DNA of 64,000 nucleotides. Origin: Gemmatimonadota bacterium (lineage in GTDB: Bacteria > Gemmatimonadota > Gemmatimonadetes > Longimicrobiales > Gaopeijiaceae). Positions 1 through 64,000 of this stretch are shown one piece after another (positions within the stretch are counted from its first letter, which is position 1; every line of letters starts with the position of its first letter). Location of the stretch: contig JAJEBW010000048.1 of NCBI GenBank assembly GCA_022822325.1, positions 1 through 64,000 on the forward strand, read 5' to 3'. The notes under the pieces were generated by a model. It had not been told where the DNA came from. It was given only the letters and a program-made list of their open reading frames with translations, and did not search any database. A program made the position numbers and the translations under genes.

Positions 1-122
1 ACAACGTGCAGATGGAGGTGGAGCTGATCACGCCGATCGCGATGGACGAGGAGCTGCGCTTCGCGATCCGCGAGGGCGGACGCACGGTGGGTGCCGGCGT
101 CGTCACCGAAATCATCGAATAG
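1..122 (+). CDS. tuf: Elongation factor Tu, C-terminal end (partial)
   Basis: The window opens inside this gene; about 39 C-terminal codons remain and end at TAG 120-122. The tail ([20 protein letters not shown], then a [12 protein letters not shown] end) is the conserved last strand set of EF-Tu domain 3, the GTPase that delivers aminoacyl-tRNA to the ribosome. Its place 10 bp before rpsJ is the normal str-S10 junction. Confidence 0.96.
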
Positions 123-132
123 CGGAAGAATC

Positions 133-492
133 ATGGCGAGAGCGACGCAACCGCCCCTGCCGGCGCGACGGCAGGCGGGCGGAAGGACCCACAGGATCAG
201 GATTCGGCTGAAGGCCTTCGACCACTGGGTCGTGGACCAGACAGCCGCCGACATTGTGCGGACGGCGCAGAAGACCGGAGCCACGATCCGGGGACCGATT
301 CCGCTCCCCACCCGGCGCCAGCGGTGGACGGTGCTGCGCTCGCCTCATATCGACAAGAAGAGCCGCGAACAGTTCGAGCTCCGAACCCACAAGCGCCTGA
401 TCGACATCGTGGAGAGCCGTCCCCAGACGATCGACGCGCTCACGAAACTGGACCTCCCGGCGGGGGTGGACGTCGAGATCAAGGTGGATTGA
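133..492 (+). CDS. rpsJ: 30S ribosomal protein S10
   Basis: Small-subunit protein of the 30S head and transcription antitermination partner (NusE). The core begins at [15 protein letters not shown], and the C-terminal half carries the conserved [11 protein letters not shown] and RLIDIVE segments. The first ATG inside the tuf-rpsJ gap is at 133. It gives 119 residues, about 15-20 more at the N-terminus than usual, rich in Arg, Pro and Ala, and there is no later start before the conserved core. First gene of the S10 operon. Confidence 0.96.
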
Positions 493-525
493 ACCGAGGA
501 CTGGATTCGAAGGAGGATCGACACA

Positions 526-1146
526 ATGCCCGGACTGATCGGCAGAAAGGTGGGGATGACGCGGGTCTTCGACGAAGAAGGCCGCGCGGTTCCCGTGACC
601 GTCCTTGAGGCGGGTCCCTGTCCGGTGGTTCAGGTCAAGAGCCTGGCCAGGGACGGCTATGCGGCCGTCCAGATTGGATACGGGGCCAGGAAGCACAAGC
701 GAAGCAGCAGGGCGGAGCTGGGACACGCAAAAAAGCACGCGGATCTCGATGCCGCTCCGCGCCTCCTCCGCGAATTTCGCGCCGTCGAAGGAGAGGAATA
801 CGAGCCCGGCCAGGAGCTCACCGTGGATCTGTTCAGCGCGGGCGAGCGCGTCCGAGTGACCGGCGTTACGAAGGGTCGCGGATTCCAGGGAGTGGTCAAG
901 CGCCACGGATTCGCGGGTCGGCCGGCCTCTCATGGCCACCCGATGGCCCGCACTCCAGGCTCGATGGGTCCCGGCACCGACCCCTCGCGGGTCATCAAGG
1001 GAAAGAAGCTGCCCGGTCGCATGGGCGGCAAACGCCGCACGATCCGGAACCTTGAGATCGTACGCGTGGATTCCGATCGCAATCTGCTCTTTGTGATGGG
1101 CGGGATTCCGGGCAGCCGCAACAGCTTCGTCCTGGTTCGGAGGTAG
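526..1146 (+). CDS. rplC: 50S ribosomal protein L3
   Basis: Large-subunit protein that folds early in assembly and reaches the peptidyl transferase centre with its central loop. At 206 residues it is normal length. It opens with [14 protein letters not shown], and the loop [20 protein letters not shown] followed by [11 protein letters not shown] is the conserved rRNA-binding extension. An AGGAGG-like site (AAGGAGGATCG) precedes the ATG. It lies 33 bp after rpsJ and 9 bp before rplD. Confidence 0.97.
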
Positions 1147-1155
1147 GGAGGCGTC

Positions 1156-1845
1156 ATGTACTCCGCGCGATATGTGAAGATTGACGGATCCGAGGGACAG
1201 CCGGTTCCCCTGCCCACCACGCTCTTCAACGGCGTGATCCACGAAGGCGCGCTCTACCAGGCCGTCACCGCCTACCGGGCGAACCAGCGCCAGGGAACCG
1301 TCCAGAAGAAGAACCGGGCAGCCGTGGCCGGAGGCAGTCGCAAGCCCTGGCGCCAGAAGGGAACCGGAAGGGCTCGCCAGGGAACGATTCGGGCGGTTCA
1401 GTGGCGGGGCGGAGGCCGGGCGTTCCCTCCGAAACCACGATCCTGGCGACGGCGGTTGCCGAAGCGAGTCCGTATCCTGGCCCGCTCCTCAGCTTTCAAC
1501 AGTCGTGCGGCTGCGGACCGCATCGTGGTCATCGAGGGTTTCGACTTCGAGGCCCCGAAGACCCGCAAGCTGCGCGAGCTCCTGTCCACGATCGATGTCC
1601 CCGGCAAGGCGCTGATCCTTACCGACGGGATGCGCCGCGAACTCTATCTCTCAAGCAGGAACCTGGCTGAGGTGCGCGTTCTTCCCTTCGGCCAGGAATC
1701 TCCCTTCGATCTGGTCTGGTCCGGATCCGTGATCATTGAAGCGGGCGCGCTCGCGCAGGTGGACGAAACGCCGCCGGCCCGAACCGGTTCCCGCCGCCGC
1801 CCGGTTTCCCTGGCGGATTCCGTTTCGGATATGGAGTTGGCCTGA
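1156..1845 (+). CDS. rplD: 50S ribosomal protein L4
   Basis: Large-subunit protein whose long internal loop lines the exit tunnel, with the Arg/Gly-rich loop (RKPWRQKGTGRARQGTIR) near residues 60-80. The length of 229 residues exceeds the usual 200-210 because of a C-terminal tail after the conserved globular part (about residue 205 onward, TPPARTGSRRRPVSLADS). Its stop overlaps the rplW start by one base, which suggests coupled translation. In some bacteria L4 represses the S10 operon; no leader is visible in this window. Confidence 0.96.
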   Translation: MYSARYVKIDGSEGQPVPLPTTLFNGVIHEGALYQAVTAYRANQRQGTVQKKNRAAVAGGSRKPWRQKGTGRARQGTIRAVQWRGGGRAFPPKPRSWRRRLPKRVRILARSSAFNSRAAADRIVVIEGFDFEAPKTRKLRELLSTIDVPGKALILTDGMRRELYLSSRNLAEVRVLPFGQESPFDLVWSGSVIIEAGALAQVDETPPARTGSRRRPVSLADSVSDMELA

Positions 1846-2153
1846 TGCGCGAGCCCTACGATGTAATCGTGGCCCCGGTCGTCACCGAGAAGACGACGGA
1901 GCAGATGGAGGGGAGCCTCTACACCTTCGTGGTGAATCCCCGCGCCAACAAGCACGAGATCGCGCGTGCAGTGGAGGCCCTGTGGGATGTGCGCGTCAGC
2001 GATGTCCGAACCATGCGATACCCCGGAAAGGCGAAGCGCGCTCTCCTCGGCCGCATGGCCAGGAACTGGGATCTGGGCCGTCGCGCCGCCTACAAGAAGG
2101 CCGTCGTCCAACTGGACGAGGGCGACCAGATCGAATTCTACGAGATGGGATAG
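1845..2153 (+). CDS. rplW: 50S ribosomal protein L23
   Basis: Large-subunit protein at the exit tunnel mouth, where trigger factor and SRP dock. At 102 residues it is normal length. It has the typical [12 protein letters not shown] start and the [20 protein letters not shown] core, followed by the basic hairpin ([20 protein letters not shown]). It starts in a TGATG overlap with rplD and ends 4 bp before rplB. Confidence 0.97.
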
Positions 2154-2157
2154 GATC

Positions 2158-2997
2158 ATGGCGCTGAAGAAGTTCAAGCCGGTGACTCCCGGAAGCCGCT
2201 TTCGCTCGACCACCTCTCGCGAGGCGATCACGCGCAAGGGGCCCGAGAAATCCCTGACCGAGCCGCTCACCCGCTCGGGCGGTCGCAACCACCACGGCCG
2301 CATCACCATGCGCCGACGGGGGGGCGGAAGTCGGCGGCGATATCGCAAGATCGACTTCAGGCGCGACAAGTTCGGGATCTCCGGCCGGATCGCCGAGATC
2401 GAGTACGATCCCAATCGGTCGGCGCTCATCGCCCTGGTTCACTACGAAGACGGCGAGAAGCGCTACATCCTCCATGTCCGCGGCATGCAGGTCGGGGATG
2501 TGGTCGCTTCCGGTCCCGACGCCGACATTCGGCCGGGCAATGCGCTTCCCTTGCAGCGAATCCCCCTGGGCACGGTGGTGCACAATGTCGAGATGAAGCC
2601 CGGCAAAGGGGGACAGATGGCCCGCTCCGCCGGGTCCGGCGTGCAGATCGTCGCCAGGGAAGGGAACTACGTCACCCTTCGACTCCCCTCCACCGAGGTC
2701 CGCCGCATTCACAAACGCTGTCTGGCCACGATCGGCCAGGTCGGAAATGTGGATCACGGTCTGCAGACGCTCGGCAAGGCGGGCGCCAGCCGTTGGCGGG
2801 GACGTCGTCCCAAGGTGCGCGGCGTGGCCATGAATCCCGTGGATCACCCGCTCGGCGGGGGCGAGGGCAAAGCCTCGGGAGGGCGTCCGCCGGTGACCCC
2901 TTGGGGCAAGCCCGAAGGCAGGAAGACCCGGAAGCGGAAGAAACAGTCGAACAAATTCATCGTCCGCGGCCGCAAGCGCGGGAAGGCGACGCGCTGA
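2158..2997 (+). CDS. rplB: 50S ribosomal protein L2
   Basis: Core large-subunit protein needed for subunit association and peptidyl transferase assembly. The ATG at 2158 gives 279 residues, with the start [16 protein letters not shown] and the [11 protein letters not shown] segment. The C-terminal domain holds the catalytically important loop ([18 protein letters not shown], about residues 220-240), including the conserved His. A longer in-frame reading upstream overlaps rplW and is not used. Confidence 0.97.
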
Positions 2998-3037
2998 GCG
3001 GGTGCATCGCCGGGATACCGGGAGGGATTGAGAAGAG

Positions 3038-3322
3038 ATGCCACGAAGCGTCAAGAAGGGTCCGTTCATCAGCGACAAGCTGCTGCGCCGGATCGAGGAG
3101 ATGAATGCGCGCAGCGAGCGGCGGGTCATCCGCACCTGGTCGCGCGCGTCCACCATTTCGCCGGAATTCGTGGGACACACGATCGCGGTTCACAACGGCA
3201 ACAAGTTCATTCCGGTGTATGTCAGCGAGAATATGGTGGGCCACAAACTCGGCGAGTTCGCTCCCACCCGTCTCTTCCGCGGTCATGGCGGCAAGCTGGC
3301 CGACAAGCGCTCGGGGAGGTAG
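3038..3322 (+). CDS. rpsS: 30S ribosomal protein S19
   Basis: Head protein of the small subunit that forms a complex with S13. At 94 residues it is normal length, with the signature start [18 protein letters not shown] and the [17 protein letters not shown] and [13 protein letters not shown] blocks. A GGGAGGGATTGAGAAGAG stretch before the ATG supplies the ribosome binding site. Confidence 0.97.
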
Positions 3323-3325
3323 AGA

Positions 3326-3685
3326 GTGGTCATGGAAGCACGCGCGATCGCGAGGCATGTCCGGATGAGTCCCCGGAAGGTCCGCCTCGTCGTGGATCTC
3401 ATTCGGGGGCGTTCCGTCAACGATGCCATGACCGTCCTGCGCTTCTCCCCCAAGGCGGCGGCCGTGCCGGTCGGGAAGACCCTCCGGTCTGCGATTGCCA
3501 ACGCCCAGGACCGCGCGGAACGGGACGGCGAGATGGTCGATGTGGACGATCTCGTCGTGAGCCGCGCATTTGTCGACGAAGGTCCCACCCTCAAGCGCTG
3601 GCGGGCCGCGGCGATGGGACGAGCGATGCCCCGCCGCCGCCGCACCAGCCACATCACCGTCGAAGTCAGCGAACAGGAGGGCTAG
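3326..3685 (+). CDS. rplV: 50S ribosomal protein L22
   Basis: Exit-tunnel protein with a long beta hairpin. The sequence shows the [16 protein letters not shown] start and the hairpin [18 protein letters not shown] near the C-terminus. Two starts are possible: GTG at 3326, 6 bp after a GGAGG at 3315-3319, or ATG at 3332. The first is annotated for its better spacing. Length is 119 residues. It begins 3 bp after rpsS and ends 3 bp before rpsC. Confidence 0.96.
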
Positions 3686-3688
3686 CGG

Positions 3689-4354
3689 ATGGGTCAGAAA
3701 ACCCACCCCAGGGGATTCAGACTCGGGATCGTCGCGGACTGGCGTTCGCGGTGGTACGCCGAGCGGGACTTCCCCGCGATGCTGAAGGAAGACCACATGA
3801 TCCGCACCTATCTGGAGCGGCGCCTCGGGCACGCCGCCCTGGCCCGAGTCGAGATCGCGCGCAAGCCGTCCAAGGTCGTCATCACTCTGCACACCGCGCG
3901 CCCCGGCGTCGTCATCGGCAAACGCGGTTCCGAGGTGGACAAGCTGCGCGACGAACTGGCGGTGCTCACCAACGGCGACGTCTCCGTGAATGTGGAGGAG
4001 ATCAAGCGACCCGAACTCAGCGCGCGTCTGGTCGCGGAGAATGTGGCCCACCAGATCCGGCAGCGCATCTCCTTCCGGCGGGCAATGAAGCGGGCGGTCC
4101 AGTCAGCCATGCGGGCGGGGGCGGAGGGAATCCGCATCCAGTGCGCGGGTCGGCTGGGCGGAGCCGAGATCGCTCGTACGGAGGGATACAACGAGGGCCG
4201 CGTGCCCCTGCATACCCTGCGCGCCGACATCGACTATTCGCAGGTCGAGGCCGCGACCACCTACGGGCTGGTCGGCGTGAAGTGCTGGATCTTCAAGGGC
4301 GAAGTGATCGAGGACCGCTTTGGCCGGACCTATTCGGCCGGACCGGGCGCATAG
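3689..4354 (+). CDS. rpsC: 30S ribosomal protein S3
   Basis: Small-subunit protein at the mRNA entry site with helicase-related function. It starts [17 protein letters not shown]. The KH domain has the GXXG loop in [17 protein letters not shown] (about residues 75-90), and the C-terminal S3 domain includes [16 protein letters not shown]. Length is 221 residues. It is followed 15 bp later by rplP. Confidence 0.97.
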
Positions 4355-4369
4355 AGCGGAGGACGACCC

Positions 4370-4786
4370 ATGCTGGCACCGAAGCGTATCCGCCACCGCA
4401 AGACCCACAAGGGCAAGATGCGGGGCAAGGCCTACCGCGGAAGCCGGGTTTCCTTTGGCCAGTACGGCCTGCAGGCGACCGAGGCCTGCTGGATCACGAA
4501 CCGGCAGATCGAATCGGCCCGCGTCGCGATCACGCGGCATGTCAGAAGGGGCGGCAAGGTCTGGATCAGGATCTTCCCCGACAAGCCCGTCACGAAGAAG
4601 CCGGCCGAAACGCGAATGGGGAAGGGAAAGGGCAATCCGGAGGAATGGGTGGCCGTGGTCAAGCCTGGTCGCATCATGTTCGAGCTCGAAGGAGTTGGTG
4701 TCGAGACCGCTCGCCGAGCGATGGAGCTGGCGTCCTTCAAGCTGCCGGTCAAGACGCGGTTCGTCGTCCGCGAAACGCAGTTGTAG
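4370..4786 (+). CDS. rplP: 50S ribosomal protein L16
   Basis: Large-subunit protein near the A-site tRNA elbow. At 138 residues it is normal length. It has the [20 protein letters not shown] opening (L16-type KxRK segment), the [20 protein letters not shown] helix and the [18 protein letters not shown] loop. A GGAGGACGACCC site precedes the ATG. Confidence 0.97.
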
Positions 4787-4814
4787 TCACCGATCGAAAC
4801 CTGGGAGAGAAACG

Positions 4815-5012
4815 TTGAAGGCAGAGGAATTCCGCGATCTGGACAGTGCGGAGCTGGGGCACCGGCTCGGCGAGCTGAAGATGGAGCAGTTCCGTCTGCG
4901 GTTTCGGAGCGCGACCATGCAGCTCGAGAATCCGCGGCTCCTCCGCGAGATCCGCCGCGATATCGCGCGTATCAAGACCATTTTGCACGAGCGCAACACC
5001 GGCAATGGGTGA
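4815..5012 (+). CDS. rpmC: 50S ribosomal protein L29
   Basis: Small helical exit-tunnel protein of 65 residues, of which the end of the second helix is the conserved [19 protein letters not shown]. The only sensible start is TTG 4815, preceded by GGGAGAGAAACG, giving the start [14 protein letters not shown]. It lies 28 bp after rplP, in the canonical order before rpsQ. Confidence 0.93.
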
Positions 5013-5019
5013 CAGGGCA

Positions 5020-5283
5020 ATGAATGACGAAGATCGCAACCGCCGCAAGGTCCGAACGGGGGTGGTGGTGGGCGACCGGGCCAACAAGACGGTGACCGTT
5101 CTGGTGGAACGGCGCTTTGCCCATCCTCTCTATGGAAAGCAGGTCAAGCGGACGCGCAAGTATCACGCACACGACGAAGAGAACGAGTTCATGGTGGGGG
5201 ACACGGTTTCCATCATGGAGACGCGGCCGCTCTCCAAAACGAAGCGGTGGCGCGTGGTCGAACTCATTGAACGCCCCGCCTAA
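5020..5283 (+). CDS. rpsQ: 30S ribosomal protein S17
   Basis: OB-fold small-subunit protein that nucleates 30S assembly. The conserved core runs from [19 protein letters not shown] through [18 protein letters not shown] to the [15 protein letters not shown] end. ATG 5020 gives 87 residues. An in-frame ATG at 5005 would overlap the end of rpmC by 8 bases and is the alternative start. Confidence 0.95.
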
Positions 5284-5318
5284 GTGGCTTCGAGCGGCGG
5301 CAGAACGGGCAGACTTCG

Positions 5319-5687
5319 ATGATTCAACAGGAAACGATGCTGACGATCGCCGACAACTCGGGGGCACGGCGCGCGCTGTGCATCCGGGTGCTCGGCGGGT
5401 CGGGTCGACGCTATGCGCGGATCGGCGACCGCGTGATCGTCACGATCAAGGACGCCGTTCCCAACTCCGGAGTGAGGAAGGGAGAGGTGATGGAGGCTGT
5501 GATCGTGCGGACGGCCAAGGAGATGCGGCGCCGGGACGGCAGCTATATCCGCTTCGATGACAATGCGGCTGTCCTGATCAACCAGCAGAAGGAGCCTCGG
5601 GGGACCCGCATCTTCGGACCCGTCGGCCGGGAACTCCGCGAGAGGCGCTATATGAGAATCGTCTCGCTGGCACCGGAGGTACTGTAG
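5319..5687 (+). CDS. rplN: 50S ribosomal protein L14
   Basis: Large-subunit interface protein contacting 16S rRNA and the site bound by the silencing factor RsfS. It is 122 residues, exactly the usual length. It starts [20 protein letters not shown] and contains [20 protein letters not shown] and the [15 protein letters not shown] block. Canonically placed before rplX, with a 4-bp gap. Confidence 0.98.
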
Positions 5688-5691
5688 GGGA

Positions 5692-6021
5692 ATGAGAAAG
5701 AGGATCAGAATTGTCAAGGGCGACCGCGTACGCGTGATCCGCGGCAACCATAGAGATGCGGAGGGGACGGTCCTGCGCGTTCTGCGCGGATCCGACCGCG
5801 TCGTCGTGCAGGGCGTGAACATGCGGAAGCGTCACACCCGTCCCTCCCAGGAGAATCCGGAGGGCGGGATCGTCAGCTTCGAGGGGCCGATTCACCTCTC
5901 GAACGTCATGCTCATCGACCCGGCCAGCGGCGAGCCATCGCGGATTCGGATGCGCCTGGAGCCGGATGGCTACAAGGAGCGGATCGCTGTCAGGAGCGGC
6001 AATCCCATTCCGAAGCCCTGA
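5692..6021 (+). CDS. rplX: 50S ribosomal protein L24
   Basis: Assembly-initiating large-subunit protein with a KOW motif ([20 protein letters not shown], about residues 8-27) followed by [18 protein letters not shown]. Length is 109 residues. An 88-bp gap with a short direct repeat separates it from rplE, the longest gap in this part of the operon. Confidence 0.97.
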
Positions 6022-6028
6022 TGATTTC

Positions 6029-6066
6029 TCCGACCAACGGGAACGGGAATCCTTCCGACCAACGGG
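6029..6066 (+). repeat. 13-bp direct repeat in the rplX-rplE gap
   Basis: TCCGACCAACGGG occurs at 6029-6041 and again at 6054-6066, a 25-bp period, inside the 88-bp gap between rplX and rplE. The rest of the gap repeats short ACGAACGGGTT- and CCACGAAA-like words. No hairpin or clear promoter is seen. It may be a replication-slippage product or a small regulatory element; nothing in the sequence decides between these. Confidence 0.6.
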
Positions 6067-6109
6067 GCACACAGAGGGTTACCACGAAAACGAACGGGTT
6101 GGCCACGAA

Positions 6110-6685
6110 ATGAACGAACCCAGACTTTTGACGCACTACCGGGAGGTGGCGCGGCCGGCGCTTCAGGAGCAGTTCGGCTTTGAGAATCCCCACCAGATTC
6201 CCCAGGTCGTAAAGGTGACGGTGAACGTCGGGGCCGGCGAGGGAAGCCGCGACCGCAAGCTCATCGATTCGGTCGTAGCCGAGCTTGGGGCGATCACCGG
6301 GCAGAAGGCGGTCGTTACGCGAGCTCGCAAGTCGATCTCCAACTTCAAGTTGCGCGAAGGCATGCCGGTTGGCGCCTCGGTTACGCTGCGGCGCCGCAAC
6401 ATGTGGGAGTTCCTCGACCGCCTGGTATCGGTGGCGGTACCCAGAATCCGCGACTTCCGGGGCCTCAAGACGCGCTCCTTCGATGGTCGCGGCAACTATA
6501 CGATGGGAATTCGGGAACAGATCATTTTTCCGGAGGTCGACTACGACAAGGTCAACCGCATTCACGGGATGGACGTCTCCGTGGTGACCTCCACCGACAA
6601 GGACGACCAGGCCTACGCTCTGCTGCGACAGTTGGGCTTCCCCTTCCGGGGCGAGATTCCGGTGATCATCGGGGCGCAGGCCTGA
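6110..6685 (+). CDS. rplE: 50S ribosomal protein L5
   Basis: 5S rRNA-binding protein of the central protuberance. ATG 6110 gives 191 residues, including [16 protein letters not shown], the [19 protein letters not shown] segment, RVRDFRGL-like [15 protein letters not shown] and [18 protein letters not shown]. The next gene is rpsH after only 35 bp; the zinc or zinc-free S14 gene that normally lies here is absent. Confidence 0.97.
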
Positions 6686-6720
6686 GCGTCGGGCAGAGCA
6701 GCAAAGGAAGACAGCCGATC

Positions 6721-7113
6721 ATGATGACCGATCCCGTCGCGGACATGCTCACCCGCATCCGCAACGCCGGAAGCGCCGGACACCGCTGGGCCGACATTCC
6801 CCTTTCGAGGCTGAAGGTCGAAATCGCCCGGCTGCTCAAGGAAGGCGCGTTCGTCTACGACTACAAGGTCCTCAACGACGGACGCCACGGACTGGTGCGC
6901 GTCTACCTCAAGTATCACGAAGGGAAGCCGGTGATCCGCCACATCGCGCGCGTCTCGCGGCCCGGGCGGCGCCGGTACGTCGGCGTGGACGGGATTCCGC
7001 GCGTGCGCGACGGGCTGGGAATGGCCGTGCTTTCCACCTCGCGAGGGTTGCTCACCGACCGTCAGGCGCGCGCGGCCGGTGTGGGCGGCGAGTTGCTGGC
7101 GGAGATCTGGTAG
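6721..7113 (+). CDS. rpsH: 30S ribosomal protein S8
   Basis: 16S rRNA helix 21 binding protein. It has the start MTDPVADMLTRIRNAGSAGH and the C-terminal GLGMAVLSTSRGLLTDRQAR block that contains the conserved STS(R/K)G motif. There are two adjacent ATGs (6721 and 6724), and length is 130 or 129 residues. An AAAGGAAGACAGCC stretch upstream supplies the ribosome binding site. Confidence 0.97.
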   Translation: MMTDPVADMLTRIRNAGSAGHRWADIPLSRLKVEIARLLKEGAFVYDYKVLNDGRHGLVRVYLKYHEGKPVIRHIARVSRPGRRRYVGVDGIPRVRDGLGMAVLSTSRGLLTDRQARAAGVGGELLAEIW

Positions 7114-7122
7114 GAGACTTCG

Positions 7123-7671
7123 ATGTCGAGAATTGGCAAACAACCGGTCGAGATTCCCGCGGGCGTTTCGGTGTCGTTGAATGGCCGGCGGGTTGCGGCG
7201 AAGGGTCCGCGGGGCGAACTGGCGCTGGAGGTCACCGAACCCATTACCGTCGCGTGGCAGGGCGAACCCGGGAAGGTTCTGGTGGTTCGCCGTCCGAGCG
7301 ATCAGAAATCCCACCGCGCCCTTCACGGACTGAATCGCTCCCTGATCGCCAATGCCGTCGAGGGGGTCAGCAAGGGATTCACCAGGACGCTGGAGATTGT
7401 GGGGGTCGGCTATCGCGCCCAGCTACGCGGGAGTGGATTGGAGCTGCGGCTCGGATTCTCGCACCTGGTGGAGTTTACCGCGCCTGCGGGGATCACTCTT
7501 GAGGTCCCCAACCCCACGACCATTGTGGTGAAGGGCGCCGACAAGCAACAGGTGGGCCATACCGCCGCCGTCATCCGCTCCTTTCGGCCTCCGGAGCCCT
7601 ACAAGGGCAAGGGAATCCGGTATCGGGGCGAGTATGTGCGGCGCAAGGCCGGGAAGACGGCCGGAAAGTGA
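7123..7671 (+). CDS. rplF: 50S ribosomal protein L6
   Basis: Large-subunit protein near the sarcin-ricin loop, made of two repeated domains. It has the [20 protein letters not shown] start and the C-terminal signature [19 protein letters not shown]. At 182 residues it is normal length. It overlaps no neighbour and is followed 7 bp later by rplR. Confidence 0.97.
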
Positions 7672-7678
7672 CGAAGCG

Positions 7679-8065
7679 ATGATCAGGAGGAGCAGGATCA
7701 GGAAGAGCCGCAGGCTGCAGAGGCGGCGTCGGCACGCCAGGATTCGCAAGAAAGTGCATGGGACGAGCGAGCGACCGCGGCTGGCGGTCTTTCGTTCGCT
7801 GCGAAATATCGAAGGACAGGTGATCGACGACGACGCGCGTCGCACCCTGGTCGGAATGTCAACGCTGGCGCCGGAGTTCCGTGGCGATGCGGCCGCGGAG
7901 GGTGCGGGCAAGGTGGGTTCCGCGCGCACGGCCGGCAGGTTGCTTGCCGAGCGGGCACGGGCAGTGGGCGTCAAGACGGTGGTCTTCGACCGCGGTGGAT
8001 ATCGCTATCATGGCCGCGTCCAGGCCTTTGCCGAGGGCGCGCGCGAGGGAGGACTGGAGTTCTGA
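7679..8065 (+). CDS. rplR: 50S ribosomal protein L18
   Basis: 5S rRNA-binding protein. The basic N-terminal tail (about 30 residues of Arg and Lys) leads to [20 protein letters not shown] and the [20 protein letters not shown] end with [11 protein letters not shown]. Start ATG 7679 gives 128 residues. The stop overlaps the rpsE start (TGATG). Confidence 0.97.
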
Positions 8066-8592
8066 TGGCCAGGGACAAGAAGAGGAAGAGGTCGCGCGAC
8101 AACGCCGAGCAGGTCGAGAACCTCATTCACATCAATCGCGTAGCCAAGGTGGTCAAGGGGGGGCGTCGCTTTTCCTTCACCGCACTGGTTGCCGTCGGGG
8201 ACCAGGGGGGGCGGGTCGGAGTCGCGCACGCCAAGGCCAGCGAGGTCGCCGAGGCGATCCGCAAGTCCTTCGAGCAGGCGCGGCGAAGCATGACGAGCGT
8301 ACCGGTCGTGAACGGCACGATTCCCCACGAGATCATCGGGCGCTGGGGCGCGGCGCGCGTCTTGCTGCGGCCTGCGGCTCCCGGTACCGGAGTCATCGCC
8401 GGAGGACCGGTGCGAGCGGTCGTCGAAGCTGCGGGAATCACCGACGTGCTCACCAAGTGCCTGGGAACCAACAACCCGATCAACGTCGTGCGGGCCACGA
8501 TGTCCGGACTCGAGTCGCTGGTCACCGCCTACGACGTGGCGGCGGCGCGGGGGATCTCGGTTCAGGAATTGGGGGTGGGGAAGGATGGCTAG
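8065..8592 (+). CDS. rpsE: 30S ribosomal protein S5
   Basis: Small-subunit decoding-fidelity protein. The N-terminal dsRBD-like domain has the [20 protein letters not shown] and [17 protein letters not shown] loop segments. The C-terminal domain includes [20 protein letters not shown] and [12 protein letters not shown]. Length is 175 residues. It overlaps rpmD by 8 bases. Confidence 0.98.
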
Positions 8593-8779
8593 GCGACTGC
8601 GAATCACCCAGGTGCGGAGCGCGATCGGTCGGCAGAGGATCCAGCAGCGAACCCTTGATGCGCTCGGCATCAGGCGTCATCAGCAGAGCGTGGTCCATGA
8701 CGATTCGCCCGCCATTCGCGGGATGATCGCCAAACTGGATCATCTTCTCGAGGTCACGGAGGTGGACGGCGATGATTGA
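8585..8779 (+). CDS. rpmD: 50S ribosomal protein L30
   Basis: Small large-subunit protein of 64 residues with the family pattern [20 protein letters not shown], then TLDALGIRR, and [16 protein letters not shown]. It overlaps rpsE by 8 bases at its start and rplO by 8 bases at its end, so all three are probably translationally coupled. Confidence 0.96.
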
Positions 8780-9233
8780 ACTGCACAATCTACGGTGCCC
8801 GAAGGGTTCCCGGCGGGCGCGCAAGCGCGTTGGCCGGGGCGCTGGATCGGGCACCGGCAAGACCTCCGGACGAGGTCACAAGGGGCAGAAATCGCGCTCG
8901 GGCGGCCGGATCGCGGCGTGGTTCGAGGGCGGGCAGATGCCCTTGCAGCGGCGCATCCCGAAGCGTGGATTCAGGAATCGGAACCGGGTCGAGTACCAGG
9001 TGGTGAATGTCGGCGATCTTCGGTTCGTCGAAGGCGAGGTCAATCCGGAAAGCCTCCGGCGGGCGGGACTCGTTCGCACGCTGCGCACCCGGGTGAAGCT
9101 CCTCGGCGACGGAGTCGTATCCGGCGCTCCGCAGTGCTCGGTTCATGCGGCCAGCGCATCGGCCCGTGCCCAGATCGAGTCGGCGGGCGGATCTGTGACG
9201 ATTCTGCCCTGGCAGGGTGGAGAGGAGGGGTAG
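8772..9233 (+). CDS. rplO: 50S ribosomal protein L15
   Basis: Late-assembly large-subunit protein. It has the RKRVGRGAGSGTGKTSGRGH glycine-rich start and GGQMPLQRRIPKRGF, both diagnostic, and a C-terminal globular domain (RVKLLGDGVV onward). Length is 153 residues. It is followed 7 bp later by secY. Confidence 0.97.
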   Translation: MIELHNLRCPKGSRRARKRVGRGAGSGTGKTSGRGHKGQKSRSGGRIAAWFEGGQMPLQRRIPKRGFRNRNRVEYQVVNVGDLRFVEGEVNPESLRRAGLVRTLRTRVKLLGDGVVSGAPQCSVHAASASARAQIESAGGSVTILPWQGGEEG

Positions 9234-9240
9234 AACCGGC

Positions 9241-10554
9241 ATGGCCAATCCGATCCCGAATCTGTTTCGGGCTCCCGAGCTGAAGAGCAAGATCCTCTTC
9301 ACGCTCTTCATCATGCTGATCTACCGGGTCGGGTCGCACATCACCGTGCCCGGCGTCGACGTTCAGGCGCTCCAGCAGCTCGCGGGCCAGTTCTCGCAGA
9401 CCTTCCTCGGCGTCTACGACATGTTCGTCGGGGGTGGACTGAGCCGGGCAACAATCCTGGCGCTGGGAATCATGCCGTACATCTCGGCGAGCATCATGTT
9501 CCAGTTGATGGCGGCGGTCTTCCCCACCGTCGAGAAGCTCCAGAAGGAAGGCGAGGAGGGACGGAAGAAGCTCACCCAGTGGACCCGCTACACCACCGTC
9601 GGGCTCTGCCTGATCCAGGCCTACGCCTACGCCAACTTCCTCCAGGGACTGGGCAGCGCGGTCCCCTCTCCGGGGCCCCTCTTCGCCTTCACCACGGTGG
9701 TCACGCTGACCGTCGGCGGCGTCTTCGTGATGTGGCTGGGCGAACAGATCACCGAGCGAGGGGTGGGAAACGGCATGTCCCTCATGATCTTCTTCTCGAT
9801 CATCCAGGGTTTTCCGGGCGCCGTCATTCGCACCTGGGAGTCGTTGATGTCCAACGAGATCAGTGTCTTCGCGCTGATCGTGCTGGTGGGAATCCTGGTG
9901 GGCATCACCGCCGGCGTCGTCGGCATGACCATGGCGGCCCGCAGGATCCCCGTGCAGATTCCGCGGAAGGTGATGGGGCGGGGGCGGATTCGCGAGGGCC
10001 AGAAGAGCCACATCCCCTTGCGGATCAACTCGGCCGGGGTCATGCCGATCATCTTTGCGCAGTCCTTCATCGTCGTTCCGGGGACCATCGCGGCGTTCAG
10101 CACCATCCCCGTGGTCGAGGATCTGGCGGCCATCTTCCAGCCGGGCAACTGGGCGTACTACATCACCTACGCGATTCTGATCATCTTCTTCACCTATTTC
10201 TACACCGCGATCATCTTCAATCCGGTTGATCTGGCGGAGAATCTGAAGAAGCAGGGCGCCTTCATTCCCGGGGTCAAGCCCGGCGCGCGCACCGCCGAAT
10301 ACATCGACCGCATCCTCACTCGCGTCACCCTGCCGGGATCGATCTATCTGGCCTTCATCGCCCTGGTGCCCTTTCTGATCTTCGACGCCTTCGGAATCCA
10401 GAACTTCGCCTTCGGAGGAACGAGTCTCCTGATCGTGGTGGGCGTGGGCCTCGATACGGTCCAGCAGGCGCAGCAACACCTCCTGCTTCGGCACTACGAC
10501 GGCTTCATGAAGAAGGGACGCGTGAAGATGCGCGGCCGCCAGCGCTACATGTAG
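9241..10554 (+). CDS. secY: Protein translocase subunit SecY
   Basis: Channel-forming subunit of the inner-membrane Sec translocase, working with SecE and SecG and with the SecA encoded at 22.5 kb. At 437 residues it has the usual ten hydrophobic segments. The start is LFRAPELKSKILFTLFIMLI, followed by the plug region after TM1 (FVGGGLSRATILALGIMPYI). The cytoplasmic C5 loop carries basic residues near AARRIPVQIPRKVMGRG, and a GGTSLLIVVGVGLDTVQQ segment precedes the basic tail. ATG 9241 is the start. It sits between rplO and adk, as in other spc operons. Confidence 0.98.
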   Translation: MANPIPNLFRAPELKSKILFTLFIMLIYRVGSHITVPGVDVQALQQLAGQFSQTFLGVYDMFVGGGLSRATILALGIMPYISASIMFQLMAAVFPTVEKLQKEGEEGRKKLTQWTRYTTVGLCLIQAYAYANFLQGLGSAVPSPGPLFAFTTVVTLTVGGVFVMWLGEQITERGVGNGMSLMIFFSIIQGFPGAVIRTWESLMSNEISVFALIVLVGILVGITAGVVGMTMAARRIPVQIPRKVMGRGRIREGQKSHIPLRINSAGVMPIIFAQSFIVVPGTIAAFSTIPVVEDLAAIFQPGNWAYYITYAILIIFFTYFYTAIIFNPVDLAENLKKQGAFIPGVKPGARTAEYIDRILTRVTLPGSIYLAFIALVPFLIFDAFGIQNFAFGGTSLLIVVGVGLDTVQQAQQHLLLRHYDGFMKKGRVKMRGRQRYM

Positions 10555-10568
10555 GGACGCGGGGAATC

Positions 10569-11240
10569 TTGACTACCGTTACCGGACCGGTCGTGGTTCT
10601 CCTCGGGTCGCCCGGGGTTGGCAAGGGCACGCAGGGCATGCGCCTTGGCGCATCGCTCGATTGGGCGCATGTGTCGACCGGCGATCTGTTGCGGGCGGCT
10701 CGGCGGGAGGGAACGGAGCTGGGGGTCAGGGCGAAGAGATTCATGGATCGCGGCGATCTGGTTCCCGACGAGGTGATGATTGGGCTCGTGCGCGACCGCC
10801 TGGCGGCGCTGGGATCGAAGCGCGGGGTGATTCTGGACGGTTTTCCGCGCACGGTCGGGCAGGCCGAAGCGCTTGAAGGGATGCTGGAGAGGGAGGGGCG
10901 GTCGGTCGCCCGGGTGGCGCTCCTGGAAGCCGATGACCAGCTTCTCGTCAGGCGCATTTCGGGACGCCGGTCCTCGCCCTCGGGACGGGTCTACAACATC
11001 CACTACGACCCTCCTCGCCGGGAAGGAGTCTGCGACGACACCGGGGAGCCTCTGATTCATCGTCCCGATGACAGCCCCGGGACGGTACGCGCCCGGCTGG
11101 CCGTCTACCGGGAAACCACCGAGCCGCTCATCGGCCACTACGAGCGGCGGGGCGTTCTGGCGCGGGTCAATGGCGACGGCACGATCGATGAGGTGCAGAC
11201 CGAACTGCTCGCCGCGTTGGAAGCGGAAGCGCGGCCCTGA
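10569..11240 (+). CDS. adk: Adenylate kinase
   Basis: Cytosolic enzyme converting ATP and AMP to two ADP. It has the P-loop GSPGVGKGTQG (about residues 14-24), the AMP-binding STGDLLRAARREGTELG and LDGFPRT, and the LID domain (GRVYNIHYDPPRREGVCDD). The LID lacks the four-Cys zinc site. Length is 223 residues. The start is TTG 10569 behind GGGGAATC; no ATG lies before the P-loop. Part of the secY-adk-map segment. Confidence 0.97.
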   Translation: MTTVTGPVVVLLGSPGVGKGTQGMRLGASLDWAHVSTGDLLRAARREGTELGVRAKRFMDRGDLVPDEVMIGLVRDRLAALGSKRGVILDGFPRTVGQAEALEGMLEREGRSVARVALLEADDQLLVRRISGRRSSPSGRVYNIHYDPPRREGVCDDTGEPLIHRPDDSPGTVRARLAVYRETTEPLIGHYERRGVLARVNGDGTIDEVQTELLAALEAEARP

Positions 11241-11242
11241 TC

Positions 11243-12106
11243 ATGAAGCGGAAAGGGTCGATCTTCCTGAAGTCGCCGCGCGAGATTCGAGCAATGGCGC
11301 GCAGCGGGGCGATCATCGCGGATCTCTTCCGGGAACTCAAGCCGATGGTGCGCCCGGGGGTCTCGACGGGCGAACTGGATCGATTTGCGGAGGACTTCAT
11401 CCGCTCGCACTCCGGGGCGGTGCCCGCATTCAAGGGACTGTACGGTTTTCCCGGAAGCGTGTGCGCCAGCGTCAACGCCCAGGTGGTGCACGGGATCCCC
11501 AGCCGCGGCACCCGGCTCCGCGACGGCGACATCGTCTCGATCGACGTCGGGGTGAGGCGGCGCGGATGGTGCGCGGATTCGGCCTTCACCTTTCCGGTGG
11601 GCGAGATTTCCGCCACCGCGGCCCGGCTCCTGGAGGTGACTCGAATGGCGCTTGACATGGCGGTGTCCGCTGCGCGCGCCGGCGGCCATGTCGGCGACAT
11701 CGGCGCCGTCGTGGAGCGGTGCGTGCGCGACACCAGGTTGTCGATTGTCCGCGATCTGGTGGGCCATGGCGTGGGCCGCAGCATCCACGAGGATCCGCAG
11801 GTGGCGAATGTGGGCCGGCGTGGCAGCGGCGAACCGCTGCGCGCGGGGATGGCGCTCGCGATTGAACCGATGCTGTCCGCCGGGACCGACGCCATCGTCA
11901 CCCTTCCGGATCGCTGGACCGTCGTGACCGCCGACGGTTCGCTCTCCGCCCACTTCGAACACACGGTGGCGATTGCCGCGGCGGGCCCCGAAATCCTGAC
12001 CGGAGGAGGGATCTGGGACGAGCCGGTCGCTGTCGAAGGCGTCGCGAGACGGGGAGCCGCCGAGCTTGCGGAAGCGGTCGGGACTACCGCGACCGTGCCG
12101 CAATGA
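11243..12106 (+). CDS. map: Methionine aminopeptidase, type I
   Basis: Removes the N-terminal Met from nascent proteins. It begins 2 bp after adk. The metal ligands are visible in [19 protein letters not shown] (two Asp), [12 protein letters not shown] (His), LAIEPML (Glu) and HFEHTVAI (Glu). At 287 residues it is longer than the usual 250-265, because about 25-30 residues follow the last catalytic strand. infA does not follow it; the 61-bp gap to rpmJ is AT-rich (TGATTATCTTTCATATCTTT). Confidence 0.97.
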
Positions 12107-12167
12107 TTATCTTTCATATCTTTGCTCCGTATGGAGAGACCGAGTCCGAGCCGGAGGGTGCTCACCA

Positions 12168-12284
12168 ATGAAAGTTCGAACCAGCGTGAAGCCGATGTGC
12201 GAGCACTGCCGCGTGGTCCGTCGCAAGGGGGTCGTGCGGATCATCTGCAGCCGGAATCCACGCTGCAAGCAACGCCAGGGCTGA
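12168..12284 (+). CDS. rpmJ: 50S ribosomal protein L36
   Basis: Zinc-ribbon protein of 38 residues. [20 protein letters not shown] is the family start. The metal ligands are Cys11, Cys14, Cys27 and a fourth Cys in NPRCKQRQG, where most zinc-binding L36 proteins have His (NPRHKQRQG). Start ATG 12168 is behind GGAGGGTGCTCACC. Confidence 0.96.
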
Positions 12285-12297
12285 GGAGAACCAGGGT

Positions 12298-12678
12298 ATG
12301 GCACGCATCGCCGGAGTCGATCTGCCGCGCAACAAGCGCATCGAGGTGGCGCTGACCTACATCTACGGGGTCGGCGCCGTGCGTTCCCGGAGGATTCTCG
12401 AATCGGTCGGCATCGATCCGAATCGCCGCACCTACGAGCTCACCGACGAGGACGCCAGCAGGCTGCGCGTCGAGATCGAGTCCAAGTACAAGGTGGAAGG
12501 CACCCTGCGCACCGAGGTCTCCATGAACATCAAGCGGCTCATGGACATCGGCTGCTATCGCGGCATCCGGCACCGGCGGGGGCTTCCGGTGCGGGGCCAG
12601 CGCACCCATACGAACGCGCGCACCAAGAAGGGCCCGCGCCGCGCCATCGCGGGCAAGAAGCAGGCGCCCAGGAAATAG
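12298..12678 (+). CDS. rpsM: 30S ribosomal protein S13
   Basis: Head protein forming the B1 intersubunit bridges and contacting P-site tRNA. It has [20 protein letters not shown], the helix-two-turn-helix region and the [20 protein letters not shown] to RTKKGPRR tail. Length is 126 residues. Preceded by a GAGGAGAACCAGG ribosome binding site. Confidence 0.98.
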
Positions 12679-12721
12679 CCCACTCTCTCTCCGCTCCCGC
12701 GCTGCGGGGGAAAGGTGTCGT

Positions 12722-13114
12722 TTGGCCAGACCGAGAACGACCAGAACGAAGAAGACGAAGAAGACCGTCGCATCGGACGGGGTCGCCCACATCAAGGCGA
12801 CCTTCAACAACACGCTGATCACCATCGCCGACAAGGCGGGCAACGCGCTCGTGTGGGCGTCGGCGGGAACGGCCGGCTTCAAGGGATCGAAGAAGTCGAC
12901 CCCCTTCGCGGCGACCCTGGCGGCCGAACAGGCCGGGCGGGAGGCCGTGGCCATGGGGGTTCGCAATGTGGTTGTACGGGTTCAGGGCCCGGGTTCCGGC
13001 CGGGAATCGGCGATTCAGGCCCTGGCCGCCGCCGGGCTCGGCATTCAGTCGATTCACGATGTCACGCCGCTGCCGCACAACGGATGCCGCCCGCCCAAGA
13101 AGCGGCGCGTCTGA
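12722..13114 (+). CDS. rpsK: 30S ribosomal protein S11
   Basis: Platform protein of the 30S E site. The core [37 protein letters not shown] and [15 protein letters not shown] are all conserved, and the end [13 protein letters not shown] is the universal S11 tail. Length is 130 residues from TTG 12722, which follows GGGGGAAAGG. The N-terminus is a short Lys/Arg/Thr-rich stretch. Confidence 0.97.
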
Positions 13115-13133
13115 GGAAGCAGGAAACCGATTC

Positions 13134-13769
13134 ATGTCACGATATACAGGTCCGGTCTGCAAGCGCTGTCGCAGGGAGGGCGAGAAGCTCTTCCTCAAGG
13201 GATTCAAGTGCTACACCGAGAAGTGTCCGGTCGAGCGCCGCCAGTATCCGCCCGGGCACCTCGGGCCGGCGGCCGCGCGCCGTCGCAAACAGTCCGACTA
13301 CGCGATGCAGTTGCGGGAGAAACAGAAGGTCAAGCGCATCTACGGTCTGCACGAGAAGCAGTTCCGGAATCTCTTTCGCTACGCGTCCGGGCGTCCCGGC
13401 ATGACCGGCGAGAACCTCATCGTCGCGCTGGAGAGCCGGCTGGACAACGTGGTTTTCCGCCTGGGACTCGCAGCCAACCGCCGACAGGCCCGCCAACTGG
13501 TCCGCCACCGGCATGTGGCGGTCAATGGCTCGGTGGTCAACGTACCCAGCTATCGGCTCAAGGGCGGCGACGAAATCGCGCTGCGCGAGGGTTCCCGCGA
13601 GCTGGACGTGGTGGAGGCCAGCCTGGGCGCGCGCACCCGGCCGCCGCTCATGGACTGGCTGGCCCTGGACGAGAAGCGGCGCGTTGGCAGGGTCGTGCGG
13701 ATTCCGGTTCGCGGCGACATCCCGCTGGCGGCGCAGGAGCAACTGATCGTCGAGCTGTACTCCAAGTAG
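13134..13769 (+). CDS. rpsD: 30S ribosomal protein S4
   Basis: 16S rRNA 5'-domain primary binder. The ATG at 13134 gives 211 residues. The N-terminal part keeps a four-Cys zinc site (CKRCRREGEKLF and CYTEKCP, about residues 9-35). The S4 RNA-binding domain runs RLDNVVFRLGLAANRRQARQ to HVAVNGSVVNVPSY, and the end is LIVELYSK. The 108-bp gap to rpoA shows no clear element except a GAGGAGG before the rpoA start. Confidence 0.97.
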   Translation: MSRYTGPVCKRCRREGEKLFLKGFKCYTEKCPVERRQYPPGHLGPAAARRRKQSDYAMQLREKQKVKRIYGLHEKQFRNLFRYASGRPGMTGENLIVALESRLDNVVFRLGLAANRRQARQLVRHRHVAVNGSVVNVPSYRLKGGDEIALREGSRELDVVEASLGARTRPPLMDWLALDEKRRVGRVVRIPVRGDIPLAAQEQLIVELYSK

Positions 13770-13877
13770 ACGAGCACTCCAGCCACACGCCTCCGGGAAT
13801 CGGTTCGCCAACGACCGACAACCCCCGGGAGCGTCGCACGCCACCCCACGCAAAGCCGACATCGAGGAGGCAAATCG

Positions 13878-14963
13878 ATGGTGAAGGACAGGATAGATCT
13901 CACGGGACTGGTGCTTCCGGAGCGCGTCGAGATCACCAACGAGTCGGATGACGGTCGCTCCGCCAGCTTCGTCCTGGAACCGCTGGAGCGCGGATACGGT
14001 CACACCCTCGGAAACGCCGTGCGGCGCGTCCTGCTCTCGTCGCTGCAGGGAGCTGCCGTCTGGGCCTTTCGCATTCAGGGGGTCGTTCACGAGCACCAGA
14101 CCATTTCCGCGGTCGTCGAGGATGTTCACCAGGTGATTCAGAATCTGAAGTATCTGGTCCTCAGTCTGGACGACGATGTCGACAGCGCCGTTCTGGAGAT
14201 TCGGGCCGACAGCGCCGGACCCGTCACAGCGGAGTTGATTCGCGGGCCGGCCTCGGTGAAGATCCACGACCGCACCCACCACATCCTCACCCTGGTGGAC
14301 GACGTGGAGCTGAACATCGAACTCCGCGTGAACAAGGGCCGGGGGTTCGTTCTCGCCGACCAGCACCCCGAGCCGAAGAACGCTCCGGTGGATCTCGTCC
14401 TCGTCGACGCCATCTACAACCCGGTGCTGCGCGCCAACTTCACGGTCGAGGAGACCCGGGTGGGGCAGCGCACCGACTTCGACCGCCTGACCGTGCAGGT
14501 GCAGACCGACGGTTCGGTCACCCCCGAGGGCGCGATCCGATACACGGCCGAGCTGGTTCGGAAGCACCTGGAGTACATGCTCTACTTTGCCGAAGGTGGC
14601 CCTCCGGTCGAGCGGCCGCCGGGCGAGAGCGTGGGGCCCGCGCGAACCTTGCAATCGCTTCCGGACGAGACGGCGGAGTTGCTGGACACCTCCCTGGACG
14701 ACCTGGTGGAGTTGAACCCGCGATCCCGCAACTCGCTGCAGCGGCATTCAATTGCCAGCCTGGGCGACCTCGTGAGCCGAACCGAGGAAGAGGTTCGCGC
14801 GATCGACAACCTGGGCGAGAAATCCCTTGGCGAGATCTTCGAATTCCTTCACCGGCACGGACTTCGCTTCGGAATGAGGATCAGGCGCGACGACGGCGGA
14901 AGACTCTTCCTTGCCGGCGGGGACATCGACGATGCCGGCCCCATCGTGGGCGAAGCGACCTGA
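13878..14963 (+). CDS. rpoA: RNA polymerase alpha subunit
   Basis: Assembly scaffold of RNA polymerase. Residues 1-230 are the dimerising N-terminal domain ([32 protein letters not shown]), and the C-terminal domain at about 265-330 contacts UP elements ([31 protein letters not shown]). The protein is 361 residues, longer than the usual 310-340, with an extra tail of about 25-30 residues that ends [15 protein letters not shown]. Start ATG 13878 is behind GAGGAGG. Confidence 0.98.
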
Positions 14964-14977
14964 CGAGGAGAGATACC

Positions 14978-15331
14978 ATGCGCCACAGAAAGAAGGGACG
15001 AGGCCTCTCGCGGTCTCCCAGTCACCGGCGGGCGTTGCTGCGCAATCTGGCGGCGTCGCTGTTCGTCCATGAACGCATCCACACGACGACGGCCAAGGCG
15101 CGGGAGTTGCGGCCCTACGCCGAGCGCCTCATCACCCTGGCCAAGCGCGGCGATCTTCACGCGCGCAGACTTGCGGCCCGGCGTATCGCCGATCGCGATA
15201 TCCTGGGGAAGCTCTTCGACGAAATCGGTCCCCGGTACCAGGAGCGACCGGGCGGCTATACCCGGATTCTCAAGATGGGACATCGCAAGGGCGACGGCGC
15301 GGATATGGCGCTCATCGAGCTGGTAGATTAG
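14978..15331 (+). CDS. rplQ: 50S ribosomal protein L17
   Basis: Large-subunit exit-tunnel protein that closes the alpha operon. It starts [20 protein letters not shown], then has [20 protein letters not shown], and ends in MALIELVD. Length is 117 residues. A GAGGAGAGATACC site precedes the ATG. A GC hairpin follows the stop at 15348-15364. Confidence 0.98.
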
Positions 15332-15347
15332 TATCGTCGCTGGAAAC

Positions 15348-15364
15348 GAGGCCGGAGCGGCCTC
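15348..15364 (+). terminator. Hairpin after rplQ, possible end of the ribosomal superoperon
   Basis: GAGGCCG (15348-15354) and CGGCCTC (15358-15364) form a perfect 7-bp GC stem around a 3-base loop, starting 16 bp after the rplQ stop. The bases that follow (TCCAATC) are not a clear U tract, so this may be an inefficient or factor-assisted terminator rather than a strong intrinsic one. Confidence 0.5.
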
Positions 15365-15402
15365 TCCAATCACCGGAAACTCAAAAGAAACAGGGAAGAC
15401 GG

Positions 15403-15954
15403 ATGGCTGCGAATCTCAAATCCCGCGCGGGAGCGGCGAAGCTGGGCGTTCCGCTGATGATTCTGTGCTTTCTGACGGTTGGCGGCTTCCTGTACTGGCT
15501 GTCCCGCTCGGCGGAGCCGACCGAGGTCGCCGAGGTCGTCGAGGAAACCGGGGCGGCGCTGGCCAATGTGGTCGCGCTGTCGGAGTTCTCCACGGGGACC
15601 GCGGCCTACGTCGGTCAGGAAGTCACCCTGGAGGGGATCGAGGTCGTGAGCCTGCTTGGCACGCAGGCGCTGTGGATGAACCTCGATAACGGCACGCCCT
15701 ATCTGCTGCACCTCACCGAGATGGCCCTGGCCGATTCGGTCGCCGTTGCCCAGGGGGACGTGGTCACCGTCAGCGGCGCCGTGATGGAGATGTCGGACTC
15801 CATCCTCGACGCGTGGGCGGCAGCGGGAGCGTTTTCGCAGGAGACCGACCGGATTCAGGCCGAGTTTGCCGTGGACTTCCTCGAGGTGACATTGGTCATC
15901 GCCGACGCGGCGGAAGAGGGCGACGAGGAAGCGGCTTCGGAACCGTCCTCCTGA
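15403..15954 (+). CDS. Membrane-anchored protein of unknown function
   Basis: No family is recognised. The 183 residues comprise a basic N-terminus, one hydrophobic segment (about residues 14-34, GVPLMILCFLTVGGFLYWLS), an acidic linker (EPTEVAEVVEETG) and an all-beta-like domain. That domain has the pattern AYVGQEVTLEGIEVVSLLGT, then QALWMNLDNGTPYLL and GDVVTVSGAVMEMS, resembling an OB-fold-like protein facing the periplasm. The C-terminus is acidic. It lies behind the rplQ hairpin and 43 bp before the nucleotide-sugar genes, with no evidence that it belongs to either group. Confidence 0.75.
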   Translation: MAANLKSRAGAAKLGVPLMILCFLTVGGFLYWLSRSAEPTEVAEVVEETGAALANVVALSEFSTGTAAYVGQEVTLEGIEVVSLLGTQALWMNLDNGTPYLLHLTEMALADSVAVAQGDVVTVSGAVMEMSDSILDAWAAAGAFSQETDRIQAEFAVDFLEVTLVIADAAEEGDEEAASEPSS

Positions 15955-15997
15955 GGCTCCTTCCCGCTCTCTGAGCGCTGAACAGGCTGGGTGAAGG

Positions 15998-17311
15998 GTG
16001 GAAGCGGCGATTCGGGCCGATCCGGCCTTCGGTGTCATTGGCCTGGGATATGTGGGTTTGCCCCTCGCGGTGGAGGCGGCCCGGCACGGTATCCGCACGA
16101 TCGGCTTCGACATCGACGATGCCGTCGTTGCGCGCATCCAGGATGGCCAAAGCCACATTCCCGATCTCGCCCGGGACGAGGTGGAGGCGGCGCGGCGGCT
16201 CGGCTTCCTCGAAGCGACCACCGCGATGGCGCGACTGAGCGAATGCCGCGCGATCGCGATCTGCGTCCCCACCCCCCTTTCGCGCACCCGCGACCCCGAT
16301 ATCTCGGCAATTCTGGCCGCCTCGCGCGCGGTGGCCGAGAATCTCACCCCCGCGCAACTGGTTGTTCTCGAGTCCACCACCTACCCCGGCACCACCCGCG
16401 AGGTCGTGCTTCCCATCCTGGAGGCGGGAGGCCTGAAGGCGGGCCGCGACTTCTTTCTCTGCTTCTCTCCGGAGCGCGTCGATCCCGGCAACGAACGCTG
16501 GAAGACGGGCAATACGCCGAAGGTCATCGGAGGGGTCACGCCGCGCTGCGCCGAGGCGGGGATCGCCTTCTATTCGCGCTTCGTCGAACGGATGGTTCCG
16601 GTGTCCTCGTCCGAGGTTGCGGAGCTGACCAAGATCCTCGAAAACGCCTTCCGCGCCGTCAATATCGGTCTTGTAAACGAGATGGCGCTGATTGCCGACC
16701 GGCTCGGGCTCGACATCTGGGAGGTCATCGAGGCGGCGTCCACCAAACCTTTCGGCTTCATGAAGTTCACGCCGGGTCCGGGGCTGGGGGGACACTGTCT
16801 GCCGGTCGATCCCCACTACCTCTCCTGGAAGATGCGCTCGATGGACTATCGCACGCGCTTCATCGATGTGGCGTCGGAGATCAATGCGGCGATGCCGGCC
16901 TTCGTCGCGGGAAAGGTCCGCGAGGCGCTGAACGGGACGAAGAAACCGGTGAACGGGTCGCGCATCCTCCTTCTCGGGGTCGCCTACAAGAAGGATGTGA
17001 ACGATGTCCGGGAATCGCCGGCCCACGCGATCCTCGAGCTGCTCGAGCGGGACGGGGCCGAGGTCGCCTATCACGATCCCGAGGTTCCGGTGTGGCGGCT
17101 CCCGGGTGGCCGAAAGATCGCTTCGACGGAGCTGAACGCAGCGGCGCTGGCGGCGGCGGACACCGCAGTGGTGGTGACCGATCACTCCGCCTTCGATCCG
17201 CGCTTCATCCACAGGCACGCCAGGGTGCTGGTCGATGCCCGCAACATTACGGGGCGGCTGGCCGAGGCGCAGGCTTCGGGTCGGCCCCAGCGCTGGATCG
17301 TCAAGGGATGA
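15998..17311 (+). CDS. Nucleotide-sugar dehydrogenase (WbpA/WecC-like, UDP-N-acetyl-sugar 6-dehydrogenase)
   Basis: NAD-dependent two-step oxidation of a UDP-hexose to a uronate. The Rossmann motif is FGVIGLGYVGLPLAVEAA near residue 11, the catalytic Cys267 sits in GPGLGGHCLPVDPHYLSWK, and the C-terminal domain has LLLGVAYKKDVNDVRESPA. The GGHCLPVDPHY form is typical of WbpA/WecC enzymes acting on N-acetylated sugars rather than UDP-glucose. The start is GTG 15998 and length 437 residues. It is followed 76 bp later by a UDP-glucose dehydrogenase and UDP-xylose synthase, consistent with polysaccharide precursor synthesis. The exact substrate cannot be told from sequence. Confidence 0.9.
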   Translation: MEAAIRADPAFGVIGLGYVGLPLAVEAARHGIRTIGFDIDDAVVARIQDGQSHIPDLARDEVEAARRLGFLEATTAMARLSECRAIAICVPTPLSRTRDPDISAILAASRAVAENLTPAQLVVLESTTYPGTTREVVLPILEAGGLKAGRDFFLCFSPERVDPGNERWKTGNTPKVIGGVTPRCAEAGIAFYSRFVERMVPVSSSEVAELTKILENAFRAVNIGLVNEMALIADRLGLDIWEVIEAASTKPFGFMKFTPGPGLGGHCLPVDPHYLSWKMRSMDYRTRFIDVASEINAAMPAFVAGKVREALNGTKKPVNGSRILLLGVAYKKDVNDVRESPAHAILELLERDGAEVAYHDPEVPVWRLPGGRKIASTELNAAALAAADTAVVVTDHSAFDPRFIHRHARVLVDARNITGRLAEAQASGRPQRWIVKG

Positions 17312-17387
17312 TGCGGGGTTGCGCGGCCGGGACCGCAGGGGACGAGAATCCGGGAGGTGCGTACGGCGCACCGGGGCGGCGGCAACG

Positions 17388-18719
17388 ATGAAGATCACCG
17401 TGCTGGGCAGCGGCTATGTGGGGCTCACGACCGGGGCCTGCCTCGCCGAGACGGGCAACGACGTAATCTGCGTGGACATCGTGCCGGAGAAGGTGGAGGC
17501 GCTTCGCAGCGGGCGGATTCCGTTCTTCGAGCCGGGACTGAGCGAACTCGTCGCGCAGAATGTGGCCGAGGGGCGGCTCCACTTCACCACCGACGTGGCG
17601 GGAGCGGTGCGCGCGTCGCCGATCATCTTCATTGCGGTGGGAACGCCTCCCGACGAGGACGGTTCGGCCGATCTCCGGCATGTGATCGCGGCGGCCCGCG
17701 ATATCGGGCGCGCCATGGATGGCGAGCGGATCGTGATCACCAAGAGCACGGTGCCGGTGGGTACGGCGTGGCGGGTGCGCGAGGCGATTCGCGCGAAAAC
17801 CAGCCATGCGGCGCGGGTCTGCTCCAACCCCGAGTTCCTCAAGGAGGGGGCGGCGCTGCGCGACTTTCGGCGGCCGGACCGCGTGGTGCTGGGCGTGGAC
17901 GACGAGGTGGCGGCCGAGACGTTGCGCGACCTCTACGCACCCTTCGTTCGGACCGGGAACGAGATCCTGGTCATGGACACCGCCTCGGCCGAGATCACCA
18001 AGTACGCGGCGAACGCGATGCTGGCCTCGCGGATCAGCTTCATGAACTCCGTCGCGCGGCTCTGCGAACGCACCGGCGCCGATGTGGACAGGGTGCGGCT
18101 CGGCGTGGGTTCCGACCGGCGCATCGGCCCCACCTTCCTCTTCCCCGGCGTCGGCTACGGCGGATCCTGCTTCCCCAAGGATGTACGGGCGCTGGCCCGC
18201 ACCATGCAGGAAAAGGGTGTGAATTCCGGCATCCTCGACGCGATCGAAGAGATCAACGAGGGTCAGAAACGCTTCCTCGTCGATCGATGCGTCGAGCGGT
18301 TTGGCGAGGATCTCGCCGGGTTCACGATTGCGGTCTGGGGGCTGGCTTTCAAGCCGAACACCGACGACATGCGCGAGGCGCCCAGCCTGGTCACGATTCG
18401 GGAGCTGCTCGCACGAGGGGCGCGGGTGGTGGCGCACGATCCGGTGGCGATGGAGGAGGCCCGCCGCATCCTCGGCGACCGAATCGAGTTTCGCGCCCTC
18501 AACTACGACGTCCTCGACGGCGCCGACGCCCTGGTCATCCACACCGAGTGGAATCCCTACCGGCGGCCGGACTTTGCCCGGATCCGCCGTCTGTTGGCGC
18601 GGCCGGTCATCTTCGACGGACGCAACCTCTATTCGGTCGACGCCATGCGCAAATTGGGGTTCGAGTACCACTCCGTCGGCCGGATCTCCGTCGTCCCCTC
18701 CCCACCGGTCGGCGAGTAG
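17388..18719 (+). CDS. ugd: UDP-glucose 6-dehydrogenase
   Basis: Oxidises UDP-glucose to UDP-glucuronate with two NAD. It has the nucleotide-binding MKITVLGSGYVGLTTGACLA, TKSTVPVGT, the SNPEFLKEGAALRDFRRPDR strip and catalytic Cys261 in GVGYGGSCFPKDVRAL. The C-terminal domain includes WGLAFKPNTDDMREAPS. Start ATG 17388 gives 443 residues. The product is the direct substrate of the next gene, which begins 3 bp downstream. Confidence 0.95.
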   Translation: MKITVLGSGYVGLTTGACLAETGNDVICVDIVPEKVEALRSGRIPFFEPGLSELVAQNVAEGRLHFTTDVAGAVRASPIIFIAVGTPPDEDGSADLRHVIAAARDIGRAMDGERIVITKSTVPVGTAWRVREAIRAKTSHAARVCSNPEFLKEGAALRDFRRPDRVVLGVDDEVAAETLRDLYAPFVRTGNEILVMDTASAEITKYAANAMLASRISFMNSVARLCERTGADVDRVRLGVGSDRRIGPTFLFPGVGYGGSCFPKDVRALARTMQEKGVNSGILDAIEEINEGQKRFLVDRCVERFGEDLAGFTIAVWGLAFKPNTDDMREAPSLVTIRELLARGARVVAHDPVAMEEARRILGDRIEFRALNYDVLDGADALVIHTEWNPYRRPDFARIRRLLARPVIFDGRNLYSVDAMRKLGFEYHSVGRISVVPSPPVGE

Positions 18720-18722
18720 GGC

Positions 18723-19691
<969 letters not shown>

Positions 19692-19883
19692 ACCGGCGGC
19701 GGTACCCGGTGGGCGGCAGGCAGGTCGTTGTGGACCCGCGATCGTCCGGCCCGGCCGGATTGCGCGGCCCGGCGGTGCGAGAAGTGGCACGAAGGGCGCG
19801 CGGCGAATGCCGGATGACGGCCGCAAGGGAGGAAGGCAACGCCTGCCCGGAACGGAACTGTCTATATTCCCAGACCTCCCGGA

Positions 19884-19934
19884 ACGACGAAGTTCCCAGG
19901 ACGACGAAGTTTCCCGAACGACGAAGCGGAGTGG
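19884..19934 (+). repeat. Three 17-bp tandem units upstream of the TPR lipoprotein
   Basis: ACGACGAAG recurs at 19884, 19901 and 19918, an exact 17-bp period. The units are ACGACGAAGTTCCCAGG, ACGACGAAGTTTCCCGA and a diverged third copy running into the start region. The array lies 15-60 bp upstream of the ATG at 19946 and just after a TATATT at 19863-19868 that could be a -10 box, though no good -35 precedes it. Tandem copies in a 5' leader suggest a binding site or slippage-prone leader. The rest of the gap (19692-19862) shows nothing else. Confidence 0.7.
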
Positions 19935-19945
19935 TGCGCAGACGA

Positions 19946-21082
19946 ATGTTCGCTGAAGTGCGAGGGCTGTTTCCCGGAGCGAGAATCCTGGGTCCGGCTG
20001 CGCTGGCGGTGGCCCTCGGGGGCTGCAACGGTGCGGATGGCGGGGAATCGCCCCTGGCGCGCGGCGACCGGGCCTTCGCGGAGGGCGACTACGAGGATGC
20101 GCTCGCGGAGTATCGCCTGTCGATGCGAGAGGATGCCGGGATGGAGGCGCTGCTTCGGGCCGCGCACACCCAGGTCGTGCTCGGCCGCGTGGACGAGGCG
20201 CGCGAACTCTACGACCGGGCCGTCCGGGAGGACAGCGCCCACGCCGACCAGGCCGCCTCGGATTTCGTGGCCCGGGCACGGCGCGCCTTTGCCGACCGGG
20301 ACAGCTACGGCGGCGCCTCCGCGATTGAGGCCGCGCTGCACTTCCGGCCCGGGATCGTTGCGCCGGAACTGGTTCTGCCGATGGCGCGGCACTACAGCGG
20401 GAGCGGACGGCATGGGCGGGCGCAACCCCTCTACCTGCGGGTGCTGGGAACGCGGTCCGGCGACCCGGAGGTGGTATTCGAGGCCGCGTTGGCGCACATG
20501 GAGATCGGGGAGTGCGGCCGCACGATGCAACTGCTCGAGGAGTTCAACGAGCTCGCGCCGCGCCGCGAACCGGAGACGCGCTGGCACGTGGGAAGCTGCG
20601 CCTACCGTCTGGCCCGCGAGCTGATCGACCAGGGCGCGGTGGAAGCCGCGATCCCGCCGCCGGAAGATTCGCTGGCCACGGTCGCGGAGGAGGCCGAACC
20701 GGTGGACGCCGCCGCGACCGATGCGCCGCCGGTGCGCGACGACGAGGCCGGGACGGGGGAGGACGAGGCGGCCGGGGGCGCGGAGTTGGTGGCCGAGCCG
20801 GATTCGGCAGGGGGCGGGGAGGAGGGGGAGGAGGTGGATGTGGTCCAGCAGGTCCTCGGGTATCTTGATCTGGTGCTGGAGTTGGGAGAGCCCCGCACCG
20901 TTCTGCCCGATGCGTACTTCCAGCGGGCGGAGATCCTGGCCCGGCTGGGGGACTGCGCCGGGGCGATCGAGAGCTACAACATGGTCCCGCGCGCGGATGT
21001 CTCGGGATCGGGCGCGCTCATCCGCGATGCCCGGGCGCGCATCGACCAGATTCGCTTCGGCGAGGGAGACGGACCATGCTGA
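19946..21082 (+). CDS. TPR-repeat lipoprotein
   Basis: A secreted lipoprotein. The N-terminus has a hydrophobic segment ending in the lipobox ALGGC, with Cys27 as the probable lipidation site. TPR-like helical repeats follow (SPLARGDRAFAEGDYEDALA, ALLRAAHTQVVLGRVDEARE). Residues about 240-300 form an acidic, Glu/Asp/Gly/Ala-rich low-complexity linker before a last TPR-like part. GTG codons at 19931 and 19934 are alternative starts. The gene overlaps bamD by 7 bases, so it probably works in the same envelope-assembly setting. No enzymatic domain is seen. Confidence 0.85.
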   Translation: MFAEVRGLFPGARILGPAALAVALGGCNGADGGESPLARGDRAFAEGDYEDALAEYRLSMREDAGMEALLRAAHTQVVLGRVDEARELYDRAVREDSAHADQAASDFVARARRAFADRDSYGGASAIEAALHFRPGIVAPELVLPMARHYSGSGRHGRAQPLYLRVLGTRSGDPEVVFEAALAHMEIGECGRTMQLLEEFNELAPRREPETRWHVGSCAYRLARELIDQGAVEAAIPPPEDSLATVAEEAEPVDAAATDAPPVRDDEAGTGEDEAAGGAELVAEPDSAGGGEEGEEVDVVQQVLGYLDLVLELGEPRTVLPDAYFQRAEILARLGDCAGAIESYNMVPRADVSGSGALIRDARARIDQIRFGEGDGPC

Positions 21083-21879
21083 GATCGCTCGCCGCGGGCG
21101 CTCTCGCCGGCCTGCTCGGAGCCGCCTGCGCATCGGCGCCGCCCTACTCCGGGTGGAGCGAAGACCAACTCTTCGCCCATGCCCAGCGCGCCTTCGAGGA
21201 CGGAGACTGGGACGAGGCCCGCCGCGCCTTCGAACGCCTTCTGATCACCTCTCCGGGGTTCAGCCGGGCGGTGGAGGCGCGTCACTACCTGGCCCGGTCC
21301 TTCTTTTCCGACGGCGAGTATCTGAGCGCGGTCTCGGAGTTCACCCGCATCGTCCAGGTCTATCCCGACGACGAACGCACCCCCGACGCATGGATGGGGC
21401 TCTGCCGTTCCTACGCGGCGATGTCCCCTCATCCGCAACGCGATCCGCAGTACACGATCCAGGCGCGGACCACCTGCCGCAATGTGGCAGGCGACTTCGC
21501 CGGCACTCCCCAGGGGGACTCGGCGGCGGCCGTGGCCCTCGAGATGCAGACCAAGCTCAGCGAGAAGCAATACCAGGAAGGGCTCTTCTACCTTCAGCGA
21601 GAGATCCTCGAGTCGGCCGAGCATGTCTTCCTCGATCTGCTGGAGGCCTACCCGGAGACCGAGGTCGCCCCCCGCGCCGTCGCCCGCCTGATCGAGATCT
21701 ACACCGAATGGGATTGGCTGGACCAGGTCGAGGAGTTTACCGCGCGACTCCTGGAGAGCTATCCCGATTCGCCCGAGGCGCAGTCGGCGAACCCTCCGGC
21801 GCCGGGCGACACCGTCGGCGTCGTTCGCAGCCGCGCTCCTCCCCCGCCGGGGACCGGACTGGAGGGGAGATCGCGCTGA
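21076..21879 (+). CDS. bamD: Outer membrane assembly lipoprotein BamD
   Basis: Essential lipoprotein of the BAM complex that inserts beta-barrel proteins in the outer membrane. It has a signal peptide and the lipobox LLGAACASAPP (Cys19), followed by five TPR-like units beginning WSEDQLFAHAQRAFEDGDWD. The family-typical AFERLLITSPGFSRAVEARHY, LARSFFSDGEYLSAVSEF and VYPDDERTPDAWMGLCRSY are present. At 267 residues it is usual length. It implies a diderm envelope. It is coupled to nadD by a 4-base overlap. Confidence 0.93.
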   Translation: MLRSLAAGALAGLLGAACASAPPYSGWSEDQLFAHAQRAFEDGDWDEARRAFERLLITSPGFSRAVEARHYLARSFFSDGEYLSAVSEFTRIVQVYPDDERTPDAWMGLCRSYAAMSPHPQRDPQYTIQARTTCRNVAGDFAGTPQGDSAAAVALEMQTKLSEKQYQEGLFYLQREILESAEHVFLDLLEAYPETEVAPRAVARLIEIYTEWDWLDQVEEFTARLLESYPDSPEAQSANPPAPGDTVGVVRSRAPPPPGTGLEGRSR

Positions 21880-22492
21880 ACCCGTCCCGGCCTGCCGCGG
21901 AGAGCGGCTCCCGGCGCGTAGGCATCTTCGGCGGCACCTTCGATCCGCCGCACATCGGACACCTGGCGGTGGCCGCCGAGGTGGCCCGGGAGGCTCGGCT
22001 GGATCGCGTGGAGTGGGTTCCGGCCGCCTTGCCTCCGCACAAGAGCGCTCGCTCGATCACCCCCGGAAGGACTCGGTTGCGGATGGTGCGTGCGGCGATT
22101 CAGGGCCATTCCCTCTTCCGGGCGAGCGAGATCGAGGTGGCGCGCGGAGGCGTTTCCTACACGATCGACACGCTGAGGCAGCTACGGAACGAACGCCCGC
22201 ACTGGCGGCCGGCGCTGATCATCGGCGCCGATCTCTTCCGCGACTTCGATGCGTGGCGGGAGCCGGAGGCGATTCGGGAGTTGGCCGAGATCATCGTGAC
22301 CTCGAGGCCCGGCGCCGATCTTCCGTCCGGCGCGACGCCGGGTTCGGGGGTTCGCGCGGTGGAGGTGACGCCGATTGAGCTGTCGGCTTCGCAGGTGCGG
22401 AAACGGGTGAAAAACGGGTTGGCCGTTTCAAACATGGTGGTGCCCGCCGTTCTGGCGATAATAGAGGGTGAAGGACTCTACAGGGAGAACGC

Positions 22493-22496
<4 letters not shown>
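21876..22496 (+). CDS. nadD: Nicotinate-nucleotide adenylyltransferase (apparent CTG start)
   Basis: Transfers AMP from ATP to nicotinate mononucleotide in NAD synthesis. The nucleotidyltransferase motif GIFGGTFDPPHIGHL lies near residue 16. LIIGADLFRDFDAW and the LSASQVRKRV end (the ISSTEIR position) are present. No ATG, GTG or TTG lies between bamD and the motif. CTG 21876 is the best start: it is 8 bp behind GGAGGGGAG (21861-21869) and overlaps the bamD stop. Length from there is 206 residues, as expected. It overlaps secA by 4 bases. Confidence 0.9.
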
Positions 22497-25779
<3,283 letters not shown>

Positions 25780-25801
<22 letters not shown>

Positions 25802-26490
25802 CGTCACGGCCCCCGGAGGGGCGTCCCCGCGAAAGGCTGCAGCGCTTCGGTCCGGGACCGCTGTCGGAGGCGGAGCTGCTCGCGCTGCTGATCGGAGCGG
25901 GAACTTCGGCGCAACCCGCACCGGCGCTGGCCGATCGCGTACTGGATATGTCCCGCGGCCACCTCGGGGAACTGGCCCGGATCGACGTCGGCCGGCTGAT
26001 GGAGATCAGCGGGATCGGAATTGCGATGGCGGCCCGGATCGTGGCGGCCATCGAGCTCGGCCGGCGGGTGGCCTCCGCGCGGCTGCCCCGTCGCGATCCC
26101 ATCGCGGGACCCGCCGATGTGTACGCGCTCTTCGCCCCCACTCTGGCCTACCTTCCCCACGAGGAGTTTCACACGCTTCTCCTCGATGCGCAGAACGCGC
26201 CGATATGCCAGCGCCAGGTCACCCGCGGCATCCTCGACGCATCGCTCATTCACCCCCGCGAGGTCTTCCGGGACGCGATCGTGCTGCGCGCGGCGGCGCT
26301 CGTCCTGGTCCACAATCACCCATCGGGGAATCCCGAACCATCGCCCGAGGATGTCCGGGTCACGGAGCAGTTGAGAGGAGCCGGCGACCAATTGGGCATC
26401 CCCGTGATCGACCACATCGTCATTGCGGGCGAATCGTTCTCGTCGATTGCGGGAATCGGCGGCCTGAGCGGTGCGGACGACGGCTCCTGA
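25780..26490 (+). CDS. radC: DNA repair protein RadC family (JAB/MPN domain)
   Basis: The N-terminus has a UPF0758/helix-hairpin-helix region (LMEISGIGIAMAARIVAA, about residues 70-87). The C-terminal JAB domain carries the metal-binding motif HNHPSGNPEPSPEDVRVT, with His-x-His and Asp, and a Glu in the FHTLLLDAQN strand region. Length is 236 residues from ATG 25780, inside the secA end. The name is historical; the biochemical activity is not established. In this genome it is coupled to secA rather than to a mobile element. Confidence 0.9.
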
Positions 26491-26518
26491 TTGTGAGGCG
26501 ACGGAAGCGTCGTATCTT
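26491..26518 (+). promoter_or_regulatory. Possible promoter for the M16 peptidase gene
   Basis: TTGTGA at 26491-26496 and TATCTT at 26513-26518 are separated by 16 bp; each matches the sigma-70 consensus at four of six positions. The spacer contains a small perfect hairpin, CGACG-GAAG-CGTCG. The start codon of the next gene is at 26576, leaving a leader of about 50 bases. Confidence 0.35.
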
Positions 26519-26575
26519 CGTGTACCGGCGAATCGCGCCCCGGTTCACCAAAACCAATCCATCCCGGGAGTTTTC

Positions 26576-29395
26576 ATGTTCTCCACCCGCCCCGTTCTCC
26601 GGCTCGCCCTCGCCTTCCTCCTCCTCGCGCCCCCGGCCGCGGCCCAGACGCCCGACCCGACGGCCCCGATTCCCCCCGATCCGGCGGTCGTCCGCGGAAC
26701 GCTGCCCAACGGACTGACCTACTTCGTCCACGCCAACGACCAGCCCGAGAATCGCGCCGCGCTGCGTCTGGTCGTCGACGCGGGCTCGATCCTGGAGGAG
26801 GACGATCAGCTTGGTCTGGCCCACTTCGTCGAGCACATGGCCTTCAACGGCACGCGCAACTTCGAGAAGCAGGAGCTGGTGGACTACCTCGAATCGATCG
26901 GCATGCGCTTCGGTCCCAGCGTCAACGCCTACACCAGCTTCGACGAGACGGTGTACATGCTGCAAGTGCCGATGGACGATCCGGAGGTGATCGCCACCGC
27001 CTTTCAGATCCTGGTGGATTGGGCGGGAGGCATCCTCTTCGATCCGGAGGAGGTGGACAAGGAACGCGGCGTGATCATCGAGGAGTGGCGGGGCCGGCGC
27101 GGCGGCATGGCGCGGGTTCAGGACGAGCAGATTCCGATGATGCTCCACGATTCGCGCTACGCCGAGCGGCTTCCGATCGGGGATCCCGAGATCGTGCGGA
27201 CCGCCCCGGTCGAACGTTTGCGCACCTTCTACGAGGACTGGTACCGCCCCGATCTCATGGCGGTGGTGGCGGTGGGCGACTTCGACGCCGCCGAGATGGA
27301 AGCGATGATTCGGGAGAGCTTCGCCGGCCTGCAGGGTCCGGACAGTCCGCGCGCCAGGACCGAGGCGGAAGTCCCCTGGGACCACCCGCCGCTCGTTTCG
27401 ATCGCGACCGATCCCGAAGTGCCGGTCAACCAGGTGCAGGTGATGTACAAGCAGCCACTGCGGGAATACGCCACCGTGGGCGACTTCCGCAACGCCCGCA
27501 TCCGTTCGCTCTACACGGGAATGCTGAACCGGCGGCTCAGCGAGCTGACGCTCCAGGCGGATCCGCCCTTCCTCAATGCCTCTGTGGGTCTGGGCGGCGG
27601 GATCTCGCGCAACATGAATGCCGCGCAGGTCTCGGTCGGCGTGGCGCCGGGTGGAGTGGCGCGGGGATTGGAGGCGGTGCTGAGCGAGGCCGAACGGGTC
27701 GCGCGCCACGGCTTCACCGCCGGCGAGCTGGAGAGGCAGAAGACCTCGCTGCGGCGCGTGTACGAGAGCAGGCTGGCCGAGGTGGAGAACCGCGAGTCGG
27801 GCGGGCTGGCCAGTCGCTACGTCGGCGTCTTTCTGGAAGACGCTCCCTACCCCGCCGTCCAGACCGAGATGGAGCTCCTGGACGCCTTTTTGCCGGGCAT
27901 CGCCCTGGAGGAGGTCAACGCCGCCGGGCGGGAGTGGCTGGATGAACCCGGACGAGTGATCCTGGTGACGGGTCCCGACAGGGAAGATGTGGAGATCCCG
28001 ACCGAGGCCGAGGTGACCGGCGTCTTCGCGACGGTGGCGGGCAAGGAGATCGCTCCCTACGAGGACTCGGAGGTCGAGGCCCCCCTGGTGGCGGAAGTTC
28101 CCGCCGGTTCGACCGTTGTGGCGGAGGAATCGGTGGACGAGGTCGGGGTGACCATCTGGCGCCTTGGCAATGGGGTGCGGGTCGTTCTCAAGCCGACGGA
28201 TTTCAAGGACGACGAGGTCGTCTTCTCGGCGCGGAGTCCGGGCGGGACCTCGCTGGCCACCGACGAAAACTTCATGGACGCGGAGATCGCGACCCAGGCT
28301 GTGGCGCAGGGGGGCGTCGGAGACTTCGACCAGATCGCGCTGCGCAAGAAGCTGACGGGGAAGCGGGCGTCGGTCTCGCCTTCGATCGGAGGGCTCAGCG
28401 AAGGATTCAACGGCCGGGCGTCGCCGCAGGATCTGGAGACCGCCTTCCAGCTCGTCTACCTGTACTTCACGGCTCCCCGCCGTGACGAGAGCGCCTTTGC
28501 CGCCTTCAAGGCCCAGATGGCGGCGGTCGATCCGGGCGCCATGCCGCAGTTCGTCCTCCTGGATACGATCGCGACCACCATGAGCCAGGGGCACCCCCGC
28601 GCCGGAGGCACCTTGGCCGACCAGATGGAAGCGATTCAGGCGGCGGATCTGGATGCGGCTCTGGACTTCTACCGGGATCGCTTTGCGGATGCTTCCGATT
28701 TCACCTTCTTCTTCGTGGGCGCCTTCGAGCTTGAGGGGATTCGGCCTCTGGTCGAGACCTGGCTGGGGGCGCTTCCCGATCTCGGCCGGGTCGAGTCCTG
28801 GGTCGATCTCGGAATCGATCCTCCCACGGGCGTGATCGAGAAGTTGGTGCGCAAGGGAGTCGAGCCGCAGAGCCAGACCCAGATCTTCTTCGTGGGCGAC
28901 GGCGAATACTCGCTGGAGGAGGCGACCACGATCCGCGCGCTGGCCAGCATCCTTCGCATCCGCCTGCGCGAGCTCCTGCGCGAGGACATGGGCGGCACCT
29001 ACGGAGTCGGCGTTTCCGGTTCGCTCTCCGACCGGCCCGACGACGAGTATTCGATCACCATACAGTTCGGGTCGGATCCAGAGCGGGCAGAGGAGCTCGC
29101 CGAGGTGATCTTCGAGGAGATCGAAAGGCTGAAGGAAGAGGGACCGGACGCCGAGACGGTGGCCAAGGTGCGCGAAACCGACCGCCGCTCCAAGGAGACC
29201 AACCTCGAGGAGAACGGGTACTGGCACGGACAGTTGCGGGCCTATGACGAGGCCGGAATGGACTTCCGCGAGATTCCGAAATACGACCGGATCGAGGGCT
29301 GGACCGCCGAGCAGGTTCGCCAGGCTGCGATTCGCTATCTGCGCACCGACCAGTACGCCCGGTTCGTACTGTTGCCGGAGCCGAAGGTGCCGTAG
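26576..29395 (+). CDS. M16 family metallopeptidase, secreted (pitrilysin type)
   Basis: Zinc peptidase of 939 residues made of two tandem M16 halves. The N-terminus is a cleavable signal peptide (about residues 1-23, ending PPAAAQ). The inverted zinc motif HFVEH is at residues 83-87 in GLAHFVEHMAFNGTRNF, with the third ligand expected in the EVDKERGVIIEEW helix. The second half begins near residue 520 (VTIWRLGNGVRVVLKPTDFK) and is inactive in the usual way for this family. Periplasmic location is inferred. Start ATG 26576; the gene is monocistronic or heads the next two. Confidence 0.93.
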   Translation: MFSTRPVLRLALAFLLLAPPAAAQTPDPTAPIPPDPAVVRGTLPNGLTYFVHANDQPENRAALRLVVDAGSILEEDDQLGLAHFVEHMAFNGTRNFEKQELVDYLESIGMRFGPSVNAYTSFDETVYMLQVPMDDPEVIATAFQILVDWAGGILFDPEEVDKERGVIIEEWRGRRGGMARVQDEQIPMMLHDSRYAERLPIGDPEIVRTAPVERLRTFYEDWYRPDLMAVVAVGDFDAAEMEAMIRESFAGLQGPDSPRARTEAEVPWDHPPLVSIATDPEVPVNQVQVMYKQPLREYATVGDFRNARIRSLYTGMLNRRLSELTLQADPPFLNASVGLGGGISRNMNAAQVSVGVAPGGVARGLEAVLSEAERVARHGFTAGELERQKTSLRRVYESRLAEVENRESGGLASRYVGVFLEDAPYPAVQTEMELLDAFLPGIALEEVNAAGREWLDEPGRVILVTGPDREDVEIPTEAEVTGVFATVAGKEIAPYEDSEVEAPLVAEVPAGSTVVAEESVDEVGVTIWRLGNGVRVVLKPTDFKDDEVVFSARSPGGTSLATDENFMDAEIATQAVAQGGVGDFDQIALRKKLTGKRASVSPSIGGLSEGFNGRASPQDLETAFQLVYLYFTAPRRDESAFAAFKAQMAAVDPGAMPQFVLLDTIATTMSQGHPRAGGTLADQMEAIQAADLDAALDFYRDRFADASDFTFFFVGAFELEGIRPLVETWLGALPDLGRVESWVDLGIDPPTGVIEKLVRKGVEPQSQTQIFFVGDGEYSLEEATTIRALASILRIRLRELLREDMGGTYGVGVSGSLSDRPDDEYSITIQFGSDPERAEELAEVIFEEIERLKEEGPDAETVAKVRETDRRSKETNLEENGYWHGQLRAYDEAGMDFREIPKYDRIEGWTAEQVRQAAIRYLRTDQYARFVLLPEPKVP

Positions 29396-29492
29396 CGGAA
29401 GGGGCTTGCCCGATGCATCTCCGGGGACGTGGCGTTGTCCGCCTTTGGCGCACGGGCCCGGCGCGAGTGAGCGGATTTCCGAAGTTCCGCCG

Positions 29493-31415
29493 ATGACGAG
29501 ATCGCGGTCGGCGCGGCGGGAGCGGATCCGCGTACGGGTCCTTCCCGATCACGACAGCATCGCGCGCGAGGTGGCCGGACGGATTGCCGATCTGATCCGG
29601 GAGCGGGCCCGCGAGGGGCGCAACGCCGTCCTGGGCCTCGCCACCGGCTCCACCCCGCTCGGCGTCTACCGCGAGCTGATCCGGCTGCACCGCGAGGAGG
29701 GGCTTGACTTCGCGAATGTGGTCGCCTTCAACCTCGACGAGTACTTCCCCATGCGGCCCGGCAGCATTCACAGCTACCACCGCTACATGCGCGAGAACCT
29801 CTTCGACCACATCGACATCCCCCTGGCCCGCCGCCACATTCCCCGCGGCGATCTGGCGGAGACCGAGGTGGAATCGCACTGCGCCGACTTCGAACGACTC
29901 ATTCGCGAGGCGGGTGGAATCGACCTGCAGATTCTGGGGATTGGACGCAGCGGCCACATCGGCTTCAACGAACCGGGTTCGATGCGCGATTCGCGGACTC
30001 GGCTCCTCTATCTGGACTCGGTGACGCGGTCGGATGCGGCGGCCGATTTCTTCGGCGAGGAGAATGTGCCTCCGCAGGCGATCACCATGGGCGTTGCCAC
30101 GATTCTCGAGGCGCGCGAGGTGATCCTGCTGGCGACCGGCGAGCACAAGGCGCCGATTGTGCGGCGTTCGGTCGAGGGAGAGGTGCACGCCGACGTGGCC
30201 GCGACCTTCCTCCAGCAGCACCCCTCCGCGACGGTCTATCTGGATCCGGCCGCGGCCGCCGAGCTCACGCGCATCCGCACGCCCTGGCTGGTGGACGAGG
30301 TCGTGTGGACGATGCGCATGGAGACCGATGCCGTGATCTGGCTCAGTCAGCGCACCGGGAAACCGATCCTTCACCTCGCGACCGACGATTATCGCGAACA
30401 CCACCTGGCCTCGCTGGTCTCGCGGTACGGATCGGCCGAGCCGCTCAACGGCCGGGTCTTCACCTCGCTCATGGCCAGGATCCGCGGGAAGAGCCGGTTG
30501 CCGCGCGGACACAGGATCCTCGTCTTCTCGCCCCATCCCGACGACGATGTGATCTCCATGGGCGGACTGTTGCGGAAGCTGGTCGAGAATGGCAACCGCG
30601 TCGCCGTGGCCTACCAGACCTCGGGCAATATTGCGGTGTTCGACCATGAGGTGCGTCGCTATCTGGATTTCATGCGGCGGGCGGCGCGAATTCTGGAGCC
30701 GTCCGGAATGGGGGATCTGACCGACCGGATCGGCGCGGTCGAGCGCGAGCTGACGAGGAAGGAGCCCGGCGAGATCGATTCGCCTGCGGTTCAGGATCTC
30801 AAGCGCGCGATTCGCGAGAGCGAGGCCACGGCGGCGCTGGAGACGCTGGGGCTGCCGAAGGCCAGGGGACGGTTCCTCGATCTCCCCTTCTATCGCACCG
30901 GCCAGGTCCGCAAGAACCCGATCGGCGCGGCCGACGTCGAAGTTGTGGCGCGGCTGCTCGAAGAGGTGCGTCCCGAGATGGTCTTTGCCGCCGGCGATCT
31001 CTCCGATCCGCACGGAACCCACCGCATGTGTCTGGAGACCGTGGAGCGCGCGCTGGAGGGGTACAGCGGTCCGCCGCCCTGGGTCTGGCTGTATCGCGGC
31101 GCCTGGCAGGAGTGGGGCGTGAGCGAGGCGACCGTTCTGGTTCCCCTTTCGGATGGCGAGCTGCACGGCAAGGTTCAGGCGATCTTTCGGCACGAGTCGC
31201 AGAAGGACTCGGCGCCCTTTCCGGGGTCCGATCCGCGCGAGTTCTGGCAACGGGTCGTCGATCGCAACCGCGCGACGGCCGATCTGTTGCGCACCCTCGG
31301 GTTGCCGGCCTATCGTGCCATGGAAGCCTACCGGGTCACCCGCGATGGGCGTCCGGCGAAGGCGGGCGAGATTCCGGGTCCGGTTCCGGGCGGAGGCGAA
31401 GAGGCGGCGAAGTGA
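29493..31415 (+). CDS. Glucosamine-6-phosphate deaminase-like domain fused to LmbE/PIG-L deacetylase domain
   Basis: A 640-residue two-domain protein, probably cytosolic since no signal is seen. Residues about 10-265 are NagB-like: ATGSTPLGVYRELIRLHRE, Asp82 in NLDEYFPM, and GIGRSGHIGFNEPGS with His155 and Glu160. The position equivalent to the catalytic Asp141 of the Escherichia coli enzyme (GND-GHIAFNE) is Ser153 here. Residues about 340-560 are LmbE-like: SPHPDDDVISMGG with His348, and the HGTH metal site near residue 507. The same fusion is known from Bacteroidota. Amino-sugar deacetylation and deamination is the likely role, but the exact reaction is not certain. Confidence 0.85.
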   Translation: MTRSRSARRERIRVRVLPDHDSIAREVAGRIADLIRERAREGRNAVLGLATGSTPLGVYRELIRLHREEGLDFANVVAFNLDEYFPMRPGSIHSYHRYMRENLFDHIDIPLARRHIPRGDLAETEVESHCADFERLIREAGGIDLQILGIGRSGHIGFNEPGSMRDSRTRLLYLDSVTRSDAAADFFGEENVPPQAITMGVATILEAREVILLATGEHKAPIVRRSVEGEVHADVAATFLQQHPSATVYLDPAAAAELTRIRTPWLVDEVVWTMRMETDAVIWLSQRTGKPILHLATDDYREHHLASLVSRYGSAEPLNGRVFTSLMARIRGKSRLPRGHRILVFSPHPDDDVISMGGLLRKLVENGNRVAVAYQTSGNIAVFDHEVRRYLDFMRRAARILEPSGMGDLTDRIGAVERELTRKEPGEIDSPAVQDLKRAIRESEATAALETLGLPKARGRFLDLPFYRTGQVRKNPIGAADVEVVARLLEEVRPEMVFAAGDLSDPHGTHRMCLETVERALEGYSGPPPWVWLYRGAWQEWGVSEATVLVPLSDGELHGKVQAIFRHESQKDSAPFPGSDPREFWQRVVDRNRATADLLRTLGLPAYRAMEAYRVTRDGRPAKAGEIPGPVPGGGEEAAK

Positions 31416-31440
31416 AGCGAAACCTGCAACAGGAGTGTAG

Positions 31441-31791
31441 ATGATGTCCAATGGACGGGCGTCGAGTGGAGCGACGTCGCACGAACCGGGATCCTCCGAA
31501 CGCCGCAGACCCGATCTCCGCTGGTCCGGCAGGGATTGGACGAGGACCGAAAAGTGGCTCTTCCTGGCGATCGCCGGGACGCTGCTCGTCCTGGGCCTGA
31601 CGGGGACGGTTCGTTTCCCTGCGTTGGTCACATTTTCGAGTGGCGAATACACCCGGGAATACCACGATGCCGACGCCGAGGAACGGTCGGTCGCGATAAC
31701 GCAAGAGCGCTGCTGGGGCATTCCCCTGGTCTTCCGACACTGCCGGATCGTGCATGGTCACCCGCTGTCCGGAGATGCTCGGTCGCCGTAG
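31441..31791 (+). CDS. Small membrane protein of unknown function
   Basis: No family recognised. There are 116 residues with a soluble Ser/Arg-rich N-terminus (about 30 residues), one hydrophobic segment near residues 38-56 (EKWLFLAIAGTLLVLGLTG) and a polar remainder ending RIVHGHPLSGDARSP. An AGGAG at 31431-31435 is well placed for the second ATG (31444), which supports translation. It follows the NagB-LmbE gene by 25 bp. No terminator is clear in the convergent 31792-31929 gap. Confidence 0.5.
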   Translation: MMSNGRASSGATSHEPGSSERRRPDLRWSGRDWTRTEKWLFLAIAGTLLVLGLTGTVRFPALVTFSSGEYTREYHDADAEERSVAITQERCWGIPLVFRHCRIVHGHPLSGDARSP

Positions 31792-31929
31792 CGCTTCCCC
31801 GGCGGCGCGGCCGGCCCGCCACCGCCGGCTGCCAATCGGGCAACGTCCCTTGCGGCAACTCGTTCGGCCCAACCGGCTCCTGCGGTCCCGGTTCCGGGTG
31901 GCGCTCGCCTGGCGCGAGAAATCCGGCGA

Positions 31930-32748
31930 CTACTTCCCCCGCCCCCGCAGCCACCCCACCACGAGCAGCAGCGCCGCCGCGAAGGCGATCAGGAAGGTGG
32001 CCACGGCCAGGATCGCGGGACTGATCTCTTCGCGAATGCCCGCCCACATCTGGCGCGGGATCGTGTTCTGTTCCACCCCTCCCAGGAAGAGCACGACGAC
32101 CACCTCGTCGAAGGAGGTGGCGAAGGCGAAGAGGGCCCCCGAGATCACCCCCGGCGCGATCAGCGGAAACTGCACCCGCGCGAAGGTCCGGAGCGGTCCC
32201 GCGCCCAGAGAGGCGGCGGCCCGGTTCAGCGTGCGGTTGTAGCCGCTCAGCGTCGCCGTCACCGTCACCACCACGAAGGGCGTCCCCAGCGCGGCGTGCG
32301 CCAGAATCAGCCCCAGGTGCGTCTGCCCCAGCCCGATTCGCGAATAGAAGAAGAACATGCCCGCGGCGGCGATGATCACCGGGGTGACCAGTGGCGAGAC
32401 CAGGAATCCCATCGCCAGGCGGCGGCCCGGCATCTGCGGACTGGAGAGCCCGAGCGCGGCCAGGGTGCCCAGAAGGGTGGCGATGGCGGTTGCGGCCACT
32501 CCGATCGCCAGACTGTTCGCCAGTGCCCCGCGCCATGCCTCGCTCCCGGCGATCTCGCGGTACCAGCGCAGCGACCAGGCCTCCGGATCGAGCCGCAGCA
32601 TCCCCTCGGTGAAGGTGAAGTAGGGTTCGGCGTTGAAGCTGAGCGGCACGATCACCAGGATCGGCGCCATCAGAAAGACCAGGACGCCCCATGAGAAGGC
32701 TCCGCGGGCAAGGCCGAGCGCCCGTTCCCCCCCGGTTCGCGCCTGCAT
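31930..32748 (-). CDS. potC: ABC transporter permease, PotC-like (spermidine/putrescine type)
   Basis: Inner-membrane permease of 272 residues with six hydrophobic segments. The cytoplasmic EAA loop AAASLGAGPLRTFARVQFPL contacts the ATPase. The first TM (FSWGVLVFLMAPILVIVPLS) and the end LLVVGWLRGRGK fit PotC/YdcV-type permeases. It is the last gene of the minus-strand potA-potD-potB-potC operon and starts 5 bp after potB. The substrate is inferred from family resemblance only. Confidence 0.88.
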   Translation of the reverse strand: MQARTGGERALGLARGAFSWGVLVFLMAPILVIVPLSFNAEPYFTFTEGMLRLDPEAWSLRWYREIAGSEAWRGALANSLAIGVAATAIATLLGTLAALGLSSPQMPGRRLAMGFLVSPLVTPVIIAAAGMFFFYSRIGLGQTHLGLILAHAALGTPFVVVTVTATLSGYNRTLNRAAASLGAGPLRTFARVQFPLIAPGVISGALFAFATSFDEVVVVLFLGGVEQNTIPRQMWAGIREEISPAILAVATFLIAFAAALLLVVGWLRGRGK

Positions 32749-32753
32749 GGCCG

Positions 32754-33968
32754 CTACGCCAGACTCGCCCGTTCTGCCCCCGCCACCCGGTCGTAGAGGA
32801 GGTAGAGACCGAGAACGCAGGCCAGGATGATCGCGCTGAGGGCGGCCGCCAGCCCCCAGTTGAGGGAGGTCTGCATATGGTAGGCGACCATGTTGGAGAT
32901 GAGCTGTCCGCTGCTCCCCCCGACGAGCGCCGGGGTGATGTAGTATCCGATCGCGAGAATGAAGACGAGAAGACAGCCTGCGCCGACCCCTGGCAGCGTT
33001 TGCGGCCAATAGACGCGCGCGAAGGCCTGCGGCGCGGAGGCGCCGAGCGATGTGGCCGCATTCATGTGCGAGCGGGGTATGGCGCGCATCACCGAGTAGA
33101 GGGGCAGCACCATGAAGGGAAGAAGAACGTGCGTCATGGCGATGAAGGTGCCGGTCATGTTGTAGACCAGCGCAAGCCGTCCGTCGTCGGGGACCAGGCC
33201 GATCCCGACCAGGAGATCGTTGACGACGCCCTGTCCCTGCAACAGCACGATCCACGAGGTGGTGCGCACCAGGAGCGAGGTCCAGAAGGGAACCAGAACC
33301 AGCGCCAGAAGGGCGCCCGCGCGGCGGGACGGGGCGTGGGCGATATGGTGCGCGAGCGGGTAACCCAGGAGAAGGCAGAGGAATGTGACCCCGAGGCTGA
33401 CCCAGAGGGTGCGCGCGAAGAGGCGCAGGTGGATGCGCCGGTCGGCCTCCTGGCGGACCACCGATCCGTCGGGGAGCCGCCGAAGATCGAGGGCGGCCAG
33501 GTAGTGGCGGGCGGTGAAGCGCTCGCCGGCTGTGCGAAGCGCGTGCCAGCTTTCCACCTCGGCCCACGCCGGATCGATGGCGGTCAGGGTTGCGCGCCAG
33601 GATCCGGCGGGGCCATCGGGAAGCCGCCGCCCCGTAACCGCGACCACACTGCGAAGACCGCTCCGCACTCGGTTGACGCGCCCCGCCACCCGTCCCAGAG
33701 TGCGTTCGTCGCGGGCCCGCGCCAGCTCGCGGGCGGCCGCCGCGAAGGCCTCCTCGCCGGGGAGGGAGAGGCCGTCCCAATCCTCCAGCGCGGCCAGGGT
33801 GGCGGGGAGCGCGTCGGCCACCACCGGGTCGTGGACGCTCCGGACGAGCATGGTGGCCAGCGGCGCGGCGAAGGTTGCCGCGACGAAGGCGAGGAGGGGC
33901 AGCGTCAGTCCGGCGGCGCGCAGCCGGGGACGCCAATCGCCCGTGGCCAGCTTCGGAGCCTTGCTCAC
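32754..33968 (-). CDS. potB: ABC transporter permease, PotB-like
   Basis: Permease partner of potC, 404 residues. TM1 near residues 18-42 (AAGLTLPLLAFVAATFAAPL) is followed by an unusually long soluble region of about 130 residues, predicted outside the membrane. The standard five-segment core follows, with the EAA loop AATSLGASAPQAFARVYWPQ. Start GTG 33968 overlaps the end of potD by 4 bases. The long loop is also seen in some PotB proteins and could contact the binding protein. Confidence 0.87.
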   Translation of the reverse strand: MSKAPKLATGDWRPRLRAAGLTLPLLAFVAATFAAPLATMLVRSVHDPVVADALPATLAALEDWDGLSLPGEEAFAAAARELARARDERTLGRVAGRVNRVRSGLRSVVAVTGRRLPDGPAGSWRATLTAIDPAWAEVESWHALRTAGERFTARHYLAALDLRRLPDGSVVRQEADRRIHLRLFARTLWVSLGVTFLCLLLGYPLAHHIAHAPSRRAGALLALVLVPFWTSLLVRTTSWIVLLQGQGVVNDLLVGIGLVPDDGRLALVYNMTGTFIAMTHVLLPFMVLPLYSVMRAIPRSHMNAATSLGASAPQAFARVYWPQTLPGVGAGCLLVFILAIGYYITPALVGGSSGQLISNMVAYHMQTSLNWGLAAALSAIILACVLGLYLLYDRVAGAERASLA

Positions 33969-35146
33969 CGGGCCAGCCAGGCGCTGAAGCGTTCGTTCAT
34001 CTCGTCGGTGTGGTCCACCCACCACGCCCAGTCGCTGTGCAGCGCCCGCCCGAGGTTCGCCGGGGCCGTCGGCATGTGCGGCATCATCTCGATTCCGGTC
34101 GCGGCGTGGCGCCCCACCAGCGGCAGACCCGAGGCGCGCGTGGGGCTGTAGGAGATGTAGCGGCTGATCGCGGCCTGCGATTCGGGGCGGGAGACGAAGG
34201 CCACGAAGCTCCGCGCGGCCTCCAGTCTGGGTGTGCCGGCCACAATCACGACCTGGCCGAAGCTCAGGATCTGGCCGTCCCAGACGATCTCGAAGGGCTG
34301 CTCCTCCAGGACCTGGGCGTTGAAGATGCGGCCGTTGTAGGCCGTGGTCATCGCGACCTCGCCGTCGGCGAGAAGCTGCGGCGGCTGGGCTCCGGCCTCC
34401 CACCAGACGATCTCGTCGCGGATCGTCTCCAGCTTGCCGAAGGCGCGCGCGATCCCCTCGGGCGTGTCCAGGACAATGTAGATCTCCTCGGGGTGGACGC
34501 CGTCGGCCATGAGGGCGAGCTCCAGGTTGCCGAATGCCTTGCGGCGCATGCCGCGGCGGCCGGGGAAGGCCTCCAGGTCGAAGAAGTCGTGGATTGTGGC
34601 CGGTGCGGGGCCCGGGATGCGGTCGCGGTTGAAGGCGATGACGGTGGAGTAGAACTCGCTGCCGACGCCGCACTCGGTGAGGGTGCCGGGCAAAAAGTCA
34701 TCCCCGGCGGAAGAGCCGTCGGCGCCGGGGGGCAGGAGCGATGGATCGATCGGTTCGAGCAGCCCCTCGTCGCAGGCGCGCACGGCGTCGGCCATCTCCA
34801 TGGGAACGATGTCCCAGTGGACCTGCCCGACATCGACCTGGGCGCGCACCTCTGCCAGTCCCCCATTGTAGAGCGCGTCGCGGATGCGGATTCCCGACTC
34901 GGCGGTGAAGGGGTCGTGGTAGGCGAGCTTGCAGGCGCGCGTGTAGGCGCCTCCCCACGCGGCGATGGTGAGGGAGTCGTCCACTCCGCCGACGCATCCG
35001 GCGGTCAGGACGAACGCCGCCGGCAGTCCGAGGACGGTCGCGCAACGGAAACGCCCTTGGCGAGATCCCCCAAAGGGAGGCCGAATGTTGCCGGGAGCGC
35101 CTCCCGGAGCCGCCGCTGCCGCCGCAAGGCGATGGCCGCGCTTCAT
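33965..35146 (-). CDS. potD: Extracellular solute-binding lipoprotein, PotD-like
   Basis: Substrate-binding subunit of the importer, 393 residues. A long charged N-terminus leads to a signal segment ending in the lipobox LTAGC (about residue 50). The mature part starts SLTIAAWGGAYTRACKLAYH, typical of the PotD/PotF family, and contains FFDLEAFPGRRGMRRKAF and the EAARSFVAFVSRPESQAAI end. Coupled to potA (4-base overlap). A polyamine or polar organic substrate is likely, though the ligand pocket cannot be judged here. Confidence 0.88.
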   Translation of the reverse strand: MKRGHRLAAAAAAPGGAPGNIRPPFGGSRQGRFRCATVLGLPAAFVLTAGCVGGVDDSLTIAAWGGAYTRACKLAYHDPFTAESGIRIRDALYNGGLAEVRAQVDVGQVHWDIVPMEMADAVRACDEGLLEPIDPSLLPPGADGSSAGDDFLPGTLTECGVGSEFYSTVIAFNRDRIPGPAPATIHDFFDLEAFPGRRGMRRKAFGNLELALMADGVHPEEIYIVLDTPEGIARAFGKLETIRDEIVWWEAGAQPPQLLADGEVAMTTAYNGRIFNAQVLEEQPFEIVWDGQILSFGQVVIVAGTPRLEAARSFVAFVSRPESQAAISRYISYSPTRASGLPLVGRHAATGIEMMPHMPTAPANLGRALHSDWAWWVDHTDEMNERFSAWLAR

Positions 35147-36273
35147 TCCCCCTCCCCCTCCCGAGGCCCCCCATGGTCGAGAACCCGGCAATCGGTCGGC
35201 GTCCACCCCACGCGAATCCGGTCCCCCTCCAGCACCCGGCCCTGGCCCAGCACATTCGGGATCTTGGCGATGAAGCCCTCCCGGCCGCAGGTCTCCATGC
35301 GGAGGCGCAGGTGGTCGCCCACAAAGGTGATCTGTTCGAGATGCGCCTCGAAGTCGTTGGTGTAGCGCCCCGCCTCGGGCTGGATCTCGACGCGCTCCGG
35401 ACGAATCGAGAGGGTCACGCGATCGCCCTCGGAACATTCGACGACGCGCAGCCCGGTGACGGTCTCGTCCCCCACCCGCACCTCGCAGAGTTCGTCCCGA
35501 ATCTTCGCCACCCGCCCGTGCAGCCGGTTGTTCTCGCCGATGAAACGGGCCACGAAGGAGCGTTCGGGCTCCTCGTAGAGCGCCTCCGGGGGGGCGGCCT
35601 GTTCGAGCATTCCGTCCCGCAGCACGGCGATTCGGTCCGACATGACCATCGCTTCCTGCTGGTCGTGGGTGACGTAGACGATGGTGACGCCCAGGGTGCG
35701 GTGGATGCGGCGAATCTCGTATTGCATCTCCTCGCGCAGATGGCGGTCCAGGGCGCCGAGCGGTTCGTCCATCAGGACCAGTTCGGGTTCGAAGACGAGG
35801 GCGCGGGCAATCGCGACGCGCTGGCGCTGTCCCCCGGAGAGCTGTCCCGGCCTGCGCCCGCCGAATCCTTCCAGCCGCACCAGCGCCAGGGCCCGGTCGA
35901 CGAGTTCGCTCTGGCGGGCGGGGTCGATGCCGCGCACCTCGAGGGGGAAGGAGAGGTTCTTCGCGACGGTCATGTGGGGGAAGAGGGCGTAGTCCTGGAA
36001 GACCATGCCGATGCCGCGCCGGCGGGGGGGGAGGGCGTGCACCGAGCGGCCGTCGATGCGGATGGCGCCGGAGGTGAGGGTCTCGAAGCCGGCGAGCATC
36101 ATGAGGATGGTGGTCTTGCCGGAGCCGGAGGGGCCGAGAAGGCTGAGGAATTCGCCGCGGCGGACGGCGAGATTCAGGTCGCGCACCGCGAGGACGCGGC
36201 CGTCGTAGCTCTTGGAAACGCCGCCGAATTCGACGTGGGGCGGGTGGCGGGAGGGTGCGGGGTTTGGCATCAT
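35143..36273 (-). CDS. potA: ABC transporter ATP-binding protein, PotA-like
   Basis: Energy-coupling ATPase of the importer. It has Walker A GPSGSGKTT, Q-loop FQDYALFPHMT, signature LSGGQRQRVAIARAL, Walker B LVLMDEPLGALD and switch VTHDQQEAMVMSDRIA. A C-terminal TOBE-type domain (ENNRLHGRVAKIRDE onward) is present. ATG 36273 gives 376 residues; in-frame ATG 36291 and GTG 36318 are longer alternatives. It heads the minus-strand operon and diverges from the P450 gene, with only 68 bp between the annotated starts. Confidence 0.92.
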   Translation of the reverse strand: MMPNPAPSRHPPHVEFGGVSKSYDGRVLAVRDLNLAVRRGEFLSLLGPSGSGKTTILMMLAGFETLTSGAIRIDGRSVHALPPRRRGIGMVFQDYALFPHMTVAKNLSFPLEVRGIDPARQSELVDRALALVRLEGFGGRRPGQLSGGQRQRVAIARALVFEPELVLMDEPLGALDRHLREEMQYEIRRIHRTLGVTIVYVTHDQQEAMVMSDRIAVLRDGMLEQAAPPEALYEEPERSFVARFIGENNRLHGRVAKIRDELCEVRVGDETVTGLRVVECSEGDRVTLSIRPERVEIQPEAGRYTNDFEAHLEQITFVGDHLRLRMETCGREGFIAKIPNVLGQGRVLEGDRIRVGWTPTDCRVLDHGGPREGEGE

Positions 36274-36341
36274 TGAAAGGTAACGCACCATGGCCTGCCG
36301 GATTGCCGGGCCGCGCACCGACGACCGTCAGGAACGGACGG

Positions 36342-38387
36342 ATGACTGCTGCCGCACAGAGCGGGAGAACCGCGCAGAGCAGGAGAATCGAGCATCTGAG
36401 CCTGCCCGAAGAGCTCGTCCTGATGCTCCTGAACGAGGAAAACGGGTATTTCCACCAGGTGCCCGGGTGGAAGCTGAACTGTGCGATCGTCGGCGCGGTG
36501 CTCGCGGAGCTCTCTCTTCTGGAGCGCATCGATACGGATCTGGAGTCGCTCTTCGTCGTGGACGACAGGGAGACGGGCGACCCCGCCCTGGATCCGGTCC
36601 TGCGGGAGATCGCGGCGGAAGCGAAAACGAGGAATGCCCGCTACTGGATCGAACGGCTCGCCCTTCGCGCGGAATCGATCATCGATCTGACCCTGGACCG
36701 GCTGGTGCGGGAGAAGGTTCTCGAACACCACGAAGGCGAGTTCTGGACGCTGGCCCGCACCGCCTGGCAGCCCGACCCCTTTGCCAGGCCCCGGGAAGTT
36801 TCCGTTGGCCACTTCATACGGACGCGGATCAGCAACCTGATTCTGACGGACATGATTCCCGATCCGAGGGGTGTCCTGATCGTCTGCCTCGTCAACGCCT
36901 GCGATGTCTTTCGCTTCATGTTCAAGCTCGACGACGAGGCGGAGGAGCGCATCGAATTCATCTCCCGGATGGCCCTCATCGGCCGGTCCATTGCCGAAGC
37001 GATCGCCCACAACGCCTCCGGACCATTGCTCCGGCGCTCGCACCTGACGAAGCGAATCCCCACGATCAGGCTTCCGGAGTTGCTGCGCAGCCCCCATCTG
37101 CGAAATGGCAACCTGCCGGCGCTCCTTGCCGAACTGGCCACCAGGCATGGTCCCGTCTACAAGTTGCGCGTGCCCTGCGCCGAGCCCATGACCTTCCTCG
37201 CCGGACCGCAGATCAACCACTGGGCGAACCGGCACGGACGGATGTACCTCAGGGCCAGGGACTACTTTGCCGACTTCGAGCAGGCCTATGGCGCCTCCGG
37301 CGTGCTTCCGTCCCTGGACGGCGCCGATCATTTCCGGCTTCGCAAGGCCATGGCGCCGGCGTATTCGCGCAGAAGGCTGCAAAGCCAGGTGGATCAGCTC
37401 TACCGCCATGCCCGCCGATACATGGCCGCCTGGAAGGTGGGCGAATCCTACTCCGCGCGGCGGATGTGCCGACGGATGATCAATGCTCAGCTCTCGCCCA
37501 TGTCGGTGAGCGTCGATTCGCAGGACATCTTCGACGACCTGATGAAATACAAGGAGCGCGCGCTCAACGTCCATGTCCTGCGCGTGTTGCCGGAGCTTGC
37601 GCTGAGAACTCCGGGGATGAAGCGCAGGGCAGCGGCGATCGACACCCTTCTGAGCCGTGTTCAGAGCGTCCATACGCCGGCGCAAAGGGCGGGTTGCCCG
37701 CGCAACCTCGCCGACGACGTGCTTGGCCTCAACGCCAGCGATCCGCAGTTGGTGCCGGAATCCAACATGCGCTTCGCACTGTCCGCGGCCCTGATCGCCA
37801 GCGTCTATCTTGGCGACGCCTTCAGCTTCGCGATCTACGCCATGGCGTCGCGACCGGAGCACCATGCCAGGATTCGGGCCGAAGCCGACGCGTTGTTCGG
37901 CAAGGGCGATCCCGATGGCGACGCCTTCACCAGGGAGGCGGTGGACGTCACGCAACGCTTCGTGACGGAGTGCCTGCGCATGTATCCGATCGTCCCCGTG
38001 TCGGTGCGAAATGTGATGAACACCTGTGTCGTGGAGGGTTGCGAACTGCCCGTGGGGGGACGGGTCCACATCGCCCAGACGGCGTCTCACTACCTGGAGG
38101 AGGTCTTTCCGGATCCCTTCGCCTTCGATATCGACCGTTACCTGGCGCCGCGTCATGAGCATCGCGGTCCCGGGTACGCCCCGTATGGGGTAGGCACGCA
38201 CAGGTGCCTTGGCTTTCGCTGGATGGAGCTCCAACTGATGATCAACCTGCTGATGGTCGCGCACCACTTCACCCTTGAGGTGGATCCGGCCGACTTCAGG
38301 CTGCGGTTCGATCCGCTTCCGTCGATGAAGCCGAGCAGGAAGCTGAAGTTCCGCGTCGCCGAACGGATTCGCGAGCCGAAGGTCTGA
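36342..38387 (+). CDS. GPP34 (GOLPH3/Vps74-like) domain fused to cytochrome P450
   Basis: A 681-residue fusion. Residues about 16-225 resemble the GPP34 family of phosphoinositide-binding proteins: LSLPEELVLMLLNEENGYFH, LNCAIVGAVLAELSLLERID and the helical RLVREKVLEHHEGEFWTL. From about residue 238 (RIPTIRLPELLRSPH) the chain is a P450. ExxR is Glu543-x-x-Arg546 (TECLRMYP), and heme thiolate Cys622 is in PYGVGTHRCLGFRWME. The heme loop has Tyr where Phe is usual. The I-helix lacks the acid-Thr pair (LGDAFS, residues 490-495). No transmembrane anchor or signal is visible, so the GPP34 part may place the enzyme on a membrane. No redox partner lies nearby. ATG 36342 is chosen; an in-frame ATG exists at 36255. 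Confidence 0.85.
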   Translation: MTAAAQSGRTAQSRRIEHLSLPEELVLMLLNEENGYFHQVPGWKLNCAIVGAVLAELSLLERIDTDLESLFVVDDRETGDPALDPVLREIAAEAKTRNARYWIERLALRAESIIDLTLDRLVREKVLEHHEGEFWTLARTAWQPDPFARPREVSVGHFIRTRISNLILTDMIPDPRGVLIVCLVNACDVFRFMFKLDDEAEERIEFISRMALIGRSIAEAIAHNASGPLLRRSHLTKRIPTIRLPELLRSPHLRNGNLPALLAELATRHGPVYKLRVPCAEPMTFLAGPQINHWANRHGRMYLRARDYFADFEQAYGASGVLPSLDGADHFRLRKAMAPAYSRRRLQSQVDQLYRHARRYMAAWKVGESYSARRMCRRMINAQLSPMSVSVDSQDIFDDLMKYKERALNVHVLRVLPELALRTPGMKRRAAAIDTLLSRVQSVHTPAQRAGCPRNLADDVLGLNASDPQLVPESNMRFALSAALIASVYLGDAFSFAIYAMASRPEHHARIRAEADALFGKGDPDGDAFTREAVDVTQRFVTECLRMYPIVPVSVRNVMNTCVVEGCELPVGGRVHIAQTASHYLEEVFPDPFAFDIDRYLAPRHEHRGPGYAPYGVGTHRCLGFRWMELQLMINLLMVAHHFTLEVDPADFRLRFDPLPSMKPSRKLKFRVAERIREPKV

Positions 38388-38426
38388 CGACGGGAGTTGC
38401 CGGGACCGGGCTTCGCGGACGGCGAG

Positions 38427-41400
38427 TCAGGAGGGCGCGGGGGCGAGGGTCCGACCGGAGCGGGCGCCGGCGCGCCGGTTCTTCCAGCGCAGGTGAATCG
38501 AGGACAGCGCGGGCACCAGGAACATGAGGATGGCGGTGGTGAAGAGGATGCCGCAGCCGACCGACGCCGAGAAGGGGACGAAGAACTGCGCCTGAATCGC
38601 GTCTTCCAGAATCAGGGGCATGAAGCCGAGGAAGGTGGTCAGCGAGGTGAGCATGATCGGGCGGAAGCGGCCCTTGGCGCCCTCGATGATCGCCTCTCGC
38701 ACGGGGCGGCCCTCCTCGAGCTCCTGGTCGATGAAGTCGATCATCACCAGGGAGTCGTTCACCACCACGCCGGCGAGGCCGAAGATCCCGATGAAGGACT
38801 CCGAACTCAGGGCGACGCCCAGGACCCAGTGACCCAGAATCACCCCGATGAGCCCGAAGGGGACGACGGCCATGATGATGAACGGCTTGGTGTAGGAGCC
38901 CAGCGGGATCGCGAGCAGCGCGAAGATCAGGATCATGGCGATCCCGAACCCGGGCCCCAGCGCGTTCATGGATTCAAGCTGTTGCTGTTGCTCGCCTCCG
39001 AAGGTGTAGCTCAGCTCCGGGTCCCCGGCGACGAGCGGCGCGAGGATGTCGTCTTCCAGAACGGCATTGGCCTGCCCGCCGGAGATCACCGCCGGATCCA
39101 CATCCGCGCTTACCCGGACAACGCGCTGGCCGTCCTGGCGATGGATGGCGGTCGGCGACCTGCCGGAACTCAGCGAAGCCACGCGGCTCACCGGTACCTC
39201 GGCGCCGGTGCCCGTCCGGACCAGCGAGCTCTCGATGTCGGTGATCGAGTTGCGTTGTTCCGCGGGCAGCCGCACATACACGCGCACCTCTTCGCGGCCC
39301 CGCTGCACCCGCAGGGCTTCCACGCCGAAGAAGGCGGCCCGCGTCTGTCCGGCGAGGTCGTCGAGGGTGAGACCCAGCGTTCGCGCCGCAGGCAGCAGGC
39401 CGAGCTGGATTTCGGGGATGCCGGGGGTAACGTCGGAGCGTATGTCGTGGACGCCGCCCACCTCGCGGAGGCCGTTGACCACGGAGGTCGCGATCCCCGG
39501 GAGGCGCTCGGGATCCGGATGCGACAGCACGGCCTCGACGGGGTTGCCCAGGTCGTAGATCTGGCCGCTGATGGTGATCGCGCGCGCATGGGGCAGGACG
39601 CCGACTTCCTCGCGCCACGCCCGCACGACATCGCCCGTGGGAATCCGCCGGCGCTCCGCGTCCAGGAGCTTGAAAGCGATGGTGGCGACATTGGCCTCCG
39701 GGTTCAGGTTGGGATTGGGACTGAGTCCCCCTCCCTCGATCCGCGGCCGTTGACCGACGGTAATCGTGACCCCGGAAAGGAGAGGGGGCGCGTCGGCGGG
39801 CCGGTTTTCGGAGACGCGTTCGATGGCCCGGTGGCCGGCCGCCTCCAGCTCCCGCGCCACCTCCCAGGTCTGTGCGGCCGTCGTCCCGTCCGGCATCTCC
39901 AGCGTCGCGGTTGCGAAATCGCCTTCGACCTCGGTGGCAAAGGTGAACGGAACGATGCCGGCCGGCAGCATGGCAAAGCACAGGATCAGCAGCGCCACGG
40001 CTGACGAGAGCGTCACTCCGGGCCGGTCGGTTGCGAAGGTCACCCCGCGATGCAGCGGGCCTCGCACGAACCTCGCCAACAACGAATCGACGCGACCCTG
40101 AATCCGGGCAACCAGTCGCCCCGGGCGCGTCCGGGGCGCCCAATCGGGGCCGTGGAGATGGTGCGACAGGTGGTTGGGCAGCACCAGCAGCGATTCGACC
40201 AGCGAAATCACCAGCATTGCGATGACGATGGTCGGCAGCGCCCTCCAGGTCTGTCCGACCCCCCCGGGAATGAAGAGCAGAGGGGAAAAGGCGGCTATCG
40301 TGGTCAGCACCGCGAAGATCAGCGGCACCTTGATCCGGCGCGCGCCGCGGATCGCCGCGAGGACGCCCGGCGTGCCCTTCATTCGTTCCAGGTGGATGTG
40401 CTCCGACACGACGATCGCATCGTCCACGACGACCCCGATGGCGAGGACGAACGAGAAGAGGGAGACCGCGTGGATCGCCAGGTCGAAGGCCATCATGACG
40501 GCCAGGGCGCCGATCCCCGAAACCCCGAGACCGACGGCCACCCAGAAGGCCAGCCGGAGTTCGAGGAACAGTCCCAGAGCGATCAGCACGAGCAGGAGCC
40601 CGAGAAGGCCGTTTTTGACGAGGATGGCGGCGCGCTCCTCGAAGGCATCGGATTCGTCGTTCCAGATGGTGATGTTCACGCCGTCCGGCAGATGAGGATT
40701 GACTTCGTCGGCGACGTGCTCGCGAACGGCTCGCGCCACATTCATCACCTTCTCGCCCTCGGCCCTGGAGACCTCGACGAAGACGGCCGGCAAACCCTGG
40801 TGCCGGACGATCAGATCGGTGGCCTGGAATCCGTCGCGCACTTCGGCGACGTCGCCCAGACGGACGACCGTGCCGTCGCCGCGGCTCAGCAGCACGATCT
40901 CCTCGAAGTCCTGTTGATCGTAGCTCTGCCCCAGGGTGCGCACCCGGACCTGGGACTCTTCCGTGTCGATGCTGCCTGCGGACAGGTCGAGGGAGCTGCG
41001 GCGAACCGTGTGGGCGATATCGGTCAGGGTGAGCCCGAGCGCCCGCAGCCGCTGCCACGGCACCTCGATCGAGATCTCGTAGTTGCGCACGCCGCTGGTT
41101 TCGACCTGGGAGACGGAGGGCAGCGCGGCGAGCTCGTCCTCGACGCGGTATGCGAGCTCCTTCAATGCCCGCTCGCTCACGTCGCCGTACAGGATCAGGC
41201 GCATGACGCTCTGGGCGTTGGTCATCTCCCTGATCCGGGGCCGTTCGGCTTCGCCCGGGAAAGTCCGGATTCGGCCGACCGCCGCTTCGACGTCGGCCAG
41301 GGCGTCGTTCATGTCCGTGCCCGCACGCATCTCCACCCTCACCGACGCCATGCCCGGGGCCGCCACCGACCTGACGGCCTTCACCTTGCCCAGCCCTTCG

Positions 41401-41639
41401 ACCTCGTCCTCGATCCTGGCGACGATGGCCTCCTCCACCTCCTCGGGGGTGGCGCCCGGATAGGCGACGGAGACCTCCACCTGATTGAAGGGCACGGTGG
41501 GCCACGCTTCCAGCTCCAGCCCGAAGAACGAAGCCACGCCCGCGACGAGAATGCCGATCATCAACAGATTGGCGGCGACGCCATTGCTCGCCATGTAGGC
41601 GATCGGGCCCGACAGCTCGTCCTTGTTGGTGGATCTCAT
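38427..41639 (-). CDS. RND efflux transporter, inner-membrane subunit (AcrB/HAE-like)
   Basis: Proton-driven multidrug-type pump, 1070 residues with twelve expected membrane segments in two repeats. TM1 follows SGPIAYMASNGVAANLLMIG. The periplasmic porter region starts AWPTVPFNQVEVSVAYPGAT. The proton-relay Asp pair is visible in TM4 (IGVVVDDAIVVSEHI), and GIFGLAGVVVNDSLVMID is the matching part of the second half. The ATG at 41639 is used; a GTG at 41651 is a longer option. No adaptor (MFP) or outer-membrane channel gene is adjacent. Confidence 0.94.
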   Translation of the reverse strand: MRSTNKDELSGPIAYMASNGVAANLLMIGILVAGVASFFGLELEAWPTVPFNQVEVSVAYPGATPEEVEEAIVARIEDEVEGLGKVKAVRSVAAPGMASVRVEMRAGTDMNDALADVEAAVGRIRTFPGEAERPRIREMTNAQSVMRLILYGDVSERALKELAYRVEDELAALPSVSQVETSGVRNYEISIEVPWQRLRALGLTLTDIAHTVRRSSLDLSAGSIDTEESQVRVRTLGQSYDQQDFEEIVLLSRGDGTVVRLGDVAEVRDGFQATDLIVRHQGLPAVFVEVSRAEGEKVMNVARAVREHVADEVNPHLPDGVNITIWNDESDAFEERAAILVKNGLLGLLLVLIALGLFLELRLAFWVAVGLGVSGIGALAVMMAFDLAIHAVSLFSFVLAIGVVVDDAIVVSEHIHLERMKGTPGVLAAIRGARRIKVPLIFAVLTTIAAFSPLLFIPGGVGQTWRALPTIVIAMLVISLVESLLVLPNHLSHHLHGPDWAPRTRPGRLVARIQGRVDSLLARFVRGPLHRGVTFATDRPGVTLSSAVALLILCFAMLPAGIVPFTFATEVEGDFATATLEMPDGTTAAQTWEVARELEAAGHRAIERVSENRPADAPPLLSGVTITVGQRPRIEGGGLSPNPNLNPEANVATIAFKLLDAERRRIPTGDVVRAWREEVGVLPHARAITISGQIYDLGNPVEAVLSHPDPERLPGIATSVVNGLREVGGVHDIRSDVTPGIPEIQLGLLPAARTLGLTLDDLAGQTRAAFFGVEALRVQRGREEVRVYVRLPAEQRNSITDIESSLVRTGTGAEVPVSRVASLSSGRSPTAIHRQDGQRVVRVSADVDPAVISGGQANAVLEDDILAPLVAGDPELSYTFGGEQQQQLESMNALGPGFGIAMILIFALLAIPLGSYTKPFIIMAVVPFGLIGVILGHWVLGVALSSESFIGIFGLAGVVVNDSLVMIDFIDQELEEGRPVREAIIEGAKGRFRPIMLTSLTTFLGFMPLILEDAIQAQFFVPFSASVGCGILFTTAILMFLVPALSSIHLRWKNRRAGARSGRTLAPAPS

Positions 41640-41665
41640 GGCGCGCGCCACTCTTCGTCAGCGGG

Positions 41666-41854
41666 CTAACTCTTTGGAAGCCGCTCCCGGCGCTTCATCG
41701 CTTCGACCTCCCGCTCGAAGTCCCTCCTGACCTCGTCAAGCTCCCGTCTTCTTCCGCCGCGGCTGAGCCGGAAGACCACATGGACCAGCCCCACCATCGC
41801 ACCGATCATCAGCGCCACAAGCACCAACTCCATCAGTCCCAGTCCGAATGGCAT
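41666..41854 (-). CDS. Small single-pass membrane protein upstream of the RND pump
   Basis: No family recognised. There are 62 residues: one hydrophobic helix (about residues 4-28, LGLMELVLVALMIGAMVGLV) followed by an Arg/Glu-rich coiled-coil-like tail (RREL DEVRRDFEREVEAMKRRE). A strong AAGGAGA lies 7-10 bp before the ATG, and the RND gene begins 26 bp after its stop, so it is probably co-transcribed. A small partner that affects pump assembly is conceivable but not shown. Confidence 0.65.
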   Translation of the reverse strand: MPFGLGLMELVLVALMIGAMVGLVHVVFRLSRGGRRRELDEVRRDFEREVEAMKRRERLPKS

Positions 41855-41971
41855 CGCTTTGTCTCCTTGGATATTCGCGCTCCCTGAAGTCCGCGCTTCT
41901 CGGCATCGGTGTTGGTCGGCGTCCGTTCCCGATCTTTCCCGCCGCCGTTTCCGCCCTCTTCGGCGGTCCCG

Positions 41972-43243
41972 CTACCGAATCAACCGTAGCGCCTGCGGAT
42001 GCTGCACGTCCAGTTCGTCGATCCGGACTCCCAGAATCTCGTTCGCCCCGATCTCGCGCACCAGGAAGTTCTCCGGGATCTCGACGCTGCCGAGCCAGCG
42101 CCCGTCGGCGTCGAATACGATCCAGTCCACCGCTCCGCCCCCCTCGCCGATCCCCCGGAAGGGCCGCAGCCAGATTGCGCCCGTCGCGTCCACGATCAGC
42201 ACGGAGTAGGCCGGACGCGTCTCCGGCGTGGGCATGCCTTCCACCGCCTCGACGAAGAATGGCGGCAGCGACTCCACCCCGGGGGGCAGCGGCGGGTTGA
42301 GACGGACGCGGCGTTCGGCCTCCACCTCTTCCGGGGTCAGGGCAATCGGGTAGTTGGGGATTCGCACAATGCGGACGGTGTCGCCGGTCGCGTCGAGCTC
42401 CTCGATCTGCATGCGGTCGGATGAACCGACGAAGATTCGGTCGCCCTCGGTGTCGAGCACGGCCGCCTTGCCGAAGAGGGGAGAGGCGCTCAGCGCCTCG
42501 GTCACATACTCCTCCGATCCCGGCGAATGACCGATGCTGTCCACCCGCGCGCCCGCCAGGTCGTACAGCAGAAGGGCCTCCGGCGCCCGGACCACGCCGA
42601 GATGTTCGGGATAGTTCACTACCGCGCTTGCCACCATCGTGCCGTTGCCGAGGTAGCGCAGGTCTCTGAGGAGGAGGCGCGGTTCAAGCTGCATCGTGCG
42701 CAGATGCCGGAGGCCGGGGCCGAAGAGGGAAACCCGCCCGTAGATGTCCCGCGCCAGCAGCGAATCGCCGGCGAGTTCCAGTTGCTGAGGGTTCGAGAAC
42801 TCGCCCGGGCCTTCGCCGTAGCCGCCCGCCGAACCGACGAACGCTCCCTCGGCCGAATAGCTGCGGATCTCGTTGGAGCCGCGATTCAGGACCGCGGTGC
42901 CCCCGTCCGGCAGGCGCACGACGCTCCGGACCCCGTAGAAGTTGTGCGCGTCGCCGTCGCCGGATTCGGCCAGATCGAGCAGCGGTTCCGGATCGACCCG
43001 CCACTGCGCCGAATCGCCCCAGGCGGGGGCAAAGGACTCGACGATCGCGATGCCGGCGCTGTCCCGTTGGACGGCGAGCGGCGGCGCGTCGCCGGTGGGG
43101 GCGCAGGCGGGAAGGGCGCAGGGAAGGAACAGGAGCGCAAGGGTGGTGGGGAAGGGGGAGCGGCGGATGGGCGCCGACGGGCCCGGGCGAGGGATGCGCC
43201 TTCGGGGCGGCCGATTCGGCGAATGGCGTGGGAGCGTTTCCAT
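41972..43243 (-). CDS. 6-bladed beta-propeller lipoprotein
   Basis: A secreted 423-residue protein. The N-terminus is basic, then hydrophobic (PTTLALLFLPCALPAC) with lipobox LPAC near residue 47. The rest has NHL/SMP-30-like blades: VRSVVRLPDGGTAVLNRGSN, EIRSYSAEGAFVGSAGGYGE and VDWIVFDADGRWLGSVEIPE. Gemmatimonadota genomes carry many such lipoproteins of unknown ligand. The nearest downstream gene is 117 bp away, and the 43244-43488 gap upstream shows no clear feature. Confidence 0.8.
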   Translation of the reverse strand: METLPRHSPNRPPRRRIPRPGPSAPIRRSPFPTTLALLFLPCALPACAPTGDAPPLAVQRDSAGIAIVESFAPAWGDSAQWRVDPEPLLDLAESGDGDAHNFYGVRSVVRLPDGGTAVLNRGSNEIRSYSAEGAFVGSAGGYGEGPGEFSNPQQLELAGDSLLARDIYGRVSLFGPGLRHLRTMQLEPRLLLRDLRYLGNGTMVASAVVNYPEHLGVVRAPEALLLYDLAGARVDSIGHSPGSEEYVTEALSASPLFGKAAVLDTEGDRIFVGSSDRMQIEELDATGDTVRIVRIPNYPIALTPEEVEAERRVRLNPPLPPGVESLPPFFVEAVEGMPTPETRPAYSVLIVDATGAIWLRPFRGIGEGGGAVDWIVFDADGRWLGSVEIPENFLVREIGANEILGVRIDELDVQHPQALRLIR

Positions 43244-43488
43244 GCTGGACGATTTCCTGCTGGCGGACTTTGCGCATGCGGGGCCGGGACCGGGGCGGGG
43301 CCAGGATCGGAGTGACGTCGCCACCGGCGCAGCGCAAGGATACGATCCGAGCGGTTTCCGGGCCATACCCGGGAGCCTTCGCCTGCTCGAACGCAACGCC
43401 GGGTCCTTCCCGCCGGGCACGCTGAGCAACGCGAGGCGCCCGTCCACGAGCGGCCAGAGCCCGGAATCGCCGGTTCGCCCGCCCGGAA

Positions 43489-44415
43489 TCAGCCCTCCGG
43501 CTCCGCGAAGGCGCTCTCCGCCAGCCGCTCCTTGTACCACTCCGGGAATCCTTTGGTGACCAGCGCCTGGAAGCGCCGCTCGAAGTGCTTCCAGAGACGG
43601 TCCTTGATCTCGTCAAGGCACTCCTCGCGCACGTCCTCGCGGATATGGCGGATGATCTTGCCGATCTCGACCGGAGTGCCGCCCTCGATCATTCCCTCTG
43701 CCAGGAGCCCGTTCACCACCTTCTCCCACCGCACCGGCCCGGAGACCGATTCCGCCAGCGCCCTGATGAACTCGGTCTGCTCGGTGCGCTTCCATTTCGG
43801 GTTGACGGCGTGGGCCTCCTTGAATCTCTCGGAGACGTACTTGGCCCGGATCGGCAACCCGTCCTCGCCGAAGATGGGGGCGTCCGCGACGCGCTTGACG
43901 ACCACGCCCTCGATCTTCGGGCCGCCCAGAAAGGACTCCAGCTCCAGCAGCTCCTTCAGCCGGGCGGAACTCGAGAGCGTTCCCTGGTAAAGCCGGGGCA
44001 CCGCCTCGATTCCGAGCCGTTCGGCGATGCGGGCCTTCTCTTTGTAGCCGATGTACGCCTCCGTTCCGGCGTCGACGTCGAAGAGCGCGATGTGGCCCTT
44101 CGGCACCCGTCCGTAGACCAGGGTGTTGTGCCGGGGCCGGCTGACCGCCTCGCCGCGATAGACGACGCCGGGGGCGAGCAGGCCCTCGTTGGCCATCTTG
44201 CGGATGGTGGCGACGGAGGCCGCGAAGAGGTTCGGCGGTTCGTCGAGATCGAGTTCGAGCCGCTTGGAGCGGACCGACAGGCGCGGGGGATCGTCCACCA
44301 GCCCCCAACTGATCTGCGAGCCGTCCACCTTCTCCTCGACGACGACCGGTTTGTCGAGCAGGCCCTGGGTGGCTCGGTGCCCGAGCGCATGAGTCTTTCC
44401 GTAGCGTCCAACCAT
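43489..44415 (-). CDS. RNA ligase family protein (T4 Rnl2-like)
   Basis: ATP-dependent RNA ligase or related nucleotidyltransferase, 308 residues. Motif I is EEKVDGSQISW with the adenylated Lys29, then YRGEAVSRPRHN, ALFDVDAGTEAY, motif IV IEGVVVKRV and motif V IRAKYVSERFKE. A helical C-terminal domain follows (about residues 210-308). The ATG at 44415 is 7 bp behind GGAGGGG. The protein lacks fused kinase or phosphatase domains, so an RNA end-healing partner would have to act in trans. Not near a toxin or Pnkp/Hen1 gene. Confidence 0.88.
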   Translation of the reverse strand: MVGRYGKTHALGHRATQGLLDKPVVVEEKVDGSQISWGLVDDPPRLSVRSKRLELDLDEPPNLFAASVATIRKMANEGLLAPGVVYRGEAVSRPRHNTLVYGRVPKGHIALFDVDAGTEAYIGYKEKARIAERLGIEAVPRLYQGTLSSSARLKELLELESFLGGPKIEGVVVKRVADAPIFGEDGLPIRAKYVSERFKEAHAVNPKWKRTEQTEFIRALAESVSGPVRWEKVVNGLLAEGMIEGGTPVEIGKIIRHIREDVREECLDEIKDRLWKHFERRFQALVTKGFPEWYKERLAESAFAEPEG

Positions 44416-44509
44416 TTCCAATCCCCTCCCGCTCCTTGAAGCGCCGCCGCGTCCGGAAGGATGCGGAGCGCGCCCGCACTGCGCCGCCGCGAGTGGCCCT
44501 TGCCTCCGG

Positions 44510-45364
44510 TTACCGCTTCAGCTCGATGGTGCGGTCGTGGAGCGGCTGGACCGGACGGGCGTTCATCGGATGAATGGCCGCGAAGGCGTCGATCTGGTCC
44601 TGCGAAATGGCAATCGATTCGGTCATGACCACCCAACTGACGATTTCGGAGCAGGGCGGGGTGGTGAGCGAACCGGGGTAGCGGAAGTGGCTGGCCCCGG
44701 CGGGAAGGAGCGCGCGCGGATCGAAACCGGCCAGTCTTCCGGGAGCGTCGCCCGGGGCCGGGATCGCGTCCCAGATCGCCTGAATGGAGGGATCGGCCTC
44801 GCCCGCCTCCATGAAAACTCCGATGACGGCGAGATCGCCCTCGGCGGCGGCATGCACGAAATGGAGCTCCAGCGGGGTGGCGGCGCCCTCGATGGTGTGC
44901 TCGCCGGGGGTGTGGAAGTGGAACTGGACAAGGTGGAAGTCGCGTCCCTCGAGGGTGATCGCGCTGCTCTCGGGCACATTCACCTGGGTGGTGTGGTCGT
45001 TGTCCACGACCTCGGCGTCGGCGCTCTGCCAGCGCACCTCGAGCTCGGCCGCTCCGCCATCGACCGCCCCCGCGATATCGACCGGGGACTGCCGCATGCC
45101 GCTGTCGCAGATGGCGAAGGAAGGATCGAGAGAGCCCCGCATCGCGGAGCCGGCGTCGCCTTCGTAGGACCAGTGGACCGCGCCGCCGGTCTCCTCTTCG
45201 TGCTGATCGTCCATTGCGGTCTCCTGGTCGGTTTCGTAGCCCTGGTCGCCCCGGCATCCTGGCAGGGCGAGGGCCAGGGCGAGCGTCGCGAGGACCGTGC
45301 CGGAAAGGGGGGTGGGCGCGCAGGGACCTCCTGCCGTGTGGGCGAATGGCGGCTGCGATGTCAG
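44510..45364 (-). CDS. Alpha-type carbonic anhydrase, exported lipoprotein
   Basis: Zinc enzyme for CO2 hydration in the periplasm. The zinc histidines are in VQFHFHTPGEHTIEG (HxH) and LELHFVHAA, and SLTTPPCSE and GMRQSPVDI match the family. An exported form is suggested by LATLALALALPGCRG, a signal with lipobox LPGC, before an acidic linker. No ATG, GTG or TTG lies close upstream; CTG 45364 is used here, a TACAAT lies just before it, and the true start is uncertain. Gap to the RNA ligase is 94 bp. Confidence 0.8.
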   Translation of the reverse strand: MTSQPPFAHTAGGPCAPTPLSGTVLATLALALALPGCRGDQGYETDQETAMDDQHEEETGGAVHWSYEGDAGSAMRGSLDPSFAICDSGMRQSPVDIAGAVDGGAAELEVRWQSADAEVVDNDHTTQVNVPESSAITLEGRDFHLVQFHFHTPGEHTIEGAATPLELHFVHAAAEGDLAVIGVFMEAGEADPSIQAIWDAIPAPGDAPGRLAGFDPRALLPAGASHFRYPGSLTTPPCSEIVSWVVMTESIAISQDQIDAFAAIHPMNARPVQPLHDRTIELKR

Positions 45365-45601
45365 CGAACATTGTAAGTGCGCCCGTGGCCGAAGGGTAGT
45401 GCGTGCGGGGGCGGCGCCCGCTTCCCGGCGCAGGCCGGCCGGGCATAGCTCCCCCTTTCGGGATCGGTCGATTCGTTGCCGCCGCGGACGCCTGTCCCCT
45501 CGTCCTCCGGGACCGCCATGCTCCCCGCCGCGGCCGCCGGAGCGTCCTGTCGTCACTTCGGGCCCCGCCTTGCTTCCCGCTTCCCGGCTGTACATTCATT
45601 C

Positions 45602-45686
45602 CCCATGGCGACCAGGGATTCGCTTCCCATGGCGACCAGGGATTCATTTCCCATGGCAACCGAGGATCACTCTCCATGGCAACCAG
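45602..45686 (+). repeat. 24-bp tandem repeat with one ATG per unit, at the rel/spoT start
   Basis: CCATGGCGACCAGGGATTC and close variants occur four times. The ATGs lie at 45605, 45629, 45653 and 45676, with periods of 24, 24 and 23. The first three are in one frame, and only the fourth, shifted by the 23-bp last period, is in frame with the rel/spoT gene. The first three read MATRDSLP-like peptides into the rel/spoT N-terminal region in another frame. The remaining 45365-45601 of the divergent gap holds no other clear element. Confidence 0.85.
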
Positions 45687-47917
45687 GGCGGCGACCGAAC
45701 GCGCGGCCACGATTCGCGGTCTTCCCCGGCCCCTGGCCCGGGCGATGGAGGCGTACGCCAACCGGCTGGACATCGATGCGATTCGGGCGGCCTGGGAGCT
45801 CGCGGCGGAGGCGCACGCCGGCCAGTTTCGAGCGTCGGGCGAACCCTTCATCACGCATTCGGTCGAAGTGGCCACGATCCTGGCCGAGTTCCAGCTCGAC
45901 ACCGACTCGCTGGTGTCGGCGCTGGTCCACGATGTGGTGGAGGACACGGTCGTCTCGCTGCAGGGGATTCGCGAAATCTGCGGCGACAATGCGGCGGCGA
46001 TCGTCGATGGCGTGACGAAGATCGGAAAGGTGCGCTTCGAGTCGAGCACGGAGCGCCAGGTCCAGAACTATCGCAAGCTGCTCCTCTCGATGGTCCGGGA
46101 TGTGCGGGTGATCATGGTCAAGCTCGCCGACCGTCTGCACAACATGCGCACCCTGGAATATCTGCCGCCCGGCAAGCAGCGTCCGATCGCGCGCGAAACG
46201 CGGGAGATCTACGCGCCCCTCGCTCACCGGCTCGGGATGGCAAGGGTCAAGTGGGAGCTGGAGGATCTGGCCTTCAAGTTCCTGGACCGCCAGGCCTACG
46301 ACGATCTGCGGCGGTTGGTCCGGAAGCGCAGGCGGGAGCGGGAGCGGTACGTCGCGGCAATGAAGCGACCGATGGAGGAGGCGCTCAAGGCGGCCGGAAT
46401 CAGCGCCGAGGTGGCCGGACGTCCGAAGCACCTCTGGTCGATCCACCGCAAGATGGTGAGGCACAACCGCGATTACGACGAGATCTACGACCTGATGGCG
46501 CTGCGCGTGATCACCGACTCGGAGCGGAACTGCTACGCCGCCCTGGGGATCATCCATGGGCGCTGGCCACCGATTCCGGAGCGCTTCCACGATTTCATCG
46601 CCACCAGGAAGTCCAACGGCTACCGCTCGATTCACACGACCGTACACGGCACCGGCGGGCGTCGCTACGAGATCCAGATCCGCACCCAGGATATGCACGA
46701 CACGGCCGAACACGGGATCGCCGCGCACTGGATGTACAAGGAGGGACTGGAGAAGAAGGACGCGGGCGACGAGGCGCTGTCGGAGTTTCGCGGGATTATC
46801 GAGGAATGGCAGAAGGACGCCGGGGATCCGCAGGAGTCGCTGGATTCGCTCAAGATGGATCTCTACCACGAAGAGATCTTCGTCTTTACCCCGAAGGGCG
46901 AGGTGAAGAGGTTGCCGGCGGACTCCTCGCCGATCGACTTCGCCTTCGCGGTCCATACCGAGGTGGGGATGCACTGCGCGGGCGCCCGCGTGAATGGCCG
47001 CATCGCGCCGCTCTCCCGCCGGTTGAAGAGCGGGGACTCGGTCGAGATCATCACCAGTTCCCGCCAGAGGCCGAACCGCGACTGGCTCGGCTTCGTCAAG
47101 ACCTCGCGGGCCAAGCAGAGGATTCGCCAATGGACTCGCCGCGCGGAGTATGCGCGGGCCCTCGATCTCGGCCGGCAACTCTACCAGCGCGCATTGCGCA
47201 GGACCGGACGCCCGAAGCCCGGCGACGCGCAGATGGCGAAGGCGGCCCGCAAGCTCGGCGTGGGGACCTTTGACGATGTCCTGGCGGGGCTGGCCCGCGG
47301 CGACATTGAGCCCCTGGGCGTGATCGGCGCGCTCTACCCGGGCGAGGATCCGTCGGTGGTGATGAGGCGGTCGCCCTCGACCCTGGAGCGGGTCGCCTCC
47401 AGGCTCCGGAGGTCCAGCCGCGCGGTGACGGTCCACGGGCTGGACAACCTGATGATGCAATACTCGCGATGCTGCCAGCCCGTCCCCGGCGACGACGTGA
47501 TCGGCTACATCACCCGTGGGCGCGGGATGACGATTCACCGCGCCGACTGCCCGAATGTCCTCAACCTGAAGAAGGATCCCGGGCGCCGGGTCGAGATCAG
47601 GTGGAAGGCCGAACAGGGCGAGCGCTTCTTCGTGCACATCTACCTGAAGGGAACCGATCGCCGGGGTCTGCTCGGCGACGTCGCCAGCAAGATCAGCGAG
47701 ACCGCCACCAACATTCAGGACGCCGACATGGGCGCGACCCACGACGGGAGAATGACCGCCGCCTTCATTGTGGAGGTAAAGGACCGGGACCATCTGCGGC
47801 GCGTGATGCGCGCGGTTTTGAGGGTGAAGGGGGTAACGAAGGTGGTTCGGCGCGCGAGCATGAGCGAGAGGGACCTCCGCGAGGTGGGGAAGCGCTTCGC
47901 CGGCACGGGAAGGGACC

Positions 47918-47925
<8 letters not shown>
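45676..47925 (+). CDS. Bifunctional (p)ppGpp synthetase/hydrolase
   Basis: Stringent-response enzyme of 749 residues. The HD hydrolase domain (about residues 30-180) has HSVEVATIL and LVHDVVEDT. The synthetase domain has [20 protein letters not shown] and [19 protein letters not shown] ([19 protein letters not shown]), a Zn/Cys region ([20 protein letters not shown]) and a C-terminal ACT domain follow. ATG 45676 is the fourth of the repeated ATGs. The stop overlaps uvrB by 8 bases. Confidence 0.96.
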
Positions 47926-49902
<1,977 letters not shown>

Positions 49903-49906
<4 letters not shown>

Positions 49907-50421
49907 ACCCGGGCGGCGCCGGGAAAGGGGGAGGAAGCGGCGTGAGGGTTACCGAACCGGAGCTGGCCGCGTGGGGACGCAGGATTGGCGCGGAGGCGCG
50001 GCCGCCGGTCTTCATTGGGCTGAAGGGGCCGATGGGCGCAGGGAAGTCGGTGCTTGCGAGGGCGATCGGGGCGGGGGCGGGGGTTCGTGAGGCGATGCCG
50101 TCGCCGACCTTCAACCTGGTCTTCCGGTATGCGCCGGCGGAGGGGGAAGGGGGGGCGGGCGCGGCCGCGCTGACGCACGCCGATCTCTACCGAATCGAGG
50201 CCGCGGCCGAGTTGCGGGGAATCGGGTGGGAAGAGATCGTTGGGGACGACGACGCGATCGTCGTGGTGGAGTGGCCGGAGCGGGCGGCCGGAGAGCTGCC
50301 GCCGGACCGCTGGGAGGTGACGCTGCGCTGGGATTCGCGCCGCGACGACCGCCGCCTGGTCGCGGTCGAACGGATTGGCCACCCCACCCCTTTCCCCGCC
50401 TTTCCCCTGGTCGCGCGGTGA
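49903..50421 (+). CDS. tsaE: tRNA threonylcarbamoyladenosine synthesis ATPase TsaE
   Basis: P-loop ATPase of the t6A-forming complex (TsaB-TsaD-TsaE). Walker A is GPMGAGKS at residues 42-49 (Ser replaces the more common Thr), the [10 protein letters not shown] segment is typical, and Walker-B-like [10 protein letters not shown] follows. Length is 172 residues, with a Gly-rich N-terminus. Both ends overlap neighbours by 4 bases (uvrB, tsaB). Confidence 0.92.
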
Positions 50422-51116
50422 GCGCACGCCGCCCCGGCGGCCCGGTCCTCGCCATCGAGACCTCGGGCCGCGATGGTTCCGTGGCGCTGGCGATCGGGGG
50501 CGAGGTGCGGGCGCAGGCCCGCCTCGGAGAACCCCGCAACCACTCGGCGGCGCTCGTGCCTGCAATCGAGGATCTCCTGGCCCGGCGCCGGATCGAGGCC
50601 GCGCGGCTGGCGGGCATCGCGGTCGGCGCCGGTCCGGGCTCCTTCACCGGGGTGCGCGTCGGCGCGGCTGCGGCCAAGGCGCTCGCCTCCACCCTGCGAA
50701 TTCCCCTCTTCCCCACCTCCTCCCTGCGCGCGGCGGCGCTGGCTGGCGGGGTTGCGGCCGGTCAGGCGCGCCCGCCCGCCCGCCCGGCACGCTCCCGCTA
50801 CGTGCTCTTCGATGCGCGCGGCGGCCGCCTCTACGCCGCCTGTTACCGGGTCGCGACCGGGTCGGTCGCCGAGTTGATCGCGCCCCGCGCCGCGACGATC
50901 GTGGGAGTGCTGAATGGGCGGCCCTGGCGCAACACCCTCTTCATGGGGAGTGGGGCGGTGGCTCACGCCGACCTTCTGCGGGCCGCCGGCCACGCGCTGG
51001 CGCTGCCGCCGCGGGGCGTTCCCGACGCGCTCTCGGTGATCCGCGCCTGCACCTGGGAGCAGGCGGACCCGGCGGCGTGGGAGCCCGACTATCTCCGGGA
51101 GTGGAAGCCGGGATGA
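50418..51116 (+). CDS. tsaB: tRNA threonylcarbamoyladenosine biosynthesis protein TsaB
   Basis: Scaffold of the t6A complex. ASKHA-fold start VLAIETSGRDGSVALAIGG, then NHSAALVPAIEDLLARRRIE and the GAGPGSFTGVRVGAAAAKA segment are diagnostic. The start is GTG 50418, in a GTGA overlap with tsaE, and length is 232 residues. The partner tsaD is not in this window. The 234-bp gap to rimI holds nothing recognisable. Confidence 0.93.
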   Translation: MSARRPGGPVLAIETSGRDGSVALAIGGEVRAQARLGEPRNHSAALVPAIEDLLARRRIEAARLAGIAVGAGPGSFTGVRVGAAAAKALASTLRIPLFPTSSLRAAALAGGVAAGQARPPARPARSRYVLFDARGGRLYAACYRVATGSVAELIAPRAATIVGVLNGRPWRNTLFMGSGAVAHADLLRAAGHALALPPRGVPDALSVIRACTWEQADPAAWEPDYLREWKPG

Positions 51117-51350
51117 GGCGGATTCCGGAGGGGTTGCGGTCGCCGAATCCCCATGATTCACGCCCCCCGCTCGCGCAACCCGATGGCGCCGCGCGATCGC
51201 GGCGGCTCAACGACGTGCCGCGCCGCGACCTGCCGGCCCGGGCCAAACGCGCCGCGCCATTCATTCCGGCGGGATCGGCGCCCGGACGCCGCCGCCAACC
51301 GGCGCCTTGAGAAGATCGGCCCGGCCCACCTGCGAGAAATGGGGGATGGA

Positions 51351-51836
51351 ATGTCCGGTTGCGGATCGGCCAAGGGCCGTGCCGATGGCAGCGAACCGGG
51401 GGTGCGGCCCGCCCGCCGCACCGACCTCGCGGCCGTGGTCGAGATCGAGGCCGCGGCCTTTCCCGATCCCTGGAGCGCCCGGAGCTTCGCCGATCTCATG
51501 GCCCGCCCGGATGCGGCGCTCCTGGTGGCGGCCGCGGCCGGGGAGGTGGCCGGATATGCCACGCTGACGCTGCGCGGGGCGGAGGCCGAGCTGACGAGCG
51601 TGGCCGTATCGCCGGGGCGCCGCGGTCGTGGGGTGGGGGCCGCACTGGTGGGGGGTGGGGTGGAGTGGGCGCGGGGGCGGGGGGCGGGGCGGATCCTTCT
51701 CGCCGTGCGGACCGGCAACGCGCCCGCCATCCGTCTCTACGAAGGCGCGGGATTTCGCCTGGCGGGCGTCCACCCCGGCTACTACGAAGACCCGCCCGGC
51801 GACGCGGCCATCTTCGTCCTGGAGCTGGCGGATTAG
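51351..51836 (+). CDS. rimI: Ribosomal protein alanine acetyltransferase, RimI-like
   Basis: GNAT N-acetyltransferase of 161 residues, expected to acetylate a ribosomal protein N-terminus. It has AVVEIEAAAFPDPWSARSF, the acetyl-CoA loop VSPGRRGRGVGAALVGG and AIRLYEGAGFRLAGVHPGYY. The ATG at 51351 follows a GGGGGATGGA; in-frame ATG 51339 is an alternative. Clustering with tsaE and tsaB is the classic tsaB-rimI arrangement. Confidence 0.88.
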   Translation: MSGCGSAKGRADGSEPGVRPARRTDLAAVVEIEAAAFPDPWSARSFADLMARPDAALLVAAAAGEVAGYATLTLRGAEAELTSVAVSPGRRGRGVGAALVGGGVEWARGRGAGRILLAVRTGNAPAIRLYEGAGFRLAGVHPGYYEDPPGDAAIFVLELAD

Positions 51837-51900
51837 CCCGCTCCCGCTCGCGTCCCTCCCCGGTGATATGGTTCCGTCACGCGCACCCCACGCATTGTCC

Positions 51901-52044
51901 CTACTCCCTCCCCCCAATCTCCCGCCTCACCCTCGCCACCTGATCCGCGAGTTCCTCCTTCGACGGCAGGTACAGTTGGTACTTCGACGCGTAGATGTTG
52001 GCGTCCTCGGGCAGCGTCAACAAGCGGTCGACCGCCCGCGCGGT
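51901..52044 (-). pseudogene. C-terminal remnant of a DUF1016/YhcG-type nuclease
   Basis: The minus strand reads RLLTLPEDANIYASKYQLYL then PSKEELADQVARVRREIGGR and E before TAG (51901-51903), about 45 codons. The string ASKYQLYLPSKEELADQV matches the conserved end of DUF1016/YhcG-type (PDDEXK) proteins. No start or upstream domain is present, so this is a truncated gene. The 51837-52433 gap otherwise holds the plus-strand coding-like piece noted next and nothing else I can name. Confidence 0.45.
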
Positions 52045-52102
52045 GACCCCCGCGTCGCCTCCTGCCTCCGCCGGCACAGCTCCATGTCGCCCCCTTACGC
52101 GC

Positions 52103-52214
52103 GCTGACCCTCGGAGGGGACCGGGTGGTGGCCGGGTTCGGCCGCGCGCACGTCTACATCGTCGCCTTCAACGAGTTCGACCTTGCGTTTCTGGAGCGGT
52201 ACCGGATGCCCTGA
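52103..52214 (+). other. Coding-like fragment, possible gene remnant
   Basis: The plus strand is open here without a start codon, reading LTLGGDRVVAGFGRAHVYIV then AFNEFDLAFLERYRMP and a stop at 52212-52214. It is protein-like in composition, but no family is recognised. Together with the neighbouring DUF1016 piece it suggests a decayed insertion site. Chance cannot be excluded for 37 codons. Confidence 0.25.
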
Positions 52215-52433
52215 CCCTTGTTGGATCGCCGACGACGTGATCCACCGTGCGGTGGAACCAGACCGGGTGTTTCGGCAAGAAAGGCAGATCGTGCAGTCCT
52301 GATTGAACTTAGGGGGTTTCCTGCCGTAGATTGCCACTGCCGATGGAGCGGCCGATAACCGAGGATTCAGCGTTCCTCGGCCTGGCCGACCGGCACCGTA
52401 CCCAAGGGCGCTCATCACGGGGGATCAGGGCAT

Positions 52434-54137
52434 ATGAAGACGTCGACCTCGATCAAATCCGCCTCGACGGCGCTACTGCTACTCCTCCTCTTGACGGCGG
52501 TCCAATGTCAGGCGGGAGACGCACGTGACGAGGGGTTGCCGGACGGGTCGGGCACCTACGATGACCTCGTTGCACTGTTCCAGGAATTCCTCGAGTGGAC
52601 GGATCCGGCCAGGGCGTCGGGCAACGTTCCGAACCGGGACATCGCCGGCAGCGCGACCGACGTCTATCCCGACTACTCTGAGGCGACCGTCGAGCGGCGT
52701 CGCGCCACGATGCGGGACTTCCAGGCGCGGCTCGAGGACATGGCGGTCGTGGACTGGGAGCTCGATCAACGGGTCGACTATCTGGCAGTTCGTTCCCGAT
52801 TCGATCGTCACGACTTCACATTGAACGTGTCCCGCCCCTGGTCCAGGGACCCCGGCTTCTATGTGGATCAGATGCTGCGCATCACCTTCGCGGACTTGCC
52901 ATTGGACGACGACGGGACCACCGCGCTCCGGACGCGCCTCGAGGCCATCTCACTCCTGGTGGAGCAGGCCAGGAACAACCTGACGGAAGTAGCCGCCGAC
53001 TACGCGGACCTCGCAATCTTCAATCTGACCAACGCCGACGGCGTGGGGCACGGCTACCCGTACCGGGCAACGCCGCCGGCCGGCGTTCTTGGCTGGTACG
53101 ACGACTTCCTTGAGCGGGCGGCCAGGCAGCAACCCGATCTCCGCGCCGACATCGCCGCGGCCCAGGAGTCCGTCCGCGGCTTCCACGACTGGCTCGTCGC
53201 GAATCGAGGCGACATGACCGCGCAGGGCGGCGTGGGTCGAGAGATGTTCGACTGGTACCTGAAGCACGTTAAGCTCATGCCCTACGACGCGGATCAGATC
53301 GTCACGCTGGGCCTGCGGGAGCTGGATCGCCTCTGGAGTGCGTATGCGCTGGAACAGCACCGGAACCGGCATCTGCCGCCGCTCGAGCTGTCGGCGTCGG
53401 CGGAGGAGTATGAGATGCGGATCGACAGCGTCGACACGCGGATCCGCGACTTCCTGGTGGAGGAGGACATCATCACGATCCCGGACTACATCTGGGAGCT
53501 CGGCACGAACGTGCCGTGGATCGTCCGTCCCGGCGGCCCGAACTTCTGGGAACAGGTGCAGTTCCGTGACCCGACGCCCGATCACCTGCACGCCGTCATT
53601 CCCGGGCATCGTTTCGACGGCCTGGTCGCACGGCAAAACACGCACCCCATCCGCAGCAAGATCAGCAGCGGGGCGCGCACCGAAGGCTGGGCCACCTATC
53701 TGGAAGAAGCCGTCATGGAAGCCGGTCTGCTCGATGACGCGCCGCGGGTCCGTGAACTCATCCAGGTCTTCGGTATCTTCCGGGCCGCCAGGGTGCCGGC
53801 GGACGTGTGGCTCCAGCTCAACGAGATGACAGTCGACGAAGTCGTAGCGTGGTGGATGGAGCGCACCCCGTGGCTGGACGAGAACGTTGCGCGCGTGGAC
53901 GCCGAGATCTACCTGCGCCGGCCACCGGGATACGGGCTCGGGTACGCGATCGGCATGCTGCAGATGAGGCAGCTCCTCGCCGATCGCAAGCGCCAGTTGG
54001 GCGACGAATTCGACCTCGGGGAGTTCCACGACACGTTCATGGCAGCCGGGCGGCTGCCGATCTCGCTGATCCGTTGGGAGATGACAGGCCTGGACGACGA
54101 AGTGCGGGATCTCTGGAAGCGGGAGCGGCTCAACTAA
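52434..54137 (+). CDS. DUF885 family protein, exported, altered metal motif
   Basis: A 567-residue secreted protein with signal peptide (TALLLLLLLTAVQC; a weak lipobox, LTAVQC, could also serve). The DUF885 family has a metallopeptidase-like HExxPGHH motif. Here it reads HLHAVIPGHRFDG, with Ala in place of the Glu and Arg in place of the second His, while the downstream EGWATYLEEAVMEAGL is intact. The usual peptidase activity may therefore be lost. It is followed 14 bp later by an NTF2-like lipoprotein, with which it is probably co-transcribed. Confidence 0.8.
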   Translation: MKTSTSIKSASTALLLLLLLTAVQCQAGDARDEGLPDGSGTYDDLVALFQEFLEWTDPARASGNVPNRDIAGSATDVYPDYSEATVERRRATMRDFQARLEDMAVVDWELDQRVDYLAVRSRFDRHDFTLNVSRPWSRDPGFYVDQMLRITFADLPLDDDGTTALRTRLEAISLLVEQARNNLTEVAADYADLAIFNLTNADGVGHGYPYRATPPAGVLGWYDDFLERAARQQPDLRADIAAAQESVRGFHDWLVANRGDMTAQGGVGREMFDWYLKHVKLMPYDADQIVTLGLRELDRLWSAYALEQHRNRHLPPLELSASAEEYEMRIDSVDTRIRDFLVEEDIITIPDYIWELGTNVPWIVRPGGPNFWEQVQFRDPTPDHLHAVIPGHRFDGLVARQNTHPIRSKISSGARTEGWATYLEEAVMEAGLLDDAPRVRELIQVFGIFRAARVPADVWLQLNEMTVDEVVAWWMERTPWLDENVARVDAEIYLRRPPGYGLGYAIGMLQMRQLLADRKRQLGDEFDLGEFHDTFMAAGRLPISLIRWEMTGLDDEVRDLWKRERLN

Positions 54138-54151
54138 AAGGAGTGACAACC

Positions 54152-54640
54152 ATGAAAACGCTGAACTCGGTCCTGGGCTTGTCGGTACTGTTGGCGGGGT
54201 GCGCCGGGGTCGGTGATGGAGAGCTCACCGATGCCGAGCGTGCGGCGCTTGCCGACTCCATACGTCAGTTCGCCAACGAGATGGTCGAGACCATCGACGG
54301 TTACGATGTGGACGGCTTCATCGGATATCACCTGGACGGCCCCGACTTCGCCTGGGCGAGCCGCGGGGAGATCACCCCGCTGGAGTCACATCGTGCCTCG
54401 ATGAAGGAGTACTTCCCCGGCGTCGGAAGGAACGTGCACTTCACGCTCGGAGAAAGCACGGTGCACGTGCTGATCCGGGACGCCGCGGTGGCCACGTCGG
54501 TCATTCACTCGACCAACGTCGGCGAGGATGGAGAGCCGATCAGCGGTCACGAGGTCTGGAGCATCGTGGTGCAGCGCATCGAGGGCGAGTGGAAGGTGGT
54601 GCAGGTGCACGAGTCGTACCCGCCGTCCCCGGACCCCTAG
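54152..54640 (+). CDS. NTF2/SnoaL-like lipoprotein
   Basis: A 162-residue exported lipoprotein. The signal is MKTLNSVLGLSVLLAGC with lipobox LAGC. The mature part starts with a helix (AALADSIRQFANEMVETIDG), then cone-like beta strands ending VWSIVVQRIEGEWKVVQVHE, a DUF4440/SnoaL-type fold used for small-molecule binding or catalysis. AAAAGGAG lies 8-15 bp before the ATG. It forms a two-gene unit with the DUF885 gene. Function unknown. Confidence 0.72.
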   Translation: MKTLNSVLGLSVLLAGCAGVGDGELTDAERAALADSIRQFANEMVETIDGYDVDGFIGYHLDGPDFAWASRGEITPLESHRASMKEYFPGVGRNVHFTLGESTVHVLIRDAAVATSVIHSTNVGEDGEPISGHEVWSIVVQRIEGEWKVVQVHESYPPSPDP

Positions 54641-54852
54641 CCGCGCGGAACGACACCGTCGCGATCTCGCCCAACTTGCGATCCGTTGGTGTTCGCTCGC
54701 GTCACCGTTTGCGTGGGAGAGGCAGCCAGATGGCCGTTATCGGTTCTGGGGCGAGGTCACCCGACCGGGCGAACGATTCACGCGCGTTCTTCAAGTCGTT
54801 ACTCCGTCTGGTCGGGTGACGAACGGCACCGGATCCATCCGGCCAATCAGAA
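54641..54852 (+). other. Convergent gap with inverted repeat and a coding-like fragment
   Basis: GTCACCCGACC (54756-54766) and GGTCGGGTGAC (54810-54820) form a perfect 11-bp inverted repeat with a 43-base loop. It lies between two convergent genes and may act as a transcription end. The plus strand over 54690-54830 is also open and reads RQPDGRYRFWGEVTRPGERF and RVLQVVTPSGRVTNG, which resembles a small soluble protein, but no start is seen. Confidence 0.4.
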
Positions 54853-56643
54853 CTACCGGGACCCCCGAGCGGCCAGCGCGACGACCTCGATGGCAGCCTC
54901 ACGCATCGTTACCGCGAGCGTACTTCCGTCGGGGCTCGCGCTCGGCTGAAGCGCGCCCGGCACGCCGGTCGTCACCTGTTCCGTCGCGCCGCTGGCGATG
55001 TCGACCCGCCACACCTGGAAGGGCCCGGAGCCGTCGTTGCGCGAGTAGAAGAGCGATGTGCCGTCGGCGCTCCAATCGGGCGCGCTATACGGTTCGCCAT
55101 TGGCAAAGGAGACCACCGCCGTGGGGATTCCTCCCGTGGCCGCCACCGTGTAGATGGTGACCCGTCCGTCCTCGAACGAGCGTCCGTAGAAAGCCAGCCG
55201 CTCGCCGTCCGGCGAAAAACGGGCTCCCATGGCATAGCCCTGGAAGCCGTCGAGCGGGACTCGGACAGGGTCGGCGACCGCGGACCCCGTAGCGGGATCG
55301 ACGGCGACCGTGTACACGGACCCCGGGTTCCCCTCGAGCGGCGGACCGTGGCTGCTGAAGGCGAGCGCCCGCCCGTCCGGGCTCCAATCCGGCTCGCCCG
55401 TGTCCGCCCCCGGCCCGAACCGCGTGAGTCGTGTGGGTCGCTCGTTCCCGTCCACCGGGACCAGCCATATGTCGTCGCTCTGCTCCATGTGCGAGTGGAA
55501 GGCGAGCCAACGGCTGTCGGGCGACCATGCGGCCCCGTAGTCTTCGCCCTCCTCCGAGACAAGCGTTCGGATCGCACCGACCGGGGCGCCTCCGGCGTCG
55601 AGGTCAAGGACGCCCAGGTCGAAGTCGATGGGCATGCGGGTGCGTCGCCAGGAGAAGGTGATGAACCCCAGCGACCCACCGCCGGGGTGCCAGGAAGGCA
55701 GAAAGGCGCTCATGGAATCTGCCCGCAAGACATCGGCGGGCTCCCCTCCGGTCACCGGCACGAGGCCCACCGTGGTGCGCGTGTGGTACACACTGAGAGC
55801 GACGCGGCCGTCGGCGAGCGGCGTGACCGCGAGTGCGTCACGGCCGGTGCGCTCCAACCGTTCGGCCGGGCCTCCGTCCAGTGGCACGCGCCAGGCGACA
55901 AAGAGCGAGTCGCCGATCCCCGCTGCCGCGAGATGGAGCGCGTCGCCTGTGGAGGACCACTCCACGCGGCGGTCCCATCCGACCTGGAGGCCGGTGGCGA
56001 GCGTGCGCGTTTCGCCCGTCGCGATCTCTGTCACGGCGAGGTCCGAGCGACCGCCCGCGCTGCGAAGGTATGCGACCCGGCGTCCGTCGGGAGATTGCAC
56101 AGCCGCGACCCATCCCCCGGCATGGTCGACGACCACGGACATCGCGCGGCCGGGTCCCGGCGCGTACGCGACCCACGCGGTATCGGCACCCGCGTATCGA
56201 AGCGCGGTCACGGTCCCGTCGGGCCGCAATCGCGGATAGTCGATGCGTGCGTCCCCGGGATCCACGATCCGCGACTCCCGGCCGGTCGTCGGGTCCAGAG
56301 CCCAGACCCCGTGACGATCGGACTGGCGGTCGACGTAGACGACGCGCGAACCGTCCGGCGACCAGGTCACCCGCGTCCGTCCTCCCTGGGTTGTCGTCAT
56401 CGCGCGGCCGACCCCGGTCGCTACGTCGTAGACCGTCAGCGATCTCTTGTCCGCGGCATAATCGGCGAATACGACGCGATCGCCGGCAGGCGACGGGATG
56501 CCCGGGTAGGCGTCGTACAGGTCTGTGTGGACGTGTCGTGCCAGCACGACATCCGAGACCTCTGCGATTTCGCTTCCGCACGCTGCCGCCGCGAGCAGCG
56601 GCACCGCCGCAAGAACAAACCTGGACTTGCCGCATCGTGTCAA
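54853..56643 (-). CDS. PD40/TolB-like beta-propeller lipoprotein
   Basis: A secreted propeller of 596 residues. The signal is KSRFVLAAVPLLAAAAC with lipobox AAAC (Cys22). The PD40 repeats are visible as VTWSPDGSRVVYVDRQ, AAWSPDSRWLAFHSH, PDWSPDGRALAFSSHG and GARFSPDGERLAFYGR. Start TTG 56643 sits only 1-2 bp behind GAGGAG, so the exact start is unsure. Ligand unknown. It lies 24 bp downstream of the AlbA_2 gene on the same strand. Confidence 0.8.
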   Translation of the reverse strand: MTRCGKSRFVLAAVPLLAAAACGSEIAEVSDVVLARHVHTDLYDAYPGIPSPAGDRVVFADYAADKRSLTVYDVATGVGRAMTTTQGGRTRVTWSPDGSRVVYVDRQSDRHGVWALDPTTGRESRIVDPGDARIDYPRLRPDGTVTALRYAGADTAWVAYAPGPGRAMSVVVDHAGGWVAAVQSPDGRRVAYLRSAGGRSDLAVTEIATGETRTLATGLQVGWDRRVEWSSTGDALHLAAAGIGDSLFVAWRVPLDGGPAERLERTGRDALAVTPLADGRVALSVYHTRTTVGLVPVTGGEPADVLRADSMSAFLPSWHPGGGSLGFITFSWRRTRMPIDFDLGVLDLDAGGAPVGAIRTLVSEEGEDYGAAWSPDSRWLAFHSHMEQSDDIWLVPVDGNERPTRLTRFGPGADTGEPDWSPDGRALAFSSHGPPLEGNPGSVYTVAVDPATGSAVADPVRVPLDGFQGYAMGARFSPDGERLAFYGRSFEDGRVTIYTVAATGGIPTAVVSFANGEPYSAPDWSADGTSLFYSRNDGSGPFQVWRVDIASGATEQVTTGVPGALQPSASPDGSTLAVTMREAAIEVVALAARGSR

Positions 56644-56667
56644 ACTCCTCGAACTCGCCGACGGCGC

Positions 56668-58119
56668 TCACAGTACCTCCCAATGCCCGGCTCTGGACGA
56701 ACCGACCCGCCGGATCGCGCCAGCTTCGTGCAGCTTGCGGAAGTGGTGCTTCACTCCCTTGACGGTCAGTCCGAGACGCTCCGCGATCCTGGGCTGAGTG
56801 ATCCCGGGCTCCGTTTTCAGCATGGCGAGGATCCGCTCCGCCGGAGGCTTTTGTTCAGCACTTCGGCCAGTCTTTGGGCCAGTCTTTGGGGCAGTCTTTG
56901 GGCCAGTGCCTGACCCTTCGGTGGCCCTCCGGCGGGTGTCCGGCCATGTCCCTTCTCCGGCGGTTTTCCGGCTGTCGCGCGGTACTCCGCGAGCGGCGGC
57001 ATCGGCGGCCAGGTAGGCCTCGGAGAACGGGAAACGCAGGCGAAGCACGCCGCCGGGCTCCCGGGTCCAGAGTGGCGTCGGATTGCCGGCCTTCATACAC
57101 CGTTCGCGGATCTGGTGGATCCCTCGGCCCCAAGCCTCGATCAGCCCGGCCCGAAAGAAGGCGTGGGCGACCCGCGGGTTGTGCGGCTCCGACAGCATTC
57201 CTCCGGTGGTGGAGACGCTCCAATCGACCGGGAGTTCGGCGGGATTCCGGATCGTGATGCGGTCATTGTACACGCGGATCTGCGTGGAGGTTTGCCTGGC
57301 GTAGTCGCGATGAATCACGGCGTTGATGACCGCTTCCCGCATGGCCTCTCGTGGCACCGGGAAGGTCTCGACACGATAGATGCCATCGTAGGAAATGACT
57401 CCCCGGGTGTACTTGGTGTAGAGCAGGTCGAGCGTCCGGTCCACCTGAGCGAACAGATCGCCCCCGATCACGTCTTGATAGATCAGTTCAGGACCCCTGA
57501 AGTGGCCGATCTTCACATGCGACCCCATGAGGAATCGATGTGGCGACGGATGGAACAGCAACGCGGCGGCCCGCTTCAGAAAGGCGCCGTCGCGGAGCTG
57601 GAGTCTCTCGATCACGTCTTCGTCGGAGTCGTCCAGCGCTTCCGGCGGCAACCGCTCCGCCTTGACGCCCCGCCGTCGGAACCCATCGAAAACCCGCCCG
57701 TCGAGCTCGCTCAGCTTCACCCCCGGCAAGGCCACGTCATCCCACGTGCGGCCGTGCCTTTCGAGCAGGAAGCGGGTCAGCGCGGCGCCCTCGAGCACCT
57801 GCTTCGTGCTCCCGCTGCGGTAGTGGAACTTGCCCCGGTAGCTGATCGGGTTCGGGTGCGGCTCCACGACGATCTCGATGTACTCGAGGCCGCCCTCCGA
57901 CTTCAGGTTCACGTCGACCACGATTCCGAGCAGCGCCCGCACCTTGCCGGGAATGTCCTCCATCAGCGAGAGCACGTTGCGGATCCCGACGATCTCGCCG
58001 TTGTCGTCCTTGCCGATCTCGAGGATGCCGCCCTGCGCGTTCGTGAAGCCGCAGATCCACGCGAGGTATTCGTCGCGCCAGAAGCGCTTCCACTCGACGT
58101 TATGAGTCTCGGGCGTCAT
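56668..58119 (-). CDS. AlbA_2 (Schlafen-type) ATP-binding regulator
   Basis: A 483-residue putative transcriptional regulator. The AlbA_2 domain is residues about 1-130 (ICGFTNAQGGILEIGKDDNG, EIVGIRNVLS). The HATPase_c_4-like domain is about residues 270-330 (EAVINAVIHRDYARQTSTQI). The C-terminal winged helix is ERILAMLKTEPGITQPRIAE then LHEAGAIRRVG. The linker before the winged helix contains KTAPKTGPKTG, encoded by a 12-bp repeat. No clear ribosome binding site at the ATG. Related proteins occur near mobile elements and defense genes. Confidence 0.85.
   Translation of the reverse strand: MTPETHNVEWKRFWRDEYLAWICGFTNAQGGILEIGKDDNGEIVGIRNVLSLMEDIPGKVRALLGIVVDVNLKSEGGLEYIEIVVEPHPNPISYRGKFHYRSGSTKQVLEGAALTRFLLERHGRTWDDVALPGVKLSELDGRVFDGFRRRGVKAERLPPEALDDSDEDVIERLQLRDGAFLKRAAALLFHPSPHRFLMGSHVKIGHFRGPELIYQDVIGGDLFAQVDRTLDLLYTKYTRGVISYDGIYRVETFPVPREAMREAVINAVIHRDYARQTSTQIRVYNDRITIRNPAELPVDWSVSTTGGMLSEPHNPRVAHAFFRAGLIEAWGRGIHQIRERCMKAGNPTPLWTREPGGVLRLRFPFSEAYLAADAAARGVPRDSRKTAGEGTWPDTRRRATEGSGTGPKTAPKTGPKTGRSAEQKPPAERILAMLKTEPGITQPRIAERLGLTVKGVKHHFRKLHEAGAIRRVGSSRAGHWEVL
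56865..56912 (+). repeat. Four 12-bp tandem copies inside the AlbA_2 gene
   Basis: GGCCAGTCTTTG occurs at 56865-56876 and 56877-56888, then GGGCAGTCTTTG at 56889-56900 and GGCCAGTGCCTG at 56901-56912. On the coding strand each unit specifies four residues (KTGP/KTAP-like), so copy-number change would keep the frame and vary the hinge length between the ATPase-like part and the DNA-binding domain. Confidence 0.88.
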
Positions 58120-58235
58120 CGGCCGGGCCCTGTGGCGGGTCTCCGCTCGACGTCCGGCCGTTCAGGCGTCATGGGCGTGATCGTCTTCCGTGTCGTCATC
58201 TCGAATGGGCAGGCGGATGGAGCCGGTGTGGGCTG

Positions 58236-58424
58236 CTACATCATACCCTGCTTGATCGCTCGCGTCTTGTCGAGAGATCGTAGAATCCGGGTGAGCGCGC
58301 GGCCGTAGCGAGAGAGTGCATCGGAGAGACGGTCGGTGGACGTATCCAGATGGAACACACCTTCATCCTGGTCGACTCGTTCCTCGCCGAGAACGTGGGC
58401 GAGGTCGCCGGAAGCGAGGACCAC
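58236..58424 (-). CDS. Small open frame between two accessory genes
   Basis: Low confidence. 62 residues from GTG 58424 (VVLASGDLAHVLGEERVDQD and SDALSRYGRALTRILRSLDK). The same frame stays open back to the stop of the upstream gene (58482-58484), giving about 80 protein-like residues without a proper start. It is not preceded by a good ribosome binding site. It could be a short gene, or a fragment separated from the upstream gene by one stop codon. Otherwise the 58120-58481 gap has no named element. Confidence 0.3.
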   Translation of the reverse strand: MVLASGDLAHVLGEERVDQDEGVFHLDTSTDRLSDALSRYGRALTRILRSLDKTRAIKQGMM

Positions 58425-58481
58425 GATCGATGTTGCCCCCGAGAATTCGACCGCTTGCCCACACTCGCTGAGAGCCGCGGA

Positions 58482-59375
58482 CTACCCCGCCAGCGAATCC
58501 CCCGCCTCTTCCCGCTCCTTTCCCAACCGCTGGAAGAGCCGCCGTTGCGACCTGGTGAGGCGCCACATGCTGCGCGGATTCAGCGGCATCTCCTGACCCG
58601 CGTCGGTTCCGCCCACTGCTTCGACCATCCGGCCGCTCACACGGAACCAGGGCCGCATCTCCCGCGCGGCCGCATCGGCGAGCACGTCGCCGATCCGCGA
58701 TTCCAGCCGCCGCCGTCCGCGGGAGGTCGCGAGCTGCCACAACGCATGCCCTCGCGCCAGCTTCGAGATCTCGATCCGCGCCTCGCCGCGGAGGAAGCGC
58801 CCGATCACCTCCGCCAACACCGCCTCCGCCACCACGATCGAGGGCGAATCGTGCGCGAAGGAAACCCAGCAGCGCGGCACCGCGCTCCAGTCCACCGCGA
58901 GGCTTGGCCGAAAGACCTCCGTCAGTGCGGTCTGCACAAAGGGATTCGCCTCCAGCGTCACGCCCGCCCGGTCGCAGAGGAGCAGGGCGGGCCTGATCCC
59001 CAGCTCGGCGACGCACTCCAGGAGCGTGTCGCGATGCTTCGCCCGTCCCACGACCGCCACCCCCCAGGTCTCGGTCTGGTTGCGCGAAAGCGAGGTCGCG
59101 CTGCGCACATCCACCGCGGTCGTCCTGGCGTAGCTCTCGATGCGGGCGGGATCGATGCGCGGACCGGTCGCGATCTCCACGAAGAGGGTGTGCCGCATGC
59201 TCTCGGAGGCCAGCGCCAGCAACGCATACAGACGGGAGGTGTCGTCTCCCGGCAGACCGCCGTCCAGCCAGTGGTCGCGGTAGCCGAGCGCGCGCAGCCG
59301 GAGCGGCACCCCCGGGCCCCCCCGGCACATCCCGACGAACAGGTTGACGACGCTAAGGGCGAAAGTCGATGACAT
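58482..59375 (-). CDS. Hypothetical protein, second gene of an unrecognised pair
   Basis: 297 residues with no family, signal or membrane segment recognised. The ATG at 59375 is used. It starts MSSTFALSVVNLFVGMCRGG, and the sequence has alternating strand and helix character (PALLLCDRAGVTLEANPFVQ). The C-terminal part is helical and Arg-rich (RLTRSQRRLFQRLGKEREEA). It overlaps the preceding gene by 23 bases, so both are probably coupled and their products interact. Confidence 0.7.
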   Translation of the reverse strand: MSSTFALSVVNLFVGMCRGGPGVPLRLRALGYRDHWLDGGLPGDDTSRLYALLALASESMRHTLFVEIATGPRIDPARIESYARTTAVDVRSATSLSRNQTETWGVAVVGRAKHRDTLLECVAELGIRPALLLCDRAGVTLEANPFVQTALTEVFRPSLAVDWSAVPRCWVSFAHDSPSIVVAEAVLAEVIGRFLRGEARIEISKLARGHALWQLATSRGRRRLESRIGDVLADAAAREMRPWFRVSGRMVEAVGGTDAGQEMPLNPRSMWRLTRSQRRLFQRLGKEREEAGDSLAG

Positions 59376-60516
59376 CGCGACCATCCTCGTCGAGCAGGCG
59401 CGCCCGTGCGTCCATGTGGCGCTGCACATTGGCGAAGAAGCGCAGAACCGCGCCTCCACTGGTGCCCTGCGGCAGACCGATGCGAATGAAATCCCGGCCG
59501 ATCCCGAAATCGAGAACGCCGGTGGTGTCGAGATCGAGCGCCCGCACCTGCATGACGGCCGATGCGCCGCCCCCTGGAATTCCCCAGAGCCGGAAGGGCG
59601 CCGCTCCCGAGAAGAGAACCTCGCAGAGGCGGTGGAGATCGTCGGTCGGACGCGCGGTCCGCACCGTCATCAGGCCGCCCCGGATCCGGCCCTCCCGCCG
59701 GCCGGCCCGCACCGCCTGCCGCAACTCGATCGCATCGATCTGCCGCCGGGATGCGCGCCGCAGGGTCTCCACCAGGCGAAGGTGGGCCTCGATCGAGTTT
59801 CCCCGCGCCTCCAGCCGGCCTTCCATGTCGATGTCGGCGAGGACGAAGGCCTCGGGACCGCCGGAGTCCGGACGGTACCGGAGCTGCACCCGGGAGAGGG
59901 AGATGCGGCTCTGCAAACGCTCTTCGCGGCCCAGCGCCTCCAGTGCGTGGGTGGAGCCGCCGCCCCAGATCTGCATCGACATGAATCCGTTGCCGTCTTC
60001 CCGTTCCGGTTCGTCGCCGAAGGGCCGCCGGTCGTGGGCGAGCGCAGCGCCCCGCAGTTTGCCAAGTCCGGCCGCCATCTCCAGGAGCTGGTCCGGAAAG
60101 GTCAGGCGGGCGAGGCCGCTGCCGATGCGCGTCATCCGCCCGACGATCCAGTCGGCGGTGTGGCTGCGGGCGACGGTATGGAGGATCCAGAAGCGTTCGT
60201 CGCGGCAATCCAGGTACAGCGACGCCGCCTTCCCGCCGCGGACCGGTCCCCGGATGGTGAAGAGCTCCGGCGCCCGGCTGTCGTGCACCTCGCCGGGGAA
60301 CTGCTTTCGCAGGCGCAGCTCGGAGAGGATTCGCGCAAGGCGCCGTCGCGGATCGATTGCCCCGCCCCTCCGGTCGCTCCCGCGCGCCTCCATCAGGTAG
60401 CTCTTGACCGGGATCGCGTCGCCGGCGGACGGCCGTCCCCTGGCGCGGGCCGCGTATGCACCGGTGAGCCGGCTTTCCAGAAACTCCGCGAGCTGAGCCC
60501 GGTCGTCGACGATCAT
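59353..60516 (-). CDS. Hypothetical protein, first gene of an unrecognised pair
   Basis: 387 residues, no family recognised. It begins MIVDDRAQLAEFLESRLTGA. It contains a basic patch (RRRLARILSELRLRKQFPG), then strand-rich blocks FTIRGPVRGGKAASLYLDCR and ERFWILHTVARSHTADWIVG. The C-terminus is DVIDFRP. There is no signal, membrane helix or obvious catalytic motif. GGGAGG lies just upstream of ATG 60516 and a sigma-70-type promoter at 60545-60573. It overlaps the next gene by 23 bases, and the AlbA_2 gene lies about 360 bp further downstream on the same strand. Confidence 0.72.
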   Translation of the reverse strand: MIVDDRAQLAEFLESRLTGAYAARARGRPSAGDAIPVKSYLMEARGSDRRGGAIDPRRRLARILSELRLRKQFPGEVHDSRAPELFTIRGPVRGGKAASLYLDCRDERFWILHTVARSHTADWIVGRMTRIGSGLARLTFPDQLLEMAAGLGKLRGAALAHDRRPFGDEPEREDGNGFMSMQIWGGGSTHALEALGREERLQSRISLSRVQLRYRPDSGGPEAFVLADIDMEGRLEARGNSIEAHLRLVETLRRASRRQIDAIELRQAVRAGRREGRIRGGLMTVRTARPTDDLHRLCEVLFSGAAPFRLWGIPGGGASAVMQVRALDLDTTGVLDFGIGRDFIRIGLPQGTSGGAVLRFFANVQRHMDARARLLDEDGRDVIDFRP

Positions 60517-60544
60517 CGAACCTCCCCCCTCCGTAGTGCCGGGA

Positions 60545-60573
60545 AGTATAGGTTCGGACCGCGCCCGGGGCAA
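60545..60573 (-). promoter_or_regulatory. Promoter for the two-gene hypothetical operon
   Basis: On the minus strand, TTGCCC (60568-60573) and TATACT (60545-60550) are 17 bp apart. The -10 box matches the sigma-70 consensus at five of six positions and the -35 box at four. Transcription would start near 60538, about 22 bases before the ATG. This is the best-formed promoter seen in the window. Confidence 0.55.
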
Positions 60574-60778
60574 AGCGCGCCCGGAAAGCGGCCACGCGAG
60601 CGCATGCCGCCGACGCAGGAGGGTCGATCGCCCGCCGGTCCGGCGGACCGGTCCGGACACAGCGGCGGACGCCCCATGTGTTACCATATTGGAATGCCAG
60701 TGCAAGCGGGCTGCGTCGCTTGGCGCCGGGTGGGCCGGCGCGACGGCGGGAGGCTCGCGAAGGCGGGCGGGAGCGGCA

Positions 60779-61807
60779 ATGGCGACAGCGGAAGAGCGGA
60801 CGGATCCCGGCCCCGCAACGGCGGGCGGAGGCCGCAGCGTGCTGGTCACCGGGGGCGCGGGATTCATCGGCAGCCATGTCGCCGAGGCGCACCTCGCGCG
60901 GGGCGACCGCGTCTGCATCCTCGACGACCTCTCCACGGGGCGGCTCGGCAATGTGCCCCGGGGCGCCGATTTCGCGCGCCTCGACGTGGCCGACCCCGAT
61001 GCCCGCGACTTCATTCGGAGCGGCGGCTTCGAGATCGTCAATCACCACGCGGCCCGGATCGACGTCCGCGCCTCGGTGGCCGATCCCGCCGCCGACGCCC
61101 GCACCAATCTGCTCGGCCTCCTCCATGTGCTCGAAGGCGCCCGCCTGGGCGGCGCCGAACGGGTCGTCTTCGTGTCGAGCGGGGGCGTCGTCTACGGCGA
61201 GACCAGCCAGTCCCCCACCCCCGAGACCGCCCCGAAGCGACCGCTTTCCCCCTACGGCGTCTCCAAGCTGGCCAGCGAGCTGTACCTCGACTTCTACCGC
61301 CAGGTGCACGGGCTGCGCTGCGTCGCGCTCCGCTACGGGAACATCTTCGGACCGCGCCAGGATCCGGGGGGCGAAGCCGGGGTCGTCTCGATCTTCGCCG
61401 GCCGCCTCCTCCGGGGGGAACCGCTCGCGATCTACGGCGACGGGCGCCAGCTTCGCGACTATCTCTTCGTAGAGGACGCGGCCCGCGCGAATCTGCTCGC
61501 GGCCGAGATTCCGGTTGCGCCGGGTGGCGGCGTCGATGCGCACGCCTTCAACGTGGGAAGCGGAACCGGCACCTCGGTGAATGCGCTGGCCGAGGCGCTG
61601 GAGGCCATTGCGGGGGTGCGGACCGGGAGGCGCCGCCTGCCCGCGCGGCCGGGAGAGGTGCGGCGCAACGTTCTCGACACCGGCCGAATCCGAAAACGGT
61701 GGGGATGGCGCCCCGCCTTCACCCTGCGCGAGGGACTCGAACGGACCTTCGCCCACATCGCCGCGCTCCGCCCCCCCGCCGGCCACGCAACGGAGGTGCC
61801 CGCATGA
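60779..61807 (+). CDS. NAD-dependent sugar-nucleotide epimerase/dehydratase
   Basis: Extended short-chain dehydrogenase, 342 residues. The N-terminal NAD motif is TGGAGFIGSHVAEAHLARGD near residue 25. The catalytic Tyr and Lys are in SPYGVSKLASEL, and RYGNIFGPRQDPGGEAGVVS is typical of UDP-glucose 4-epimerase-like enzymes. Substrate is not determined. A leading stretch of about 18 residues precedes the core. It overlaps tolQ by 4 bases. Confidence 0.88.
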   Translation: MATAEERTDPGPATAGGGRSVLVTGGAGFIGSHVAEAHLARGDRVCILDDLSTGRLGNVPRGADFARLDVADPDARDFIRSGGFEIVNHHAARIDVRASVADPAADARTNLLGLLHVLEGARLGGAERVVFVSSGGVVYGETSQSPTPETAPKRPLSPYGVSKLASELYLDFYRQVHGLRCVALRYGNIFGPRQDPGGEAGVVSIFAGRLLRGEPLAIYGDGRQLRDYLFVEDAARANLLAAEIPVAPGGGVDAHAFNVGSGTGTSVNALAEALEAIAGVRTGRRRLPARPGEVRRNVLDTGRIRKRWGWRPAFTLREGLERTFAHIAALRPPAGHATEVPA

Positions 61808-62538
61808 ATGCGCCGCTTCTTCTCATGACCGCCGTCCCGGCGCAGCCGGCCGGCGCCCCGCGCAGCGTGATCGACATGATCGTCGGCGCCAGTCCCCCCA
61901 CCCATATCGTTCTCGTCGTCCTCTTCCTCTTCTCCATCCTCTCGCTCTGGGTGATCGTCGCCAAGAGCCGCCACTTTCGCGCGGCGAGGCAGGAGGGGGA
62001 CGAATTCGTCGCGCACCTTGAATCGGTGACCTCCCTGGGAGACGCCTATGCGGTCGTGCGCCGCCTTCCCGGCTCGCCCTACACCCGGATCTTCCGCACC
62101 GGACTGGGCTTCTTCGACGAGCTGCGTCCCGGGGCGCTCACCGGCGGGGACCCGGCTCAGGGGCTGACGCTGACCCAACTGGAGGCGCTGCGGATGGTGG
62201 TCGACAAGGTCGAGGCCGAGGAGATCGACGATCTGGCGCGCGGGCTGAACTGGCTGGCGGTGATCGGTTCGGTCTCGCCGCTGCTCGGTCTGATGGGGAC
62301 GGTGATCGGGGTCATGAACACCTTCATCGGGATCACGCAGTACGGTTCGACCAATATCGCGGCGGTGGCGCCGGGAGTGGCCGAAGCGCTGGTCACGACG
62401 GTGGCGGGGCTGGCGGTGGCGATCCCCTCCGTCCTGGCCTACAACCACTTCGCCTCGCGGCTGAGTCTGATTCAGGGCGAGTTCGAGGGCTTCACCAGCG
62501 AGTTCATCGGCACGCTGGCGCGGGACGGCCACGTATGA
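61804..62538 (+). CDS. tolQ: TolQ/ExbB family proton channel
   Basis: Inner-membrane proton channel of the Tol-Pal or TonB system, 244 residues with three hydrophobic segments. They are THIVLVVLFLFSILSLWVIV near residue 33 and a C-terminal pair with LNWLAVIGSVSPLLGLMGTV and AEALVTTVAGLAVAIPSVLA, which contains the conserved channel Thr. Together with tolR, a TonB/TolA-like gene and a probable tolB, this is a tol-pal layout. Coupled to the epimerase gene and tolR by 4-base overlaps. Confidence 0.92.
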   Translation: MNAPLLLMTAVPAQPAGAPRSVIDMIVGASPPTHIVLVVLFLFSILSLWVIVAKSRHFRAARQEGDEFVAHLESVTSLGDAYAVVRRLPGSPYTRIFRTGLGFFDELRPGALTGGDPAQGLTLTQLEALRMVVDKVEAEEIDDLARGLNWLAVIGSVSPLLGLMGTVIGVMNTFIGITQYGSTNIAAVAPGVAEALVTTVAGLAVAIPSVLAYNHFASRLSLIQGEFEGFTSEFIGTLARDGHV

Positions 62539-62969
62539 GCGACGGCGCAGGCGCACGGCGGAAACGCGATCCTCTGCCGCTCCGGGCGGAGATCAACGTC
62601 ACCAGCCTGGTCGATGTGGCCTTCACCCTGCTCGTCATCTTCATCATCACGGCGCCGGTCCTGCAGGGCGGGGTCGAGGTCGATCTCCCGCAGGGGCAGG
62701 TGGGACAGGTCGAGGTCACCGAGGATCTGATCATCGTGACGGTGCAGCGCGACGGCTCGACCTATCTGGGAGACACCCCGGTGGGCGACGCAAGCGAGGC
62801 GCGGGGGATTCTCTCCCAGATGCTGGCCGCGAATCCGGAGCAGAAGATGGTCTATCTCAAGGGGGACTCGGCGGCGATGTACGGGTGGATGGCCGCGATC
62901 GTGAGCGCAGTGGTCGAACACGAAGGCGTGGGACTCTCTCTGATCATGGAGGGGGAGGTGGAACGATGA
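62535..62969 (+). CDS. tolR: TolR/ExbD family protein
   Basis: Partner of tolQ, 144 residues. One transmembrane helix near residues 20-42 with the essential Asp (INVTSLVDVAFTLLVIFIIT), followed by a periplasmic domain QGGVEVDLPQGQVGQVEVTE and the swapped strand-helix part. It starts in an ATGA overlap with tolQ and ends in a 4-base overlap with the TonB/TolA-like gene. Confidence 0.92.
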   Translation: MSDGAGARRKRDPLPLRAEINVTSLVDVAFTLLVIFIITAPVLQGGVEVDLPQGQVGQVEVTEDLIIVTVQRDGSTYLGDTPVGDASEARGILSQMLAANPEQKMVYLKGDSAAMYGWMAAIVSAVVEHEGVGLSLIMEGEVER

Positions 62970-63880
62970 GCGCCGCCCGCCCCGATCCGCAGTCCGCGGT
63001 CCCCACCGGCGATGCCCCGCGCGATTTCCTGGACGGGCGCTCGCTGCTCCTCTCGCTCGGGCTGCATCTCGCGGCGCTGGTCCTGGTCCTCTGGGTCTTG
63101 CCGGCGCTTCGCCCCGAACCGGCGATCTACCAGACGGTGCAGTTGAACATCGTCTCGGCGCCCCGGGCGGCCTCTCCCGAACCGTCCCCGGAGGAGCCTC
63201 CCGCGCCCGAGGAGGAGCTGATCGTCGAGACGCCGGAAGACCCGACCCCGCCGGAGGACGATCCGGCGCCCGTTCCCGAGCCGGAACCGGAGCGCGAGCC
63301 GGAACCCGAACCCGAGCCCGCCGAGACGCCGCCCCCGGAACCCCCCGATTCGACGCCGGCCGAACCGGTCCCCGCGCCCGATCCGCCCGAGGAGGAAAGC
63401 GAAGCGGGGGGGGAGGACATCGTGGTGCGCACCGAGGGAATTCGGCGCGACCATCCGGCCTACTGGGAGAACATCGTGCTACAGATGCGCCGCTGTCTCC
63501 GGCTTCCTCCGTCGCTCCGGGCGGAGGGACTGTCGGCGGCGATCGACTTCGTGATCCAGGCCGACGGGAGCGTGACCGACGTGGCGGTGGCGGCAAGTTC
63601 GGGGAGCTTTCGCTTCGACAACGAGGCGATGACCGCGGCCGAGGACTGCGTTGATGGGCGCCTGGGGCCGCTGCCGGAGAGCTATCAATACGATGTGATG
63701 CCGATCCGCTTCCTTGTCCGGCCCGAGAGGGGCGGGGCGGAGGGGGCGGCCGCCGGGGAGGATGGGCAGGGGGCGCCGGCGGAGCTTCGCCGGGAGGGCG
63801 CGGCCGGAGGAGTGGATGGGGAAGGGATGCGGGGACCGAAACCGAAAACGCAGCAGGGTGCAGCCAATGACGATGCCTGA
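62966..63880 (+). CDS. TonB/TolA-like energy transducer
   Basis: 304 residues. One N-terminal hydrophobic segment (residues about 28-45, LSLGLHLAALVLVLWVLP) anchors it. A Pro/Glu/Asp-rich spacer spans roughly 60-150 (repeats of EPEPEPE). A globular C-terminal domain follows (YWENIVLQMRRCLRLPPSLR, IDFVIQADGSVTDVAVAASS), the TonB/TolA C-terminal fold. The last 40 residues are low complexity. It links TolQR to the outer membrane or a receptor. It overlaps the next gene by 14 bases. Confidence 0.85.
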   Translation: MSAARPDPQSAVPTGDAPRDFLDGRSLLLSLGLHLAALVLVLWVLPALRPEPAIYQTVQLNIVSAPRAASPEPSPEEPPAPEEELIVETPEDPTPPEDDPAPVPEPEPEREPEPEPEPAETPPPEPPDSTPAEPVPAPDPPEEESEAGGEDIVVRTEGIRRDHPAYWENIVLQMRRCLRLPPSLRAEGLSAAIDFVIQADGSVTDVAVAASSGSFRFDNEAMTAAEDCVDGRLGPLPESYQYDVMPIRFLVRPERGGAEGAAAGEDGQGAPAELRREGAAGGVDGEGMRGPKPKTQQGAANDDA

Positions 63881-64000
63881 CGGGGGACGGGGGGTGGGGG
63901 TGTGCGCCGCGGTGGCCCGGGGAAGCCGGGTCGCGCCTCTCCTGGTGGCCGCCGTCGCGGCCGGGGCGGCGCCGTCGGCCGGTGGCGCGCAGAACGCGGT
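63867..64000 (+). CDS. Probable TolB N-terminus (partial)
   Basis: Starts at ATG 63867 and runs off the window with 44 codons visible. The visible part is a basic N-terminus, a hydrophobic stretch (VAPLLVAAVAAGAAPSAGG) and a plausible signal-peptidase site before AQNA. Position after a TonB/TolA-like gene makes a periplasmic TolB the likely identity. No propeller is visible yet. Confidence 0.55.
   Translation, partial: MTMPDGGRGVGVCAAVARGSRVAPLLVAAVAAGAAPSAGGAQNA

Follow-up and report, generated by a model that had tools for sequence, protein, structure and literature searches.

A GPP34-cytochrome P450 fusion linked to sterol genes in apparently sponge-dwelling bacteria

What might a bacterium do with a single protein in which a GPP34 (GOLPH3/Vps74-like) domain is followed by a cytochrome P450? 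The gene for such a protein lies in the window, the 64,000-nucleotide stretch of Gemmatimonadota DNA that was analyzed (contig JAJEBW010000048.1). An earlier note on this DNA was aware of no fusion of this kind, and apparently none is described: a literature search for GPP34 together with P450 returned nothing but work on insecticide resistance or on Bt insecticidal proteins, with no bacterial link between GPP34 and P450 among the papers searched.

The fusion protein

The frame is stop-free from its ATG to its stop and encodes both domains on one chain (Table 1). The PF05719 match scored 112.5 bits (cut-off, 29.1) and covered profile positions 1 to 199 of 201, while the PF00067 match scored 110.5 bits (cut-off, 22.8). 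In a profile search of the PDB, the GPP34 part matched GOLPH3 (7.5e-9) and Vps74 (4.5e-7). With both Pfam matches far over their cut-offs, the earlier note's uninterrupted frame of GPP34 and then P450 is borne out, and its positions for ExxR and the heme cysteine were exact. It had also named two observations that would count against a fusion, the lack of a GPP34 match and a stop or frameshift between the parts; PF05719 matches, and the frame is open. The AlphaFold model (pLDDT 78) reached a TM score of about 0.8 to solved P450s, including CYP184A1 and Methylococcus capsulatus CYP51, indicating a P450 fold. The architecture, which the note had proposed to seek in other genomes, was found on one chain in 72 full-length homologues from other genomes, among them metagenome-assembled genomes (MAGs) assembled as single chromosomes. 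The fusion is therefore real and not an assembly join.

Table 1. Features of the fusion gene and its convergent neighbor in the window
Feature	Position	Strand	Evidence
GPP34-cytochrome P450 fusion gene	36342..38387	+	681 aa; 72 full-length homologues
GPP34 (GOLPH3/Vps74-like) domain, residues 21-222	36402..37007	+	Pfam PF05719, E = 3.7e-32
Cytochrome P450 domain, residues 243-659	37068..38318	+	Pfam PF00067, E = 1.2e-31
I-helix motif A486-S-V-Y-L-G-D-A493 replacing (A/G)GxDT	37797..37820	+	72/72 subfamily members
K-helix ExxR (E543-R546, ECLR)	37968..37979	+	Invariant in alignment A1
Heme-ligand Cys622 in YGVGTHRCLG	38205..38207	+	Invariant in alignment A1
AcrB-type RND transporter	38427..41651	-	ACR_tran, E = 6e-162; convergent with the fusion

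The canonical acid-alcohol pair (D/E-T) of the P450 monooxygenase I-helix was absent from the 72 aligned sequences, which have V488-Y489 instead. In this alignment of subfamily A, residues Y489, G491, and D492 were invariant (72/72), indicating that the I-helix site is under selection. Where the paralogues of subfamily B have GLDTT, subfamily A has V488-Y489-L490-G491-D492, and the alignment puts a one-residue deletion, common to subfamilies A and C, at the motif. A Y-x-G-D that follows a deletion in every member points to atypical chemistry. The invariant Tyr489/Asp492 pair may take over from the standard proton relay; alternatively, the reaction may be something other than an ordinary monooxygenation.

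In human GOLPH3, residues W81, R90, R171, and R174 contact phosphatidylinositol-4-phosphate (PI4P). The profile alignment to human GOLPH3, like the family alignment, places P41, V50, E111, and I114 at these positions, so that none of the four pocket residues is kept, and PI4P targeting of the fusion was rejected on this ground. The earlier note had suggested that the GPP34 part brings the P450 to a specific membrane lipid or presents a lipid substrate to it; a lipid-related role is supported, and the replaced contact residues speak against delivery to PI4P. Judged by its domain family alone, the GPP34 domain may dock the chain at the cytoplasmic face of the membrane without PI4P, and such docking would let the P450 reach a sterol resident in the bilayer. 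With this fusion, a GPP34 domain of bacteria acquires a specific role that can be put to the test.

Carriers and gene neighborhood

The homologue scan covered one genome per species and gave 75 loci. The 72 full-length homologues, at 54 to 82% identity, all come from MAGs and are labelled as about ten phyla. The carriers are apparently sponge-dwelling bacteria, as read from MAG names and partly from papers; the Nitrospirales genus bin75 is described as mainly sponge associated (PMC11812461), and one carrier (locus L008) is named Nitrospira sp. bin75. The fusion subfamily was present in 40 of 395 sampled Gemmatimonadota genomes, mainly those of the window's own genus and of a few further genera, with most genera lacking it. 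It was also present in about 22 of 301 sampled genomes of the Chloroflexota, to which G010 (the source genome of locus L012) belongs.

Identity to the window protein was 50 to 51% in some genomes of its own genus, whereas a Latescibacterota protein reached 72%, and fusion pairs from different phyla reached 75 to 78%. This pattern fits transfer of the fusion between phyla, with paralogy as the alternative, on a tree whose deep branches are weakly supported and with several MAG labels that look inconsistent. Several apparent cross-phylum near-identities (L009 with Gammaproteobacteria, L031/L071 with Binatota, and L042) probably reflect such labels and were not taken as transfer. Carriage by viruses was rejected: a pattern scan of IMG/VR found no relative, and the phage search gave only a distant 24% P450 match. 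Plasmids yielded only two distant GPP34 matches.

The same genomes hold a wider family, comprising paralogous GPP34-P450 fusions of subfamilies B (32 to 36% identity) and C (41 to 43%) as well as GPP34 proteins that stand alone (about 40%); the window's own genome encodes one of these. Fusion paralogues stand in tandem at L052 (9.5 to 12.1 kb) and L039 (10.2 to 11.5 kb). Subfamily B fusions are followed by an acyltransferase-3 gene at L097:7895-14426 and L096:7883-11140, with an RND transporter added at L097. In two Acidobacteriota genomes, a paralogous fusion is immediately adjacent to a gene of the squalene-hopene cyclase (SHC) type (L116:6893-9304 on the minus strand with 8896-10905, also minus; L124:9920-12358). 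An internal TGA in some paralogous fusions (G339, G186, G199, and G100) suggests decayed copies or sequencing errors.

Neighboring frames were clustered over a set of 76 loci, and representatives were identified by Pfam. Five families recur around the fusion: a Rieske gene with a KshA_C domain (54/76 loci), a sterol C24-methyltransferase (SMT; 38/76), an FAD oxidoreductase of the amine-oxidase type (37/76), an AcrB-type RND gene (36/76), and an MMPL gene (29/76). The MMPL genes fall into two families, and sterol-sensing and Patched domains occur in one of these. The Rieske, SMT, and FAD enzymes, singly or together, were encoded within about 8 kb of the fusion at 67 of the 76 loci, and an RND/MMPL transporter was found at 65. 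The Sterol_MT_C domain was present on 14 of 14 sampled SMTs. The cluster Rieske protein matched KshA_C at 5e-24, with KshA as its best match among solved structures, and its [2Fe-2S] and mononuclear iron motifs were conserved in 14 sequences. The MMPL neighbors weakly resemble HpnN and HAE3. These linked sterol-specific genes, found across phyla, place the fusion in a bacterial sterol gene cluster.

Similarity across loci tracks that of the fusion, with r values of about 0.73 to 0.75 for the Rieske and FAD proteins and 0.50 for the SMT. The Rieske and FAD values are as expected if these genes often travel with the fusion; shared ancestry of the carriers would have the same effect. In the 395 Gemmatimonadota genomes, 33 had both fusion and SMT, 7 the fusion only, 4 the SMT only, and 351 neither (Fisher P = 8e-37, a value that ignores relatedness). 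The SMT thus accompanied the fusion in 33 of 40 carriers, in 25 of these 33 within 10 kb. Across the 48 carrier genomes, an SMT scored over the cut-off in 35. In Nitrospirota and Chloroflexota, the surroundings of the fusion also encode a conserved 303-aa probable membrane protein without a Pfam match (L035:11361-12269, with relatives in L059, L049, and L050).

The window's own genome (94% complete) is a reduced case, with the fusion linked to the RND gene only; an SMT, a KshA_C domain, a cyclase, and an orthologue of the cluster Rieske protein were all looked for there and not found. Elsewhere in the window, one frame (29244-31415) resembles, by eye, a glucosamine-6-phosphate deaminase with a PIG-L/LmbE-type deacetylase after it, and two others resemble, again by eye, an RNA/DNA ligase (43489-44421) and an alpha-type carbonic anhydrase (44510-45595).

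Source of the sterol and proposed role

At the Nitrospira loci L008 and L035, a single-chain squalene epoxidase-oxidosqualene cyclase (SQE-OSC) with the DCTAE motif and a CYP51 with AGQHTS are encoded within 18 kb of the fusion. L008 adds SMT and Rieske genes, and L035 adds an FAD gene and an ERG4/ERG24-family gene. The L059/L127 locus resembles these two, and the AGQHTS P450 was seen in L008, L035, and L127. The separate CYP51 indicates that the fusion is an additional, second sterol-locus P450. A CYP51 identity of the fusion itself was rejected, since the canonical enzyme is present separately in the same loci; the fusion P450 has no AGxHTS-type I-helix, and CYP51 was not closest to it by similarity. 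SQE-OSC single chains were found as frames of 1130 to 1223 aa in Nitrospirota, Chloroflexota, and Gemmatimonadota MAGs (L008:13045-16713, L035:12430-15864, and L122:10262-13654, all on the minus strand, and L121:7163-10750), with DCTAE in all and the Pfam identification made on L008.

The PF13243 cyclase cut-off was passed by 19 of 48 carrier genomes. All 13 cyclases that were fetched and examined by motif were SHCs (DxDD), and the OSC-type DCTAE was found in 5 of the 48 genomes, a count from which MAG incompleteness could hide some cyclases. The cyclase profile scan detected neither kind in G003, G004, and G014, three MAGs that each assembled into one chromosome. The idea that carriers must in general make sterols de novo was rejected because the motif-examined cyclases of most cyclase-positive carriers are SHCs. 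The presence of a recognizable sterol cyclase in so few carriers indicates that most probably remodel acquired sterols, which is the best reading for them.

We consider it fairly likely that the fusion is a membrane-associated tailoring enzyme for sterols, or closely related triterpenoids, in sponge-symbiont bacteria, and it probably reworks sponge sterols. The P450 substrate would be a bilayer sterol acquired from the sponge, or one of the cell's own in those few carriers that synthesize sterols de novo. Together with the Rieske oxygenase and the SMT, the P450 would modify the sterol, introducing one change in either its side chain or its rings, and the RND/MMPL pump may shift substrate or product between the membrane, the envelope, and the outside. 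More tentatively, the cluster may be a horizontally shared module of sponge symbionts of many phyla, combining host-sterol uptake, alkylation by the SMT, Rieske oxidation, and an atypical reaction of the GPP34-tethered P450.

The resemblance of the Rieske protein to 3-ketosteroid 9alpha-hydroxylase could instead mean steroid catabolism, in which the KshA-like Rieske protein, the P450, and the FAD gene start the degradation of host sterols for carbon, much as Actinobacteria break down cholesterol; PMC5790920 deals with steroid degradation in host-associated metagenomes. We regard this as unlikely, given that the locus holds an SMT, which builds side chains instead of degrading them, that SQE-OSC and CYP51 occur in the Nitrospira loci and a sterol reductase in Chloroflexota, and that the conserved neighbor families scanned included neither ring-cleavage genes nor Mce-type uptake genes. 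Slightly less probable again is an action on hopanoids or other bacterial triterpenoids and not on sterols. The sterol-specific C-terminal domain of the linked methyltransferases argues against it, as does the lack of a cyclase of either kind in many carriers (among them the window's genome and the three single-chromosome MAGs), although it would agree with the cyclase domains (SHC or sterol type) over the cut-off in 19 of 48 carriers, the SHC motif in 13 of 13, the paralogous fusions adjoining SHC genes, and the weak HpnN/HAE3 resemblance.

Least probable by far is that the P450 part is a nonenzymatic heme-binding or sterol-sensing module and GPP34 the working part. The acid-Thr pair is gone in all 72 sequences, as such a module might allow, but invariance extends over ExxR, the heme-Cys loop, and many further residues, and some working P450s also lack the I-helix Thr. 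As a putative sterol-tailoring enzyme, the fusion marks symbiont sterol loci across phyla and points to remodelling over de novo synthesis in most carriers. The maker of the side-chain-alkylated sterols of sponges, and hence the meaning of 24-isopropylcholestane fossils, is contested. If the module is indeed shared among symbionts, part of the unusual sterols of sponges, including fossil biomarkers, would come from bacteria unable to make sterols.

Comparison with known systems

GOLPH3 and Vps74 have the domain profile in common with the fusion, which differs in being bacterial, joined to a P450, and altered at the PI4P-contact residues. SCO4440, a GOLPH3-like protein of Streptomyces, is likewise a bacterial GPP34 protein; in the passages of PMC12402492 consulted, its gene lies beside a D-Ala-D-Ala carboxypeptidase gene and is linked to wall-deficient cells, and no P450 or sterol context is given there. 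CYP184A1/CYP102-type P450s are nearest to the fusion among solved structures in both sequence and fold, at 15 to 20% identity and without a GPP34 domain, and in the alignment with 7wzl this type has a conventional I-helix motif, unlike the fusion. The CYP51-ferredoxin of M. capsulatus shares with the fusion the bacterial P450 fold, a sterol locus, and the joining to another domain. It is only about 20% identical in the structural alignment, and the fusion carries GPP34 instead of ferredoxin and lacks AGQHTS.

Sponge-symbiont CYP51 is known from ERG24-CYP51-ERG7 clusters (PMC9531527), and the main text of that paper discusses CYP51, has P450 in one reference title only, and does not contain GPP34. 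The main text of PMC10070321 mentions neither GPP34 nor P450. The clusters of both papers may nonetheless include the fusion unannotated. Those of PMC10070321 combine an SMT with an sdmA homologue (Rieske type) and sterol synthesis genes, and symbiont SMTs act in vitro (PMC10070321). The fusion loci are similar in occurring in apparently sponge-associated bacteria and in linking an SMT with a Rieske-type sterol gene, whereas the fusion carriers are mostly without a sterol cyclase. New here is a second, atypical, GPP34-tethered P450 in symbiont sterol loci, most of whose carriers have no sterol cyclase. Relative to the first reading, which covered one genome, the additions are the sterol locus in many phyla, the noncanonical I-helix, and a larger family of GPP34-P450 fusions.
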